From NCBI RefSeq assembly GCF_003313325.1, contig NZ_QMHQ01000001.1:744001-808000 (forward strand): a stretch of 64,000 nt of DNA, read 5' to 3'. This document shows positions 1-64,000 of this stretch, piece after piece. A program made the translations under genes and the position numbers. The notes below the pieces were generated by a model. The model was not told where the DNA came from. It saw only the letters and a list, made by a program, of their open reading frames with translations, and made no database searches. Each line of letters opens with the position of its first letter. Position 1 is the first letter of the stretch. Source of the DNA: Pedobacter namyangjuensis (GTDB taxonomy: Bacteria > Bacteroidota > Bacteroidia > Sphingobacteriales > Sphingobacteriaceae).

Positions 1-237
1 TAGCTGAAATATTTATTTGGGAGGTTAGGTCATTACGGTTGATTTTCTAACTAAATCTTATAACTTTTCAAACTCATTTAACAGAGTCACTAGATATGAT
101 TGTTATTTATTAGACGATAGCACCGCATATTTAATCTATAAATAAACAGAAAGTCATACAAACTTAATTTGATAGATTAAAAGAGTTAACAAAATTAAAA
201 GACTAGACTAAAAATTTTTATAGCATGAAAATATAAA

Positions 238-1098
238 ATGACTTTGAAATATAATTTAAAACGTGATTTTTCTGTACTAATGTCTGTCTATGAGAGAGAA
301 TCGCCCGCGAATCTAAATTCTGCGCTTCAGAGTGTATTGATCAACCAAACCGTCAAGCCAAAACAGGTGGTACTAGTAGTAGACGGACCGATCGGTATGA
401 AATTAGGCGAAGTAATTAGTTATTATGAAAATAAATTTAAGGATCAATTAAAGGTTTTGAGCCTAGATAAAAATTATGGCTTAGGTTCTGCGTTACGGAA
501 AGGACTATTAGAATGTGAGGCTAGCATAGTTGCCCGAATGGATACTGATGACATATCATTGCCAACCAGATTTGAAAAACAATTTGCTTTTTTGGAAAAT
601 AACTTGCAATATGATGTAGTTGGTTGTAACATAGAAGAATTCAATATAGTTCCCGGAGATTTAAAAAGGTTTAAATATACTCATGAACACCACGAAGAAC
701 TTATAAAAGCAATCAAGTTAAGGAGTCCATTTAACCATCCCTCAATAATGTTCAGAAAAGCGAGTATTTTAAAAGCGGGTAATTATGATGGTGACTTACC
801 TCTCTTTGAGGATTATTCCTTATTTTTAAAACTATGGCAATCCGGATCCAGATTTTACAATTTACAGGAAGTCTTATTGTATTTCAGGGTTGGAGTTGGA
901 ATTGAGACTATAAAGCGCAGGAGTGGCTTACATTATTTGAAAAAAGAATGGGATTTTGTTAAATATGCCAAAAGAGTTGATGCGTTTACTTCAATTGAAG
1001 TTTTGAAGTACGTAATTTTAAAATTTCCAATAAGATTGCTGCCACCGAAAATAGTTTTATTTATTTACAATAGATTTCTACGTAAAACTCAAAGATAA
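238..1098 (+). CDS. Family 2 glycosyltransferase
   Basis: Predicted GT-A fold glycosyltransferase that transfers a sugar from a nucleotide-sugar donor during surface polysaccharide assembly at the cytoplasmic face of the inner membrane. Residues 11-50 form the usual GT2 start (SVLMSVYER, then VVLVVDG), and the metal/donor-binding DxD-type motif is MDTDD at residues 101-105. The 286-residue length is normal for small GT2 enzymes. It ends 2 bases before the epimerase gene, so the two are probably cotranscribed. The sugar specificity cannot be read from the sequence. The 237 bases upstream are AT-rich and hold nothing I recognise. Confidence 0.9.
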   Translation: MTLKYNLKRDFSVLMSVYERESPANLNSALQSVLINQTVKPKQVVLVVDGPIGMKLGEVISYYENKFKDQLKVLSLDKNYGLGSALRKGLLECEASIVARMDTDDISLPTRFEKQFAFLENNLQYDVVGCNIEEFNIVPGDLKRFKYTHEHHEELIKAIKLRSPFNHPSIMFRKASILKAGNYDGDLPLFEDYSLFLKLWQSGSRFYNLQEVLLYFRVGVGIETIKRRSGLHYLKKEWDFVKYAKRVDAFTSIEVLKYVILKFPIRLLPPKIVLFIYNRFLRKTQR

Positions 1099-1100
1099 TT

Positions 1101-2012
1101 ATGGAGGTATATTTCAGTGGTATTAGCGGTTTTGTTGGTCGAAATCTGATTTCATATTTCGAGGATAAGAATATTGTCGTTAATAGCATTTCTAGGAAAG
1201 ATGTATTGATGATTGAATACCTATTGCCAAAAAATGCCGACGCTATGATACACCTAGCTGGTAAAGCCCATGACTTAAAAAAAATATCTGATCCTGATGA
1301 GTACTACCAAGTAAATTATGAATTAACTAAAATATTATACGATGCTTTTTTGAAATCGAATGCGAAGAAGTTCATATTCATGAGTTCAGTTAAAGCATCA
1401 GCAGATGTCGTAGATGGAATTTTAACGGAAGATAATATACCTAATCCCATTACAGATTATGGTAAGTCTAAATTAATGGCTGAGCAATATATTCAAAATC
1501 AGGCATTACCTGAAGGAAAATCTTATTACATTTTACGTCCTTGTATGATTCATGGGCCTGGTAATAAAGGAAACTTAAATTTATTATATAAATTTGTGCA
1601 GAAAGGTATCCCTTACCCCCTAGCATCGTTCGAAAATAAACGCTCTTTTTTAAGTATTGAAAATTTGTGTTTTCTAATTGCTAATTTATTGCAGAAAGAT
1701 ATTCCATCAGGAATTTATAATGTAGCAGATGATAAAACATTGTCTACTAGCGAGGTGGTTAAAATACTGGCTAATTCGGTTAATAAACAAGCCAGGCTAT
1801 GGAAAATTCCTAGTAGTTTAATTCATAGTTTAGCTAAAATTGGGGACGCATTGAGGTTGCCTTTGAATTCTGAGCGCCTAAACAAACTTACTGAAAATTA
1901 CGTAGTAAGCAACAAAAAATTAAAGCAAGCACTAAATTTAGAACTGCCGATTTCAACCGAACAAGGATTGGCACTTACTGCACGATCTTTTAAAAATTCA
2001 AAAGGCCGCTAA
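1101..2012 (+). CDS. NAD-dependent epimerase/dehydratase (extended SDR, WbpV-like)
   Basis: Nucleotide-sugar epimerase or dehydratase of the extended short-chain dehydrogenase family. The NAD-binding GxxGxxG is at residues 7-13 (GISGFVG) and the catalytic YxxxK at residues 120-124 (YGKSK), with the preceding catalytic serine in FMSSVKAS. Length (303) suits the family. In many O-antigen loci this gene type stands directly before an undecaprenyl-phosphate sugar-phosphate transferase and a FlaA1/WbpM dehydratase; here those two genes lie 14.5 kb downstream (16497 and 17549). The substrate is unknown, probably a UDP-HexNAc derivative. Confidence 0.88.
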   Translation: MEVYFSGISGFVGRNLISYFEDKNIVVNSISRKDVLMIEYLLPKNADAMIHLAGKAHDLKKISDPDEYYQVNYELTKILYDAFLKSNAKKFIFMSSVKASADVVDGILTEDNIPNPITDYGKSKLMAEQYIQNQALPEGKSYYILRPCMIHGPGNKGNLNLLYKFVQKGIPYPLASFENKRSFLSIENLCFLIANLLQKDIPSGIYNVADDKTLSTSEVVKILANSVNKQARLWKIPSSLIHSLAKIGDALRLPLNSERLNKLTENYVVSNKKLKQALNLELPISTEQGLALTARSFKNSKGR

Positions 2013-2191
2013 CTAAATCATATTTCGGAGACGAGCACAAATAATTTATCACAAATCTTATACGTTTTTAGCATAAGTATGGTGCTAAACCTATAAGGTT
2101 TTAAATCTCAACAGAGATATTAAACAATGAAACTACGCTGTTAAAGGTTATTTTATTTTAACTTCTAAGATAATTTCGAAGTTGTTATTGA

Positions 2192-2434
2192 CTATATATC
2201 TTTAAATTTAGAGAAATCTAGAAGTTCATCAACACTAACATCTAAAGCTTTAGATAGGTTCACCAAAATGTAAGCGGTTGGATTAGCACCTTGTTTTTCA
2301 TACCTATTAATAAACTGTTTGTCCTTTCCATCTAGAATTGCAGCTAATTCGGTTTGTTCTAATCCCTTTTTTACCCGGAGTTCTAATATTCTTTTCCCTA
2401 ACTGTTTTCTAAATAATTTAACATCATCTTTCAT
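2192..2434 (-). CDS. XRE-family helix-turn-helix regulator
   Basis: Small DNA-binding protein of about 80 residues. The HTH_3 fold covers most of it: RILELRVKKGLEQTELAAIL, then QFINRYEKQGANPT and a C-terminal VSVDELLDF typical of XRE repressors. I use the ATG at 2434; an in-frame TTG at 2458 would add eight residues but is less likely. It is transcribed away from a consensus promoter (2477-2506) that drives the opposite strand into a structured region, so it may be the local repressor of that transcript. That link is inference from the divergent layout. Confidence 0.8.
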   Translation of the reverse strand: MKDDVKLFRKQLGKRILELRVKKGLEQTELAAILDGKDKQFINRYEKQGANPTAYILVNLSKALDVSVDELLDFSKFKDI

Positions 2435-2476
2435 TCTTGCAAACTCAATAAATAACAAAAAAGATGGTCAACAAAT

Positions 2477-2506
2477 TTGTTTACTATATCTTTTTTATTA
2501 TATTTG
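2477..2506 (+). promoter_or_regulatory. Bacteroidota-type promoter, TTG-N19-TATATTTG
   Basis: TTG at 2477-2479 and TATATTTG at 2499-2506, spaced by 19 bases, match the Bacteroidota -33/-7 consensus (TTG and TAnnTTTG). Transcription should start near 2512 and run rightward into the hairpin-rich segment starting at 2531. It lies in the gap divergent from the XRE gene. Confidence 0.6.
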
Positions 2507-2511
2507 ATTTA

Positions 2512-2750
2512 TATAAAAAGGTATTAATAAGAGTCTTGTGGTTGCATTTTCTGACGCCGCTAACGCAAGACAGCAGATTAATGCCCATATCTATGTGTAG
2601 TTGTATATATTTGTACATCGAAATAGATGTGGGGCTGCTGTAAACCCATGTTAGCGTAAGGCGTCAGAAACTTTAAGCAGCCGTGGTATGTAGCCCCACA
2701 TGTATTATGTGGCTAGCAGCCAAAGCAAGACTCGTATAATCCATACGAGC
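2512..2750 (+). ncRNA. Candidate structured RNA or structured leader
   Basis: This segment folds into nested helices: 2531-2538 with 2726-2733 (8 bp, perfect); 2548-2564 with 2650-2655 plus 2660-2670 (17 bp, one 4-base bulge); 2571-2576 with 2635-2640 (6 bp); 2584-2594 with 2623-2633 (11 bp, one G-U). A 3' hairpin lies at 2691-2715 and a last perfect one at 2731-2749. Two alternative pairings exist: 2627-2636 is also perfectly complementary to 2692-2701, and 2731-2733 is shared by the outer helix and the last hairpin. A consensus promoter ends 25 bases before the first helix. It matches no RNA family I know. It could instead be a DNA-level palindromic mobile element. Confidence 0.45.
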
Positions 2751-2751
2751 A

Positions 2752-2901
2752 ATGAAAAAACTAATCCAATATGTAAGTGAAAATAATTGTCTTTTAAGGG
2801 CAATAACCCTGCAAGGTTTTGTTTTTTCAGATCCCAATCATCTTTATAGTATTTACCCTTTTAATAGGCTTTACGCATTAAAGCCGAAGAATCCTGTATA
2901 G
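2752..2901 (+). CDS. Possible 49-residue peptide following the structured leader
   Basis: An ATG two bases after the last hairpin opens a 49-codon frame starting MKKLIQYVSENN and ending in TAG at 2899-2901. The peptide has a basic start and several aromatic residues, with no signal peptide and no recognisable motif. It is the first ORF downstream of the promoter at 2477-2506. It could be a real small protein, a leader peptide, or the remnant of a longer gene; chance cannot be excluded at this length. Confidence 0.25.
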   Translation: MKKLIQYVSENNCLLRAITLQGFVFSDPNHLYSIYPFNRLYALKPKNPV

Positions 2902-3784
2902 CAAATAATAAGCGGGAGCCTAAATTTAGGTTAATAAAATGGTTAATAATCAGCCTTAGCTTACTGGATAGTAATAGGGCTTGGCTTCCGTTTCCGCCTT
3001 TTGGCGGTATTTGAATGGATGGTTTAGATGAGTTGTCTGTTGCCTGTTGTCTGTTTTGGGTTGCGAGTTACCATTCTGGAGTTTAATTAGTTGGTGAAAG
3101 TTGAAAAATGCTTCATAATAGCATTGTTTTTAGCTTAGCTGGTGCTGTGTCTAATTGGTGAAAGAAAAGTGGAGATTTCTCCCTGTGGTTCGAAATGACG
3201 GAGGATGAGCAATGACATTGCTAAGCAAGGAAGGACGGCCTAGCATATCACCGAAGCAGAAAGCAACAAACAGTTTTGCAATATCGTCCAAGTTGCTACA
3301 ACCAAGTAAGAAAGCAACGTCTGTGTAAGGGAACAGAAGTAGGAGACGTCTTTTTCTTACGCAAAGAAGCTGTTGTTAGCTTTATGCGAGGGAATTATGC
3401 CAGCCTTGATCTTTTGTTTCTTTTCTATCAAGAGAAAAGAAAGAGCCATTCGCTGGCTAAGCGAGGAAAGGTTGAGCCCGGGGGTAATGATGAGATGATA
3501 GATATCTCTTTATGGTGCCCTTCCGATGGCTATAGGAACAAGCTGAGCATGACGGATTTTTGATGTTGTTACTGAAACATCCTTGAAGATATCTCCCCGG
3601 ATATTCCGGGCAAGTTATCACTACGCTCCTTGATACGACGGCGCAAGGGCAACTAATGCCACAAAACAGATTCAAACCATCATCAGTAAACCAATTCCAT
3701 ACCATTTTAAAAAACAACGATTTATGATCGTAAGGGCATCGCTATGCCCAAAAATTCTAATAACCAAACCAAAACAAACGACCA
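2902..3784. other. Gene-poor gap with intergenic repeat fragments
   Basis: No convincing gene. The stretch contains fragments typical of dispersed Bacteroidota intergenic repeats: a segment around 3172-3203 ending in TTCGAAATGACGG, another around 3502-3562 ending in GAGCATGACGG, and an inverted repeat of TTTCTTTTCT with AGAAAAGAAA near 3418-3442. A short perfect hairpin (GGGCAT/ATGCCC, 3734-3749) sits about 35 bases before the susC-like start and would be in its leader. ORFs of 86-95 codons here have no protein-like features. Confidence 0.6.
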
Positions 3785-6700
3785 ATGAAAAAATATATTT
3801 ACCTCATATTAAGCATGCAACTCTGTATTTATGTGGCAGGGGCGCAAGTTAAACTCAAGGGTAGGGTAGTGGATGCCCAAGGGCAGGATCCCTTGGGAGG
3901 CGCCATTATCAAAATAGTTAAACCAGCACAAACAATAGTTAGCGATAACGATGGTTATTTTGAGCTAAACCTGCCAAATGGCGAGTACCAATTTCAGGTG
4001 CAGTACTTAGGCTACGGAGTTAGAAACCTGAGTTTAAAGATACCCTCAAACGAACCACTACTCATAAAACTCTATGCTAATACCAGCGAATTGCAGGAAG
4101 TGAAAATTGTTAGCACAGGATATCAAAAACTGCCTAAAGAGCGTGCAACGGGAAGTTTTGTAGTAATAGATAGCAGTATGTTAAATAGGCAACAGGGTAT
4201 GAACCCGCTAGGTAGGTTAGATGGGATAGCGCCTGGGCTTTTGTACGATAATAGGCGACAGGAAAAAAAAATACAAATCAGGGGTTTATACACCCTTAAC
4301 GAAGCCGTTGCCAAACCACTGATTGTGTTAGATAATTTTCCTTTTGAAGGAGATATCAACGATATAAATCCAAATGATATTGCGAACATCGTAGTATTAA
4401 AAGACGCTGCTGCTGCTTCTATCTGGGGAGCTAGAGCGGGTAACGGAGTAATTGTAATCAGTACCAAAATGGCAAAGTCCAATCAGCCAACCCGTGTAAA
4501 TTACAGCTTTAATATTAGTAGGGCTGGCAAACCAGAACTTGCAAGTGTAAATATCATTCCTAGTAGCGATTATATAGAGCTGGAGAAATTTCTTTTTAGC
4601 AAGGGGCACCGTTTTGCCGATACCGCCAATAGGCTACAACCAGCTTTTACGCCTGCCTACGAACTGCTGTTTAGGCAACGTAGTGGTCTCATCTCTGCTA
4701 CGGAAGCAAATGCGCAATTAGAGCAAATGAAAAATTTAGATGTTAGAAATGACTATTTAAAACATTATTACACTGCAACAGTAACCCAACAGCATGCATT
4801 AAATATAAGTGGTGGCGCAAAACAGCACAGCTATTTTTACTCAATGGGTTACGATGCTAACAATACAAATATGGTAGGCAATAGCAACCGTCGACTTAGC
4901 CTTAGGCTAAATAACAACATTAATATTAACAGTAAGCTGTTGCTAAGGCTAAATGTTACATACGTGCGCCAGCATTATACCAAGAATAATCCAGGCGGAT
5001 ATGGTTCTTTAAATAGTAATGGTAGGCAATTATATCCTTATGCCAGTTTTACTGATGTAGCGGGCAAGGAAGTTCCTTTAGATTTTTACCATCGTAAGGG
5101 TTTTACAGATACATTGGGTAGGGGTAGGCTCCCAGATATGAAATATTGGCCGTTATCAGAACTGGAAGCTATGGATCGAGGCGAGAAAAAGCAGTTTTTC
5201 TCTGGCGAGGTGGGTGTAAATTACAAATTGTTAAAAGGATTGGATGTAGACTTGAAATACTTATTGCAACAAAGTAATAGTACGGAAGAGGATATACAGG
5301 GGCTAGACTTGTTCAACACTAGAAAGATTGTGACTCAATATGCACAAGTAAGAACAACGGGAGTATTTTATCCGGTGCCTAGAGCTTCCATTTTAGATCG
5401 GCAGTATGCAACATCCTTAAACCAAGGGTTCAGAGCCCAACTAAACCTAAATCAAACTTGGGCAAACCACAGTATAAATGCTATAATAGGTGCAGAGGCC
5501 AGGCAATTGCAACAACAGAGCGAAAGCACAAGGATTTATGGATATGATGATAAACTGAATATAGTTGCAGTTGACCATGTAAATAACTACCCTACTATTT
5601 TTGGGGCCAACACCACCATTCCCCTAGGCAGTGGTTTGGCCGCTATGTTAGACAGAAATATCTCAATTTATGGTAATGTTGCCTATGTTTACAAAGACAG
5701 GTATGTGTTCAGTGCCAGTGCCAGAAAAGACGCTTCAAACCTTTTTGGGGTAAACTTTAACCAAAAATGGAAACCTTTATGGTCGGCAGGTTTTAAATGG
5801 CGTCTATCGGAAGAACCATTCTATCACAGCAATTTATTGCCGCAACTAAGCTTAAGGGCAAGTTATGGCTTTAGCGGAAACATAGATCCCAGCGTAAGCG
5901 CCCTTACCATTATGGTTTACAATCCAGCAAATGCTCAAATTACGAATACAGCCTTTGCGGGCGTAAATGGCGCTCCAAATCCAAACTTGAGATGGGAAGA
6001 AGTTCGTACACTTAATTTGGCGGTAGATTTTGAACTTGCGAACGGAAGGCTGAGTGGCAGTTTGGAACATTATTATAAAAAATCTAAAGACGTAATTGGC
6101 ACACAGGCCTTAAATCCAACCACAGGTCTGGGATCCTATAAAACCAATTCCGCAGATTTAAAGGGTAGTGGCATAGAGTTGATCTTAAGAGCTAGTTTTA
6201 TAAGGCAAAAAAACTTTGTTTGGCAGGGTAATCTTTCATTCAGTTACGAAAATTATAAAGTAACAAAATACATGGCAGAAGTAGTGGGTAACAATAGCTA
6301 CGTGAGCGATGGTTCTAGTATCTCGCCTATTGTTGGCTATAATCCCTATTTATTGGTTAGTAATAGATGGGCAGGCTTGGATCCAAATAATGGAGATCCA
6401 CAGGGCTATGTTAACGGACAAGTATCTAAAGACTATATACAATTGCTTAGAAACCCTTTTGTCAATCAGCAGGTACACGGACCAGCCTTACCCGCTAGTT
6501 TTGGCAATTTTTTACAGGAAATTAAAATCGGCTCAATAAGTCTTTCAGCAAATATCACCTACAGGTTAGGTTATTATGTGAGGCGTTCTACCATTTCATA
6601 CGTACCGTTGTTTGCCAATGGAGCTATGCATCTAGATTATTTAAAGCGTTGGCAAAATCCTGGAGATGAACAGCACACCTATATTCCTTCGTTAAACTAC

Positions 6701-6961
6701 CCGGCGGTTGAGCAACGAGATGCTTTTTTTAGGGGCGCTGAAGTACATGTTCTAAATGGCAGTCATATCCGCCTTTCGGATATAAGAATGGGTTATCGGC
6801 TTTCGCCAAAATGGGGACTTAAATCATTAGAGTTTTATGCCTTGGCCAATCAATTAAACGTACTATTATGGACCGCCAACAAAGCAAGTGTAGACCCTGA
6901 ATACAGCAATGGGCTGTTACCTACAGTAAATTATAATTTAGGTGTTAAAGTAGAATTTTAA
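3785..6961 (+). CDS. SusC/RagA-family TonB-linked outer-membrane transporter
   Basis: Outer-membrane beta-barrel that imports a ligand captured with its SusD partner, powered by TonB-ExbBD. The signal peptide spans about residues 1-20. A carboxypeptidase-regulatory-like domain follows at about 22-105 ([20 protein letters not shown]), then a TonB-box-like [10 protein letters not shown] and the plug domain to about 230 with the family signature NGVIVISTK; the rest is barrel, ending in the aromatic C-terminal residue expected for outer-membrane insertion (VKVEF). Length 1058 is typical. Its stop overlaps the susD-like start (TAATG), so the two are translationally coupled. The TlpA-like third gene suggests a peptide or metal-related ligand rather than a glycan; no glycoside hydrolase is nearby. 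Confidence 0.96.
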
Positions 6962-8322
6962 TGGATATAATAATGAAAAATATAACAATAATAATCTTAC
7001 TGGCCATCATTGGCCTATGTAGTTCTTGCGAGAAATTTCTGGAGGCAAAGCCTAACCAAAAGCTAGCAGTGCCAGCTACGGCGCATGACTTGAGATTAAT
7101 GCTCGACACCTACAGCATTATAAACAATGGGATGCCGATTACTGTAGAAACCATGTCGGATAACTACTACGTAACCAATACTGATTTAAGTGGTTTGGCT
7201 AATCAGCTGATGAGAAATCTTTACACCTGGCAGAGAGATGAAACGGCAAACAGCGAATGGACAAATGTTTATAAGAGCATCTATTATACAAATGTAGTGT
7301 TAGATGAGTGGAAGAAATTAGGTCTAGAAGGAGGACAAGAAGCTGCTGCGGTGAAAGGATCAGCAATGGCCTTACAGGCTTTTTACTACTATATGCTGGC
7401 TCAGTTATTTGCGGTGCCCTACCAAGCTAGTGCAGATGCACCATGGGGATTGTCGCTTAGATATGATGCTGATTTTAGCAAAGCGATAACGAGAGCGAGT
7501 GTACATGAAACATACAATACCATTATTCAGTTATTGAAACAATCATTGCCTTTGCTACCTGCACAAGAGCCTTTAAAAACACGCCCTACAAAAGCTATGG
7601 CATATGGTCTCTTGGCAAGAACTTACTTGCTTACCAAAAACTATGCTCAAGCACAACTTTATGCTGATTCAGCCCTGCTGTATAATAACAGACTCATTAA
7701 TTTCAATACCTTAAATGCCAATGCTAATGCACCGTTCGCCAGATTTAATGGAGAAGTAGTTTTCCATGCAAGAACCAGTACAACGCCAATTCTAAGTCCA
7801 GCGATAGCGAAGATAGACAGTAACCTTTATCGTAGTTATGATAAAGATGATTTACGCAAAACGATGTACTTTAAGCTTAATGCCAATGGCACGGTGTCTT
7901 TTAAAGGAGATTACGATGGTAGCGGCACCAGCTCGGGTTATGTATTCTGGGGTTTAGTAACAGACGAACTCTACCTGATAAGGGCAGAATGTTTGGCCAG
8001 ACAAGGCATGTATGTTTTGGCTATGGAAACGCTTAATTACTTGTTGATTACCCGATGGAAGTCTGGAAGTTTCATTGCTCTTAGTGCTGCCAACGCCGAA
8101 GATGCGTTAAACATCATCCTTCGAGAACGTCGAAAAGAACTACTATTCAGAGGAACACGATGGTCTGATCTTAGACGTTTGCGAGATGAACCTCAGGTAG
8201 TAGAGCCGGTCCGTGTAGTTAATGGTGATACAATTAGGTTAATGTCAAATAGTAACAAATATACCCTCCCAATTCCCTACACAATAATTAACCAGAGCGA
8301 AATGGCTCAAAATCCTTTATAA
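6961..8322 (+). CDS. SusD/RagB-family nutrient-binding lipoprotein
   Basis: Surface-exposed lipoprotein that caps the SusC-like barrel and helps capture the ligand. The N-terminus is a lipoprotein signal with lipobox CSSC (cysteine about residue 23), followed by EKFLEAKPNQK, the standard SusD opening. The middle is rich in TPR-like helices (MALQAFYYYMLAQLF), and the C-terminal region carries the family motif ERRKELLFRGTRWSDLRRL. The 453-residue length is on the short side. An alternative ATG at 6973 gives an equally good signal peptide. One base separates the stop from the next gene. Confidence 0.95.
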   Translation: MDIIMKNITIIILLAIIGLCSSCEKFLEAKPNQKLAVPATAHDLRLMLDTYSIINNGMPITVETMSDNYYVTNTDLSGLANQLMRNLYTWQRDETANSEWTNVYKSIYYTNVVLDEWKKLGLEGGQEAAAVKGSAMALQAFYYYMLAQLFAVPYQASADAPWGLSLRYDADFSKAITRASVHETYNTIIQLLKQSLPLLPAQEPLKTRPTKAMAYGLLARTYLLTKNYAQAQLYADSALLYNNRLINFNTLNANANAPFARFNGEVVFHARTSTTPILSPAIAKIDSNLYRSYDKDDLRKTMYFKLNANGTVSFKGDYDGSGTSSGYVFWGLVTDELYLIRAECLARQGMYVLAMETLNYLLITRWKSGSFIALSAANAEDALNIILRERRKELLFRGTRWSDLRRLRDEPQVVEPVRVVNGDTIRLMSNSNKYTLPIPYTIINQSEMAQNPL

Positions 8323-9573
8323 ATGATGAAAAAAGTAATATTGATAAGCCTATTTTTGTGTCTTGCAAGAATGGGCTACGGACAGCTTGCCAATTTGCAT
8401 ATCGGAGACACTGTTCCGCCAACTAAATTAACAGGTTTTTATAACGATAGCGCAAAGGAATTAAATACAGATTCGCTTAGGGGTAAAATGGTCATTTTTA
8501 GCTTTTGGTCTACTTACTGTAGTAGCTGTATTAGCGCAATGCCGAAATTGCAGAGCCTACAGCAACAATTTAAAGACAGTTTGGTTGTTGTTTTGGTAAC
8601 CCAGCAACCCCGCAGTATTGTTGATGCGTTTTGGAAGTACAACCATATTACTAAAAAAATAACTTTGCCAAATTTAGTTGGGGATATTGTACTTGCGAAG
8701 CATTTTGCGCATTTAGGTGTACCCTATGAAGTTTGGATAGATGTTAACGGAGTGGTAAAAGGGCTAACTACAGCCCAATATGTAAATGAAAAAAATATAA
8801 GGGCAGTGTTAAGAAATGAAAAAGTAGACTGGCCGGTTAGCCAAATAAAACCTAAACTTAAGGATGGATACCTTTTTAACATAGCGCCCCGGCAACAATC
8901 ATTAGGTAGTGCTAGTTACTACACAGTTCTTTCACCGAGCATAACAGGCTTAAAACTTAACCATGGTTTTAGTTTTCTGACAGATACCATAAAAGGCGTA
9001 AATCACTTTCGGGCTATCAACTTTGCGATTTTAGACTTTTATCGATTTGCCATGGCCGAAGAGCCAATATTTAATTCGTCTAGAAATAGGTTTGTTCTTA
9101 ACGTGGGCGATAGTTCCAGATACTTTTACCAGAAAGACAAGGTTTATAGGGAACAATGGATAAGGCAAAATGCTTTTTGCTATGAAAGTACTTATCCAAT
9201 TGCCTTAAATAAAACTGAATTTAGAACATCGATACGTGCGGAGCTAGATAGGGTTTTTAAACTTAAGAGTGCAGTAGTTGAGAAAGAAATGTTTTGTTGG
9301 GTGATTACCAAGTCTGGGCATGCTAGGGATATAGGAAAAGCTAAGAACGGTACTGTTTATAAAAGCATAGGCGAGTTGTTGTTAGCTTTAAATTATAGGA
9401 TTGAAAACCCACCAGTTTTAGATGAAACAAACCAAAAGAATAGTATATCTATTGTATTAAAAGGCAACACGACTGATTTTAATCAGTTGAACAAGGATTT
9501 AGCTGGTTATGGCTTTCAATTAGAAAAGGCTTGGAGAAATATCAAGGTACTTACTATAGATGAAATAAAGTAA
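8323..9573 (+). CDS. TlpA-like thioredoxin-fold protein, secreted
   Basis: Periplasmic thiol-disulfide oxidoreductase-like protein. After a signal peptide (about residues 1-20, ending GYGQ), an AhpC/TSA-Redoxin-type thioredoxin domain carries the redox motif CSSC at residues 66-69 in FWSTYCSSCISAMP. The 230-residue C-terminal half is a less conserved extension of the kind seen in TlpA proteins encoded beside SusC/SusD genes of Sphingobacteriaceae. It follows the susD-like gene immediately and is followed by a strong terminator at 9585-9612, so it is the last gene of the operon. Its substrate is unknown. Confidence 0.88.
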   Translation: MMKKVILISLFLCLARMGYGQLANLHIGDTVPPTKLTGFYNDSAKELNTDSLRGKMVIFSFWSTYCSSCISAMPKLQSLQQQFKDSLVVVLVTQQPRSIVDAFWKYNHITKKITLPNLVGDIVLAKHFAHLGVPYEVWIDVNGVVKGLTTAQYVNEKNIRAVLRNEKVDWPVSQIKPKLKDGYLFNIAPRQQSLGSASYYTVLSPSITGLKLNHGFSFLTDTIKGVNHFRAINFAILDFYRFAMAEEPIFNSSRNRFVLNVGDSSRYFYQKDKVYREQWIRQNAFCYESTYPIALNKTEFRTSIRAELDRVFKLKSAVVEKEMFCWVITKSGHARDIGKAKNGTVYKSIGELLLALNYRIENPPVLDETNQKNSISIVLKGNTTDFNQLNKDLAGYGFQLEKAWRNIKVLTIDEIK

Positions 9574-9584
9574 TGGTTAAAAAA

Positions 9585-9612
9585 GAAGTGTTGGCGGCTG
9601 AGCCAACACTTC
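9585..9612 (+). terminator. Intrinsic terminator of the susCD-tlpA operon
   Basis: Perfect 11-bp stem GAAGTGTTGGC/GCCAACACTTC with a 6-base loop, starting 11 bases after the tlpA-like stop codon. Only a modest T tract follows on either side. It lies between convergent genes and may serve both. Confidence 0.75.
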
Positions 9613-9693
9613 AACTTTACAGAGGTAGATACAGCACCCTAATTGTAGGATTTTATTATCCTAATTTTAATTTTAGGCTTTCGCATCAACAAG

Positions 9694-10038
9694 TTAGTTC
9701 TTCTCTGAAATATAAAGTGGGTCTAAACTTGGGCTTGGCGCAAAGTAATTGTCGATTGCGGTAGCTACCGAACCAGAAATGTCTGGTTGTCCAGAAACCA
9801 CGTCTGCACGGATGGCACAAAGATCTTGCTCTCCCTCACATGGTGGTAGCTCTTCGGCATCCAGCATGGTGTAATTTGATGGTTGTTTAGCATCAGTAGC
9901 ATTGTTTGGATGATCACTTTGCGTATAGATGAACCATCTGGTTTCTTTTTTCGCTTTAAAAGCGCTTGTGCTAAATGCCAGACCGAACGCTACTACCAGC
10001 GCTGCAAGGCCTAAACCTGCTTTTTTTAAATTTTTCAT
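9694..10038 (-). CDS. DUF6520-family small exported protein
   Basis: A 114-residue protein with an N-terminal signal or anchor (MKNLKKAGLGLAALVVAFGL, then AFSTSAF) and a polar body with two cysteines (PPCEGEQDLCAIRADV). This combination is what the DUF6520 family looks like in Pedobacter-type genomes, where copies occur beside SusC/SusD and TlpA genes. Function is unknown; the location suggests it belongs functionally to the neighbouring transporter operon although it is transcribed convergently. Gene call good, function open. Confidence 0.75.
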   Translation of the reverse strand: MKNLKKAGLGLAALVVAFGLAFSTSAFKAKKETRWFIYTQSDHPNNATDAKQPSNYTMLDAEELPPCEGEQDLCAIRADVVSGQPDISGSVATAIDNYFAPSPSLDPLYISEKN

Positions 10039-10277
10039 GATTTTAATTTTATGCCCTAGGGGCGGTTCACTTGATTTAGCCTCTTCCTTGAGCCCGAGGA
10101 TAATATTTACGGTTCTATTGCAGGTGGGCTATTACTGCTTTTTCATCAACTTAATTTTTGCAGACCTCCTTTCTTTGGTTTAGCCTTTTGTTACATAAAG
10201 CACTTGTTTTAGGGTCTAGTAAAATTGAACTAAAGCCATTTGAAATGCTTTACAGCTACAATTCCATTTAGCAGATT

Positions 10278-10484
10278 TTACTCATCAGCTAATACATAGC
10301 GTTGCAGCGCCTTACTGTATTTTATATCGAAACCATCCTTGCGTAGCTTAGCCATATAATTTTTCAGTGTTCGGTCACTACATCCAAGTTTGGAGGCTAA
10401 TTGCATTGCGCCACCAGGTTTATGATGCCGAAGCATATAAATGAGGTATTGCAGTCGCTGCCGATAAATGTGTTGAGCTGTCAT
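10278..10484 (-). CDS. Small HTH DNA-binding protein
   Basis: A 68-residue protein that consists almost entirely of a winged-helix/HTH_11-like motif: RLQYLIYMLRHHKPGGAMQLASKL, then CSDRTLKNYMAKLRKDGFDI and a short wing. It resembles the DNA-binding N-terminus of DeoR/WYL regulators without the effector domain. It lies between the DUF6520 gene and a Crp-like regulator on the same strand. Target unknown; probably local. Confidence 0.7.
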   Translation of the reverse strand: MTAQHIYRQRLQYLIYMLRHHKPGGAMQLASKLGCSDRTLKNYMAKLRKDGFDIKYSKALQRYVLADE

Positions 10485-10560
10485 AATTGCAAGGCTTAGC
10501 CAAAATTCGGCAGGCTACGTGCAATTACTTGTTTGCTTTTCTTAAGAAATGGAGGGCGCT

Positions 10561-11145
10561 TTATTTATCCTTTGTTAATAAATCCTTTAGCAGATTGCTT
10601 AGGGTGGGTGGGGTTATGCCTAGATAGGAAGCTATATTTTTATGGCTTATGATGTTGGCAATGCCAGGATATTGCTTACATAGGAAGCGGTATTTTTGTG
10701 TAGCATTGGCCGTTCGATAAACATTTTTTTCTTGATTGAGTAATAGCAGGTATTCCTGGAGGATGAGGTTGTGCAATTTCAAAAAATCGGGAGATAAATC
10801 TTCGAGCGCTAAGATGTCATTGAAATTGAGTTTTAGTAAAATGCCATCCATTTCGCAAATAATGCCTTCTTTTCCATTCTTTTGAGTCAAAAAGCTAGGT
10901 ATGGAAGTAAGAAAGTGATCGGCAGCAGCAAAGTCTACCGTTTCTTCTATCCCATTTACCGTACTAAAGATCCTAAAAAATCCAGAGCGGATAAAATATA
11001 CATGTTTACAGATCTCATCGGGGTAAAGTAGGCAGTTACCTTTTTTTACCTCCACTACTTTGGTCCTTGTTTTTAGTTCGACTTGCCACTGCTCGTTAAG
11101 TTGCACTCTGTTTTGCAACTGGTTCATAAAATAAGTAATGTTCAT
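10561..11145 (-). CDS. Crp/Fnr-family transcriptional regulator
   Basis: A 194-residue protein with an N-terminal cyclic-nucleotide-binding-like beta barrel (about 25-115; VVEVKKGNCLLYPDE, IRSGFFRIF) and a short C-terminal HTH (NIASYLGITPPTLSNLLKDL). This is the form common in Bacteroidota, where many copies act as putative sensors without a known ligand. No Fnr-type cysteine cluster is seen. It is divergent from the excisionase-like HTH gene at 11249, with about 100 bases of shared upstream DNA. Confidence 0.88.
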   Translation of the reverse strand: MNITYFMNQLQNRVQLNEQWQVELKTRTKVVEVKKGNCLLYPDEICKHVYFIRSGFFRIFSTVNGIEETVDFAAADHFLTSIPSFLTQKNGKEGIICEMDGILLKLNFNDILALEDLSPDFLKLHNLILQEYLLLLNQEKNVYRTANATQKYRFLCKQYPGIANIISHKNIASYLGITPPTLSNLLKDLLTKDK

Positions 11146-11248
11146 AGGTTGCGGTTAATAAGATTAGCTATTTTAAAACATCATAATGCCCTTTTAAATT
11201 TAGGTAAGCCATCATCCCTGAAGCTTTTTTAAATTTAATATTAAGCCT

Positions 11249-11512
11249 ATGTATGTAGAACTACTAAAAAATTTAGAGATTCTGATTGGGATACAGCGTA
11301 AAATGTTATCCTTATTGGCGAAGGGAGCAACTGAAACCATGGTGGTGCAGGAAGAACTTTTAGACGCCACCGACATTAAAAAATTGCTCCACATCAGTAA
11401 TAGTACACTTTACCGTTTACGCAAGAAAAAGCAGTTGAAATGCAAACTTATTGCAGGCAAATGGTACTATTACAAATCTTCTGTTTTAGCCGATCCTGAT
11501 AATTCGATTTGA
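11249..11512 (+). CDS. Excisionase-like helix-turn-helix protein (HTH_17 type)
   Basis: An 87-residue protein. After a helical N-terminus, the second half reads LLDATDIKKLLHISNSTLYR followed by LRKKKQL and KWYYYKSSVL, the MerR/excisionase-type HTH_17 fold found in many mobile-element and accessory-region proteins of Bacteroidota. It is followed directly by a terminator hairpin. It could be a remnant regulator of an integrated element or a free-standing transcription factor. Confidence 0.78.
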   Translation: MYVELLKNLEILIGIQRKMLSLLAKGATETMVVQEELLDATDIKKLLHISNSTLYRLRKKKQLKCKLIAGKWYYYKSSVLADPDNSI

Positions 11513-11541
11513 AAAGGCCGTGCTTAGATAACACGACCTTT
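11513..11541 (+). terminator. Hairpin terminator between convergent genes
   Basis: AAAGGCCGTG and CACGACCTTT pair over 10 positions with one mismatch around a 9-base loop, starting right at the stop codon of the HTH gene and ending 8 bases before the end of the convergent gene at 11549. Likely acts in both directions. Confidence 0.6.
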
Positions 11542-11548
11542 CTAATTG

Positions 11549-11941
11549 CTAAACTAGTTTCTGATAATAAATATTAATCTCTAAGGTCCCGCTTGCTTGA
11601 TAGGCGGTGTTAGTTCCCCATGCGACAGTTAGCGTGCTCTTTGGCCAGAAAATTTTGCCTTGTTCTTCTCCTTCAGCGGGCGGATCGGCCTTTACCAATA
11701 ACACTGGCAGGCGGTTGCCTATAGCGAAACTGGCTTCGAACGCTACCAATTCCTTAGCCCTGCTATCAATGGCATTTAAAAAAAGCACCTGATTTTGTGT
11801 TAGTAAAAAGCGTGCTAACATCCATCCATCGAAATCGTTTTTGATGTTTTCGGCCTCTGCCCAAAGTTGCTGATCTGGCAGGGCATAAAGTTGCTGCTGC
11901 AAGGCTATAAAGCCTGCAGCATTGAAAGGGAATTTTTCCAT
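11549..11941 (-). CDS. Hypothetical protein, 130 residues
   Basis: I do not recognise this protein. It has no signal peptide and no transmembrane helix. The first half is helical and rich in aromatic residues (ALPDQQLWAEAENIKNDF, DGWMLARFLLTQNQ); the second half looks like beta strands (LPVLLVKADPP, STLTVAWGTN, GTLEINIYYQ). Codon use is like its neighbours and there is a good ATG, so it is probably a real cytoplasmic protein. It is convergent with the excisionase-like gene and divergent from the LytTR gene. Confidence 0.6.
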   Translation of the reverse strand: MEKFPFNAAGFIALQQQLYALPDQQLWAEAENIKNDFDGWMLARFLLTQNQVLFLNAIDSRAKELVAFEASFAIGNRLPVLLVKADPPAEGEEQGKIFWPKSTLTVAWGTNTAYQASGTLEINIYYQKLV

Positions 11942-12140
11942 TTTTATTTAGGTTAAGTTAATATTGAAAGCAAACCTTGAAAATGTTTAAACCTTAAACA
12001 AGCTTAAAAAGCAGGTTTTTGACGAAATGGAAATGTTTTTTGCTGAAACGGAACTTGCATGTTTAAACTTTTATCGTCTTCCTTTTTTTTTGTGCGCATG
12101 CTGTTGGGCTTATTTGGCTAGCTAGGTTCGCAATAACTAT

Positions 12141-12210
12141 CCGGATGATTATTTAAAACCTGTGGTTGTAAGTCTGCCCCAAAAAAACTAACTTTAAGGG
12201 AATCATCCGG
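12141..12210. promoter_or_regulatory. Perfect inverted repeat enclosing the LytTR promoter
   Basis: CCGGATGATT at 12141-12150 and its exact reverse complement AATCATCCGG at 12201-12210 are separated by 50 bases. Between them lies a promoter match, TTG (12166-12168), 20 bases, then TAACTTTA (12189-12196). The right arm ends 8 bases before the LytTR gene start. The layout is what a regulator bound to two half-sites around a promoter would use, for example autoregulation. Confidence 0.55.
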
Positions 12211-12218
12211 TTTAAATT

Positions 12219-13271
12219 ATGTTAAAAAGCTTCGTTTTGAATCGTTCAAAAGGGCCAATTATTTACCCTAAATGGCCTTTGTTAATTTTAGCACCAATTG
12301 TAGCATTTGTGGCGTTGGCCTATGTAGAAAGGTTTAGCGTTAAACTTGCATTGGTTACACCACAGTTTTACGTAGCATGGTTGGCCAGTACCATAATCAT
12401 TTGCGTGTTGATGTACGTTGTGCATTGGGTTACAACTAGGTTTGACGCACACTACCCTTGGCGCCAAGCGCTCGAAAGAAGGTTACGTAAACAATTGCTA
12501 GCAGGCATAATCCTACCAGTGTTAATTGCTATCACGCTTGCTTCGATCTATTTTTGGAGCAATTCTGCTAATATCTTTGACACAATCTGGTTTGACAAGT
12601 ATTTTTTACTCGTAGTTATTTTGCTTACGATTGTGAATTTAGCCTTTGCGCTTTACGGCTCCGTAAATGAAAAAACAACAGATGCGGCTACTGGTCAATT
12701 AGCACAGATTACCGATGCGCTTGTTTTCAAGGATGTAACCTCTGAATTCAGGCAAGATGATGTACTAGTAGAGACAGAAACCCTGCCCCTGGGTACATCA
12801 GATACGAAATTTGTTGATCCTGATTTACTCAATATCGCCTGTGTTTTTTGTTGTAACAAACATTGCTATTGTATCGATATGAACGGTGAAGATGTGATAT
12901 GGCCACATAGTTTCGGCGATTCCAAAAAACTTTTACCGCAAGATTATTTTTTTGCTATCAACCGTAGTTACCTAATTAATTTCAAAGCCATCATAGATCA
13001 TCATTCAAAGTCAACCAAGATTCTTGTGATTTATCCTTTGCCTGTAGTTGGGAAAAAGATCATTTACACCATCGAAAAGGCATTATCTAGCAATTTATCT
13101 GCTGAAAACCAGAATGAATCGCCTGTAGCGTTATTGGCGAAATCGAATGAAAAGACATTTTCGAAGCCCTTGGAACTACGGGTGAGCTATGGTAAAAAAG
13201 CAGACTTCTATGCTGCGGAGAAAAAGTTTAAATCACTCAATTCTTCGGCTAACAACAAGACGTCGACCTAA
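12219..13271 (+). CDS. Membrane-bound LytTR-domain transcriptional regulator
   Basis: A 350-residue protein with four predicted membrane helices in the first 150 residues (LLILAPIVAFVALAY, WLASTIIICVLMYVV, LLAGIILPVLIAITL, FLLVVILLTIVNLAF), a linker, and a LytTR DNA-binding domain at about 205-290 (DYFFAINRSYLINFKAI is diagnostic). It lacks a receiver domain, so the membrane part or a partner must carry the signal. About 60 polar residues follow the LytTR domain. Its promoter is framed by a perfect 10-bp inverted repeat. The next gene downstream starts the DUF6266/lysis-like group 400 bases away. Confidence 0.88.
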   Translation: MLKSFVLNRSKGPIIYPKWPLLILAPIVAFVALAYVERFSVKLALVTPQFYVAWLASTIIICVLMYVVHWVTTRFDAHYPWRQALERRLRKQLLAGIILPVLIAITLASIYFWSNSANIFDTIWFDKYFLLVVILLTIVNLAFALYGSVNEKTTDAATGQLAQITDALVFKDVTSEFRQDDVLVETETLPLGTSDTKFVDPDLLNIACVFCCNKHCYCIDMNGEDVIWPHSFGDSKKLLPQDYFFAINRSYLINFKAIIDHHSKSTKILVIYPLPVVGKKIIYTIEKALSSNLSAENQNESPVALLAKSNEKTFSKPLELRVSYGKKADFYAAEKKFKSLNSSANNKTST

Positions 13272-13671
13272 TCTGTTATTTCCACACCGTTTATTCGTCT
13301 ATTGGTCAGCAATTATTCAGTCTTTCTTCGGGTCTCCTTCGAGAAGGCATTGGGAAACGTTCGGGAAAGCTTCGGGAACTGTTCGGGTGGGACACGAAGA
13401 ATAGCTGAGTCTTTCACGGCGCTTATGTGATGCTTAGATAATTCTGAATCGAATAATTCTCGATAAATCCAAAATGAATGGCTATTTGTGCTTATTTATG
13501 CTCATGCTGAGCTAACCTCCTTAGCCATTTTCAGTCAATTACAATCAAACCCGTTCAAATTAATTCTCAACTTACTGTACTTTAGTTTTTTGCGTTTCTG
13601 TGATCTAAGTTTGTTGAAGCATTTGGTGTACCGGCCGGCCATCAAAAGCATTAAATTTAATTTTTAGAGTT
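13272..13671. other. Intergenic gap with degenerate TTCGGGAA repeats
   Basis: No gene. Around 13335-13392 the sequence repeats variants of GTTCGGGAA at roughly 11-12 base steps (GGGAAACG, TTCGGGAAAG, TTCGGGAACT, TTCGGGTGGG). The palindrome GGCCGGCC occurs near 13633. A promoter match for the following gene is at 13606-13613. Confidence 0.6.
13606..13613 (+). promoter_or_regulatory. TAAGTTTG promoter element before the DUF6266 gene
   Basis: TAAGTTTG matches the Bacteroidota -7 consensus TAnnTTTG and lies 58 bases before the ATG at 13672. No well-spaced TTG was found for the -33 position, so it is a partial match. Confidence 0.4.
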
Positions 13672-14316
13672 ATGGGAACAATTAGAAATGGAGCCAATGG
13701 TGGCTTCTCCGGAAAAGCCGGAAGTGTTATTGGAAGTAGCTGGAACAACATCAGTTACATTAAGGGATTACCAAAAATTAGCAACAAACCCGCTAGTTTG
13801 AAACAGCTCGATCAGCGAGCCCGCTTTGCAGCAGTGCTGCAGTACCTTGGGCCAATTAAAGATGTTCTTATTCAGGGTTACAAAGGCCAAACCGCAGGTA
13901 GGGCAACAGGTTTTAACATGGGCATACAGCATGCCATTATTAATGCTATAACTGGTACCTACCCAGCATACGAAGTTGATAGATCATTAGTACAAATTAG
14001 TAAGGGAACCCTACAGAAACCAAGTAGTGTAAATGTATCGAGCACTGTAGCCGGCAGTTTGGATATAACATGGTTGCCGCAAGTAAATGGTTTGAACGCT
14101 TTTGCTAGCGACACATTAGTCGTTTTGGTTTATAACCAGGAGCAAAATCTTTTTTTATCATACACGGCCGTAGCCAATAGGGAAGATGGCACAGTAACCA
14201 TTGCAATTCCAACGGATTTCTCTGGTCAAACTATACATACCTATTTTTTTTACGTAATGGATGATGGTGGTAGGCAATCGCTAAGTACTTATCATGGTCC
14301 AACAATAATTGTTTAA
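13672..14316 (+). CDS. DUF6266-family protein
   Basis: A 214-residue protein with the DUF6266 hallmark N-terminus: GTIRNGANGGFSGKAGSV, then SSWNNISYIKGLP. The glycine-rich start resembles phage or bacteriocin structural proteins. The middle is helical, and the last 90 residues form a likely beta-sandwich (SSVNVSSTVAGSLDITWLP; TLVVLVYNQEQN). No signal peptide. Function is unknown. It is followed by a terminator (14329-14351) and then three genes resembling a lysis cassette. Confidence 0.82.
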   Translation: MGTIRNGANGGFSGKAGSVIGSSWNNISYIKGLPKISNKPASLKQLDQRARFAAVLQYLGPIKDVLIQGYKGQTAGRATGFNMGIQHAIINAITGTYPAYEVDRSLVQISKGTLQKPSSVNVSSTVAGSLDITWLPQVNGLNAFASDTLVVLVYNQEQNLFLSYTAVANREDGTVTIAIPTDFSGQTIHTYFFYVMDDGGRQSLSTYHGPTIIV

Positions 14317-14328
14317 TCGTTTAATAAC

Positions 14329-14356
14329 GCCCCTGGCTTTTGTCTGGGGGCTTTTT
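14329..14356 (+). terminator. Intrinsic terminator after the DUF6266 gene
   Basis: GCCCCTGG pairs with CTGGGGGC (8 positions, two wobbles) around a 7-base loop and is followed by TTTTT. It lies 13 bases after the DUF6266 stop and 13 bases before the ATG of the next gene, so it can limit read-through into the holin-like operon. Confidence 0.75.
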
Positions 14357-14368
14357 AGAGAAAATGTC

Positions 14369-14755
14369 ATGAAAACAATAAAATTATGGCTGCCTAAATT
14401 GGTGGTTAATACTTCAATACTTAGAACGATATCATCTATGGTAATTTTGGCACTGGGCTTAATCATTGCGTGGTTATCCATGCCTTACCTTATCAAATCG
14501 ATTGACCAGTACGCAGGTTTAATAGATCCGGCCGTTTGGCAATTGCTATTGCTGGCTTGCATTTCGTTTTTTGCAATGCTTGTACTAAGTATGCTCACTT
14601 TTAACTGGCTTATTCGTTTGGCCCACCTTCCTTCAATTAACACAATGGTTTCACAATTTAAAATGTTCAACTCATGGCAACAATTCGTATTTTATTGGGC
14701 ATCATTTGCCTTGCTTTTGCTGGGAGCTTTGTTAAGCTTGGTAGCGATATTTTAG
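14369..14755 (+). CDS. Three-helix membrane protein, holin-like
   Basis: A 128-residue integral membrane protein starting at the ATG at 14369; a longer frame from a TTG at 14309 would be translated through the terminator hairpin and overlap the DUF6266 gene, so I reject it. Predicted membrane helices: about residues 21-42, 57-80 and 106-128. Size and topology fit a class I holin, but holins share little sequence and I recognise no family. The last 82 bases overlap the next gene in a different frame. The holin role is inferred only from topology and from the amidase and spanin-like genes that follow. Confidence 0.6.
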   Translation: MKTIKLWLPKLVVNTSILRTISSMVILALGLIIAWLSMPYLIKSIDQYAGLIDPAVWQLLLLACISFFAMLVLSMLTFNWLIRLAHLPSINTMVSQFKMFNSWQQFVFYWASFALLLLGALLSLVAIF

Positions 14756-15396
14756 AGAGGTCGAAGCTAACAGGTTTAGGGTCTAAGGTTAATTATGTAG
14801 AACTCTCATCCTCAATGTCAAAACGATTAGCGGAAGATGAAGAACGGTTTAATTTAGAGGATTGGAAAGTTGAAAGGTTGGAAAGTTGGCATGTTGCGAA
14901 ACGAACAAGGGCAAACGAGCAACGGTTCGCAAAACCGGAAACAAATAACAGGACACGAGTAATCGCTATTGCAAAATCTCAAATTGGGGTTCGTGAAGCT
15001 ACAGGTAATAACGATGGGCTTGATGTTGAGAAATACTTGCACTATACCGGTAACAAAAAAGGCGATCCCTGGTGTGCTAGTTTTGTAAGCTGGATATTTG
15101 GAAAAGCAGGTTACCATCAACCGAAAAGCGCTTGGAGTCCGGCCTTATTTCCTAAGGCTAGGCAACTCCAAAACCCAGCGACAGCCATGGTATTTGGTAT
15201 TTATTTTCCGAAATTAAAAAGAATTGCACATTGTGGTATAATAAGCAAAGTTAACGATAAATGGATTTACACCATCGAAGGTAATACGAACATAGTGGGT
15301 AGTAGAGAGGGGGATGGCGTTTATCAACGAATTCGACACGAACGGGGAATAGCATTTTATGCCAATTGGTTAAATGAGAAAGGAGCGCAACCATGA
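14674..15396 (+). CDS. CHAP-type amidase/peptidase with N-terminal anchor (endolysin-like)
   Basis: A 240-residue cell-wall hydrolase. Residues 4-26 are hydrophobic and rich in Gly/Ala/Ser, fitting a signal-arrest-release anchor or a signal peptide. After a charged linker, a CHAP domain covers about 92-235: catalytic Cys134 in GDPWCASFVSW, His186 in RIAHCGII, and Glu202/Asn204 in YTIEGNTN. It should cleave peptide bonds of peptidoglycan in the periplasm. It begins inside the holin-like gene and ends in an ATGA overlap with the next gene, so the three are translationally coupled. Alternative: a domesticated wall hydrolase of a secretion or tailocin-like system. Confidence 0.82.
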   Translation: MATIRILLGIICLAFAGSFVKLGSDILERSKLTGLGSKVNYVELSSSMSKRLAEDEERFNLEDWKVERLESWHVAKRTRANEQRFAKPETNNRTRVIAIAKSQIGVREATGNNDGLDVEKYLHYTGNKKGDPWCASFVSWIFGKAGYHQPKSAWSPALFPKARQLQNPATAMVFGIYFPKLKRIAHCGIISKVNDKWIYTIEGNTNIVGSREGDGVYQRIRHERGIAFYANWLNEKGAQP

Positions 15397-15863
15397 GAAC
15401 CTTTTGGACGCTACTGATCGCCTTAACATCTTGCCATTTGGCTTGTGGATTGCGACAAAAGCAGATAGATAAATCGTCGGTTTTGCAAAAACAAGAATTA
15501 GTTAAAGAAAGTACAGCAACCTTGACTTTCGGACGGAACTTGGTTTTAAGCGATAGTTCGAAATCATCTCGATTGCTTCAAATCAAACCTAAAGGATTAT
15601 TTTCCTATTCTGTAAAAGATGGTTTTGTAGGAGAAGCAGAGGAATTAATGATCGAGACACAAGAAGTCAATGGGCGTAGTATAGCAGCAGGAGAATTAAT
15701 AACTGCAACGAATAAATTGACAGACCTTGTTAAAAATGAAAGTGTAGAAAAAACCAGATCTCAGCAGGTTGAGCGTAGTGGGATAAATTCAATTTGGATA
15801 TTCTTGTTGTTGATTTTGTTAATCCTGTTTTTTGTACTCAGCAAAAAGTTTCGAATTTTTTAA
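15393..15863 (+). CDS. Lipoprotein with C-terminal TM helix, u-spanin-like
   Basis: A 156-residue protein with a short lipoprotein signal (MRTFWTLLIALTSC, lipobox LTSC, cysteine 14), a polar, partly helical middle of about 115 residues, and one strong C-terminal membrane helix at about 132-150 (SIWIFLLLILLILFFVLS) before a basic tail. An outer-membrane lipid anchor plus an inner-membrane helix in one chain is the topology of unimolecular spanins such as phage T1 gp11. I see no sequence family. It overlaps the CHAP gene by four bases and is followed by a strong terminator. Confidence 0.6.
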   Translation: MRTFWTLLIALTSCHLACGLRQKQIDKSSVLQKQELVKESTATLTFGRNLVLSDSSKSSRLLQIKPKGLFSYSVKDGFVGEAEELMIETQEVNGRSIAAGELITATNKLTDLVKNESVEKTRSQQVERSGINSIWIFLLLILLILFFVLSKKFRIF

Positions 15864-15921
15864 AAGCAAGACAATAAAGAAAGCAAAATCTCGTCTTTAT
15901 ATAGAGAGCGTTAATTTAGAT

Positions 15922-15959
15922 AAACGGGAATTGTCCATTTGGATGGTTCCCGTTTTTTT
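15922..15959 (+). terminator. Strong intrinsic terminator of the lysis-like operon
   Basis: Perfect 9-bp stem AAACGGGAA/TTCCCGTTT with an inner loop of 16 bases and a run of seven T. It lies about 60 bases after the spanin-like gene and closes the operon. Confidence 0.85.
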
Positions 15960-16018
15960 GCGTTGTCAAGAGATGTAGGGACAACTAGATCCTTGGGTAC
16001 GCTAGATGACAAATTATT

Positions 16019-16090
16019 TAATAGATTGCTTCGCACTTTTGCTGTTTCCGACGCTTCTGTTCGCCTACCTACCGCAGGCAGGCAATGACG
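16019..16090. repeat. 72-base intergenic repeat, copy A
   Basis: Begins TAATAGATTGCTTC and ends with the small palindrome-containing CGCAGGCAGGCAATGACG. A second copy of equal length lies at 16271-16342. Both have conserved ends and a variable middle, the style of dispersed palindromic intergenic elements in Sphingobacteriaceae. Confidence 0.6.
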
Positions 16091-16270
16091 CGTTAGGAGT
16101 AAAGGTATCGATATTGCATTGTTTTAAATTGTTCCTCCCCCTTGCCCTCCCGACTAGTCGGGATAAACTCTCCAGAGCGGGACATGGCATGACGTTGAAG
16201 AACTCATTCATTGACCTGTGTTTTAAGGCAGAGAGACTGCATTCTTCGGCCGCTGGATGAAAACATTATC

Positions 16271-16342
16271 TAATAGATTGCTTCACGTCACCACTCTTGC
16301 CTGGGCTTCAGTTCGCCTGCCTAACGCAGACAGGCGATGACG
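16271..16342. repeat. 72-base intergenic repeat, copy B
   Basis: Begins TAATAGATTGCTTC and ends CGCAGACAGGCGATGACG; pairs with copy A at 16019-16090. Its end forms a small hairpin, GCCTG against CAGGC. Confidence 0.6.
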
Positions 16343-16476
16343 GAATTGGTTGCGGAAAGGTTGAGTGAGGGGTTAAACAATGTCCGTTTGCATTACGATG
16401 CCCAGTCGAGCTGAGTATGAAAAAACGTTGCGGAGATCCCTTGAAGCTAAAGGTTTCCCTAGAAGGAATAAATATT

Positions 16477-16484
16477 TATCTTTG
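16477..16484 (+). promoter_or_regulatory. TATCTTTG promoter element that decides the transferase start
   Basis: TATCTTTG is an exact TAnnTTTG -7 element 12 bases before the ATG at 16497. If used, transcription begins only a few bases before that ATG, so the longer frame from 16380 would not be on the mRNA. Confidence 0.5.
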
Positions 16485-16496
16485 CCACCAAAGCTT

Positions 16497-17474
16497 ATGA
16501 TAACACTATTACCCGCTGTAATAATTTTAATTTCTCTTTTTATAATGGAACTGGCCTATTTTAAAATTGCCGACCATTATAATATTATCGATAAACCGAA
16601 TGCCCGCAGTTCTCACCAAACGATAACCTTGAGGGGTGGCGGTATCATTTTTAGCCTTGCCGGATTAATCTTTTTCTTCCTTTCAGGCTTCGAGTATCCT
16701 TATTTTATTACTGGCTTATTAGCCATTGCCATTATCAGCTTTTTGGACGATGTCCTTACCTTAAATAATAAGATCAGGTTGAGTATTCACCTTATTTCTG
16801 TTTTATTGATGTTTTATCAGTGGCAGTTATTTACACATCCTTGGTATTGGCTAATTGTTGCTTTGGTATTTGTTATTGGAACCATTAATGCCTACAATTT
16901 TATGGATGGGATTAATGGTATAACGGGTTCTTATAGTTTATTAGCAATTGCAAGCCTGTATTACATCAACGAGAAGGTAATCCATTTTACTTCATCCGAT
17001 TTTTTGGTTGTTATAGGTTTGTCTTTAATTGTGTTCAATTTTTTCAATTTTAGAAAAAAAGCCAAATGTTTTGCCGGTGACGTTGGTAGCGTAAGTATTG
17101 CCTTTGTTATCGTTTTCCTGATAGGACAACTGATTTTGGAAACAGGGAATTTTGCTTATATACTCCTGCTATTGTTTTACGGCTTAGATACCGCTACCAC
17201 GGTATTTTTCAGAAAAATTAGAAAAGAAAATATTTTCGAGGCACACAGAAGCCATTTTTATCAATACTTGGCTAATCAAAAGAAAACCAATCATTTGTTA
17301 GTATCGTCTTTATATTTTATCGTGCAACTATTTATAAATACCGTATTAATACTGTTTTTAAAGGAAAGTTGGATTTATGCAGTTGTTTTTACCGCGATTG
17401 TAACATTGGTATTCTTATTGCTAAGGTTTGCCGTTGAAGGCAGAAAATATTTGTTGAAGCCACACTCGAACTAA
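16497..17474 (+). CDS. MraY/WecA-family undecaprenyl-phosphate sugar-1-phosphate transferase (WbpL-like)
   Basis: Integral inner-membrane enzyme that starts a polysaccharide repeat unit by moving a HexNAc-1-phosphate from a UDP-sugar to undecaprenyl phosphate. About ten membrane helices in 325 residues. Family motifs are present: ARSSHQTITLRGGGI in the first cytoplasmic loop, the DD pair in SFLDDVLTL, NAYNFMDGINGITG, and CFAGDVGSVS. I use the ATG at 16497; the 39 codons upstream lack protein character and contain the promoter element. The next gene is a WbpM/FlaA1-like dehydratase, as in O-antigen clusters. Confidence 0.9.
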   Translation: MITLLPAVIILISLFIMELAYFKIADHYNIIDKPNARSSHQTITLRGGGIIFSLAGLIFFFLSGFEYPYFITGLLAIAIISFLDDVLTLNNKIRLSIHLISVLLMFYQWQLFTHPWYWLIVALVFVIGTINAYNFMDGINGITGSYSLLAIASLYYINEKVIHFTSSDFLVVIGLSLIVFNFFNFRKKAKCFAGDVGSVSIAFVIVFLIGQLILETGNFAYILLLLFYGLDTATTVFFRKIRKENIFEAHRSHFYQYLANQKKTNHLLVSSLYFIVQLFINTVLILFLKESWIYAVVFTAIVTLVFLLLRFAVEGRKYLLKPHSN

Positions 17475-17548
17475 AACATACTTGCGTAAAAATTTGGATA
17501 GCTTACAATTTTTTATCTTATCTTTACCCAGGACTAAAACTTTAAATT

Positions 17549-19489
17549 TTGTTTAATAAAATCAATATCGTACCCCGCTGGATTATTTTCCTACTCGACC
17601 TGGGCGTATGTTTTATTTCCTTAACGGTAGCCTACCTTTTAAAATATAATTTCGATCTATCAGGCCTTGATATGGTTGAGTTCAGCAGAAACGTTATCGT
17701 GCTTTGCTTAATCAACATCCTTGTATTTTTTAACGTAAAAACCTATGCGGGTATCATTAGGTATACAAGTGCACAAGATACTTTTAGGATATTATTTGCG
17801 GTTTTAATAACCAATGGTTTATTCTTTTTTGTAAACTTAGGTGTTGTAGCGTTTAACCAAAGCCCATATATTTCTAACAGTATTTTAGTGGTTAACGGAC
17901 TAACCAGCTTTCTGCTGTTAATTACCTATAGGGTAATGATTAAGTATTTTTTTCTCTATATCAAAAACCTTAATCTTGATAGAAGAAAAGTTATTATTTA
18001 TGGTGCTGGAGAAGCTGGTTTGGCAACCAAACGTACCTTTGACCATGATGGTAAAATTAACAAACACATTGTTGCTTTTGTTGATGATGATGAGCGTAAG
18101 GTTGGGAAAACCATTGATGGCGTAAAAATTCTGTCGGCTGCCAAATTAGAGCACTTAATAAAGGAACACGAAATAGACGAAATCATTTTCGCTTCATACA
18201 CGATACCTGTAGAGCGAAAAAACGATATTGTAGATGTTTGTTTAGAAAATGAGGTTGCCGTATTAAATATTCCACCAGCGGATGTTTGGGAAAATGGGCA
18301 GTTGCAAACGGCCCAAATCCAGAATATCAATATCGAAGATTTATTAAATAGAAAATCTATACAGATCGATATAGACGGTATACAGAATCAGTTAAAGGAT
18401 AAACGCATTTTAATTACCGGTGCAGCGGGTTCTATTGGGAGTGAGGTTGTTCGCCAGCTGATGAAATTCGAAACGGGTCTGATCATTTTATGCGACCAGT
18501 CTGAAACTGCTCTGCATAACATTTATCTTGAATTAGAAGAGACACATAAAAACACGAATTTCCACGCTTTTGTAGGGGATGTGAGAGACGAAAAACGAAT
18601 GAACTATTTGTTTGAGACTTTTAAACCTCATTATGTTTATCACGCTGCGGCTTACAAACATGTACCTTTAATGGAGGATAATCCGGCAGAAGCTATTAAA
18701 ACAAATGTTCTAGGCACTAAAACCATTGCTGATATGGCGGTGAAACACGGTGTACAGAAGTTTGTAATGATTTCTACGGATAAGGCGGTTAATCCTACTA
18801 ATGTAATGGGTGCCTCTAAACGTATTGCAGAAATTTATGTACAGTCGCTTAACAATTCTCTAAGCACCAATAATTTTGTGTTTAGCAATGGCTTAAGTTA
18901 CATCAACGAACTAAACGTAAAACCTATTACCAAGTTTATTACTACTCGTTTTGGTAATGTATTAGGTTCTAACGGATCAGTGATACCTCGTTTTAAACAA
19001 CAGATAGAAAAAGGCGGACCGGTAACGGTTACACATCCAGAAATTACCCGTTATTTTATGACCATTCCAGAAGCTTGTCGTTTGGTTTTGGAAGCTGGTT
19101 GTATGGGTAAAGGGGGAGAGATTTTTATCTTCGATATGGGGAAATCCGTAAAGATTGTTGAGCTAGCTAAAAAGATGATCAGGTTAGCGGGTTTAGTCCC
19201 AAATCAGGATATTAAAATTCAGTATTCTGGTTTACGCCCTGGAGAGAAATTGTTCGAAGAACTGCTGAACGATAATGAAAATACTATGCCTACCCACCAT
19301 GAGAAAATTATGATTGGCAAGGTACGTGAATATGTGTTTTCGGAAATCGAGGAGCAAATTTATACCTTAGTTAAACATGCCAAACAAAATGACGATCGTC
19401 AGGTTGTGGTAGCGATGAAAGCGCTTGTTAAAGAGTACAAGAGCAAGAATTCCATATTTGAGGAATTAGACGAAGCCCATAAAGATTAA
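17549..19489 (+). CDS. FlaA1/WbpM/CapD-type membrane-bound nucleotide-sugar 4,6-dehydratase
   Basis: Converts UDP-GlcNAc-type sugars to 4-keto-6-deoxy intermediates for surface polysaccharide. Four N-terminal membrane helices (to about residue 132) precede a CoA-binding-like Rossmann domain (VIIYGAGEAG, 148-157) and the catalytic SDR domain with GAAGSIG at 291-297. The usual catalytic Tyr is Met420 in VMGASK (Met-x3-Lys424) after MISTDKA, the Ser-Met-Lys triad characteristic of WbpM/FlaA1 enzymes. The start is TTG; an element TATCTTTA lies about 25 bases upstream. The stop is three bases before the Wzi-like gene. Confidence 0.93.
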   Translation: MFNKINIVPRWIIFLLDLGVCFISLTVAYLLKYNFDLSGLDMVEFSRNVIVLCLINILVFFNVKTYAGIIRYTSAQDTFRILFAVLITNGLFFFVNLGVVAFNQSPYISNSILVVNGLTSFLLLITYRVMIKYFFLYIKNLNLDRRKVIIYGAGEAGLATKRTFDHDGKINKHIVAFVDDDERKVGKTIDGVKILSAAKLEHLIKEHEIDEIIFASYTIPVERKNDIVDVCLENEVAVLNIPPADVWENGQLQTAQIQNINIEDLLNRKSIQIDIDGIQNQLKDKRILITGAAGSIGSEVVRQLMKFETGLIILCDQSETALHNIYLELEETHKNTNFHAFVGDVRDEKRMNYLFETFKPHYVYHAAAYKHVPLMEDNPAEAIKTNVLGTKTIADMAVKHGVQKFVMISTDKAVNPTNVMGASKRIAEIYVQSLNNSLSTNNFVFSNGLSYINELNVKPITKFITTRFGNVLGSNGSVIPRFKQQIEKGGPVTVTHPEITRYFMTIPEACRLVLEAGCMGKGGEIFIFDMGKSVKIVELAKKMIRLAGLVPNQDIKIQYSGLRPGEKLFEELLNDNENTMPTHHEKIMIGKVREYVFSEIEEQIYTLVKHAKQNDDRQVVVAMKALVKEYKSKNSIFEELDEAHKD

Positions 19490-19492
19490 TAA

Positions 19493-21106
19493 ATGAAAAA
19501 AATAGGTCTACTTTTTTTAATCGCGTTAGCAACAACAAGTTTACGTGCCCAAAACCCTACGCCAAACCAAATCATTCCTTACGATTTTCAGTTTTACCAA
19601 AAACTAAATAAGTCTGTTTACAGCCAGGACAATAGGGTGCATAGTTCTATTAAAGGTTTTTATGGCGATGATAGTAATTTGAGCTTGCGTTACGATTCAT
19701 TAATGAGTTATGGTGTTGACAGTTTAAACCGTAGATCTTGGGTACATCGCAAATTGTTTAAAGAACATTTGTTAGAATTTAATAGCGAAGATTATCGCAT
19801 CTATGCAGATTTCTTGCCGGATTTTTCAATAGGAAGGGAGTTTGAGCAAGGCAAAACTACTTGGTTAAATACCCGTGGTTTTCAGGTTGGTGGTAACGTT
19901 GGTAAAAACTTCTCGTTCTATTTAAACGGTTTCGAGAATCAAGGAAAATTTGCGAAATATTATAACGATTATGTAATCCAAAATCAGGTTGTGCCTGGGC
20001 AGGGTTACGGTAAATTAGCCACCGAAACACAAGACTGGGCATACGTAACCGCATTATTATCTTATACGCCTAGCAAATATTTGAACCTAGCTTTGGGTTA
20101 TGATAAAAACTTTATTGGAGATGGTTACCGCTCTATGTTATTGTCTGACAATGCTAGCAACTATTCTTTTTTCCGTGTAAGGGCTTCTGTGGGTAATGTA
20201 CAATACCAAACCATTTTTGCATATATGTTGGATCCGGGAGCGCCGAAGTTAGCCTCTGATCGTAGGTTAGGCGATAGAGGAAAGTGGATGGCAGCACATT
20301 ACCTAGATTGGAACATCACCAACAGGTTTTCAGTAGGTTTATTCCAAGCAGTGACTTGGGCGGATGCTGAAGTTGAAGGTAAACGTGGATTTGATTTCAA
20401 CTATGTTCATCCATTTGTTTTCTTAAGACCGATAGAAAATACGAATACCACTTCTCCTGATAAAATGAGATTGGGTCTAAACTTGAAATATGAAGTGTTA
20501 AAGAACACTGCGGTATACGGCCAGTTTATGTTTGATGAGTTTACCGCGAAAGAGTTTTTTAGTAAAAACGGCTATTGGGCCAATAAATGGGCCATTCAGT
20601 TAGGATTTAGAGGTTCTGATTTGTTTAACGTACAGCGTTTAAATTATTTGGCTGAGTTTAATACAGCCAGACCTTACACTTATGCGCATTTCGATCGTAT
20701 TTCAAACTACGGGCATTATAATCAACCTTTAGCGCATCCGTTTGGGGCAAACTTTAGAGAGTTTTTAGGCTTGATGAACTATAGCTACAAACGTTTTGAT
20801 TTTCAAGGTCAGTTGGTTTATGCTAGATATGGCTTAGATCCAGCTGGTACTAACTTTGGTAAGGATATTTTTAAGGATTATACTACTAGGGAAGCTGATT
20901 ATGGCAATAGTGTTGGTCAGGGCTTAGCTACTAATCTTTACATTGCCAATGCTAAGGTTGCTTATTTACTTAATCCTAAGTATAACTTAAAACTTGAGTT
21001 AGGTGGGTTATTAAGAAAGGAAAGTAACGACGCTGGTAAAAACAATACTGGATTGATCACCTTTGGTTTACGTAGTAGCTTCAGAAACCTTTATCAGGAT
21101 TTTTAA
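19493..21106 (+). CDS. Wzi-like capsule assembly outer-membrane protein
   Basis: A 537-residue predicted outer-membrane beta-barrel with a signal peptide (residues 1-19, ending LRAQ) and alternating amphipathic strands throughout. Phrases such as GRGFEQGKTTW-like FSIGREFEQGKTTWL and LNLALGYDKNFIGDGYRSML match the capsule assembly Wzi family in Bacteroidota. Wzi proteins bind capsular polysaccharide at the cell surface. Coupled to the dehydratase gene by a 3-base gap, so it belongs to the same polysaccharide operon. A related possibility is a gliding-associated RemB-like protein. Confidence 0.82.
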   Translation: MKKIGLLFLIALATTSLRAQNPTPNQIIPYDFQFYQKLNKSVYSQDNRVHSSIKGFYGDDSNLSLRYDSLMSYGVDSLNRRSWVHRKLFKEHLLEFNSEDYRIYADFLPDFSIGREFEQGKTTWLNTRGFQVGGNVGKNFSFYLNGFENQGKFAKYYNDYVIQNQVVPGQGYGKLATETQDWAYVTALLSYTPSKYLNLALGYDKNFIGDGYRSMLLSDNASNYSFFRVRASVGNVQYQTIFAYMLDPGAPKLASDRRLGDRGKWMAAHYLDWNITNRFSVGLFQAVTWADAEVEGKRGFDFNYVHPFVFLRPIENTNTTSPDKMRLGLNLKYEVLKNTAVYGQFMFDEFTAKEFFSKNGYWANKWAIQLGFRGSDLFNVQRLNYLAEFNTARPYTYAHFDRISNYGHYNQPLAHPFGANFREFLGLMNYSYKRFDFQGQLVYARYGLDPAGTNFGKDIFKDYTTREADYGNSVGQGLATNLYIANAKVAYLLNPKYNLKLELGGLLRKESNDAGKNNTGLITFGLRSSFRNLYQDF

Positions 21107-21241
21107 TAGTTGATTGTCATCCGGGATTAACTATTCACTCCTGCTATTTACAAAATCGAACCCATCGCTCAGTCTCGCCTCAACTTACTGCCGTTGAGTT
21201 GCTCTTTCTTTTGGCTTGAACCAAAAGAAACAAAAGTTCAA

Positions 21242-21406
21242 GGCTTGCGTCTCCTAACTACGGATCATACGTCAATTGTTTTTAACCGCAAAATGAGCCG
21301 TTACGGTCGAAAAGACCTACACTTCCCCATTTTGCTGATTGCTCTTGAGAGAGATAGTTCTTGAAACGATTAACTATGTTCCTTGCCAGGATACGAAGGC
21401 CGTCCT
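21242..21406. repeat. 165-base direct repeat, copy 1
   Basis: Runs from GGCTTGCGTCTCC to AAGGCCGTCCT. Copy 2 (21763-21927) has the same length and differs at only four positions by eye. The flanks are unrelated, so the ends are sharp. Confidence 0.85.
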
Positions 21407-21762
21407 TCGTAATAGCAATGCAACTACTTATTTGTACTTCCCAAAGAGCGCAGGCTAGAAAGAACGGCGTGCCACGCGTTGGCCCTAGCGTGGAAGCATC
21501 GTTCTTTCTTGACTTTTTGGGTTCTTTTTTGTCAAGAAAAAAGAATCTTGCCCCCGCGGCAAAGAGCGGATAAAATGTCTTTTTTCTCTCACTCAACCCA
21601 GCCTCCGTTCACCGCCACCGAGTGGCTCCTGTTTTTAGGTTGTAGTAGTTTGGTTTTAGCCCTCAAGATTGCTACGCAATTTTCCATTGATGAAAAGAAG
21701 CAACCTGAGCCTGAGAAAGCATGCTTACCTATGAAAATATAAACCAAAAAGCATAAAATCTG

Positions 21763-21927
21763 GGCTTGCGTCTCCTAACTACGGATCATACGTCAATTGT
21801 TTTTAACCGCAAAATGAGCCATTACGGTCGAAAAGACCTACACTTCTCCATTTTGCTGATTGCTCTTGAGAGAGATAGTTCTTGAAACAATTAACTAAGT
21901 TCCTTGCCAGGATACGAAGGCCGTCCT
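21763..21927. repeat. 165-base direct repeat, copy 2
   Basis: About 98% identical to copy 1 at 21242-21406, same orientation, 356 bases apart. No ORF, no terminal inverted repeat and no obvious target duplication, so it is not an insertion sequence. Confidence 0.85.
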
Positions 21928-21975
21928 ATTCGATTTAAGATGACGAAGGTTTGAGATGATAGGAAGGTCTGTAGC

Positions 21976-22926
21976 TTAAAATATCGCCTTGGCAATTTGT
22001 TTAGTCTGCTCTGGCCTGCCCATGGTGTAAAAATGGAGCACAGGTGCACCAAACTCAATTAATTCCTTACACTGCTTAATCATCGCTTCGGTACCTATCT
22101 CTTTTGCTTCGGCATTGCTCTTTGCATGAGATAATGCATCAGCAAGATTATCTGGCAAATCAATATGGAAGATTTTAGGCAAAACGTTTAATTGAGATAA
22201 AGTGCTTATTGGCTTCAAACCAGGTATAATCGGTACGTTAATTCCATTTTCCCTACATTTTTTAACAAAGTCAAAATATTTCTGATTATCGAAGAACATC
22301 TGCGTAACAATAAACTCTGCACCCATGTCTACTTTCTTTTTCAGGTATTTAAAATCGGCATTTAGGTTTGGAGCTTCGAAGTGTTTTTCCGGATATCCGG
22401 CAACGCCGATACAAAAATCGCTTTTAAAAGTCTCTACATCTTCATGCAAAAACTTCCCATCGTTATGGTTCTTAATATGCTGAATCAAATCCGTTGCATA
22501 ACAGTGCCCACCTTTGGTAGGGATGAAGGAACTATCGGCCACACGTGCGTCGCCTCTTAAAGCCAAAACATTATCGATACCCAAGAACTGCAGGTCGATC
22601 AAAGCATTTTCTGTTTCTTCTTTTGTAAAGCCACCGCAAATTAAATGCGGAACTGCATCGATTTTGTACTTATGGATGATCGCCGCACAAATTGCAATAG
22701 TACCTGGACGCTTTCTGTACGATACCTTTTCCAATAAACCATTTTCCTGCTCCTTGTAGATATAATCTTCTCTTAACGAAGTTACATCTATAAACGGCGG
22801 ATTAAACTCTAATAAGGGTTCTATAGCATCGTAAATCCACTGGATGCTTTGCCCTTTAATAGGCGGTAGTAACTCGAATGAGAATAAGGTCTTTTTAGCT
22901 TCTGCAATATGTTGGGTAATTTTCAT
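21976..22926 (-). CDS. metF: Methylenetetrahydrofolate reductase
   Basis: Flavoprotein that reduces 5,10-methylene-THF to 5-methyl-THF, the methyl donor for MetH. The 316-residue TIM barrel opens with FSFELLPPIKG (catalytic Glu in this motif) and contains DVTSLRED, LALRGD and the folate/FAD region AGYPEKHFEAPN, all typical of MetF. It is the third gene downstream of the SAM riboswitch, on the same strand as metH and 72 bases after a four-helix-bundle gene. This places both halves of the methyl-transfer pathway under SAM control. Confidence 0.96.
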   Translation of the reverse strand: MKITQHIAEAKKTLFSFELLPPIKGQSIQWIYDAIEPLLEFNPPFIDVTSLREDYIYKEQENGLLEKVSYRKRPGTIAICAAIIHKYKIDAVPHLICGGFTKEETENALIDLQFLGIDNVLALRGDARVADSSFIPTKGGHCYATDLIQHIKNHNDGKFLHEDVETFKSDFCIGVAGYPEKHFEAPNLNADFKYLKKKVDMGAEFIVTQMFFDNQKYFDFVKKCRENGINVPIIPGLKPISTLSQLNVLPKIFHIDLPDNLADALSHAKSNAEAKEIGTEAMIKQCKELIEFGAPVLHFYTMGRPEQTKQIAKAIF

Positions 22927-22998
22927 TTTGTGTTGATTCGTTGTTTAGTTTTTTAGTTGTTTGGGGCAAATTGGTTAAGCCTTTCCATCTAAATCATA

Positions 22999-23361
22999 TT
23001 ATTCTTTTGCAAGATATCTTATGTATCCGTTAATTAGCTTTCCCAAAATCTCAATTTCATTAATGCACTCATTTAGTTGAGTTTCCGAAATAAGTCCGAT
23101 ATCGAATGAAACATAAATCTGAGTTTCAATTTCATATAATGAACCTCTAGAAATTGCTAAGAACTGTATGGTTTCCTTGGCATGGCGTCGGCCAGATCCT
23201 TCGGCAATATTAGAAGGGATTGAAATAGCGCATCGCCTTATCTGAGATGTTAGCCCATAAATTTCCTCTTTTGGAAAAGTAGCAGTTAGCTCATATAAAA
23301 AAGCTGTAAATGCCCTAGCCTTTTTCCAAACCTCTAACTCCGTATATTTTTGATATGCCAT
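22999..23361 (-). CDS. Four-helix bundle protein (23S rRNA intervening-sequence protein family)
   Basis: A 120-residue all-helical protein with the family signature SIPSNIAEGSGRRHAKE followed by FLAISRGSLYEIETQI. Members were first found in 23S rRNA intervening sequences and resemble the Avd accessory protein of diversity-generating retroelements, but here no RT, variable repeat or rRNA is present. It lies between metH and metF with 80- and 72-base gaps made of A/C-rich simple sequence, which suggests it was inserted into the operon. Function unknown. Confidence 0.9.
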   Translation of the reverse strand: MAYQKYTELEVWKKARAFTAFLYELTATFPKEEIYGLTSQIRRCAISIPSNIAEGSGRRHAKETIQFLAISRGSLYEIETQIYVSFDIGLISETQLNECINEIEILGKLINGYIRYLAKE

Positions 23362-23441
23362 TTAAACCAATATGGATAATAACCCCTAAAAAATCAACCA
23401 ACCAACAAACCAACCACCCAAACAACTAACTAACCAAAAAA

Positions 23442-26400
23442 CTAATAAGCCAAATTCGGGCTAAGCCATCTTTCAACTTCCTCAATACTCATGTTTTTTC
23501 TTGAGCCATAATCTTCAATTTGATCTTTGGTGATTTTACCTAAGCCAAAATAACGGGATTCTGGATGTGAGAAATAAAAGCCACTTACCGCCGCGGTTGG
23601 ATACATGGCGTAACTTTCTGTTAAGCGTAGTCCAATTTCTTCCTCTGCATTTAGCAAGGCGAAGAGTGTGCCTTTTTCGGTATGTTCGGGGCAAGCCGGG
23701 TAGCCAGGCGCAGGGCGAATACCTGCGTATTGTTCCTTAATCAGATCTTCGTTAGAAAGCTGCTCATCTTTTGCGTAACCCCAATAATCTTTACGAACGA
23801 GCTCGTGCAATTTTTCTGCAAAGGCCTCGGCTAAACGATCAGCCAATGCTTTAACCATAATGCTGTTATAGTCGTCGTGGTTTTTCTCGTATACTTCTAC
23901 CAACTCATCGCAACCAATGCCGGCTGTTAAGGCAAATGCCCCAAAATAATCCTCTACTCCGCTATCTGCGGGTGCAATAAAATCAGCTAACGCGTAATAC
24001 CGCTGACCATCTACTTTTTCCGCCTGTTGGCGTAAGGTATGGATAGTTACCCGTTCTGAATTGCCGTTTTTAAGTTCAGCCGTTTTTGTTAACTGAGAAC
24101 TTGGAACGGCTAATTGAATATCATCGCCTATGGCTTGTGCTGGCCAAAAGCCGAAGACAGCTTTGGCTTTTAATAATTTCTCGTCCACGATTCGTTTCAA
24201 TAATGCTTGCGCATCATCGAATAATTTTTTCGCTTCATCTCCAACGTTTTTGTCTTCGAAAATGCGAGGATAACTGCCACGTAACTCCCAGGTATGAAAA
24301 AAAGGTGTCCAATCTATGTAGGGCACTAATTCTTCCAATGGGAAATCTTCTAAAACTTTAGTGCCTGTAAATTTAGGCGCTGGAGCAACCAGATTCAAGT
24401 CAATTTCAAATTTGTTCTCTTGCGCTTCTGCCAAGGTTTTAAAACGTTTGTCGGAGCGTTTGCTTAAATGTGCTTCGCGGGCTTTGTCGTATTCTGCTTT
24501 AATTTGAGCTACATACGCATCTTTTAGTTCGCCATTCATCAGCGTGCTACAAACGGTTACGCTTCTAGAAGCATCTAAAACATGTATTGCGGGCCCCGAA
24601 TAGTTAGGGGCAATTTTAACCGCGGCATGTATTCGTGAAGTGGTTGCGCCACCAACAATTAAGGGAATATCAAATCCTTCTCGCTCCATTTCTTTCGCGA
24701 AATGCACCATTTCATCTAAAGAAGGGGTAATTAAACCGCTCAATCCGATGATATCCGCATTAATCTCCTTTGCTTTTTTAATGATTTCCTGAGCGGGAAC
24801 CATTACACCCATGTCTATGATTTCGAAGTTGTTGCAGGCCAATACTACACCAACAATGTTTTTGCCGATATCATGCACATCGCCTTTTACGGTTGCCAAA
24901 AGCACTCTTCCGGCCGATAATCCTTGTGAAGCATCAGGATTGGCAAGTTTCTCTTCCTCAATAAAAGGCAAAAGATAAGCTACGGCTTTTTTCATTACCC
25001 TAGCAGATTTTACTACCTGTGGTAAAAACATTTTGCCCTCTCCAAATAAATCCCCAACAATGTTCATCCCGTCCATTAATGGCCCTTCGATCACTTGTAT
25101 AGGCCTTGCATATTTTTGGCGGGCTTCTTCCACGTCATCATCCAAAAACTCTACAATTCCTTTTACTAGCGAGTGTGATAAACGTTCCTCTACCGATGCT
25201 TGTCGCCAAGCTTCATCTTTAACAACAGCCTTGCCCTTGTTTTTTACGGTTTCGGCAAACTCTACCAATCTCTCGGTAGCATCATCTCTGCGGTTAAGTA
25301 ACACATCTTCCACTCGCTCTAAAAGCTCGGGGGCTATTTCCTGGTAAACCTCCAGCATCCCGGCATTTACAATACCCATATCTAGTCCGGCGTGGATAGC
25401 ATGGTATAAAAAGGCCGAATGCATCGCTTCCCGAACCACGTTGTTTCCTCTAAAAGAGAAAGATATATTAGAAACTCCACCACTAACTTTAGCATGTGGG
25501 AGGTTTTGTTTAATCCAGCGGGTAGCGTTTATAAAGTCTACTGCATAATTATTGTGTTCTTCTAAACCCGTTGCAACCGTTAATATATTAGGGTCGAAGA
25601 TGATGTCTTGGGCAGGGAAACCTATTTCGTCAACTAATATATCATAACTGCGTTTGCAAATTTCTACTCTGCGTTCGTAATTATCTGCCTGACCTTTTTC
25701 ATCAAATGCCATTACAACTACGGCAGCGCCATATTGCATTATTTTTTTTGCACTTTCTCTAAATTTATCCTCGCCTTCTTTTAATGAGATTGAATTTACG
25801 ATGCCTTTTCCCTGCAAACATTTTAAGCCTGCTTCAATCACACTCCATTTAGAAGAATCGACCATTATTGGTAGTTTGGCAATATCAGGTTCAGAAGCAA
25901 TAAGGTTCAGAAATTTGGTCATGGCAGCTTCAGAGTCAATCATACCCTCGTCCATGTTCACGTCGATTACCTGCGCACCCCCTTCAACTTGCTGTAGTGC
26001 AACTGCCAATGCAGCTTCATAATCTCCGCCTAGAATAAGCTTTGAGAATTTTGGAGAACCAGTGATGTTCGTACGTTCACCAACATTTACAAATATGCTT
26101 TCTGGCGTTATGGTAACGGGCTCTAAACCGCTTAAACGCAGGTAAGGGGAAATAGTTGGGATTTCTCTAGGTGCATATTTTTTTGCCTTAGCGGCGATGC
26201 AACCAATATGTTCTGGCGTAGTGCCACAACAACCGCCAACAATGTTTACGAAACCAGCTTCCATAAAATCATCTACCAGATGAGCAGTTTCGTGTGGCAT
26301 TTCATCATAAGCGCCAAACTCGTTTGGTAAACCAGCGTTAGGATAGGCAGAAACATAACATCCCGCTTTTGCGGCTAACTCTTCTATATGCGGACGCATT

Positions 26401-27143
26401 TCTTTTGCACCCAACGCACAGTTAAAACCAATACTTAAGGGGTTTGCATGCATTACCGAGTTTAGAAAAGCTTCGGCAGTTTGCCCGGATAATGTTCTTC
26501 CAGATGCATCGGTAATGGTGCCGGAAATCATAATTTCTAACTTGCGACCAATAACTTCTTCGTATTTTTTTATGGCTACAATAGCCACTTTTGCATTAAG
26601 GGTATCGAAAATAGTTTCTATTAAAAGCACATCGGCACCGCCATCTACCAATCCGCGTACTTGCTCGTAATAGGCAGCTTCCAGCTCGTCAAAATAAACC
26701 GCTCTGTAACCTGGATCATTAACATCTGGCGACATGGATAAGGTTCTGTTGGTTGGGCCGATTGCGCCAGCCACAAAACACTTCCTATCGGGATTTGCCA
26801 ACATAAATTCTGTTACAGCTTCTTTAGCCACACGAGCACCTTCAAAACTTAATTCGTAAGAAAGGTCTTCCATTTGGTAATCGGCCATGGAAATACGTTG
26901 CGTGCTAAAGGTATTGGTCTCGACAATATCCGCTCCGGAAGCCAAATATTCTAAATGGATAGCTTTTATAATATCAGGTCGTGTAATGTTAAGCAAATCA
27001 TTATTGCCCTTAACATCGCAAGGATGGTTTTTAAACCGCTCGCCCCTAAAATCCTCTTCTGTTAAAATATAGCGCTGTATCATAGTGCCCATGGCACCAT
27101 CAATAATTAAAATGCGTTTTTTTAGTTCTTCTCTAATGCTCAT
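23442..27143 (-). CDS. metH: Cobalamin-dependent methionine synthase
   Basis: Transfers a methyl group from 5-methyl-THF to homocysteine through cobalamin. The full-length 1233-residue protein has all modules: homocysteine-binding domain (zinc cysteines in FNCALG and [10 protein letters not shown]), pterin-binding domain (about 350-610; [13 protein letters not shown]), cobalamin cap, B12 domain with the DxHxxG motif ([13 protein letters not shown], about residue 750), and the C-terminal reactivation domain ([12 protein letters not shown]). It begins 153 bases after a SAM-I riboswitch and leads the metH-IVP-metF operon. Confidence 0.98.
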
Positions 27144-27296
27144 AATAGTATTTAGTAGTTAGTACAAAGTACTAGGTAGCCTTCGCCTCACTACACTTAT
27201 CTCAATAAAAAGCATCGTAACATATCTAATTACTAAATACTTGATACTAAGTACACAAAAGCTTATTCAAAAGTTAGAACAGATTATTCTATAAAA

Positions 27297-27394
27297 CTTA
27301 TCTTCTCCCGATGAATCGGGATAGAATGTAGCACCTTGTTAGCACAGGTTGCTAAGACATCTTTGGGTCTAATCCCTCCGCCTTTCTTTATAAG
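27297..27394 (-). promoter_or_regulatory. SAM-I (S-box) riboswitch in the metH leader
   Basis: Read on the minus strand from 27394 to 27297, the S-box consensus is present in order: P1 5' strand CTTAT, the core GGCGGAGGGATTAGACCC, then GCAACC, AAGGTGCTA, a P4 hairpin TCCCGAT/ATCGGGA, AGA, and the P1 3' strand ATAAG closing on CTTAT. It lies 153 bases upstream of metH. Binding of S-adenosylmethionine should switch the metH-metF operon off. No clear intrinsic terminator with a T tract follows, so control of translation or a Rho-type mechanism is possible. Confidence 0.95.
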
Positions 27395-27773
27395 CGATAC
27401 AAAAATGCAACAATGCAACATCAATTCCAAAAATATAAGGCTGATTGCCAAATATTATTATAAAATTTAGACAGATGTTGATGTTGTTCGGTATAATATT
27501 TCGGGATAATTGTTATTCCAGCTAAAAAGGAATCTTAAAATGATTTCAGATTTACTCTATTATATGGCTACGACTTTTCGAATCAATTATACGTGCGTCA
27601 TTGCCAGCTCGACTGGCAACCTTAAAGCGATAGCTGTTTAAATAGACTTATTGTTTACGATTCCCGTTTGCACGGGAATGACGAAAATACTGTTGAATGG
27701 GGTAATGGATTGCTATGCCTCAGTGAGAAATCTAGTGTTGAATTTCCTAACAAAAAAACTAAACACCAAACAA
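27395..27773. other. Gap between metH leader and GDP-fucose synthase gene
   Basis: No gene seen. TATTTTTG on the minus strand at 27428-27435 matches the TAnnTTTG element and would start the metH leader about 25 bases before the riboswitch. Two small palindromic repeats of the dispersed intergenic kind lie at about 27597-27620 (TTGCCAGCTCGACTGGCAA) and 27660-27683 (TTCCCGTTTGCACGGGAA). The end (27750-27783) is A/C-rich simple sequence also found around the genes at 22999 and 23442. Confidence 0.6.
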
Positions 27774-28703
27774 CTAAACAACTAAATTCAAATAATCCTG
27801 ATAGGCTAATTTCAATCCTTCTTCGAGTTCGATTTTATGTTTCCAGCCTAAATTATGAAGCTTGCTTACATCCATTAATTTACGTGGCGTACCATCAGGT
27901 TTCGAGCTGTCGAATGTTAACTCGCCTTCAAAGCCTACAACGTTTTTAATCAGTAATGCCAAATCTTTAATGGTCAAGTCTTCGCCAGTACCTATATTTA
28001 TTAAATTTGGTTCATTGTAGTTTTGCATCAAGAAATAACAGGCATCGGCAAGATCATCTGCAAAAAGAAACTCACGCATAGGCATTCCAGAACCCCAAAT
28101 AGTTACCGTACTTGCATTGCTTTTTTTCGCTTCGTCAAACTTTCTAATTAAAGCAGGCAATACGTGCGAATTTTGAGGGTGGTAATTATCGTTATAGCCA
28201 TATAAATTTGTTGGCATAACAGAAATGAAGTTACATCCATATTGTGCTCTATAAGCGTCGCACATTTTAATGCCGGCAATTTTTGCAATGGCATAAGGTT
28301 CATTAGTTTCTTCTAACAATCCTGTTAAAAGATAATCTTCTTTTAACGGTTGGGGAGCAAGCTTAGGGTAAATACAACTTGAGCCTAGAAACATCAACTT
28401 TGTTACGCCGTTAAGGTAAGATTGATGAATGACATTGTTTTGAATAGCCAAATTTTCGTATAGAAAATCTGCCCTGTAAGTATTATTTGCAATGATGCCA
28501 CCCACTTTGGCCGCTGCTAAAAAAACATATTCCGGTTTTTCTTTGCTAAAAAATAAAGCAACTGCTTGTTGATCTCTTAAATCTAGTTCGGCAGAAGTTT
28601 TTACTACAATGTTGTTGTAGCCCTCTTTTTCCAATTTGCGATAAATAGCGGATCCAACCATGCCTCTATGGCCGGCAACATATATTTTTGCGTTCTTTTC
28701 CAA
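27774..28703 (-). CDS. fcl: GDP-L-fucose synthase
   Basis: Two-step epimerase-reductase that makes GDP-L-fucose from GDP-4-keto-6-deoxymannose, for surface polysaccharide. The 309-residue extended SDR has [10 protein letters not shown] as its NADP motif, the family phrase [19 protein letters not shown], and the catalytic YAIAK. The partner gene gmd is not in the window. It starts 39 bases after dxs on the same strand. The identification rests on strong family-wide motifs. Confidence 0.95.
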
Positions 28704-28742
28704 CGTAATAAAATTTTAAATTCTTCCCTTTGGCCGGCTAAT

Positions 28743-30671
28743 CTAAGATGCCATTGTTTTAGTTGTTCTGCTTACCGCTAATTTTTTAACTGCATTAATT
28801 AAAGCATTAGTGTCGTACTGGCACAAAGCCCAAAGTTCTGCTTGCTCGCCGTGTTCGATAAAATTGTCTGGAATACCCAAGCGAACTACATTAGCTTGAT
28901 AATTATGGTCGGCCATAAATTCTAAAATAGCACTACCCATACCACCTTGCAAACAACCATCTTCAATGGTAATTATATTTTTATATCTGGTAAAAACCTC
29001 ATGAAGCATGTTTGCGTCAAGTGGTTTTACAAACCTTAAATCGTAATGTGCTGGATTAATTCCTTCTGTATTTAATTCCTTACAAGCTTCTACGGCAAAA
29101 TTGCCTACATGGCCAATGCTTAAAATAGCTACATCTTCTCCATCAGCAATTTTGCGACCTTTACCAATTTCCAATGCTTTGAAAGGACGTTTCCAATCTG
29201 GCATAACGCCGTTTCCTCTCGGGTAGCGGATGGTGAAAGGGCCAACATTTTCTTGTTGGGCAGTATACATTAGGTTACGTAGCTCTTCTTCGTTCATAGG
29301 CGATGCAACAACCATGTTTGGTATGCAGCGCATGTAAGCAATATCATAAGCGCCATGATGCGTAGCACCATCAGCACCTGCTAAACCTGCTCTATCTAAA
29401 CAAAAAACTACGTTTAAGTTTTGTATCGCCACATCGTGGATAACTTGGTCGAATGCTCTTTGCATAAAGCTCGAGTAGATGTTGCAGAAAGGGACTAAGC
29501 CTTGTGTTGCTAAACCTGCCGAGAAAGTTACCGCGTGTTGCTCGGCAATGCCCACGTCGAATGCTCTTTCGGGCATGGCCTTCATCATAATGTTTAATGA
29601 ACAACCAGAAGGCATAGCCGGCGTAATGCCTACAATTTTTTTATTTGCTTCGGCCAGTTCTACCATTGTATGCCCAAAAACATCTTGGTATTTTGGTGGC
29701 TGAGGTTTATCAATAACCGATTTTTTGATTTCGCCGGTAATTTTATCGAACAAACCCGGTGCATGCCATTTGGTTTGGTCTTTTTCTGCTAGAGCGAAGC
29801 CCTTTCCTTTAACCGTTACACAGTGCAAAAGCTTAGGGCCGGGAATATCTTTTAGGTCTTTTATTACAGATGCTAATCGCTTTACGTCGTGGCCATCAAC
29901 TGGGCCAAAATACCTAAAGTTTAGCGACTCGAAAAGGTTGCTTTGCTTAAGCAAAGTGCCTTTAATGCTTTTTTCTATTTTCTTAACGTATTTATGTGCA
30001 TTTGGACCGAGCTCAGAAAGCTTGGTTAATACATGCGATACATCATCACGGAAGCGATTATACGATTTTGAAGTAGTAATGCTGGTTAAATATTCTTTAA
30101 GCGCACCCACATTTGGATCGATAGACATGCAATTGTCATTCAAAATCACCAATAGGTTTGAATTTTCTATACCAGCATGATTTAAGCCTTCGAAAGCTAA
30201 GCCCGCGGTCATAGCTCCATCGCCAATTACGGCAACATGTTGTCTATCTGTTTCTCCTTTGTAATGGGATGCAACGGCCATGCCCAGTGCTGCCGAAATA
30301 GAAGTAGAAGAGTGGCCAACACCAAAAGTATCGTACTCGCTTTCGCTTATTTTCGGGAAACCACTAATTCCATTAATTATTCGGTTGGTATGGAATTGGC
30401 TTCTGCGACCTGTAAGTATTTTATGGCCGTAAGCTTGGTGGCCTACATCCCAAACCAGCTTGTCGTAAGGTGTGTTTAACGCGTAATGTAAAGCTACGGT
30501 AAGTTCTACCACACCTAAACTAGCGCCAAAGTGCCCGCCATTTACGCTCACCACATCAATAATGTACTGACGAAGTTCTTGGCAAATTTGCTCTAAATCT
30601 TGTTCTGTATATTGCTTTAAATCAACAGGATAATTGATATTTGCTAATAAAGGCCCGGTTTTAAATTCCAT
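28743..30671 (-). CDS. dxs: 1-deoxy-D-xylulose-5-phosphate synthase
   Basis: Thiamine-diphosphate enzyme that condenses pyruvate and glyceraldehyde-3-phosphate in the first step of the MEP isoprenoid pathway. The 642-residue length is normal. Visible motifs: VWDVGHQAYGHKILTGR, the ThDP/Mg motif GDGAMTAGLAFEGLNHAG with NDNCMSI, the catalytic region DVGIAEQHAVTFSAGLA, and the transketolase C-terminal domain. It stands alone at the head of a two-gene run with the GDP-fucose synthase gene; the pairing has no obvious metabolic logic. The 230 bases to glyA are divergent and hold no clear element. Confidence 0.97.
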   Translation of the reverse strand: MEFKTGPLLANINYPVDLKQYTEQDLEQICQELRQYIIDVVSVNGGHFGASLGVVELTVALHYALNTPYDKLVWDVGHQAYGHKILTGRRSQFHTNRIINGISGFPKISESEYDTFGVGHSSTSISAALGMAVASHYKGETDRQHVAVIGDGAMTAGLAFEGLNHAGIENSNLLVILNDNCMSIDPNVGALKEYLTSITTSKSYNRFRDDVSHVLTKLSELGPNAHKYVKKIEKSIKGTLLKQSNLFESLNFRYFGPVDGHDVKRLASVIKDLKDIPGPKLLHCVTVKGKGFALAEKDQTKWHAPGLFDKITGEIKKSVIDKPQPPKYQDVFGHTMVELAEANKKIVGITPAMPSGCSLNIMMKAMPERAFDVGIAEQHAVTFSAGLATQGLVPFCNIYSSFMQRAFDQVIHDVAIQNLNVVFCLDRAGLAGADGATHHGAYDIAYMRCIPNMVVASPMNEEELRNLMYTAQQENVGPFTIRYPRGNGVMPDWKRPFKALEIGKGRKIADGEDVAILSIGHVGNFAVEACKELNTEGINPAHYDLRFVKPLDANMLHEVFTRYKNIITIEDGCLQGGMGSAILEFMADHNYQANVVRLGIPDNFIEHGEQAELWALCQYDTNALINAVKKLAVSRTTKTMAS

Positions 30672-30901
30672 GCATTATTTAAAAAGTACAAATTACGGTA
30701 TTTTGTTTAATACTTTTACCATATAATCATTCCAAATTTAACATAGCAGAGCTTAAATGACAAGTTTAGTAGATATACGCGTAAACAAATGAAATTTACG
30801 TAATTTCTGATTTAATGGAGCTACAATACCTTTTTATAATATTATTTTGCAAACTCGCTATTAGAAATAAATAGTTATTTTTACCGAAAAAACATTCCAT
30901 A

Positions 30902-32173
30902 ATGAAACGAGATAATATAATTTTCGACTTAATTGATAAAGAGTTAGATAGACAAGAACACGGTTTAGAGCTTATTGCTTCAGAAAATTTTGTAAGCAAG
31001 CAAGTAATGGAAGCTGCAGGTTCTGTATTAACTAACAAGTATGCAGAAGGCTTACCAGGTAAACGCTATTATGGTGGTTGCCAAGTTGTTGATGATATTG
31101 AAAACATTGCTATCGAAAGAGCTAAAGAATTATTTGGTGCTGCTTGGGTAAACGTTCAGCCACATTCTGGCGCACAGGCAAACGCTGCGGTTATGCTAGC
31201 AGTAATTCAGCCAGGTGATAAAATTTTAGGTTTCGATCTATCACATGGTGGTCACTTAACGCATGGTTCTCCAGTTAATTTTTCTGGTAAATTATATCAA
31301 CCTCATTTTTATGGAGTTAAAAAAGAAGACGGTTTAATAGATTACGCTAAGCTTGAAGAAGTGGCATTGGCAGAAAAACCAAAATTAATTATTTGCGGTG
31401 CTTCGGCTTACTCTCGCGAGTGGGACTATGCTTTTATTCGTAAAGTAGCAGATAAAGTTGGTGCTTTATTATTGGCAGATATTTCTCACCCGGCAGGGTT
31501 TATTGCAAAAGGCTTATTAACAAACCCGCTTCCACATTGCCATATCGTTACTACAACTACGCACAAAACCTTACGTGGTCCACGAGGTGGAATGATAATG
31601 ATGGGCCAGGATTTCGAAAACCCATGGGGATTGAAAACTCCAAAAGGAGAAATTAGAATGATGTCTGCTTTGTTGGATATGGCTGTTTTTCCGGGTACGC
31701 AAGGTGGTCCGTTAGAGCATATTATCGCAGCTAAAGCAATCGCTTTTGGTGAGGCTTTAACTGATGACTATTTAACCTATATTAAACAAGTTGGTGCCAA
31801 TGCCCAAGCTATGGCAAAAGCTTTTGTAGCTAAAGGATACGGGATTATTTCTGGCGGTACAGATAACCACTTAATGCTTATCGACCTAAGAAATAAAAAC
31901 ATTACGGGCAAGTTAGCTGAAAATGCGCTAGAAAAAGCAGATATCACTGTAAACAAAAACATGGTGCCATTTGATGATAAATCGCCATTTGTAACTTCTG
32001 GTATGCGTGTAGGTACTGCAGCAATTACTTCTAGAGGTTTTAAGGAAACTGAAATGCAACAGATTGTAGATTTAATAGACGAGGTACTTTCTAACCCAGA
32101 AGACGAAAATAATTTACAAGCTGTAAAAGGAAAAGTACAAGCTTTGGTTAGCAATTTCCCACTTTATAAATAA
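30902..32173 (+). CDS. glyA: Serine hydroxymethyltransferase
   Basis: PLP enzyme that interconverts serine and glycine and supplies methylene-THF, the substrate of MetF. At 423 residues it has the canonical SASENFVSK-like [15 protein letters not shown] start, the [16 protein letters not shown] segment and the PLP lysine in [22 protein letters not shown] about 20 bases before the ATG resembles the -7 promoter element. A histidine kinase gene follows after only 10 bases, so glyA and the kinase are probably cotranscribed. Confidence 0.97.
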
Positions 32174-32183
32174 TATTCTAAAT

Positions 32184-34958
32184 ATGAGTCAGCCCAGTAT
32201 TTCTCCCGAAATAGAAGAGCAGCGTTTAAAGGCGTTGTATTCTTTTGATATTTTGGGAGAAGGGCTTGAACAAGAATTACTAAACTTAGTAAAACTTGCA
32301 GCGCAATTTGCCGGTGCGCCAATTGCATATGTAGCTTTGGTAGATAGAGACGAAGTTGTGCTTAAATCTACCGTAGGGTTAAACGTTAATGTTCAGATCC
32401 GTTTGCCCAGAAATGGCGATGTGATTTGCCAGCATGCCATGTGGGGTGATGATATTTTCGTGGTAGAAGATACTCAGCAAAATGCCGAATTGGCGCAAAA
32501 TCCCATCGTGGTAAACGAGCCATATATTCGCTTTTACGTAAGCGTTCCGCTTAAAGACAATCAGGGTTTACCATTGGGGTGTTTATGCGTTGCGGATACT
32601 GTTCCCAGAACATTAAAAGATAATGAACATGCAGGCTTGCAAACCATTGCAACGCAAGTTATCACGCAATTAAAACTGCAGCGTAAAAACAAACAATTAC
32701 TCGAGCAAACAAAAAAGTTTAACGAGTTTGTCGATATTTTTACTGTATCTCCAGAAATACATTGCATTTTAGATCGCAGTGGCGCCATACTTTTTATTAA
32801 CGATGCCGTAACCGCACTTTTAGGTTATTCTGCCAGCGAGGTAACAGGCCATGTTATGTGGCATTATTGCTATCGCGATGATATAGAAAAGACTATTTAC
32901 GTGATTGAGCGGGGCCTCAAAAATGGAGATAAGGAATTTAGTACAGATTTTAGACTGGTTAGCAAAGCCGGCCAAGTGCTGTGGATTAGCTGGAACATGG
33001 TTGCTAAAGATGATAAATGGTATTGCTACGGCAGAGATATTAGCGAGCGTAAAAAAGTTGAAAACGAGTTAACACAGTTGTCTTTCGTAGCAAGCAAGGT
33101 TAACAATGGCGTAGTTATAAACGATGGAAGTAATAACGTTACTTGGGTAAATGACGCATTTGAAAAAATTACTGGATTTAACCTAGAGGATTTAAAGGGT
33201 AAGCAACTAGGCGATTTAATAAGCGGGCCAAAAACCGATTGGAAAAAGATAGAAAATGCTAGATCATTAACACAACAAAAACAATCCTTCACAGTTGATA
33301 TTTTAGCGTATAAAAAAGATCGAACCCCAATTTGGTTATCTATATATAATACCGTTGTGTTGGATGATGAAGGAAAGGTGGAGACCGAAGTTGAAATCAT
33401 CATCGATATAACAGCAAAAAAGAAGGCAGAAGAAGAGGTAGAAATCTTATCACTTGTAGCTAGCAAAACCAATACTGGTGTTGCCATAGCAAATGCGCAA
33501 GGCGAAATTACTTGGGTAAACGCCGCTTTAGAAAATTTAGTTGGATTTTCTTTAGCCGAACTGAAGGGCAAGATGCTTGGCGATGTCCTATCAACCAAAG
33601 ATACCGACAGAAATGTAATCCTGTTGGCACGCGAAAAGGCAGTTGCTAAAGAATCGTACCATATAGAAGTGCAAGCGCATAAGAAGAACGGAGAAGCTAT
33701 TTGGCTTTCTGTTGCAAATACTCCTATTTTAAATGAAATGGGAGATTTAGAGCGACAAGTGGAATTGATAACAGACATTACACAACGCAAGCAAGTAGAG
33801 CGTGAAATGGTAGAGTCTAGAGAACAAGCTTTACAACTAAGCGAAGCCAAAGAAATGTTTCTCTCGGTAATGAGTCACGAAATTCGTACGCCTTTAAATG
33901 CGGTTATCGGCATGTCACATCTGCTTTTAGAAAACGATCCGAAGCCTTCGCAGGTTGATGATTTGAATATTCTAAAGTTCTCTGGCGAAAATCTATTACA
34001 TATTATAAATGATATTTTAGATTTTACAAAGATTGAAACGGGCAATTTGCAATTGGAAACCATTCCGTTCGATTTGCATACGCTTTGCGTAGATATTGTA
34101 AACTCTTTGCAGGTTACCGCAACAAAACGTAGCAATAGTCTTAACCTTATATTCGATGATCACATCTCCAGCCGTCTACTTGGAGATAAAACAAGATTGT
34201 ACCAGGTTTTGGTTAATTTGTTAAGCAATGCGCTTAAGTTTACCGATAATGGCAGGGTAGAACTTATTGTTAAGTTAAAGCGTATAAATGAAGAGGAAGC
34301 CGTAATCGGTTTTGAAATTATGGACACCGGTATCGGCATACCTAAAGATAAGCAGACTTATATTTTCGAAACCTTTACCCAAGCCAAAACAGATATTTCT
34401 AGAAAATATGGCGGAACAGGTTTAGGTTTAGCGATCACTAAAAAATTATTAAAACTCTACAATTCTGAAATTACCGTTGAGAGTACCGAAGGTAAAGGCA
34501 CAGTTTTCTCTTTTGATATAAACTTTAGTAGACTATCTGGTAATTATGTAGAAGAAAAACCGGCGCCACTAATTAGTATTTATAATGATAAAAAGGTTTT
34601 GGTGGTTGATGATAACGAAGTTAACATCCTTATCGCAAAGCGATTTTTAAGTAAATGGGGCTTGGAAATTGAATTTGCGTCTTCTGGAGAAGAAGCAATT
34701 AACAAAATTGTATCCAATAAATACGACTTGGTTTTTATGGACATCAGAATGCCTGGTATGGATGGCTTTGATACCACTAGAATTATAAGGGATTTGAAGG
34801 ATGATTATTACAAGCAATTGCCCATAATCGCTTTAACAGCATCAACGTTACATAACGAAAATAGCAAGTTTGCAGAATGTGGTATGAATGGCCATGTTTT
34901 AAAGCCGTTTAATCCCGAAGAAATAAAAGCAGTATTGGCTACTTACCTAAAAAAGTAA
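32184..34958 (+). CDS. Hybrid sensor histidine kinase with GAF, three PAS and receiver domains
   Basis: A 924-residue soluble signalling protein without membrane helices. Order: N-terminal GAF domain (about 25-165), PAS 1 (about 180-290), two closely related PAS/PAC units (about 295-415 and 420-540; each has ITWVNxAxE-type and LSVANT/LSIYNT phrases, suggesting internal duplication), coiled linker, HisKA with the phospho-His in MSHEIRTPLNAVIG, HATPase (NxxxNALKFT, DTGIGIPKD, GTGLGLAIT), and a receiver domain with acceptor Asp in LVFMDIRMPG. No Hpt or output domain is attached, so the phosphate must go to a separate partner. Confidence 0.94.
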   Translation: MSQPSISPEIEEQRLKALYSFDILGEGLEQELLNLVKLAAQFAGAPIAYVALVDRDEVVLKSTVGLNVNVQIRLPRNGDVICQHAMWGDDIFVVEDTQQNAELAQNPIVVNEPYIRFYVSVPLKDNQGLPLGCLCVADTVPRTLKDNEHAGLQTIATQVITQLKLQRKNKQLLEQTKKFNEFVDIFTVSPEIHCILDRSGAILFINDAVTALLGYSASEVTGHVMWHYCYRDDIEKTIYVIERGLKNGDKEFSTDFRLVSKAGQVLWISWNMVAKDDKWYCYGRDISERKKVENELTQLSFVASKVNNGVVINDGSNNVTWVNDAFEKITGFNLEDLKGKQLGDLISGPKTDWKKIENARSLTQQKQSFTVDILAYKKDRTPIWLSIYNTVVLDDEGKVETEVEIIIDITAKKKAEEEVEILSLVASKTNTGVAIANAQGEITWVNAALENLVGFSLAELKGKMLGDVLSTKDTDRNVILLAREKAVAKESYHIEVQAHKKNGEAIWLSVANTPILNEMGDLERQVELITDITQRKQVEREMVESREQALQLSEAKEMFLSVMSHEIRTPLNAVIGMSHLLLENDPKPSQVDDLNILKFSGENLLHIINDILDFTKIETGNLQLETIPFDLHTLCVDIVNSLQVTATKRSNSLNLIFDDHISSRLLGDKTRLYQVLVNLLSNALKFTDNGRVELIVKLKRINEEEAVIGFEIMDTGIGIPKDKQTYIFETFTQAKTDISRKYGGTGLGLAITKKLLKLYNSEITVESTEGKGTVFSFDINFSRLSGNYVEEKPAPLISIYNDKKVLVVDDNEVNILIAKRFLSKWGLEIEFASSGEEAINKIVSNKYDLVFMDIRMPGMDGFDTTRIIRDLKDDYYKQLPIIALTASTLHNENSKFAECGMNGHVLKPFNPEEIKAVLATYLKK

Positions 34959-34991
34959 AGGGCCGATACTTCATAAGAAATATCGACCCTT
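34958..34991 (+). terminator. Hairpin terminator of the glyA-kinase operon
   Basis: AAGGGCCGATA (34958-34968) pairs with TATCGACCCTT (34981-34991) with one mismatch, overlapping the last base of the kinase stop codon. No long T tract follows. It also lies downstream of the convergent lipoprotein gene. Confidence 0.6.
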
Positions 34992-35064
34992 ACCATCTAA
35001 ATTAACGCTCTCGATATAATAAACGAAAGCAAATGCTTTTTGGTTTTTAAAAAATCAACTTTTT

Positions 35065-36447
35065 TTATTTATTCTCGTAACAGCCTAATTCATAAGGAAA
35101 TATTCTGTTCTTTCCGCTTAAATCTTTTTTTAGTATTTCGTTAAAGTATAAGTTTGAGGATAGATCTAGGCCTTTATTCTGTGCTGCGCTAGCTTTGTTT
35201 AAGTTAAAGTTAAATTTCGAGGGCTCTACAAACAGCGGATCAGTGTTTATAATATTTCCACCAGCGTTATAGTTGGTTGATAAGGTTTTAAGCAGATTAT
35301 GTTTAATGCTACTGCTGATTGTGGTCAAGGTATTTTTTTTCTCTATAACAAATTCGTCATTTAGTTGGCCCCAAATTAAGTTGTTGGTTAGCTCTATGGC
35401 TAAATTTCCAGCTTGCGTGTTGCTTATGTAGTCAGAAAAGTAAACGGCAGGTGTCTTTCTTACATAATCGATATTATATCCTGCAAAGGTGTTTTGTTTC
35501 AAGTCATATTTTCCTCCGCCAACACCGTAAAGCAAATACTGTCCGCAGTTGTAAAATAGATTATTAAAAGCTGTTAGTTCGGTTTGGTAGCCTAAAAACC
35601 CTACCACTTGCATGTTTTTAATAATGCTGTTGCTCAGCAGTAATTTAGGGTTTTTGGTGGCCGACAAAGAATCTACTGTAATGCCTGCTACTGCATTTTT
35701 TATGATTGCATAGTTTATGTTGGAGTTTTTGCTTTCAGGATAAAAGTGCAAACCATTCCATTGCCCGCTTTCGTTTTCGTACATTTTTTCCAATCTATCA
35801 CTGGTAAATACAATGCTGTCTTTTTTGCTACCATTAGCTATAAGCGTACCTTTTATGGCCATTGTAGAATTACCGTGGAAAAGTATTTTAGTGCCTGGAT
35901 TAAGTGTTAATTGCGCATCTTTGGCAACAGTTACAGATTTATATATAATGTAAGGCAATTTGCTATCCCAAATGGTATTTTCTTTAATTGTGTTGCCGTT
36001 AACGAAAACCGCGTTTTGCCCGTATGCCACCAATGGGATGCTTTGTTTTTTTCCGTTGTAATAAAAAAGGATCGAATCCTGAACTATAAATGGCAAATTT
36101 TGGCTGGTTGGGTTGATATTTACCTTTACAAAAAGGTTGATGGAATCTGTACCGTTAATTTTTAGGTTTGCTGTTTCTGTAGAAGCTAGTCCGTTAATAT
36201 TTAAGCTAAAAGCAGAAGCGGAGCCGCCTGCCAAGCGCACATTATTAATATTAATTGCTTTTTCGTTTGTATTGTAAATTTGTAGGCGCCTACTTGTAGA
36301 TCCGATAGAGGTAAACACGGTATCGAAAAGAACGCTGTCTTTTGAGAAATTTAACACTGCATTTGCATCCACAGTTATCTCTTCATCTTTGCCACAAGAG
36401 GACAAAAATGCAGCTATAATGAAACTGAAGAATAGTAGTGTTTTACG
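35065..36447 (-). CDS. Right-handed beta-helix lipoprotein
   Basis: Predicted envelope lipoprotein of 460 residues: signal peptide MRKTLLFFSFIIAAFLSSC with lipobox LSSC, an N-terminal beta-sandwich region, then repeated short strands with Asn-rich turns (LLLSNSIIKNMQVVGF; LTAFNNLFYNCGQYLLYG; AIELTNNLIWGQL) typical of right-handed parallel beta helices. The start at 36447 is chosen because it opens the signal peptide and lies 5 bases after the comF stop; an upstream in-frame start at 36522 would run inside comF. Cotranscription with comF is likely. Ligand unknown. Confidence 0.85.
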   Translation of the reverse strand, partial: RKTLLFFSFIIAAFLSSCGKDEEITVDANAVLNFSKDSVLFDTVFTSIGSTSRRLQIYNTNEKAININNVRLAGGSASAFSLNINGLASTETANLKINGTDSINLFVKVNINPTSQNLPFIVQDSILFYYNGKKQSIPLVAYGQNAVFVNGNTIKENTIWDSKLPYIIYKSVTVAKDAQLTLNPGTKILFHGNSTMAIKGTLIANGSKKDSIVFTSDRLEKMYENESGQWNGLHFYPESKNSNINYAIIKNAVAGITVDSLSATKNPKLLLSNSIIKNMQVVGFLGYQTELTAFNNLFYNCGQYLLYGVGGGKYDLKQNTFAGYNIDYVRKTPAVYFSDYISNTQAGNLAIELTNNLIWGQLNDEFVIEKKNTLTTISSSIKHNLLKTLSTNYNAGGNIINTDPLFVEPSKFNFNLNKASAAQNKGLDLSSNLYFNEILKKDLSGKNRIFPYELGCYENK

Positions 36448-36452
36448 CATAT

Positions 36453-37151
36453 TTATTCTGCAAAGGCAATGGCCGCTATACTTAATTTTTTTACTCCTAT
36501 TTCTATTAACGTATTTCCGCAAGCTTCTAGTGTTGCCCCGGTTGTTATCACGTCATCTACTAACAAAACATGTTTGTTGGCAAGTTCTTCTTTTTTGTTA
36601 ACACGAAAAACCTCCTGCATGTTTTCGAAACGTGTATATCTCGATTTTTTAGTTTGGCTCTCGGTTATTTTGGTTCTAACTAAATGTGTGGTGCTAATTT
36701 CTGCAGCCAAAACTTCGGCAATGCCTTTAGCAATAAATTCGCTCTGGTTATAACCTCTAATTTTTTCCTTAGCAGGATGAAGTGGAACCGGAATAATAAA
36801 ATCTATTTCTTTATACGCTTCGCTTGATTTTAATTTCTCGCCCAGCAAATTACCCAATTTAACACCAACTTCCGTTTTGCCTTTGTACTTTAGCGCATGC
36901 ATTAGGTTTTGTACTTTGGTTCCCTTTTTAAAATAAAGCATTGCCGTTGCAGCATCTACAGGCAATCTCCCCCAAAGTTGTTTGGCTACTCTATTTTCAC
37001 GATGTCGATGGTAGTCTGTATAGGGTAAATCGTACAAACATTTTGTGCAAATCTCTTTTTCACCGTAATACAAATGCATGCCGCAAGCATTGCAAAGCTC
37101 AGGGAAGAGCAATCCTATAATGTCTGTGGCTAAACGTTTTACGGCAATCAT
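36453..37151 (-). CDS. ComF-family phosphoribosyltransferase-like protein
   Basis: A 232-residue ComF protein: a cysteine pair near the N-terminus (CNACG then CTKC) for a zinc knuckle and a C-terminal phosphoribosyltransferase fold with the PRPP motif VLLVDDVITTGATLEACG. ComF proteins assist DNA uptake in naturally competent bacteria, but homologues occur in nearly all Bacteroidota and the exact role here is unknown. The next gene on the strand is the beta-helix lipoprotein. Confidence 0.92.
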   Translation of the reverse strand: MIAVKRLATDIIGLLFPELCNACGMHLYYGEKEICTKCLYDLPYTDYHRHRENRVAKQLWGRLPVDAATAMLYFKKGTKVQNLMHALKYKGKTEVGVKLGNLLGEKLKSSEAYKEIDFIIPVPLHPAKEKIRGYNQSEFIAKGIAEVLAAEISTTHLVRTKITESQTKKSRYTRFENMQEVFRVNKKEELANKHVLLVDDVITTGATLEACGNTLIEIGVKKLSIAAIAFAE

Positions 37152-37254
37152 AACTCAATCTAGCAAAAAAAAATAGAAGTAAAAAATTCATCCTGATAGT
37201 TGGGCCCCTACTAATAGGCGAAATCACTTGTATCGAATAAGTTTTAAACGGAAG

Positions 37255-37288
37255 CGGATATGTAGTTCATCTAAACGGATATAGATTT
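37255..37288 (+). promoter_or_regulatory. Direct repeat, 21-bp phased, upstream of the GG-leader peptide
   Basis: CGGATATGTAGTT (37255-37267) and CGGATATAGATTT (37276-37288) start exactly 21 bases apart, two DNA turns. LytTR-type regulators of bacteriocin operons bind direct repeats with this phasing. It lies about 60 bases before the peptide start. Confidence 0.4.
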
Positions 37289-37346
37289 TCTCATGAGGAC
37301 AAATGCTAATCGGCTTAAATTAGTATCTCACTTAAATTAAAATATT

Positions 37347-37574
37347 ATGAAAAATTTAAAAATGTTAGCAAAAAACGTTTCCGTATTGTCTAAAACCGAG
37401 ATGAATGGCGTTAAGGGAGGTTTGAAATGGACCAATGACAGAAGTTGTAATGTGATCGATAGGAGAGGTGAATATGGACAGTTGTATGTGCATTTAAATC
37501 GCTTAAGAGATAGAACCGCACGAGAGTGTTTAAACGGTTATATTCCTGGTGATTTTGTATTACCAGGTAGGTAA
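37347..37574 (+). CDS. Double-glycine leader peptide (bacteriocin/natural-product precursor type)
   Basis: A 75-residue peptide with a 25-residue leader ending in a Gly-Gly site: MLAKNVSVLSKTEMNGVKGG matches the leader pattern (LSKxEMxxVxGG) of Bacteroidota natural-product and class II bacteriocin-like precursors, which is cut by C39-peptidase ABC exporters. The predicted 50-residue product is basic and has two cysteines (product positions 9 and 36) that could form a disulfide. No exporter, modification enzyme or immunity gene is adjacent. It stands alone with its own terminator (37627-37656). Confidence 0.75.
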   Translation: MKNLKMLAKNVSVLSKTEMNGVKGGLKWTNDRSCNVIDRRGEYGQLYVHLNRLRDRTARECLNGYIPGDFVLPGR

Positions 37575-37626
37575 AAAAAGCCTAGTATGAGAAATTTGCT
37601 GGCTAAATATAGTTTAGCGAGAATCT

Positions 37627-37660
37627 ATGCGGTCGTTAAAAATTTAACGGCCGTATTTTA
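37627..37660 (+). terminator. Intrinsic terminator after the GG-leader peptide gene
   Basis: A 14-bp stem (37627-37640 with 37643-37656, two G-U pairs) with a minimal loop, followed by TTTTA. It lies 52 bases after the peptide stop and just before the convergent rlmN end. Confidence 0.75.
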
Positions 37661-37667
37661 AAGCAAT

Positions 37668-38717
37668 TTAAGCAGTTTCCTTAACCGCCAACTGTCCGCA
37701 GGCGGCATCGATATCTTTACCTCTACTTCTTCTAATATTAGTGTTAATACCTTGCGACTTTAGGTAATTCGCAAATTTGTCAATTTTATCGCCTTCGGCA
37801 TTAATAAAATCGGCAAACTGGATAGGGTTGTACTCAATCAAATTAACTTTGCACGGTACGTGTTTACAGAACTTTGCCAAATCCATTGCATCTTCAATCT
37901 CATCGTTAAAATTGTTAAAAACAATGTACTCGTAGGTAACCGGATTTTTAGTTTTTTGAAAATAGTATTTCAAGGCTTCAGCCAGAGCCTTTAGGGAATT
38001 ATGCTCGGTAATTGGCATAATTTCGTGGCGTTTCACATCGTTCGCTGCATGTAATGAAAGTGCAAGATTAAACTTTACACCGTCATCACCAAGCTTTTTA
38101 ATCATTTTAGCAATACCAGCAGTAGAAACAGTTATACGTTTGTACGACATGTTTAAACCATCTGGTGCAGTAATTCTTTCAATTGATTTTAAAACATTGG
38201 CATAATTAAGCAAAGGTTCGCCCATGCCCATGTAAACAATGTTTGTTAAAGGGATATTGTAATTCTTTTTAGCCTGTTGATCTATCAAAACAACTTGGTC
38301 GTAAATTTCATCGGCATTTAAATTACGCTTACGATCCATGTAGCCAGTTGCGCAGAATTTGCAAGTTAAACTGCAACCAACCTGCGAGCTTACGCAAGCA
38401 GTCATTCTTTCTTCCGTTGGAATAAGTACACCTTCTACAATGTTCCCATCGTACAAACGAAAGGCGTTTTTTATCGTATGATCATTGCTAAACTGTGCAT
38501 TGTTAATTTCAACAGCGTTGATGGTATAGTTTTCGGCTAATTTTTTACGAAGATCTTTTGATAAATTGCTCATCTGCTCAAAATCTCTGGCAGATTTTTC
38601 CCAAAGCCACTGGTATACTTGTTTTGCTCGATATGCAGGTTCTTGCATTTCGGTAAAATGTTTTTGCAACTGAGGCAAATCCAAAGAACGTATATCTGTT
38701 TTTTTAGTATTTATCAT
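37668..38717 (-). CDS. rlmN: 23S rRNA (adenine2503-C2)-methyltransferase / tRNA methyltransferase
   Basis: Radical-SAM enzyme that methylates C2 of A2503 in 23S rRNA and A37 of some tRNAs. The 349 residues contain the CxxxCxxC cluster in SLTCKFCATGYM, the GMGEPLLNY motif, and the C-terminal second catalytic cysteine in DIDAACGQL. It is a separate transcription unit; about 100 bases on separate it from rluF, and both are rRNA-modifying genes on the same strand. Confidence 0.97.
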   Translation of the reverse strand: MINTKKTDIRSLDLPQLQKHFTEMQEPAYRAKQVYQWLWEKSARDFEQMSNLSKDLRKKLAENYTINAVEINNAQFSNDHTIKNAFRLYDGNIVEGVLIPTEERMTACVSSQVGCSLTCKFCATGYMDRKRNLNADEIYDQVVLIDQQAKKNYNIPLTNIVYMGMGEPLLNYANVLKSIERITAPDGLNMSYKRITVSTAGIAKMIKKLGDDGVKFNLALSLHAANDVKRHEIMPITEHNSLKALAEALKYYFQKTKNPVTYEYIVFNNFNDEIEDAMDLAKFCKHVPCKVNLIEYNPIQFADFINAEGDKIDKFANYLKSQGINTNIRRSRGKDIDAACGQLAVKETA

Positions 38718-38817
38718 ATTGATGCAAAGGTAATTAATTTGTGCTACAGCTTCAAAGTCTAAAAAGTTCGGTATCCAAAAACGTTGAACTTTTTACTTAT
38801 AACTTACAACTTAAAAA

Positions 38818-39795
38818 TTATTTCCTTTTAGGGCTACGGGTTTTTGCTGCGGGTGCACCTGATTTTCCGTTCGATGGACGAGTAGGTCTTTTGCTTGGTC
38901 CGTTAGATTTAAACCAGTCGCCACTTGCGCTTGCGCCACTACCAGAACTTTTGCCGGCGCCGGTTTTAGCTTTTGGTGCTTCTTTTTTAAATTTAGCTTT
39001 AGCAAAACGTTGTGCAGGTTTTTCGTCGCTTGCAGATGCCTTTTTTACAATTTGCCTCGGTGTAACTGGTTTCTCCGACTTGGATTTTGCCACCATCTTT
39101 GCAATTTCCGCCTGCTCCTCTTCGTTAAGTTCTCTCCAATCGCCAACTGGTAAACCTTTTAAAGTAATGTTCATGATGCGGGTACGCTCCAACTTAGTTA
39201 CTTCAAATCCAAAGTACTCGCACATTCTGCGGATCTGACGGTTTAGGCCTTGAATTAAGGTGATTTTGAAAACAAAATTACTTTCCTTTACCACCTTGCA
39301 TTTTTTGGTCATTACGCCTAAAACCGGCACGCCCTTGCTCATGCCTTGAACAAATTGATCGGTAATTGGCTTATTTACGGTAACTATATATTCCTTTTCG
39401 TGGTTATTTCCGGCACGTAGAATTTTATTTACTAAATCGCCATCATTAGTTAAAAAGATTAAACCTTGAGAATCCTTGTCTAATCTCCCGATAGGGAATA
39501 CGCGTTCGCTGTAATTTACATGATCTACAATGTTACCTTTAACATTACTTTCTGTGGTGCTGGTAATGCCTACAGGTTTGTTGTAAGCCAGCAGTACAAC
39601 ATTCTCTGCCTGTTTCGGCTCAATGTTATTGCCATTTACGCTTACCAAATCGCCAAAAAATACTTTGTCGCCTACTTTAGCTTTACGTCCGTTAATAAAA
39701 ACCTGACCGAGTTCTATGAACCTGTCGGCCGCTCTTCTAGAGCATAAACCGCTTTCGCTAATGTATTTGTTTAATCTTGTTGTAGACTCGGTCAT
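38818..39795 (-). CDS. rluF: RluF-type 23S rRNA pseudouridine synthase with basic C-terminal tail
   Basis: Makes pseudouridine in 23S rRNA. An S4 RNA-binding domain (residues 5-60; [20 protein letters not shown]) precedes the RsuA/RluB/E/F catalytic domain with the catalytic Asp in [30 protein letters not shown] and [15 protein letters not shown] point to RluF. About 80 C-terminal residues are a low-complexity Lys/Ser/Ala/Pro tail, which is not part of the enzyme fold and probably adds RNA affinity. Its ATG overlaps the extended frame of the opposite kinase gene. Confidence 0.93.
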
Positions 39796-39899
39796 TGCAG
39801 AATTGTAAATTGAGATGCAAAGTTAACCAATTAATACAAACAAAAGGGCGCACAGGGCTGTATTATATTAATCGATTAACAAAAAGCGTTAGCTTATTA

Positions 39900-42380
39900 A
39901 TGGCATCCATCTCTCAACATCGTTTTTTACAGGCAACAAAAGGCAAAATTATACTTGGATTTTTGCTTGCCTTTCTTGTGCTTTTAATGGTTTGGGGATT
40001 AAATCAAGTTGCTTTTAAAAAGATTTTAACTACTGTTGATGATATCTCTGCACCTAATGATAGACTAAGAACGGTAACAAATCTTACTCATCAGTTGGCA
40101 AGTTTAGATCAAACCCAAAAAGATCTTGCGTTAAAAAAACCAGGTAATTTATCCAACTTCTACAAGGAGTCTAAAAAAATTAAACTAGGGCTTGATACAC
40201 TTAAAAATTTATACAGCAACGATTCCTCGCAACTAAAAAGACTGCAATCTATCCAAAACTTGTTAGGGGTTAGGGATAAACAATTTGTAGAGTATCTAAA
40301 AGTTAGAGAAGGGCTCGTTAACAATAAATCGTTTTCTGAGCAAGTAGATAAGCTTAATGAGATGGTAGGGAGCAGGCTCAGAAATGCAGATAGTGCCGTT
40401 TTAACTACCAAGACAACAACTTCAACTACCACTGTGGCACCAGAGGACGAGGAGAAATCGAGAGGCTTTTTTAATAGGCTTTTTGGTAAAAAGAAGTCGG
40501 AGGTTTACAAAATCATTAACGAGGAGCTCGAAATAAAACGTGATACCTTGCAAGGTGCAAGCGAGGATAGTATCATCAGAAGTATGGAAGGCTCCTTGCA
40601 AAACATCGCGATAGAGCAACAAGTAAAAAGCCAACGGTTTATAAAAAGAGAGGCTGTTTTGGCTGAGGCAAATACGAAGCTTACGCAGCAAATGCTTAAC
40701 ATTTTAAAAGAAGTAGAGAGCGAAGTAGTTGAGCAAATTAGCCAAAATGGAACCGAAGCAAAGGCACTCGTAAATCAAGAGATTAAACAGATTGGCTATA
40801 TATTAATTGCATTTTTTGTATTTACGGGCGTGTTGCTTTATTTTATATTAACGGATATTTCTCGAAGTAACACCTACAGAAGGGAACTAGAACTAGCCAA
40901 AGATGAGGCTGAATATCATGGTAAGGCCAAACAGCGTTTTTTATCTAATATGAGCCATGAAATTAGAACGCCTTTGCAATCTATTTTAGGTTACGCAGAA
41001 GTTGTAAAGCAACAGGAAAATGCCAATAAAAAAGATTTGGATGCCATTTATCAATCTTCTGTACACTTGTTGCAAATTGTAAACGAGGTTTTAGATTACA
41101 ACCGAATTGTTTCTGGCGAATTATCATTAGAGGTTACCCGTTTTAATATCAGAAAATTATTAGAAGAGGTTTTTGATGCGATGCATCCGCTTGCGGAGAA
41201 AAAAGGTTTGCTACTGGTTAAAGATTTCGATCTCGAAAACCTAAGCTACATTGAAGGCGATGCTTTCAGGCTAAAGCAAGTGTTATTTAATTTAATTGGC
41301 AATGCGGTTAAATTTACACTTAAGGGCGAAGTGGTTTTTTCTGTTTCGTGTAAACAACAAGGCGATGATTTATATTTCAACTTTGTAATTAAAGATACCG
41401 GAATTGGCTTTTCTGAAGATAATATTGAGAAAATTTTTAACGAATTTGAGCAGGTAGATTTCCCTGAGAAAAACCAGATAAACCAAACCGGAAGTGGTTT
41501 AGGATTGAGCATTGTGAAATCGCTTATTGAAAGCCAAGGTGGAAGAATTAATGTAAGTAGCAAAGAGGGAGTGGGCACTACATTTACTTTCCACTTAAAA
41601 TATAAAATTGCCGAAAACCTAGAAACTGAATTGGATACAAAAACCGTAGCTGAGATAAACAACGAAGGAAAGGTTTGGGTAATTGATGATGATAGATTGA
41701 TTTTAGATTTGTGCGGAATGATTTTTACTAGTCAGGCTATAAATTACCAAGCTTTTGGCAATGCTGACGAAGTTTTGGCGATGCCGATTGATACAGATTT
41801 AAAATACGTATTAATCGATATGCGTTTACCTGGTATTTCTGGAGTAGAATTATGCCAGCAATTGAGAACTAAACTTCCAAAAGATGTAAAATTTTACGCC
41901 ATTACTGCACAAGTATTGCCGGATGAACGAGAAGGAGTGTTGAAAGCTGGTTTTGACGGGTTAATTATGAAACCTTTTAGGGCTGAAGATTTACTGTCAA
42001 TTTTCGATAGAAAGCCAATTTCTTCTACAAATGCTACGTTCGATCTTTCTGCATTGCATAAAATGACGGGCGGAAATGAAGAGCTAATGGCGAGGATTTT
42101 AAATAGATTTAAGACCGATTCGGCAAATGATATTTTTGAGTTAAAAGAAGCTTTAACCAAAGGTGATGATGCGAAAACAAGTTTGATTGTTCATCGCTTT
42201 GCGGGAAGAATTGGCCAAATTGGCGCAAAGGATTTGGGTTTGGCTTTTAGGCAAATGGAACAGAATATTGCCGATACGGATGCAATAACAGAAGCGCAAA
42301 AAGCCGAAATACAGTCGCTGATTATAAGGCTTGAAAAGCTGGTTGAAGATTTAGATCAGCAAAGTTACGCTATGCCGTAA
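39900..42380 (+). CDS. Membrane hybrid histidine kinase with receiver and Hpt domains
   Basis: An 826-residue sensor kinase from the ATG at 39900. Two membrane helices (about residues 18-40 and 315-340 of this start) flank a long helical periplasmic domain. Cytoplasmic order: HisKA with phospho-His in FLSNMSHEIRTPLQSILG, HATPase (NLIGNAVKFT, DTGIGFSED, GSGLGLSIV), receiver with Asp in YVLIDMRLPGISG, and an Hpt domain with acceptor His in IVHRFAGRIGQIGA. A longer frame from 39795 starts on the rluF start codon and lacks protein character. The 3' end overlaps the NtrC-type gene by 16 bases. Confidence 0.92.
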   Translation: MASISQHRFLQATKGKIILGFLLAFLVLLMVWGLNQVAFKKILTTVDDISAPNDRLRTVTNLTHQLASLDQTQKDLALKKPGNLSNFYKESKKIKLGLDTLKNLYSNDSSQLKRLQSIQNLLGVRDKQFVEYLKVREGLVNNKSFSEQVDKLNEMVGSRLRNADSAVLTTKTTTSTTTVAPEDEEKSRGFFNRLFGKKKSEVYKIINEELEIKRDTLQGASEDSIIRSMEGSLQNIAIEQQVKSQRFIKREAVLAEANTKLTQQMLNILKEVESEVVEQISQNGTEAKALVNQEIKQIGYILIAFFVFTGVLLYFILTDISRSNTYRRELELAKDEAEYHGKAKQRFLSNMSHEIRTPLQSILGYAEVVKQQENANKKDLDAIYQSSVHLLQIVNEVLDYNRIVSGELSLEVTRFNIRKLLEEVFDAMHPLAEKKGLLLVKDFDLENLSYIEGDAFRLKQVLFNLIGNAVKFTLKGEVVFSVSCKQQGDDLYFNFVIKDTGIGFSEDNIEKIFNEFEQVDFPEKNQINQTGSGLGLSIVKSLIESQGGRINVSSKEGVGTTFTFHLKYKIAENLETELDTKTVAEINNEGKVWVIDDDRLILDLCGMIFTSQAINYQAFGNADEVLAMPIDTDLKYVLIDMRLPGISGVELCQQLRTKLPKDVKFYAITAQVLPDEREGVLKAGFDGLIMKPFRAEDLLSIFDRKPISSTNATFDLSALHKMTGGNEELMARILNRFKTDSANDIFELKEALTKGDDAKTSLIVHRFAGRIGQIGAKDLGLAFRQMEQNIADTDAITEAQKAEIQSLIIRLEKLVEDLDQQSYAMP

Positions 42381-43693
42381 CGTTCCATTTTACTGTAAAG
42401 CGTCTTTCTATCTATATTTAATAATTTGGCGGCTTTAGATTTATTGTACTTTACTTTTATCAAGGTTTCCGTAATCAAAGTCTTTTCGTTTACTTCATTT
42501 ATCGCTTTTAAGTCCGATTGATTGTTAGCCTGTGGCTGTTCAATGGCAAAAACCATTTCATCTGGCAAAGCTTCAATTTTAGCTTCTTCGGTTGGGCTAA
42601 GCAAAACCATGCGTTTTATCACATTGCCAAGTTCGCGTAAGTTGCCTGGCCAATCGTATTTTAATAAAATTGCTTTTGCATCTTTTGCAATGGTTTTTAC
42701 ATTTCTGTCTAACTCTTTATTGGCTTGTTGGGTAAAGTGGTTAATAAACAATTCCAAATCATTACCTCTTTCTCGCAAGGGCGGAAGTTGGATCTTAAAT
42801 TCATTTACCCTGTGGTAAAGATCTTCTCTAAATTCACCGTCAGCTATGCTTTTGGTCAAATCGTCATTTGTAGCAGCAATAATTCTTACATCAACTTTAA
42901 CCTGTTTTGTGCTGCCCAAAGGCTGAATAACTCTTTCTTGCAGTGCTCGGAGTAATTTAACTTGCACCTCGTAGCTTAAATTCCCAATCTCATCTAAAAA
43001 AAGTGTACCTCCGTTAGCAACTTCAAACTGACCTTTTTTATCGGCTAAAGCACCGGTAAATGCGCCTTTAACATGGCCAAATAATTCGCTTGCAGCTAAA
43101 TCTTTTGACAATGCACCACAATCTATCGCAATAAAAGGCTTGTTTTTTCTTTTGCTTTGCAGGTGCAAAGTTCTAGCCGCATATTCTTTTCCCGTACCGC
43201 TTTCGCCTTGTATAATTACAGACATATCTGTTGGTGCAACCAAATCTATGTGGCTATAAAGTTTATCGGCAATTGCACTTTTGCCTTTAATAAAATCGGT
43301 TATTTCTCTGTCTTTAGAGCCATTAGGTGTTTGCTTCTTTTGCAGGGCATTGCTCACAATCATTAACAATTCGTCGGGGTTAACGGGTTTTGTTATATAA
43401 TCAGATGCACCCATCTGCATAGATTTAACTGCAGTCCTCACGTCGTTAAAGCTAGTCATGATAACTACAGGCGCAGTTACACCGCTTGCTCTGGCTTGAG
43501 TTAAAATTTCCAAGCCATTTCCGTCTGGTAAACGGTAATCTGTTAACAGAAGATCAAAGTCTTCTTGTGCTAACATTTTTATGGCTTGTTTTACGTTAGT
43601 GGCAAACGCAGTTTCATGTTTGTTCTTCGTTAAAAAAACCTCCAGTAATTCTGCAAAAGTAGTATCGTCTTCAATAATTAGGATTTTGGCCAT
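42365..43693 (-). CDS. NtrC-family sigma-54-dependent response regulator
   Basis: A 442-residue regulator: receiver domain (residues 1-120, acceptor Asp in LLLTDYRLPDGNG), AAA+ sigma-54 activation domain with Walker A GESGTGKEYA, the sigma-54 contact loop GAFTGA, Walker B GTLFLDEIG, and a C-terminal Fis-type HTH (NKSKAAKLLNIDRKTLYSKM). The ATG at 43693 is used because MAKILIIEDD is the usual receiver start. It is convergent with, and overlaps, the hybrid kinase gene ending at 42380, so the two probably form one phosphorelay. Confidence 0.95.
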   Translation of the reverse strand: MAKILIIEDDTTFAELLEVFLTKNKHETAFATNVKQAIKMLAQEDFDLLLTDYRLPDGNGLEILTQARASGVTAPVVIMTSFNDVRTAVKSMQMGASDYITKPVNPDELLMIVSNALQKKQTPNGSKDREITDFIKGKSAIADKLYSHIDLVAPTDMSVIIQGESGTGKEYAARTLHLQSKRKNKPFIAIDCGALSKDLAASELFGHVKGAFTGALADKKGQFEVANGGTLFLDEIGNLSYEVQVKLLRALQERVIQPLGSTKQVKVDVRIIAATNDDLTKSIADGEFREDLYHRVNEFKIQLPPLRERGNDLELFINHFTQQANKELDRNVKTIAKDAKAILLKYDWPGNLRELGNVIKRMVLLSPTEEAKIEALPDEMVFAIEQPQANNQSDLKAINEVNEKTLITETLIKVKYNKSKAAKLLNIDRKTLYSKMERYGIA

Positions 43694-43702
43694 AAGCAAA
43701 AA

Positions 43703-43736
43703 TAGCAAAAGCCAGAAATAAATCCGGCTTTTGCTA
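43703..43736 (-). terminator. Intrinsic terminator of the small exported protein gene
   Basis: Perfect 11-bp stem TAGCAAAAGCC/GGCTTTTGCTA with a 12-base loop; on the minus strand a run of five T follows. It sits only 10 bases before the start of the NtrC-type gene and insulates it. Confidence 0.85.
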
Positions 43737-43760
43737 TACTTATTGTTTTAATCGGGAATA

Positions 43761-44072
43761 CTATTCTACTGGTTTTCCGTCTTTGTCAAATTTCAAAGAA
43801 GCAGTTTCTTCTTCTTTTTTAACATCTACTTGGAAATACTCTTTAGTTCCATCTTTTACAGCAAATGCTGCAGTTGGAGTCCATGCTTTATATGGGTCAG
43901 TTCCTAAAGTAGTTTTAATTGCGTCTGGCAATTCTTCTAATTTGATAGGAGTTTTTACTACACTATCTTGAACTGTTACAATTTCGATATTGTTATTTTT
44001 TACTTCACTAGCGTTTGCTGCTGTGAAACCTGCGAAAGCTAAAAATGCAGCTGATAAAATTAATTTTTTCAT
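43761..44072 (-). CDS. Small exported protein (PepSY-like)
   Basis: A 103-residue protein with a clean signal peptide (MKKLILSAAFLAFAGFTAANA) and a small alpha/beta domain (PIKLEELPDAIKTTLGTDPY; AAFAVKDGTKEYFQVDVKKE; ASLKFDKDGKPVE) like the periplasmic PepSY-like beta-lactamase-inhibitor-fold proteins common in Bacteroidota. Monocistronic, with its own terminator. Function unknown. Confidence 0.8.
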   Translation of the reverse strand: MKKLILSAAFLAFAGFTAANASEVKNNNIEIVTVQDSVVKTPIKLEELPDAIKTTLGTDPYKAWTPTAAFAVKDGTKEYFQVDVKKEEETASLKFDKDGKPVE

Positions 44073-44290
44073 GTTCTTATAGTTTTATTATTTATAATTA
44101 ATGTATTACGATTACCATAGGTTACATAATGGTGCCACAAATAAAAAATATTTTCAAATAACTGATAATTAACTATTTATAAATATTTTCAAACTTTTAA
44201 ACTGTTGCTTTTCTCCACACTTTGTAGCTTATCTCTGCAATAGATTTAAATAAATTTCGTGTTTGTTGGCATAAGCGTTTAATTTGCACT

Positions 44291-45454
44291 ATGCTCAATT
44301 ACATTTCTGCCGATTGGATTTTTCCGGTAAATAGCCCAGCTATACAAAATGGGGTAATAGGTTTAACCGAAGAGGGTAAAATTGAAAAAATTTTTAGTGC
44401 ATTAGAAGCAAAGGATTTAGCAAACGTTACCACTTACAAAGGCGCTTTAGTGCCGGGCTTTATCAATACGCATTGCCATTTGGAGCTCTCTCACTTAAAA
44501 GATAAAATTGAACAGCAAACAGGCTTGCCCGGTTTTATAAAACAAATTCTATCCTTAAGGCAACAGCCAGATGATGAAGTTTTAAGTGCAATGAAAATTG
44601 CCGACCAGCAGATGGCACAGAATGGTATTGTTGCCGTTGGCGATATTTCTAATCAGCTTATTTCTAAATCGGTTAAGCAAAATAGCAAAATTTATTACCA
44701 CACTTTTGTAGAGGTATTTGGGTTTAATAGGCCATCTGCACCGATTATAGCGCAGGGCGAAAAACTGAAACAGGAGTTTTTGCCACTTAAAGCGTCAGTT
44801 GTGCCACATGCACCCTATTCTGTATCAGCCGAACTGTTTGGCGAAATAAATAAAATAACCAATGCTGAAGATATTTTGAGTATCCACAACCAGGAAACGG
44901 AATCAGAAAACGAATTATTTGAAGCAGGAACAGGTGCTTTTGCAGATTTCTTTTCAAGTTTAGGAATTGCGCAAAGCGATGCGCATAATACAAGGAAGAA
45001 TTCTATTGCTTACCATTTGCCGCAAATGCCAAAAGCCGTTAATACATTGTTGGTACATAATACCTTTGTTAACAAAACTGATGTAGATTTCGCCACGAAA
45101 ACGCATCAACAATTGTATTGGTGTTTATGTCCAAATGCCAACTTGTATATAGAAGGGACGTTGCCAGATGTAAATATGATGACTTCTAAAAATGTTAAAA
45201 TAACTTTAGGTACCGATAGTTTAGCCAGTAATTTGGCTTTGGATATTTTGGCAGAGATGAAAACTTTGCAGGAGAGAAAGTTGATTGAATTTGAAGAGTT
45301 ATTGAAATGGGCAACCTTAAATGGTGCCGAGTTTTTAAACATCACCGATAACTTTGGAAGTTTTGAAGTTGGCAAAAAACCTGGAGTTTTATTATTGAGT
45401 ATAGCAGATGATAAAATTATTAAGCGGGATACAGTTGTAAAAAGATTATTTTAG
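44291..45454 (+). CDS. Amidohydrolase (Atz/Trz/SsnA type)
   Basis: A 387-residue metal-dependent hydrolase of the amidohydrolase superfamily. Motifs: the HxH pair in GFINTHCHLELSHL, a metal His in VVPHAPYSVS, LSIHNQETESENELF, and the catalytic Asp in LGTDSLASN. The family deaminates or hydrolyses purine-like and related substrates; related proteins in this phylum include aminodeoxyfutalosine deaminase, but no menaquinone gene is near, so the substrate stays open. It is followed after 4 bases by the flavin oxidoreductase gene. Confidence 0.85.
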   Translation: MLNYISADWIFPVNSPAIQNGVIGLTEEGKIEKIFSALEAKDLANVTTYKGALVPGFINTHCHLELSHLKDKIEQQTGLPGFIKQILSLRQQPDDEVLSAMKIADQQMAQNGIVAVGDISNQLISKSVKQNSKIYYHTFVEVFGFNRPSAPIIAQGEKLKQEFLPLKASVVPHAPYSVSAELFGEINKITNAEDILSIHNQETESENELFEAGTGAFADFFSSLGIAQSDAHNTRKNSIAYHLPQMPKAVNTLLVHNTFVNKTDVDFATKTHQQLYWCLCPNANLYIEGTLPDVNMMTSKNVKITLGTDSLASNLALDILAEMKTLQERKLIEFEELLKWATLNGAEFLNITDNFGSFEVGKKPGVLLLSIADDKIIKRDTVVKRLF

Positions 45455-45458
45455 CGAT

Positions 45459-46406
45459 ATGGCCAATTCAGTTACGCAACTTTTTAAAATCAAATACCCA
45501 ATTATACAAGCCGGAATGATTTGGTGCAGTGGTTGGCGTTTGGCATCAGCAGTTTCTAATGCTGGTGGGTTGGGTATAATTGGTGCCGGGTCAATGTATC
45601 CAGCTGTTTTACGAGATCACATTAGAAAATGCAAACAAGCTACTTCGCTACCTTTTGCGGTAAACGTACCTTTGCTTTATCCAAATATTCAGGAAATTAT
45701 GCATATACTGGTAGAGGAAGCGGTAGAAATCGTTTTTACCTCGGCTGGTAATCCGGCAACATGGACAGCTTTTTTAAAAGAAAAAGGAATAATCGTTGTG
45801 CATGTAATCGCTAATACAAAATTTGCTTTAAAAGCCGAGGCTTGTGGTGTTGATGCTATTGTTGCCGAAGGGTTTGAAGCGGGCGGACATAACGGAAGGG
45901 AAGAAACTACAACCTTGTGCTTGATTCCGATGATAAAAAAAGCGGTTAAAATTCCTGTTATTGCTGCGGGTGGCATAGGTAGCGGTAAAAGTATGTTGGC
46001 GGCTTTCGCCTTGGGTGCAGATGGCGTTCAGATAGGTTCTGCTTTTGCCGTTGCCGAAGAATCATCAGCTCATGTTAATTTTAAAGAAAGGATACTTTCT
46101 TCCGCCGAAGGCGATACAAAACTAAGGATGAAAAAATTGGTTCCTGTACGCTTACTAAAGAATGAGTTTGCAGATGAAGTTGCATTGGCTGAAGCACAGG
46201 GAGCCACTGCCGAAACTTTAGTTCAGCTTTTAGGCAGAGCCAGAGCAAAATTAGGCATGTTTGAAGGGGATATGGCGCAAGGTGAATTGGAAATTGGCCA
46301 AGTATCAGCTATGCTTAACGAAATTAAACCTGCCGCAAAAATTCTGCAAGATATTTTAAATGAGTTTTTACAGGAGAAAAGCAATTTAGAAAAGCTTTCG
46401 TTCTAG
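45459..46406 (+). CDS. NAD(P)H-dependent flavin oxidoreductase (nitronate monooxygenase family)
   Basis: FMN-binding TIM barrel of 315 residues. The N-terminal PIIQAGMIWCSGWRLASAVS, the central VAEGFEAGGHNGREETTT and the phosphate-binding IAAGGIGSGKSMLAAFALGADGV are typical of nitronate monooxygenases and related enoyl-reductase-like proteins. True substrate unknown: the family is often over-annotated. It follows the amidohydrolase gene by 4 bases and ends about 40 bases before a small membrane peptide gene. Confidence 0.88.
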   Translation: MANSVTQLFKIKYPIIQAGMIWCSGWRLASAVSNAGGLGIIGAGSMYPAVLRDHIRKCKQATSLPFAVNVPLLYPNIQEIMHILVEEAVEIVFTSAGNPATWTAFLKEKGIIVVHVIANTKFALKAEACGVDAIVAEGFEAGGHNGREETTTLCLIPMIKKAVKIPVIAAGGIGSGKSMLAAFALGADGVQIGSAFAVAEESSAHVNFKERILSSAEGDTKLRMKKLVPVRLLKNEFADEVALAEAQGATAETLVQLLGRARAKLGMFEGDMAQGELEIGQVSAMLNEIKPAAKILQDILNEFLQEKSNLEKLSF

Positions 46407-46414
46407 AATTAACT

Positions 46415-46422
46415 TAAATTTG
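46415..46422 (+). promoter_or_regulatory. TAAATTTG promoter element before the small ORF and acylphosphatase
   Basis: Exact TAnnTTTG match 25 bases before the ATG at 46447. No clear TTG at the right upstream distance, so partial. Confidence 0.4.
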
Positions 46423-46446
46423 TAGCAATTTAAAATTTGTAATTGG

Positions 46447-46569
46447 ATGGTTTATAAAAGAATATTGGCTTTAGTTACGGTGATTTTGTTGGTGGTAGCC
46501 ATAGTTTTGGTAAGAAAAAAGTCTAAACAAATGCCTTCAAGTAATACTACACAAGAAATTAAAAGATAA
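46447..46569 (+). CDS. 40-residue single-pass membrane peptide
   Basis: An ORF from ATG 46447 to TAA 46569 encodes a peptide with basic start MVYKRI, one membrane helix (LALVTVILLVVAIVLV), a positive stop-transfer RKKSK and a polar tail. It lies one base before the acylphosphatase start and 25 bases after a promoter match, so it is very likely translated and coupled to the next gene. Function unknown. Confidence 0.6.
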   Translation: MVYKRILALVTVILLVVAIVLVRKKSKQMPSSNTTQEIKR

Positions 46570-46570
46570 A

Positions 46571-46867
46571 ATGCCCGAGGAAATAAAACACATAAATATT
46601 AGCGTAAAAGGTAAAGTGCAAGGTGTATTTTTTAGAGCAAGCACCAAGGCCGTTGCCGACCAAATGGGTGTTAAAGGCTTTGTTAAAAATTTGAAAGATG
46701 GCTCTGTGTACATAGAAGCTGAAGGAAAATCTAGCTTTTTAGATATGTTTGTAGATTGGTGCAACGAAGGGCCTGATAAATCGGTAGTAGAAAACGTTGA
46801 GGTAACCGAGGGGGAATTTAAAGATTTTAAGAATTTTGAAGTTGTAAAAAAGAACCTGCTTTGGTAA
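46571..46867 (+). CDS. acyP: Acylphosphatase
   Basis: A 98-residue ferredoxin-like enzyme that hydrolyses acyl phosphates. The active-site loop is GKVQGVFFRAST (phosphate-binding Arg) and the second catalytic residue is Asn in GFVKNLKDGSV. Standard length and both catalytic residues are present. It follows a 40-residue membrane peptide by one base. Confidence 0.95.
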   Translation: MPEEIKHINISVKGKVQGVFFRASTKAVADQMGVKGFVKNLKDGSVYIEAEGKSSFLDMFVDWCNEGPDKSVVENVEVTEGEFKDFKNFEVVKKNLLW

Positions 46868-46978
46868 GCTTAATTTACCATTGTAGATTGACGAATTATG
46901 ATTTGGCATTGAGCAGTCCCAATAGTCTAATACGAACATTGATTTTAGGAAATCTAAAATCCAAAATCTAAAACTAAC

Positions 46979-48463
46979 TTGTCTGTATATAAAAAATTTC
47001 TAGGGCAAACGGCTATTTACGGTCTGAGTACAGTCTTTTCCAGGCTGTTTAACTTTATACTTACGCCAATATATACCAATGTTTACGCCAAAGAAACCTA
47101 TGGTATTTTTACCAATATGTACGCTAATGCCTCCATTATAAATGCAGTTTTGGCGTTCGGTATGGAAAGTACCTATTTTAGGTATTTGAATAAATTCGAA
47201 AACAAAAAGCAAGAAGTTTATAACAACTCCTTTTTGTGCATTGCATTTATTTCTACGTTATTTCTAGTTACAGGTTTAATCTTTTCTACGCCCATTGCGC
47301 AATATTTAGCTACCGATATTGCCGATGTAGGTAACTATAAAATCTACGTTAGTTTTTTTCTTTGGATTTTATTTATCGACGCCATCTGTGTAATTCCTTT
47401 TGCAAAATTACGGGCCGACGAAAGACCAATTCAGTACAGCATAGCTAAATTTTTAAACATAGGCTGTTTTGTAGGTTTCAACCTTATTTTCTTGTTTGTT
47501 GTTCCGGCGTTTATTAAGCATAACTGGGTAGGTGCAGAGTGGATGGCATCTTGGTACAAAAGCCAATGGATTGGCTACGTATTCCTGTCCAATTTAATCG
47601 CCAGCCTTGCTACATTAATTTATCTGTTGCCAGAATTTTTCAAGCTTCAGCCTAAGTTTGATACTGCACTTTTTAAAAATATGTTTGCCTATAGCTGGCC
47701 TATTTTAGTAGCAAATTTATCTTTCATCGTTAACGAAAATCTAGATAAAATTGTATTGCAAAAACTTTTGCCTGCAGATATAGCAGATGGAGAAGTTGGT
47801 ATTTATGGTGCGGTTTGTAAAATAGCAGTTTTTCTAAGCATATTTATTACTGCGTTTAGATTAGGTGCAGAACCCTTTTTCTTCAGTCATGCTAAGAGCG
47901 AAAATGCCAGAAATACTTACGCCACCATCTTAAAGTATTTCGTTATCGCACTGGCAGTTTTGTTTGTCGGCTTAATTGCAAACATCGAACTCTTAAAACA
48001 TTTTATCCGTAAAGAAGAGTATTGGGTAGGCTTGCCAGCAGTGCCCTATTTATTGTTAGGTTACGTTTGTTTAGGAATTTATATGAATCTTTCCATCTGG
48101 TATCGCTTATCAGATCAAACTAGATTCGGATTATATATTTCATTAGCCGGAGCTATAATTACCATTGTATTAAATATAGTACTCATCCCTAAGTACAGTT
48201 ATATGGGCTCTGCTTGGGTTAGCATGCTTGCTTATTTTGTGATGATGGTTTTATCTTATGTATTAGGGCAAAAATATTATCCAATTCCCTACAATTTGAA
48301 GAAGATTTCAGCGTATTTAGTATTATCAACTGTAATTGTATTTGTCTCGTTTTTTATATTTAATAGAAATATTTACATCGGCAATGCCCTATTAATTGCT
48401 TTTGTTGGTGGCATATGCTATTTCGAAAAAACAGAACTACTTAGAATTTTAAAAAAATCTTAA
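46979..48463 (+). CDS. Wzx-like oligosaccharide flippase / polysaccharide exporter
   Basis: A 494-residue inner-membrane protein with 12-14 predicted helices, of the MATE/MOP polysaccharide-synthesis family. N-terminus KKFLGQTAIYGLSTVFSRLF is typical of Bacteroidota flippases that move lipid-linked oligosaccharides or similar lipids across the membrane. The start codon is TTG at 46979. It is followed after 9 bases by dut, an arrangement seen repeatedly in Bacteroidota, so its lipid substrate may be a conserved one rather than the O-antigen of the cluster at 16-21 kb. Confidence 0.87.
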   Translation: MSVYKKFLGQTAIYGLSTVFSRLFNFILTPIYTNVYAKETYGIFTNMYANASIINAVLAFGMESTYFRYLNKFENKKQEVYNNSFLCIAFISTLFLVTGLIFSTPIAQYLATDIADVGNYKIYVSFFLWILFIDAICVIPFAKLRADERPIQYSIAKFLNIGCFVGFNLIFLFVVPAFIKHNWVGAEWMASWYKSQWIGYVFLSNLIASLATLIYLLPEFFKLQPKFDTALFKNMFAYSWPILVANLSFIVNENLDKIVLQKLLPADIADGEVGIYGAVCKIAVFLSIFITAFRLGAEPFFFSHAKSENARNTYATILKYFVIALAVLFVGLIANIELLKHFIRKEEYWVGLPAVPYLLLGYVCLGIYMNLSIWYRLSDQTRFGLYISLAGAIITIVLNIVLIPKYSYMGSAWVSMLAYFVMMVLSYVLGQKYYPIPYNLKKISAYLVLSTVIVFVSFFIFNRNIYIGNALLIAFVGGICYFEKTELLRILKKS

Positions 48464-48472
48464 TATCACAAA

Positions 48473-48904
48473 GTGAAGATCAACATTATAAATAACTCGG
48501 CTCATGCTTTGCCAGCATACGAAACTGCACACGCGGCAGGTATGGATTTAAGGGCAAACACCACAGATTTAATTACGCTTAAACCTTTGCAACGTATGCT
48601 TATTCCAACAGGTTTACATATAGAGTTGCCAGTTGGTTACGAAGCGCAAATTAGGCCACGTAGCGGATTGGCATATAAACACGGAATTAGTATTGTAAAT
48701 TCTCCGGGAACTATTGACGCTGATTATCGTGGAGAAATAAAAGTGCTTTTGGTAAATTTGTCAGACACTGATTTTGAGATAAACAACGGCGATAGAATTG
48801 CCCAAATGGTTGTTGCAAAACACGAAACTGTTGTTTGGGAAACTGTAGAAATATTGGGCGATACAGACCGTGGTGCGGGCGGATATGGCCATACAGGTAA
48901 ATAG
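48473..48904 (+). CDS. dut: dUTP diphosphatase (dUTPase)
   Basis: Trimeric enzyme that hydrolyses dUTP to dUMP. The 143 residues contain all five motifs: [45 protein letters not shown] and the C-terminal P-loop-like [10 protein letters not shown]. The start is GTG at 48473; no ATG is available before motif 1 in this frame. Confidence 0.97.
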
Positions 48905-48971
48905 TTTTTTTATTAGTGCTATATTGGCTTTGTCAGTATAAGCTTAGGTTAAGGCTAAATCAGTTTAAAAT

Positions 48972-50663
48972 ATGAAATTTAAAGTAACATTCTTCCTTTT
49001 TTTGTTTGTGGTAAACATCACTTTGTTTGCGCAAGAAATTGCTTTGCCGGTAGCAAAAGAAGAGAATGTTGTTAAAGAACTTTTCTTTGCCGGCTTAAAG
49101 GATAAAATGGTAGAGAATTATGCTAAAGCCAACGCTAATTTTAACAAGATTATTGCATTAGATCAGAAAAATGATGCAGCTTATTTTGAATTGGCCAACA
49201 TAGGCATACGGCAGAATAAGTTGTTGGAAGCTGAAACAAATATTAAAAAAGCGATTGCCTTAAATCCGAAGAACGTTTGGTACCACAAATTGCAAACTGA
49301 AATTTATAAGCGTAACGGTAATATGGAAGCGCTGATAATGGTTTTCGATCAGTTGATACTTTTGGATAGTGACGTAGATAGTTACTTTTTTGATAAGGCA
49401 AATGCTTTGGTTATTTCTGGTAAGCCTGCCGAAGCACAAAAAATCTACGCAGAAATTGAACAGAAATTTGGTCCGTCTAAAGAATTGGAGATGGCCAAGC
49501 AACGTATTAACGTTAATAGTTCAAATGCTACGCAAGTAGTAGAAAAGCTAATTGCAGAAAGTCCGGCAGAAGCTAAGAACTATTTGTATTTAAGTGGTTT
49601 GTTACTTGAAAAAAACAAAGTTGATGAAGCTTATGCTTTATTGCAAAAGGCCAAAGTTGCAGAGCCAGATAATTACGAAGTAGATTTGGCCATGGCCGAT
49701 ATCTATAGAATGCAGCAAAAAAATGAATTACTAATTGCGGCCTTAAAAAGTGCTTTTAGCAAAGAAAATATGCCCATTGCCACAAAAGTTAAGATTGTTG
49801 CAGGCATGCTTACCAAAGCTAATGCTAACAGGCAAAAAGATGCAGGCGAATTAATACAATTGGCGTTGCAGGCACATCCCGGTGAACAAAAGTTGCTTAT
49901 TTTATATGGTGATATATTGTATCAGCAAGGAAATTTAAAGGCGGCTAAAGAGCAATATCAAACAGTTTTAAAAAACGATGAGCAAACCTATATTGCTTGG
50001 GAAAAAATTTTAGGTATTCAAACTTTAATGGGCAATTACGCCGAAGCTATTAAAACGGGGGATGATGCTTTGGCCATCTACCCAAATCAGGCAATTTTAT
50101 ATTACTACAAAGCCTTTGCCTTACATAGAAACGGTCAAAATGCAGAAGCTGGTTTAGAGATAAAATCTGCTTTGCAACTAGATGGAGACGATAATAATTT
50201 AAAAGCCCTAATTTTTGCTTTACAGGCAGAGGTTTTAATAGATCAACAAAAGTTAAAAGAAGCTGATGTGGCTTTTGATAAGGCAGTTACATTAGCGCCA
50301 GATAATTACCTTACGCTTAGCAATTACGCTTACTATTTAGCCTTGAGAAACCAAGACCTGACGAAAGCAGAAAATTTGGTGGCGAAAGCGGCTAAAGCGA
50401 TGCCTAAAAATGCTTCTATTGCAGATACTTACGCTATTGTTTTGTTTAAACAAGGTAAGTATTCAGAGGCTCTAACTTACATAGAAAAGGCATTGCAAAA
50501 CAATGAGGCATTAAATCCCGTTTACTTGGAGCATTATGGCGATATTCTTTTTCAAAAAGGAGATGCCGAAATGGCATTAACCCAATGGCAAAAAGCAAAA
50601 CAAGCAGGAAATGACTCAGAGAAACTCAAAAGAAAAATCAATGAAAAGAAATATATTAAATAG
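48972..50663 (+). CDS. Exported TPR-repeat protein
   Basis: A 563-residue protein with a signal peptide (about 1-21, ending LFAQ) and tandem tetratricopeptide repeats through the whole length (for example YFELANIGIRQNKLLEAET, ILYGDILYQQGNLKAAKEQY, NYAYYLALRNQDLTKAENL). It should be a periplasmic scaffold. It overlaps the DUF4292 lipoprotein gene by 23 bases and is followed by an EnvC-like gene. The three form an envelope-biogenesis operon; the exact role is unknown. Confidence 0.9.
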   Translation: MKFKVTFFLFLFVVNITLFAQEIALPVAKEENVVKELFFAGLKDKMVENYAKANANFNKIIALDQKNDAAYFELANIGIRQNKLLEAETNIKKAIALNPKNVWYHKLQTEIYKRNGNMEALIMVFDQLILLDSDVDSYFFDKANALVISGKPAEAQKIYAEIEQKFGPSKELEMAKQRINVNSSNATQVVEKLIAESPAEAKNYLYLSGLLLEKNKVDEAYALLQKAKVAEPDNYEVDLAMADIYRMQQKNELLIAALKSAFSKENMPIATKVKIVAGMLTKANANRQKDAGELIQLALQAHPGEQKLLILYGDILYQQGNLKAAKEQYQTVLKNDEQTYIAWEKILGIQTLMGNYAEAIKTGDDALAIYPNQAILYYYKAFALHRNGQNAEAGLEIKSALQLDGDDNNLKALIFALQAEVLIDQQKLKEADVAFDKAVTLAPDNYLTLSNYAYYLALRNQDLTKAENLVAKAAKAMPKNASIADTYAIVLFKQGKYSEALTYIEKALQNNEALNPVYLEHYGDILFQKGDAEMALTQWQKAKQAGNDSEKLKRKINEKKYIK

Positions 50664-51435
50664 CATTTTAATTGCTGGAATAGTGGTTTTAGGCATCGGC
50701 TGTAAGCCAAAAAAGCTAATTGTTACCACACCACCTGTAAACGCCGAAAAATTAGATGAATCGGCCAGTAAAAAAGCGGAAAACTTAGCCTTGTTAAAAA
50801 GTAAGGATTTGCCCTTTAATACTTTGTCTTTGAGAGGCAAAGCTAAGCTAAACGTTAATGGCGACGAGAATAACGTTACCATGCTAATTAGAATAGAGAA
50901 GGACAAAAAGATTTGGGTGAGTATAACAGCTATTGCAGGTATAGAAGTGGCTAGAGCGGTAATTACACCAGATAGTTTGCTGTTAAGAAACAATCTGCAA
51001 AAAAGTTATACCAAAAAGCCTTTTAGTTACGTTTATGGTTTTACAAACAAACAGGTAGATTTTGCTATGCTTCAATCGGTTTTATCAGGTAATACGATTA
51101 AAAACTTTATGACAACGCAGGCAGATTTAGCACAAGAAAACGGCGTGTGGGCGGTAAGTGGCAAATCAGATAATGTAGTTTACCGTATATTATTTAATGA
51201 CTTGTTAAAAGTTGCCGAAACTACGTTGAATGATGCTCAGGCGGGACAAGCTTTTAAAGTAACCTACGGTAAATATACGCCAGTTAACAATGCTTTGTTC
51301 CCATCGGCTTTGGCAATAAGCACAATGGCTGGAGCAAAAAAAATCAACATCGACCTAGAATTTAATAAGATAGATAGTAATACGCCATTGGAATTTCCTT
51401 TTAGCGTTCCTAAAAGTTATGAGCTTGTTAACTAA
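50641..51435 (+). CDS. DUF4292 lipoprotein, LolB-like candidate
   Basis: A 264-residue lipoprotein starting at the ATG at 50641 (signal MKRNILNSILIAGIVVLGIG, then Cys). An upstream in-frame start at 50611 would lie deeper in the TPR gene. The body is mostly beta strands (FNTLSLRGKAKLNVNGDENN, VTMLIRIEKDKKIWVSI, ARAVITPDSLLLRN), the half-barrel pattern of LolA/LolB-like lipid carriers, which is how DUF4292 proteins look. Its lipid or lipoprotein cargo is unproven. It overlaps the TPR gene and precedes the EnvC-like gene by 20 bases. Confidence 0.85.
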   Translation: MKRNILNSILIAGIVVLGIGCKPKKLIVTTPPVNAEKLDESASKKAENLALLKSKDLPFNTLSLRGKAKLNVNGDENNVTMLIRIEKDKKIWVSITAIAGIEVARAVITPDSLLLRNNLQKSYTKKPFSYVYGFTNKQVDFAMLQSVLSGNTIKNFMTTQADLAQENGVWAVSGKSDNVVYRILFNDLLKVAETTLNDAQAGQAFKVTYGKYTPVNNALFPSALAISTMAGAKKINIDLEFNKIDSNTPLEFPFSVPKSYELVN

Positions 51436-51455
51436 AATTTTATATTTTTGATGCA

Positions 51456-52730
51456 ATGAAGTTAAACAAACTATTTTTTTCTGTGCTATTTATAGCGCTG
51501 TGTGCTAACGGATTTGCGCAAACTACTAAAGAACTTACTCGTAAAAAAGAAGCTTTACAACGTGAAATTGAGCTTGCGGAGCGTAATCTCAAAAAAGCAG
51601 CAAGTGGTAAAAAACTAACGCTGGGCCAAATTAATACCATTAAGGCGCAAGTGCGTTTAATGCAAGAAAAAATCTCTACCATTAACTCTGAGATGAAAAA
51701 TCTGGATAACCAGATTACGGAAAACACGGGTAAAGTACATAATTTACAAAACCGATTGGCAGATCTTAAAAAGGAGTATGCTGGGATGATTCGTTTTGCA
51801 CAGCGAAACAAAAATTCGTACGATAAAATGATGTTTATTTTTGCGTCAAACGATTTTAACCAAGCTTATAAACGTATTAAGTACCTGCAACAATTTGGTC
51901 AATACCGCAAAAAGCAGGCTGCATATATTCAAGGAACGGAGAAAGATTTAAATGATAAAATTTCTGTTTTAGATAGGGATTTGAAAAATAAATCGAATTT
52001 ACTGAGAGAGCAAGAAGGCGAAAAAACCAAGTTAGATAAAAAGAAAAACGAGCAAACAGCTGTATTAGGGCAATTAACTAAACAAGAAAGACAGTTTTCT
52101 CAGGATATTCAAAGAAAACGTCAACAGCAGAATGCTATAGATAGGCAAATTAAAGCCGAGATTGCTAGGCAAATTAAAATAGCGAAAGAAAAAGCAGAGG
52201 CAGAAGAAAGAGAACGTGCAAGAGTGGCTGCGGCTAAAGCTAAGGCCGAAGGAAAGGCAGCTCCAGTTGCAGAAGCTCCAAAACCTAAAACAAATAGTCA
52301 GGCTTTGAGAAACAGCCCAGAAGATGCTAAACTATCTGATGCTTTTGAGGGCAATAAAGGCAGCTTACCTTGGCCGGTTGCTACAGGAACCATAACAAGT
52401 CGTTTTGGTACTTATAGGGTGGGTACCGCTATCGATAACCATGAAGGCGTAATTTATCAAACTTCAGAAAATGCCAGTGTAAGAGCAATTTTCGGTGGAA
52501 AAGTATCTGCAGTATTCGAAAAATTTGGAAAATGGTATGTAATGATTAAACATGGTGAATATTTTACAATCTATCAGAACCTAAAAAACGTAAGTGTATC
52601 TTCAGGGCAAACCGTAACTACAAAACAAGCCATTGGAACGGCGGGTTTAACCGATGGTATACCAGAGGTCGGGTTGCAAATTAACAGAGGTGCTACACCA
52701 CTAAACCCTGAAAGTTGGGTAGCAAGATAA
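51456..52730 (+). CDS. EnvC-like murein hydrolase activator (degenerate LytM/M23)
   Basis: A 424-residue periplasmic protein: signal peptide (1-21, ending GFAQ), long coiled coil (about 22-260; TKELTRKKEALQREIELAER), and a C-terminal LytM domain. The zinc ligands of active M23 enzymes are missing: HxxxD reads HEGVI, the HxH pair near the end reads YQNL and GLQIN instead. This is the state of E. coli EnvC, which activates amidases rather than cutting itself. The gene starts 6 bases after a TATTTTTG promoter element, so its mRNA may be nearly leaderless. Confidence 0.9.
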   Translation: MKLNKLFFSVLFIALCANGFAQTTKELTRKKEALQREIELAERNLKKAASGKKLTLGQINTIKAQVRLMQEKISTINSEMKNLDNQITENTGKVHNLQNRLADLKKEYAGMIRFAQRNKNSYDKMMFIFASNDFNQAYKRIKYLQQFGQYRKKQAAYIQGTEKDLNDKISVLDRDLKNKSNLLREQEGEKTKLDKKKNEQTAVLGQLTKQERQFSQDIQRKRQQQNAIDRQIKAEIARQIKIAKEKAEAEERERARVAAAKAKAEGKAAPVAEAPKPKTNSQALRNSPEDAKLSDAFEGNKGSLPWPVATGTITSRFGTYRVGTAIDNHEGVIYQTSENASVRAIFGGKVSAVFEKFGKWYVMIKHGEYFTIYQNLKNVSVSSGQTVTTKQAIGTAGLTDGIPEVGLQINRGATPLNPESWVAR

Positions 52731-52753
52731 ACTATAAGGCAATATTATTTGTC

Positions 52754-52761
52754 TATATTTG
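52754..52761 (+). promoter_or_regulatory. TATATTTG promoter element before the first tatA
   Basis: Exact TAnnTTTG match 17 bases before the ATG at 52778; no well-spaced TTG found. Confidence 0.4.
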
Positions 52762-52777
52762 TATATAAATTGATTGA

Positions 52778-53110
52778 ATGATGTACCAGGGCACAATATT
52801 AGAGTTCTTAAACATGGGCGGTGGCGAGATGATGCTCATTATGATAGCCATACTTTTGTTATTTGGAGGTAAAAAATTACCAGAATTGGCAAGAGGTTTA
52901 GGAAAAGGGATTAGGGAATTTAAAGACGCTTCAGAAGGAGTTAAACGAGAAATCCATCGTAACATTAATTCCGTAGATATTGATAACGAATTAAAACAAG
53001 ACGAACAAACTGCACAACGTTACCATCCGGTAGAGGATGAGACTCCTGCAGAAACTACTTCTACTACTACAGAGAATAACGAAACTAAGGAGAAAGAAAC
53101 TCAAGCTTAG
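52778..53110 (+). CDS. tatA: TatA/TatE-family twin-arginine translocase subunit (long form)
   Basis: A 110-residue Tat pore-type subunit: one membrane helix (EMMLIMIAILLLFGG), then the amphipathic helix KKLPELARGLGKGIREFKDA and an acidic, Thr/Glu-rich tail. The tail is longer than in the paralogue 38 bases downstream (53149). No tatC is in the window. Whether it acts as TatA or TatB cannot be settled from sequence. Confidence 0.9.
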   Translation: MMYQGTILEFLNMGGGEMMLIMIAILLLFGGKKLPELARGLGKGIREFKDASEGVKREIHRNINSVDIDNELKQDEQTAQRYHPVEDETPAETTSTTTENNETKEKETQA

Positions 53111-53148
53111 TTTAAACTAATAGTTAAAAGAAATTAAAAACAAATAAA

Positions 53149-53346
53149 ATGGTACAACCAACATTACTAGCCGCTTTAGGTGGATGGGAGATTGCATTAA
53201 TTGTGTTAGCACTTTTATTATTGTTCGGCGGAAAGAAAATTCCTGAATTAATGAAAGGCTTAGGAAAAGGCATGAAAGAGTTTAAAGATGGTAAAGACGG
53301 TTTAGATTCTGGAGGCAATCCAACAACTAACCACGACAATAAATAG
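53149..53346 (+). CDS. tatA: TatA-family twin-arginine translocase subunit (short form)
   Basis: A 65-residue TatA: short helix [20 protein letters not shown] followed by [18 protein letters not shown], textbook TatA sequence, and a 15-residue polar tail. It stands 38 bases after a longer paralogue and 29 bases before gatA. Confidence 0.93.
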
Positions 53347-53375
53347 ATTCATTTTTTGACTGATAAATTCAAATT

Positions 53376-54800
53376 TTGAAGAAATTTTCCGCTCTAACAG
53401 AGATACAATCTAGACTTGCAAACAGCGAGTTAAATTTACCAGATCTTTTAGCTTACTATTTCGAGCAGATAGAAAAAAATCAACACCTCAATGCATTCAA
53501 TGAGGTGTTTTTTCATTCGGCGAAATTGCAAGCTGCTGCTGTGCAAGAAAAATTGGCAAAAGGTAATGCTGGTAAACTTGCGGGTATGGTTATAGGTATA
53601 AAAGATAATATCTGCTACCAAGATCATCAGGTTTCTGCATCTTCTAAAATGCTCGAAAACTTTGTTTCTCCTTACTCTTCTACAGTTGTTAATCGTTTAC
53701 TGCAAGAAGATGCGATTATAATTGGCAGGTTAAATTGCGATGAGTTTGCCATGGGTGGTTCTAATGAAACTTCTTACTTTGGCGTAGTTAAAAATGCAGT
53801 CGATAACGAGCGGGTAGCTGGTGGATCTTCTGGCGGTTCGGCAGTAGCGGTACAAGCAGACATGTGTTTAGCTACGCTTGGTACTGATACAGGCGGTTCT
53901 GTTCGTCAGCCTGCAGCATTTTGCGGTTGTATTGGTTTTAAACCAACTTATGGGCGTATTTCTCGTTATGGCGTAATCGCTTATGCTTCCTCTTTCGATC
54001 AGGTTGGAACACTCACATCATCAGTTACAGATGCCGCTTTGTTGCTAGAGGTACTTTCTGGTGTTGATGACAACGATAGCACTGTTGCTAACATTTCTGT
54101 TCCCAGTTACAGCGAGCATCTATCGCAAGGCGAAAAAAAGAAAATCGCAGTTTTAAAAGAAACCATTGAAAATGATGCTCTTGATCCTGAGATAAAAACG
54201 GCAATAGAGGCGTCTATAGAAAAACTTAAGGCGCAAGGTCATGAAATAAATTATGTTTCTTTTGATCTTTTAGCTTATTTGGTTCCAGCATATTATGTTT
54301 TAACTACTGCCGAAGCTTCGTCTAACCTATCTCGTTATGATGGGGTGCATTATGGTTACAGAAATACGCAAGCCGAAAGCTTAAATGTTTTATACAAGCA
54401 AAGCAGAGCCGAAGGATTTGGAGAAGAAGTAAAACGGAGAATTTTGCTTGGCACCTTTGTGTTAAGCGCTGGTTATTACGATGCCTATTATCAAAAAGCA
54501 CAACAAGTACGCCGATTAATTAGAGAAAAGGTTGAAGCTTTGTTAGCCGAAAATGATTTTCTACTTAGTCCGGTAACGCCAACGCCAGCATTTAAAATAG
54601 GCGAAAATATACAAGATCCATTGGTAATGTATATGGCCGATATATACACAGTATTAGCGTCGTTAGCTGGTATTCCGGCAGTTGCATTGCCTTTGGGCAA
54701 TAATTCTGAAGGTTTGCCGTTAAGTGTACAATTAATGACCAAACATTTTAATGAGCAAGGTTTGCTAAACCTATCGTATAGTTTTTTAAACGAAGTTTAA
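53376..54800 (+). CDS. gatA: Asp-tRNA(Asn)/Glu-tRNA(Gln) amidotransferase subunit A
   Basis: Amidase subunit of the GatCAB complex, which corrects mischarged Glu-tRNA(Gln) and Asp-tRNA(Asn). The 474 residues have the amidase-signature triad: Lys in GIKDNICY, cis-Ser in GGSSGGSAVAV and nucleophile Ser in DTGGSVRQPA. The start is TTG at 53376. gatB and gatC are not in the window. Confidence 0.95.
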   Translation: MKKFSALTEIQSRLANSELNLPDLLAYYFEQIEKNQHLNAFNEVFFHSAKLQAAAVQEKLAKGNAGKLAGMVIGIKDNICYQDHQVSASSKMLENFVSPYSSTVVNRLLQEDAIIIGRLNCDEFAMGGSNETSYFGVVKNAVDNERVAGGSSGGSAVAVQADMCLATLGTDTGGSVRQPAAFCGCIGFKPTYGRISRYGVIAYASSFDQVGTLTSSVTDAALLLEVLSGVDDNDSTVANISVPSYSEHLSQGEKKKIAVLKETIENDALDPEIKTAIEASIEKLKAQGHEINYVSFDLLAYLVPAYYVLTTAEASSNLSRYDGVHYGYRNTQAESLNVLYKQSRAEGFGEEVKRRILLGTFVLSAGYYDAYYQKAQQVRRLIREKVEALLAENDFLLSPVTPTPAFKIGENIQDPLVMYMADIYTVLASLAGIPAVALPLGNNSEGLPLSVQLMTKHFNEQGLLNLSYSFLNEV

Positions 54801-54857
54801 CACGTTAACTTTCGTAGTCAGAAAATAAATTTTGGCAACAGAGTTGGATATAAGCCT

Positions 54858-56240
54858 ATGAAGAAATTAGTACTTAGTTTGTTGAGTTTTTTTATCTTTT
54901 TTGTCGCTTCTGCGCAAATAATTACCAAACCCAGGTTAGATTCTCTTTTAAGAAGCGTTTCCGCAGATACCGCAGCGGTTCCGGTTTTAGAACCCGCTCC
55001 GTTTTTTAATCAAAACTTAGTATACAAACTGAGGTTAGATTCCATTCAAAAAACTGTACCACTCAGTTATAACGAGCACGTACAAACCTATATTGATATT
55101 TACAGCAAACGAAAAGATCAGTTTGGTCGTATGTTGGGTTTATCTAATTACTATTTTCCTATTTTCGAAACTGCATTAAAAGCTTATAACATTCCGGCGG
55201 AGATTAGGTATCTGCCTATTATCGAATCGCAAATGGATCCGCATGCAATTTCAAGAGTTGGCGCAACAGGTATGTGGCAGTTTATGTTTAGTACGGCGAA
55301 AGCTTACGGCTTAAACATGGATAATTTTGTAGACGAACGTAAAGATCCTATTCAAGCTAGTTATGCTGCGGCAGCATATTTTAGGGATGCTTATGAAGAG
55401 CTGGGCGATTGGTTACTTGCAATAGCTGCCTATAATTGTGGCAAAGGAAACGTAACCCGTGCTATGGCAAAGGCAAACTCTAGAGATTTCTGGGAAATTA
55501 GACCTTACCTCCCGAAAGAAACCAGAAACTATGTTCCTGCTTTTATTGCCGCGGTGTATGTAATGAATTATGCAAATACCCATCAGATTTCTTCTAAGCC
55601 ATCGCTTATAACTTATAAAACAGATACCATACAAGTTAATCACTTTGTGGCATTGGCCGATGTTGCGAAAGCTATAAACTTTGAGGAATCTACTTTATAT
55701 AGGTTAAACCCATCCTACAAAAAGAAAATTGTTAACGGAACATTAATCGATCCTAAAAGGATGGTTTTGCCTCGCATTGACCAAAATAGCTATGCTTCTC
55801 TTTTTGAAGTTCTAAATAACGACGTTGAAACTGATAGGGATATTGTTCTGGCATCAACAGATGATGTTAGGGATTTACGTAAAATGGCTATAAAGAAAAC
55901 TGTTGCTACGCCCGTAAATTACCACAAAGTTCTTCCAGGGCAAAGTTTAGGTTCCATTGCAGATAAATACAGTGTAGAGGTACAAGATTTAAAAGTTTGG
56001 AACGGCTTAAAAAGTTCTACAATCATTCCTGGCCAGAAATTAAAAGTAGTTGGCAAATTAGCTGTTGCCAAAACTTTAATGCCAAAGCCAACTTATGTTA
56101 CTTACAAAGTAAAAGCTGGAGATACTCTATCCGGTATAGCCGAAAAATTTGACGGGGCAACGGTGGCAAGCATAAAAGCTACTAATGGGCTTAAAAAAGC
56201 GGCTTTGCAACCCGGCATGGTGTTAAAAATTAAAAGCTAA
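54858..56240 (+). CDS. mltD: MltD-like lytic transglycosylase with two LysM domains
   Basis: A 460-residue periplasmic enzyme that cleaves the glycan strands of peptidoglycan. After a signal peptide (1-20, ending SAQ), the SLT domain has the catalytic Glu in PIIESQMDPHAISRVGATG, followed by MWQFM and AIAAYNCGKGNV. Two LysM modules at the C-terminus (YHKVLPGQSLGSIADKYSV; TYKVKAGDTLSGIAEKF) bind the wall. It follows gatA by 57 bases. Confidence 0.94.
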   Translation: MKKLVLSLLSFFIFFVASAQIITKPRLDSLLRSVSADTAAVPVLEPAPFFNQNLVYKLRLDSIQKTVPLSYNEHVQTYIDIYSKRKDQFGRMLGLSNYYFPIFETALKAYNIPAEIRYLPIIESQMDPHAISRVGATGMWQFMFSTAKAYGLNMDNFVDERKDPIQASYAAAAYFRDAYEELGDWLLAIAAYNCGKGNVTRAMAKANSRDFWEIRPYLPKETRNYVPAFIAAVYVMNYANTHQISSKPSLITYKTDTIQVNHFVALADVAKAINFEESTLYRLNPSYKKKIVNGTLIDPKRMVLPRIDQNSYASLFEVLNNDVETDRDIVLASTDDVRDLRKMAIKKTVATPVNYHKVLPGQSLGSIADKYSVEVQDLKVWNGLKSSTIIPGQKLKVVGKLAVAKTLMPKPTYVTYKVKAGDTLSGIAEKFDGATVASIKATNGLKKAALQPGMVLKIKS

Positions 56241-56326
56241 AACCTTAGTTGTTTCCCAAAAATTCGACTGTTAAACACTGTTATTTCTAGTTTCAAATAC
56301 TCCAAAAGTTAGTTTTAAAAGTGTAA

Positions 56327-56354
56327 TTGTTTGCTGAAAATAATTGTAACTTTG
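56327..56354 (+). promoter_or_regulatory. Promoter of maeB, TTG-N17-TAACTTTG
   Basis: TTG at 56327-56329 and TAACTTTG at 56347-56354 match the Bacteroidota consensus with 17-base spacing. The start site should be near 56361, 14 bases before the maeB ATG. Confidence 0.65.
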
Positions 56355-56374
56355 CCCGTTACAAAATGTAAAGT

Positions 56375-58690
56375 ATGAGTAAAACGAATAGAAAACAAGA
56401 CGCTCTAGATTACCACTCGCAGGGAAGACCAGGAAAAATTCAGGTTGTACCTACCAAACCATATTCTTCTCAAAGAGATTTAACGCTGGCTTATTCGCCA
56501 GGTGTGGCAGAGCCTTGTTTAAAAATTGCCGATAATAAGGATGACGTATATAAGTACACTGCAAAAGGAAACCTAGTTGCGGTTATTAGTAATGGTACAG
56601 CAGTTTTAGGTTTGGGAGATATTGGTCCGGAAGCTGGCAAGCCAGTAATGGAAGGTAAAGGTTTATTGTTTAAGATTTTTGCTGACATTGATGTTTTTGA
56701 CCTTGAACTTGACACTAAAAATGTTGACGAATTTGTAAATATTGTTAAAGCCTTAGAGCCAACTTTTGGTGGTGTAAATCTTGAGGATATTAAAGCGCCA
56801 GAGTGTTTCGAAATTGAACGTCGTTTAAAGGAAGAAATGAATATTCCGGTAATGCACGACGATCAGCATGGTACGGCAATTATTTCTGCTGCGGCGTTGT
56901 TAAATGCATGCGATTTACAAAAGAAAAAAATAGAAAAAGTTAAAATTGTAGTTAATGGTGCTGGTGCCGCTGCAATTTCTTGTTCTCGTTTGTACGTTTC
57001 TTTAGGTGCAAAAAAAGAGAATATCGTAATGTGCGATAGAAGTGGCGTTATTCGTCATGATAGAGATAATCTAGACCCGATTAAAAGAGAGTTTGCAACC
57101 ACTAGAGATTTGCGTACGCTTGAAGAAGCTATGAAAGAATCTGACGTTTTTATCGGACTTTCATCAGCAGACTGCGTAACGGTTGATATGTTAAAGTCGA
57201 TGACTAAAAACCCAATCGTTTTTGCTATGGCTAACCCAAATCCAGAGATTGCCTACGATTTGGCTATCAGTTCTCGTAAGGATTTGATTATGGCTACCGG
57301 CCGTTCAGATTATCCAAACCAGGTTAACAACGTTTTAGGTTTCCCTTATATTTTTAGAGGAGCGCTAGATGTTAGATCTACCAGCATTAACGAGGCTATG
57401 AAAATTGCTGCCGTTCGTGCTATTGCTGAGCTAGCCAGAAAACCGGTTCCAGAAGCCGTTAACATGGCTTACAATGAGCGTAATATTAAATTTGGAAAGG
57501 ATTATATAATCCCTAAACCAATGGATTTCCGTTTAATGACCAACGTTTCAATGGCGGTAGCTAAAGCAGCAATAGAAAGCGGCGTTGCCCGTAAAACTAT
57601 TACCGATTGGGATGCGTATGCAGAAGAATTAAAAAGCCGCTTAGGCATGGACGATTCAATTATGCGTGCCATTACCAACAAAGCTAAATCTGCACCTAAA
57701 CGTGTGGTTTTCGCAGAGGCGGATAATTACAAAATTTTAAAAGCTGCTCAAATTGTTAAAGATGATGGTATCGCTATTCCAATTTTATTAGGTAATAAGG
57801 ATATCATCCAACAGATTATAGACGAAAACGGATTAGAGTTAGAGGGCGTTGAAATTGTGGAGCCAGTTTCAGAACCAGCTCGAATGAAGAAATACGCCGA
57901 GGCGCTTTACAAAAAAAGACAACGAAGGGGTACAACTTTATTTGATGCAAATAAGTTGCTTCGCGATCGTAACTATTTTGGCGCTTCAATGGTAAATTTC
58001 GGCGAAGCCGATGCCATGATTTCGGGTTTAACTAGAAACTATGTTTCTACGATAAAACCAGCGTTGCAAGTTATTGGTACAGAAGAAGGCGTTAATCGCG
58101 TTGCGGGTATGTACATGATGATGACCCAGAAAGGCCCTGTGTTTTTCGGTGATACCACTGTAAATGTAGATCCTACTGCCGAGGAACTGGTTGATTTAAC
58201 CTTGTTGTTGCAAAAAGCAGTAAGCAAATTTAACATCCAACCTCGTGTAGCTTTACTTTCTTATTCTAACTTTGGCTCTAACGATGGTACTATTCCGGAG
58301 AAAGTAAGAAAAGCAGTAAAAATATTGCACGAAAAGCATCCAGATATTGTAGTTGATGGAGATATGCAAGGTAACTTTGCTATAAACAACGCTTTATTAA
58401 AGGAAAATTTCCCTTTCAGTACGCTGGTAGATGCACCTGCAAATACGTTAGTTTTTCCTAACTTAGAATCAGGTAACATTGCTTATAAGCTTTTACAGGA
58501 ATTAGGCGGTGCCGAAGCAGTTGGACCAATTCTATTAGGGCTGAAAAAACCTGTTCATATTGTTCAATTAGGAAGTTCTGTAAGAGAAATCGTAAATATG
58601 GTTACTATTGCAGTATTGGATGTTCAAAGTAAAGAAGCTGAAGCAGAACCAAAAAGAAAAGGTATTTTAAGTAAAATAGCAAAGAAATAA
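56375..58690 (+). CDS. maeB: NADP-dependent malic enzyme fused to a phosphotransacetylase-like domain
   Basis: Oxidative decarboxylation of malate to pyruvate with NADPH formation. The 771-residue protein has the malic N-terminal domain ([28 protein letters not shown]), the NAD-binding domain ([16 protein letters not shown]) and, from about residue 430, a phosphotransacetylase-like domain ([17 protein letters not shown]) that in MaeB enzymes is regulatory rather than catalytic. It has its own promoter and is followed by ruvA after 4 bases, a likely bicistronic unit. Confidence 0.97.
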
Positions 58691-58694
58691 AATA

Positions 58695-59279
58695 ATGTTT
58701 GCGTATATTGATGGGAAGTTGACCTTTAAGTGTCCAACATATATAGTAGTTGAAGCCGGAGGAGTTGGCTATCACATCAATATATCGCTTAATACTTACT
58801 CTGCGTTGGGTAGCGCAGAGCGATGCAAAATTTATACTTGGTTGCACGTTAAAGAAGATGCGCATACTTTGTATGGCTTTGCAGATGAAGGAGAAAGACG
58901 ATTGTTTTTGCATTTAATTTCGGTTTCTGGCATTGGCCCAACCACCTGCAGAATGATGCTTTCTTCTATTACACCGTTAGAAATACAAAGTGCTATAGTT
59001 AATGCTAACGTGGCACTTATACAACAAATAAAGGGAATTGGGGCAAAATCTGCCCAACGTATTGTGTTAGAGCTGCAGGATAAATTGAAGAAGGAAGGTT
59101 CTGATTCACTTATTTCTATGCCTATGCATAACACAGTTAAGGATGAAGCGCTGTCTGCATTGATTATGTTGGGGTTTGGCAAGCAAGTTGCAGAAAAGGC
59201 GTTAGACAATGCTGTTAAAAAAGCTGATCAGGATTTAACAGTTGAGCAAATGATCAAAATAGCACTGAAAAATTTATAA
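58695..59279 (+). CDS. ruvA: Holliday junction branch-migration protein RuvA
   Basis: A 194-residue subunit that binds four-way DNA junctions and loads the RuvB motor. Domain I beta barrel (MFAYIDGKLTFKCPTYIVVE), two helix-hairpin-helix motifs (LISVSGIGPTTCRMML; IQQIKGIGAKSAQRIVLEL), and the C-terminal RuvB-binding domain (ALSALIMLGFGKQVAEKAL). Lies 4 bases after maeB; sprA begins at the base after its stop codon. Confidence 0.97.
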   Translation: MFAYIDGKLTFKCPTYIVVEAGGVGYHINISLNTYSALGSAERCKIYTWLHVKEDAHTLYGFADEGERRLFLHLISVSGIGPTTCRMMLSSITPLEIQSAIVNANVALIQQIKGIGAKSAQRIVLELQDKLKKEGSDSLISMPMHNTVKDEALSALIMLGFGKQVAEKALDNAVKKADQDLTVEQMIKIALKNL

Positions 59280-62200
59280 TTGTATAAACAATTGAAAAAC
59301 AAATTTACCCTAATTGTTTTTTTTCTTATTTTTTTGGCTGGTCAGCGTGTTTTTTCGCAGGTAACCCCTTCGAGATCAAACGCCGATTCGACTAGAAATA
59401 ATTTTACCACAAGAGAGAAGCAAAATCTCGGACTCCGAAATTTTAACAATCCTTTTTTAACCTTACCAGAAAACATAAAACGTGTTGTAGAGTATGATGC
59501 TACTAACAAACGTTATGTAATTACAGAGCGTATTGGCGATAAGCTAATTTCCGTTCCGCAATATTTAACAGTTGAACAGTACTTAAGGTTTGTAAATAGT
59601 GAAATAAAACGCGAAAATTGGAGATTGCTTTCTAACGCTGAGATAGATGAGGTTAGAAAAACGGGAATTCTTCCGCCAGTAAAAGTAAATAGCCGTGTTT
59701 TCGAGAAAATATTTGGTGGTACAACTATCGATATCCAGCCAAGGGGCGAGGCGGAACTTACCTTTTTAGGACGTATCAATAAAAACGAAAATCCGCTTTT
59801 TAATGAGCGTCAACGTAGTCAGGCAAATTTTGATTTTAACCAGCGCATACAAATGGATGTGGTAGGTAACATTGGTTCGAAGATGAAAATCAACATGAAC
59901 TATAATACCGAAGCGCAGTTTGATTTCGAAAATCAAGTTAAGCTAGATTATACTGGTGGTGAGGACGATATCATTAAAAAAATAGAGGCGGGTAATGTGA
60001 GTTTGCCTTTAAATAGTACGCTAATTAACGGTACACAGGCACTTTTTGGCGTTAAAACACAACTGCAATTTGGTAAGTTAGATGTTGCCGCGGTTTTTAC
60101 GCAGCAAAAATCCCAATCTAAAGAATTACAGATAAACAATGGTGCCCAACAAAACGAGTATAGAATTAGCGGAAGTGATTACGAAGCTAACAAACACTAC
60201 TTTTTGGGTAAATATTTTAGAGACAATTATAACCGTGCTTTGGCAAATCCGCCTACGGTTTTATCGGGTATCGTAATTACAAAAATTGAGGTTTGGATTA
60301 CCAACAAAACGGGCAATACTACAGATTCTAGAGATGTATTAGGTTTGCTGGATTTAGGCGAAAACGCACCGTACAACACAGCGCAGGTTACAGGTGGTGG
60401 CTCCGTTTTACCTTCTGGCTTTACAAACCCAACTTTTCCTGCCCAATCCAACAGTTTATTGGCAAATTTACCTGCCGACGCTCGTCAGACCAACTCAAAC
60501 AGTGTAATTTCTTACTTCCAAGCAAATGGCGCTACAGATAACTTTGCAAAGTTATCTTACGCCAGAAAACTAACAGAGCGAGAGTTCAACTTCCAACCAC
60601 AATTAGGTTATATCTCGTTAAACAACCCACTAAATGCCGATGAGATTTTAGCTGTTTCTTACCGCTATACTTTTAACGGTGTAGAGTATCAGGTGGGTGA
60701 GTTTTCTACAGATGTGCCTTTTGATCAAGGTACTCCAAAAGTTTTATACGCTAAGTTATTAAAAAATGAAACCATCAAAACCAATTTGCCGACTTGGGAT
60801 TTGATGATGAAAAATATTTATTCTATTGGTGGATATCAAATCAGCAACCAGAATTTTAAGCTTGATATTTTTAGAATAGACGATAAAACGGGTATTGAAA
60901 TGCCCTTAATTAGGGAAGGTAGTAGAACTGAGTTAAAACAATACATCGCCTTAACAAATTTAGATCAGCTAAATCAACAGAAAGAAAAGAAACCAGATGG
61001 TGTTTTCGATTTTGAGTACGAGAATAAACCGTTTGTTAGCGACCAGCAATTGCAGCAGCAAAATGCTTTTTCTAGTTCTAATGTTACCGGAGCTTCATTA
61101 GGTACGCTAATAAACAATACCAATAATGGTTATGTCACCATCGATCCACTTAACGGAAGAATTATTTTTCCGTTAATTGAACCTTTCGGTGCAGATTTAG
61201 CAAATAAATTTAATTTGCCGGCAGAGCAAGCATTGGCAGACAAATATACTTACCCACAACTTTACGACTCTACAAAGGTGGTGGCGCAGCAGTTGTTCGC
61301 CAATAAAAATCTTTACATCATAAAAGGTAATTACCAATCAGAAATTTCATCAGAATTCTCTTTAAACTCTATAAATGTTGCAGAGGGTTCGGTTAAGGTA
61401 TTTGCAGGTACAATTCCATTAATTGAAGGTTCAGATTATACTGTAGATTACCAAGGTGGTAGAGTTAAAATTATAAATACGGCTTTGTTGAGTTCTGGTC
61501 AGCCGATTAGAATTACAACAGAAAACAACGAATTGTTTGGCTTGCAACAGCGATCTTTATTTGGAGCAAGGTTAGATTATAGGGTTAACCCGAAGCTTAC
61601 TTTGGGTGGTACTTTTATGAATTTGACCGAAAAACCGTTAACCCAAAAGGTTAACTACATGGAAGAACCTATATCTAACACCATCTTTGGTTTTGATGGA
61701 ACCTATAGTTCTCCATCGAGATTGCTTACCAAATTAGTGGATAAAATACCGGGAATTTCTACTAAAGCTCCATCAAGTATAACATTTGCTGGCGAGTACG
61801 CAAAATTAATTCCTGGACACCCAAATGCCATTAATTCTGGTGGTGATAGGGGTGGTTCTAGTTACTTAGATGATTTTGAAGCATCACGTTCTATTATCGA
61901 TTTAAAAAGTTCGGTTCCTTGGCAAATTGCTGGTACGCCACAACTTTTTCCAGAATCGCAATTAGTAGATAATTTGGCGTACGGTTACAACAGAGCAAGA
62001 CTTGCGTTTTACAATATCGATCCAACTTTTTATACCGGTGGAACTTCTATTTTGCCATCGCGTATTAGAAACACAGAGCTGTCAAATCACTATGTGAGAC
62101 AAATTATAGAGCAAGAGGTCTTCCCTTTTAAAGAGATAGCAACCGGACAGCCATTAATGTTGCCAACTTTGGATTTGGCCTTTTACCCTAATATTCGCGG

Positions 62201-64000
62201 GCCTTACAACTACACTCCAACTGGTTTTAGTCCAAATGGGCTTTTGAACAATCCGCGTTCTAGGTGGGGAGGTATTACCAGAAGAATTGATGTAAACGAT
62301 TTTGAAGCAAACAACATCGAGTACATCGAGCTTTGGTTAATGGACCCATTTATGTACAAGCCAACCTCGCAAGGTGGAGATTTGTATTTTAACATCGGAA
62401 ATATTTCTGAGGATATTCTTAAGGATGGTAGAAAGTCATTAGAAAATGGTCTGCCAGCAAACGGAGATCCTTCTAAATATGACGAAACCAATTGGGGAAG
62501 GGTTACAAAGCTGCAACCTGTAATTCAAGCTTTTGATAACGACCCAGTTGCCAGACGTGCGCAAGATGTTGGTTTAGATGGTTTGGCAAATGCCGATGAA
62601 AAGGCAAAATTTGCAACGTTAATTAATCAAATTAAAGCGCAGCTAAACCCAGATGCAGCATTAGCTTTTGAGAACGATCCATCGTCAGATGATTATTCTT
62701 TCTTTAGAGGGAGTAATTTCGACAATGCAAATGCGGGAATTTTAAAGCGATACGAAAGTTATAACGGTACTGAAGGTAACTCAAAAACTTCGCAGCAGTC
62801 GCAACAAGAATTAGGTTTAGATAACTCTGCTTCAACCGCTTTGCCAGATGGCGAAGACATTAACAGAGATAACAATATGACGCAGTCTGATGAATACTTT
62901 CAATACAAAGTTTCTATCAGACCTGGCGATTTGGATGTGGGTGGCAAGTATGTAACCGATAAAGTTACTTCTGCAGTGCGCTTAGCAAATGGGCAAACCC
63001 AAAATGCTACTTGGTACCAAATTCGTATTCCTTTGGCACAGTTCGATCAGAAAGTTGGCGGTATTCAGGATTTTAAATCGATAAGGTTTATAAGAATGTT
63101 TATGACCAATTTTGCAGATACAGCTATTTTGAGGTTTGCAAAAATTCAATTAGTAAGAGGAGAGTGGAGACAGTACAATGCTAAAAACGAAGCAATCAAT
63201 GTAATTGCAGATCCATCTATTCAACCTGCATCTGCAGATAATTCTACTATCGAGGTTTCTACTGTTAATATTGAAGAAAACGGTAAGCGTACGCCAATTC
63301 CGTATGTTGTGCCTCCGGGGATTATTCGCGAGAGAGATTTTAGCAACTTCCGTGGAGATACTAGGCAAAACGAGCAATCATTGGCTTTAATTGTTAAAAA
63401 TTTGAGAGATGGTTACGGAAGAGCAGCCTTCAAAACTGCTATTAACGATTTTAGATCGTACAAACGTTTAGAAATGTTTGTCCATTTAGAAGCAATGGGC
63501 GAGGCAACTTTGCAAGATGGCGATTTACAGGCGTTTATTAGAATTGGTACCGATAACCAAGATAACTATTACGAATACAATCAATCTCTAAAAGTAACCA
63601 ATCCGGGTACTAGTGATCCTTACGCAATTTGGCCAGACCAGAATAAAATGGATATTGATTTAGAGCTATTCCAGAAAGCAAAAGTAGCCAGAAACCAGGC
63701 CAGAACTGCTGCGGGTTTACCGTGGCCAATTAATATTCCGTTCACTTACATAGATGGCGGTAATACCATCATTGTAAAAGGCCAACCTGATATGAGTAAG
63801 GTTAGGGTTTATATGTTGGGAGTTAAAAATCCATTGCGTAATCCGGCGTTGCCAAATAACGATGACGGTTTTGATAAAAATGCACAAGTTTGGTTCAACG
63901 AGTTGCGTTTAACAGAATTTGACGAACGTGGCGGTTGGGCAGCAACAGCAAGAATGAATGCTAAGCTAGCCGATTTTGCAGACGTAAATATTTCCGGTAG
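59280..64000 (+). CDS. sprA: SprA, type IX secretion translocon / gliding protein (3' end outside window)
   Basis: Giant outer-membrane barrel of the type IX secretion system through which T9SS cargo crosses the outer membrane. The frame opens with TTG at 59280 directly after the ruvA stop, giving signal peptide MYKQLKNKFTLIVFFLIFLA and the known SprA features: NNPFLTLPENIKRVVEYD, FGGTTIDIQPRGEAELTF, and later GGSSYLDDFEASRSIIDL. The frame stays open for 1573 codons to the window edge; SprA is usually about 2300-2500 residues, so roughly a third is missing. No other T9SS gene is in the window. Confidence 0.95.
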   Translation, partial: MYKQLKNKFTLIVFFLIFLAGQRVFSQVTPSRSNADSTRNNFTTREKQNLGLRNFNNPFLTLPENIKRVVEYDATNKRYVITERIGDKLISVPQYLTVEQYLRFVNSEIKRENWRLLSNAEIDEVRKTGILPPVKVNSRVFEKIFGGTTIDIQPRGEAELTFLGRINKNENPLFNERQRSQANFDFNQRIQMDVVGNIGSKMKINMNYNTEAQFDFENQVKLDYTGGEDDIIKKIEAGNVSLPLNSTLINGTQALFGVKTQLQFGKLDVAAVFTQQKSQSKELQINNGAQQNEYRISGSDYEANKHYFLGKYFRDNYNRALANPPTVLSGIVITKIEVWITNKTGNTTDSRDVLGLLDLGENAPYNTAQVTGGGSVLPSGFTNPTFPAQSNSLLANLPADARQTNSNSVISYFQANGATDNFAKLSYARKLTEREFNFQPQLGYISLNNPLNADEILAVSYRYTFNGVEYQVGEFSTDVPFDQGTPKVLYAKLLKNETIKTNLPTWDLMMKNIYSIGGYQISNQNFKLDIFRIDDKTGIEMPLIREGSRTELKQYIALTNLDQLNQQKEKKPDGVFDFEYENKPFVSDQQLQQQNAFSSSNVTGASLGTLINNTNNGYVTIDPLNGRIIFPLIEPFGADLANKFNLPAEQALADKYTYPQLYDSTKVVAQQLFANKNLYIIKGNYQSEISSEFSLNSINVAEGSVKVFAGTIPLIEGSDYTVDYQGGRVKIINTALLSSGQPIRITTENNELFGLQQRSLFGARLDYRVNPKLTLGGTFMNLTEKPLTQKVNYMEEPISNTIFGFDGTYSSPSRLLTKLVDKIPGISTKAPSSITFAGEYAKLIPGHPNAINSGGDRGGSSYLDDFEASRSIIDLKSSVPWQIAGTPQLFPESQLVDNLAYGYNRARLAFYNIDPTFYTGGTSILPSRIRNTELSNHYVRQIIEQEVFPFKEIATGQPLMLPTLDLAFYPNIRGPYNYTPTGFSPNGLLNNPRSRWGGITRRIDVNDFEANNIEYIELWLMDPFMYKPTSQGGDLYFNIGNISEDILKDGRKSLENGLPANGDPSKYDETNWGRVTKLQPVIQAFDNDPVARRAQDVGLDGLANADEKAKFATLINQIKAQLNPDAALAFENDPSSDDYSFFRGSNFDNANAGILKRYESYNGTEGNSKTSQQSQQELGLDNSASTALPDGEDINRDNNMTQSDEYFQYKVSIRPGDLDVGGKYVTDKVTSAVRLANGQTQNATWYQIRIPLAQFDQKVGGIQDFKSIRFIRMFMTNFADTAILRFAKIQLVRGEWRQYNAKNEAINVIADPSIQPASADNSTIEVSTVNIEENGKRTPIPYVVPPGIIRERDFSNFRGDTRQNEQSLALIVKNLRDGYGRAAFKTAINDFRSYKRLEMFVHLEAMGEATLQDGDLQAFIRIGTDNQDNYYEYNQSLKVTNPGTSDPYAIWPDQNKMDIDLELFQKAKVARNQARTAAGLPWPINIPFTYIDGGNTIIVKGQPDMSKVRVYMLGVKNPLRNPALPNNDDGFDKNAQVWFNELRLTEFDERGGWAATARMNAKLADFADVNISG

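Follow-up and report, generated by a model that had tools for sequence, protein, structure and literature searches.

A conserved family of folded leader RNAs with two mutually exclusive pairings, linked to XRE genes and leader-peptide ORFs in Sphingobacteriaceae

In the window, the 64,000-nucleotide stretch of Pedobacter namyangjuensis DNA analysed here, an XRE-type regulator gene and a 49-codon open reading frame (ORF) diverge from a promoter-like sequence, and a strongly self-complementary stretch lies in front of the ORF. The question is whether this stretch acts as an RNA, what such an RNA may control, and whether its neighbours belong to it. A sequence-only reading had reported a promoter, nested helices, bases common to the outer helix (P1) and the terminal hairpin (P10), namely 2731-2733, the 49-codon ORF and the divergent XRE gene, all of which are present at the positions given (Table 1). 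The promoter is of the Bacteroidota type, TTTG-N19-TATATTTG. The 17-bp helix of that reading corresponds to 2550-2564 with 2650-2668 and carries a GUAA bulge, its pairing of 2627-2636 with 2692-2701 sits at the core of an alternative helix that is longer (2623-2638 with 2690-2705), and a second exclusive pairing, P1', was absent from its list. The plus strand folds with z = -7.15, none of 200 shuffled sequences being equally stable; the reverse strand folds well too, but less so (z = -4.64; 0 of 200 shuffles).

Table 1. Features of the R1 locus in window coordinates.
Feature	Position	Strand	Basis or remark
Promoter: TTTG 2476-2479, 19 nt, TATATTTG 2499-2506	2476-2506	+	sequence
R1 switch RNA (switching inferred), including terminal hairpin	2529-2749	+	covariance model, covariation, G-U versus A-C strand bias
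P1 5' strand GAGTCTTG	2531-2538	+	partner 2726-2733 (P1, outer helix, 8 bp)
P1'	2533-2540 with 2564-2571	+	overlaps P1 5' strand
P2 5' strand	2540-2545	+	partner 2677-2682; both-side changes in 6 of 6 pairs
P3 5' strand	2550-2558	+	partner 2660-2668; both-side changes in 3 of 9 pairs
P4 5' strand	2559-2564	+	partner 2650-2655; both-side changes in 6 of 6 pairs
P5	CAGCAG 2571-2576 / CTGCTG 2635-2640	+	100% of cells paired
P6 CCCATATCTAT	2584-2594/2623-2633	+	87.1% of cells paired; weakest helix
Middle strand	2623-2640	+	pairs 5' (P5/P6) or 3' with 2690-2705 (P9)
P8 5' strand	2646-2649	+	partner 2683-2686; crosses P2-P4; 98.4% of cells paired
P9 3' strand	2690-2705	+	P9: 94.7% of cells paired, both-side changes in 7 of 16 pairs
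P1 3' strand CAAGACTC	2726-2733	+	P1-strand counts across 100 copies
Terminal hairpin P10	2731-2737/2743-2749	+	ends 2 nt before ATG 2752
XRE/HTH regulator gene (TTG 2458 start, 88 aa; ATG 2434 start, 80 aa)	2192-2458	-	ORF; Pfam HTH_3 5.1e-11
Operator-like palindrome GTCAACAAATTTGTTTAC over the -33 TTTG	2467-2484		recurs exactly before other R1 copies; operator role inferred
49-aa putative leader peptide ORF ending PFNRLYALKPKNPV	2752-2901	+	purifying selection on peptide family
Terminator-like stem	2910-2993 (2910-2920/2983-2993)	+	starts 8 nt after stop codon
SusC-like 3785-6961, SusD-like 6961-8322, Redoxin/AhpC-TSA (TlpA-like) 8323-9573	3785-9573	+	Pfam

The element, here called R1, is a conserved and previously unlisted RNA family of folded leaders, carried by soil-living bacteria of the Pedobacter group. 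Searching by DNA sequence revealed a second copy in the window's genome (82% identical) and matches in 36 of 99 genomes, the own genome included, one of them being a 28-base promoter match outside the family. Alignment A1 holds 46 copies aligned with MAFFT without structure (55 first elements minus L064 and the eight near-identical L029, L053, L054, L057 and L060-L063), and the covariance model built on it scores 190.1 bits over window positions 2529-2706. Run against the own genome with E up to 0.1, the model returned two copies; with E up to 1e-4 it matched 93 of 145 genomes of the genus, with as many as 15 copies per genome in the genus search, and 136 of 300 genomes of the order, in 8 of 17 genera. 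A phylum sample gave 4 matching genomes of 395 at E up to 0.001, and none of the four lies outside the family of the window. An exact pattern of the R1 core occurred in 26 stretches, from many Pedobacter, one Mucilaginibacter and three bins named only Sphingobacteriaceae, Sphingobacteriales or Bacteroidetes, and matched no viral contig; the DNA search of phage and plasmid collections gave no match.

Rfam returned no match in window 1-10000 at E up to 5, and only two, far below the cut-off, in 15 and 8 further loci. No account of the element was found in open-access papers, the only literature searched, and the Pedo-repair RNA (PMC2864571) was the sole related item. R1 is thus a well-supported addition to the known RNA families that Rfam 15 lacks, and the DNA and covariance-model searches that the sequence-only reading had proposed yield a family with covarying helices. 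Its remark that no RNA family with this layout was known holds in so far as Rfam has no match, but the layout, though not the sequence, is similar in Pedo-repair (RF01715) and in R2, a further unlisted family from this genus. The case that would have refuted it, copies scattered without linked promoter and ORF, was not found: the genome holds two copies at E up to 0.1, and of 100 loci 90 have a divergent ORF and 78 the hairpin at the start codon.

Both helix sets of R1 are supported in A1. Of 2142 cells in the long-range fold (state II; P2-P7 and P8), 94.4% are paired, and 29 of its 48 pairs show changes on both sides (218 cells); for the alternative set (state I; P1', P8 and P9) the figures are 95.7% of 1262 cells and 14 of 28 pairs (79 cells). 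None of 500 shuffles reached either result, and slid controls dropped to 30-46% paired for both sets. Since P1' overlaps the 5' strand of P1, P5/P6 and P9 use one middle strand, and P8 crosses P2-P4, the two sets are mutually exclusive, and the alternative pairings noticed earlier are conserved and covary across the 46 copies. Judged by eye, a distant GAGTCTCG subfamily forms the same alternatives with different bases; it was found by the R1 model and is supportive rather than an independent test. By nearest-neighbour energies for 40 elements (6 of the 46 A1 rows stayed outside the comparison), state II is more stable than state I by a mean of 12.0 kcal/mol (range -12.5 to +28.3), so that state I needs kinetics, a ligand or a protein. 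An H-type pseudoknot of P8/P9 with P2-P4 was rejected on geometry, no loop nucleotide being left between A1 columns 169 and 170, which is reasoning and not a calculation. Over all helices, G-U outnumbers A-C on the plus strand (215 versus 34 of 3221 cells), as it does in eight of the nine helices, the exception being P3 (G-U in 1 cell, A-C in 4); this excess indicates that R1 acts as an RNA of the plus strand.

The surroundings of R1 were counted over 100 loci, a set that omits L029, L031-L033, L045, L047, L048, L053, L055, L057, L058, L060-L063 and repeat fetches of the same place, and 13 of the 55 first elements therefore lie outside these counts. A TANNTT[TC]G box occurs at most 50 nt upstream in 52 copies, and a looser form in 73. 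A divergent ORF, counted if it had 55 codons or more and began less than 260 bp upstream, is present at 90 copies and missing by these criteria at 10; among the 90, HTH_3 was matched by 65 and HTH_26 by 55 (overlapping sets, E up to 0.01), and some are not HTH proteins (that of L040 is DUF2007-like). The divergent proteins are very dissimilar, with a mean column identity of 12%. With up to 2 mismatches, the window matches GTCAACAAATTTGTTTAC at 2467-2484 alone, a site read on both strands (0.02 matches expected), and the exact 18-mer lies upstream of the R1 core in L084, L085, L129, L166, L171 and L179. The XRE proteins of L084, L085 and L129 resemble that of the window, though L084 and L085 carry a 430-aa cargo protein, and among the clusters compared the palindrome over the -33 box varies with XRE type. 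From sequence, XRE gene and operator seem to be exchanged as a pair around an RNA that stays in place, which suggests, by inference only, repression of the leader promoter.

At the other end of the leader, the 3' strand of P1 is found with 7 or 8 of 8 pairs in 97 of the 100 copies (shuffled mean 56.4) and in its strict form (8 of 8, at least 7 of them Watson-Crick) in 58 (shuffled mean 1.0). A P10 hairpin using the end of this strand is present in 89 copies (shuffled mean 27.1) and has at least 7 bp in 77 (shuffled 3.8). In 78 of the 89 P10-bearing copies an ATG follows within 8 nt (shuffled mean 4.6); 11 copies lack P10, and 11 more have it without a near ATG. P10 and the near ATG occur together before first ORFs of different types, short (38 of 47), HEPN-sized (14 of 17) and 430-aa (8 of 8), an arrangement that speaks for cis-acting control of initiation.

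A short ORF ending in KPKNP[VEI], IIKSPV or similar was found at 45 loci; the motif was written after the ORFs had been viewed, and its frequency is no test. Of 88 peptide pairs at 50-98.5% identity, 87 were scored (L117-L118, without synonymous change, was left out), and pN/pS was below 1 in all of them, with a median of 0.42; over the last 14 codons of 29 KPKNP peptides, pS was 0.84 and pN 0.14. Both sets were picked by protein similarity, which lowers pN. On these sequence comparisons the 49-aa ORF looks coding, with translation not shown. The peptides differ in hydrophobicity and conserve the C-terminus, and a conserved leader peptide with a nearly fixed ending is a candidate arrest peptide, a type of control little studied in the phylum. 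On the proposed check of whether the 49-residue peptide is kept beside the RNA, it recurs under selection, and other first ORFs (HEPN, 430-aa protein, sigma factor) can replace it. In the own genome a KPKNP-type ending occurs at four places, the window's directly behind R1 and the other three at a distance of some 0.4 to 1.4 kb behind a leader (one R1 copy, two R2 copies) whose directly following ORF ends in IIKSPV, IRSPS or ICSPT. A 90-aa protein at L128:2688-2957 ends in IIKSPE, as leader peptides do, and the ending can hence be joined to a longer protein.

Behind the stop codon, a GC-rich stem followed by T was found at 31 of the 45 peptide ORFs, against a shuffled mean of 3.2 and a maximum of 6 in 20 shuffles; in 30 of these the distance from stop to stem is 5-15 nt and in one it is 37 nt, and 14 peptides lack the stem. 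The loops are long, that of the window measuring 62 nt, unlike classical terminators, and termination has not been shown.

Farther downstream, Pfam matched the proteins of the window (Plug 5.2e-10, SusD-like_3 3.2e-26, Redoxin 5.3e-8), and the SusC-SusD-TlpA genes are the probable regulated operon. Co-transcription of peptide and SusC is uncertain because 0.9 kb of repeat-like DNA separates them in the window. This stretch (2902-3784) holds a GGGCATCGCTATGCCC palindrome at 3734-3749; similar palindromes elsewhere, judged by eye, sit in signal-peptide codons (MALLCLNF) of SusC/TlpA genes. Over the 100 loci, with flanks of 0.9-3.2 kb, the same-strand downstream genes include SusC and/or TlpA at 54, HEPN at 23, the 430-aa protein without HEPN at 8, an ECF sigma factor at 5 and none of these at 10. 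The second commonest cargo consists of 298-aa HEPN proteins (PF05168; L075:3246-4139 and relatives, alignment A4), in which R-x3-H is invariant in 8 aligned members and the N-terminal part has no match. The 430-aa family (L066:3256-4548, L074:775-2076) often stands behind R1, alone or after a HEPN protein; among the proteins scanned it had no Pfam, NCBIfam or PADLOC match, and its AlphaFold model is poor (pLDDT 39). Its N-terminal third resembles, by eye, a SWIM domain whose metal ligands have been lost.

Several other explanations of R1 can be weighed against these data. The several copies per genome and their varied neighbours could point to a mobile palindromic or ssDNA element (a MITE or attC-like site) without RNA function, a reading largely refuted, and to us scarcely credible, given the G-U bias of one strand, the linked promoter, XRE gene and ORF, and the lack of any copy in the phage, plasmid and viral-contig searches made. 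A mobile palindrome, a retron, an attC site and a MITE were set aside on the strand-specific G-U pairs and the same linked features, and also since no reverse transcriptase was recognised among the larger ORFs of window 1-9573, as judged from the ORF list and Pfam scans of seven window proteins; at L075, about 2.7 to 0.8 kb upstream of the RNA, a 609-aa ORF resembles, by eye, a group II intron reverse transcriptase. R1 might also be a trans-acting small RNA whose gene merely neighbours the XRE and peptide genes, for which strong sequence conservation, a promoter of its own and the terminator-like stem could speak; that P10 adjoins the AUG so often, across peptide, HEPN and 430-aa cargo, leaves this reading little room.

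Two further possibilities are a riboswitch and a toxin mRNA. As a riboswitch, R1 would sense a ligand, and a small molecule connected with the SusC/TlpA cargo would stabilise one fold; the two exclusive folds and the unpaired stretches conserved in the alignment (UGUAA, the GUAA bulge and AAACUUUA) would suit this, but ligand binding is hypothetical and the unrelated first ORFs (peptide, HEPN, 430-aa protein, sigma factor) hardly fit one metabolite, and we regard it as unlikely. We think it quite improbable that R1 heads a type I toxin-like mRNA, in which a metastable leader would, on the pattern of hok or AapA3, delay translation of a toxic product (the peptide or HEPN) and an antisense RNA would have escaped notice. 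Metastable and stable folds, a small peptide and HEPN cargo would agree with it, and the AapA3 and timP mRNAs follow a similar logic (PMC6733600; PMC11228461), but the peptides vary in hydrophobicity with a conserved C-terminus, and SusC/TlpA genes lie downstream in more than half of the loci.

On balance, we think it probable that R1 is an XRE-repressed, cis-acting switch leader, here combined with leader-peptide attenuation. The RNA family, its strand, both pairing sets, the position of P10 at the AUG, selection on the peptide, the spacing of the stem and the linked XRE gene are computed results; we infer repression, attenuation, the switch as such and which of its states is off (I) and which is on (II), and there are no expression data. 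The XRE protein of the divergent gene would probably bind the -33 palindrome and repress the leader promoter, an inference from the way in which the operator follows the XRE type. After transcription, the leader could adopt either of two folds. In state I, local hairpins (P1', P8/P9 and P10) would form, with P10 adjoining the start codon; in state II, one long rod from P1 to P7 would form, and P1 would capture the CUC needed by P10, so that, as we propose, P10 opens and the start codon is freed. The fold formed would then determine translation of the first ORF. A ribosome on the last codons of the peptide may cover the stem that starts 8 nt on, and transcription would continue into SusC-SusD-TlpA. 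The sequence-only reading had taken competing helices, XRE gene, promoter and peptide ORF as one unit, and they do recur together in other species, with switching still inferred.

Known systems resemble this locus in parts. Ribosome-mediated attenuators are represented by the trp and TnaC types. Like these, the R1 locus has a selected short ORF ending just before a terminator-like stem; unlike them, it has an upstream switch RNA and an XRE protein that are inferred to gate the peptide, it has no run of regulatory codons, and arrest has not been shown. In hok mRNA, mutually exclusive folds control initiation. They do so too in the type I toxin mRNAs AapA3 and timP (PMC6733600; PMC11228461). R1 shares the mutually exclusive folds with these mRNAs and differs from them in that no antitoxin RNA is known and the cargo is mostly not toxin-like.

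A nearer relative in layout is R2, the second unlisted structured leader family of the genus (G000:C12:784535-784845, minus strand, and C1:1115054-1115359, plus strand; loci L187-L213), which occurs in 45 of 144 genus genomes and has a 35-aa ORF with endings such as KNVICSPS. Among the 25 loci fetched, a divergent HTH-like ORF is present at 24, an ORF ending in SPS or SPT at 24 and TlpA at 20 (the HTH-like ORFs were judged by eye, and only that of L212, outside the 25, was scanned), and the AUG lies at 325-336 nt in 24. The R2 middle strand is paired with its 5' partner in 95.7 and 99.4% of cells (two helices), with both-side changes in only 2 of 14 pairs, and with its 3' partner in 98.6% of cells, with such changes in 7 of 16 pairs. 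R2 is like R1 in layout and in the partner exchange of the middle strand, unlike it in sequence and helix lengths, and the R1 model finds no R2 copy in the own genome.

The closest known RNA is the Pedo-repair motif, which Rfam gives as cis-regulatory and of unknown function (RF01715; PMC2864571) and which has a different sequence and a similar layout: it comes from Pedobacter and has 211 positions, its middle strand has a 3' partner, and one hairpin resembles P1'. Over 18 loci, this 3' alternative with P1' is paired in 97.8% of 445 cells and the 5' alternative in 75.3%, with as many both-side pairs in 109 of 500 shuffles, and Rfam's own structure line includes that weak 5' alternative. The Pedo-repair loci L214-L233 have this alternative 3' partner, which is missing from the Rfam structure line, and a hairpin that contains the start codon. 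By our own reading, not by Rfam's structure line, R1 matches the Pedo-repair-style layout, being a leader of about 211 nt from Pedobacter in which the middle strand has an alternative partner on the 3' side and which has a start-codon hairpin. R1 does not score over the RF01715 gathering cut-off of 150 bits; even with E up to 10, RF01715 has no match in the own genome, and it matches 10 of 144 genus genomes, one of them over the cut-off. Like R1, the weak members L219-L221 are accompanied by TlpA and/or SusC and by a divergent HTH-like ORF, and in L219 and L220 a called ORF ends in LIICAPE; the strong members in G047, unlike R1, have no obvious divergent XRE gene.

We tentatively suggest, as a possibility short of an established one, that R1, R2 and Pedo-repair, three families distinct in sequence, represent a single undescribed class of Sphingobacteriaceae control cassettes, in which an exchangeable XRE repressor would be combined with an RNA timer that works by strand exchange and lets the first start codon open only once the RNA has refolded, and with an arrest-type leader peptide (ending in KPKNPV, IIKSPV or ICSPS) that gates a terminator before surface-uptake (SusC/SusD/TlpA) or HEPN effector operons. 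The comparison suggests a single rule, strand exchange ending at a start-codon hairpin, kept across families of different sequence, and it gives the Pedo-repair RNA, whose function is unknown, a context and a likely mechanism.
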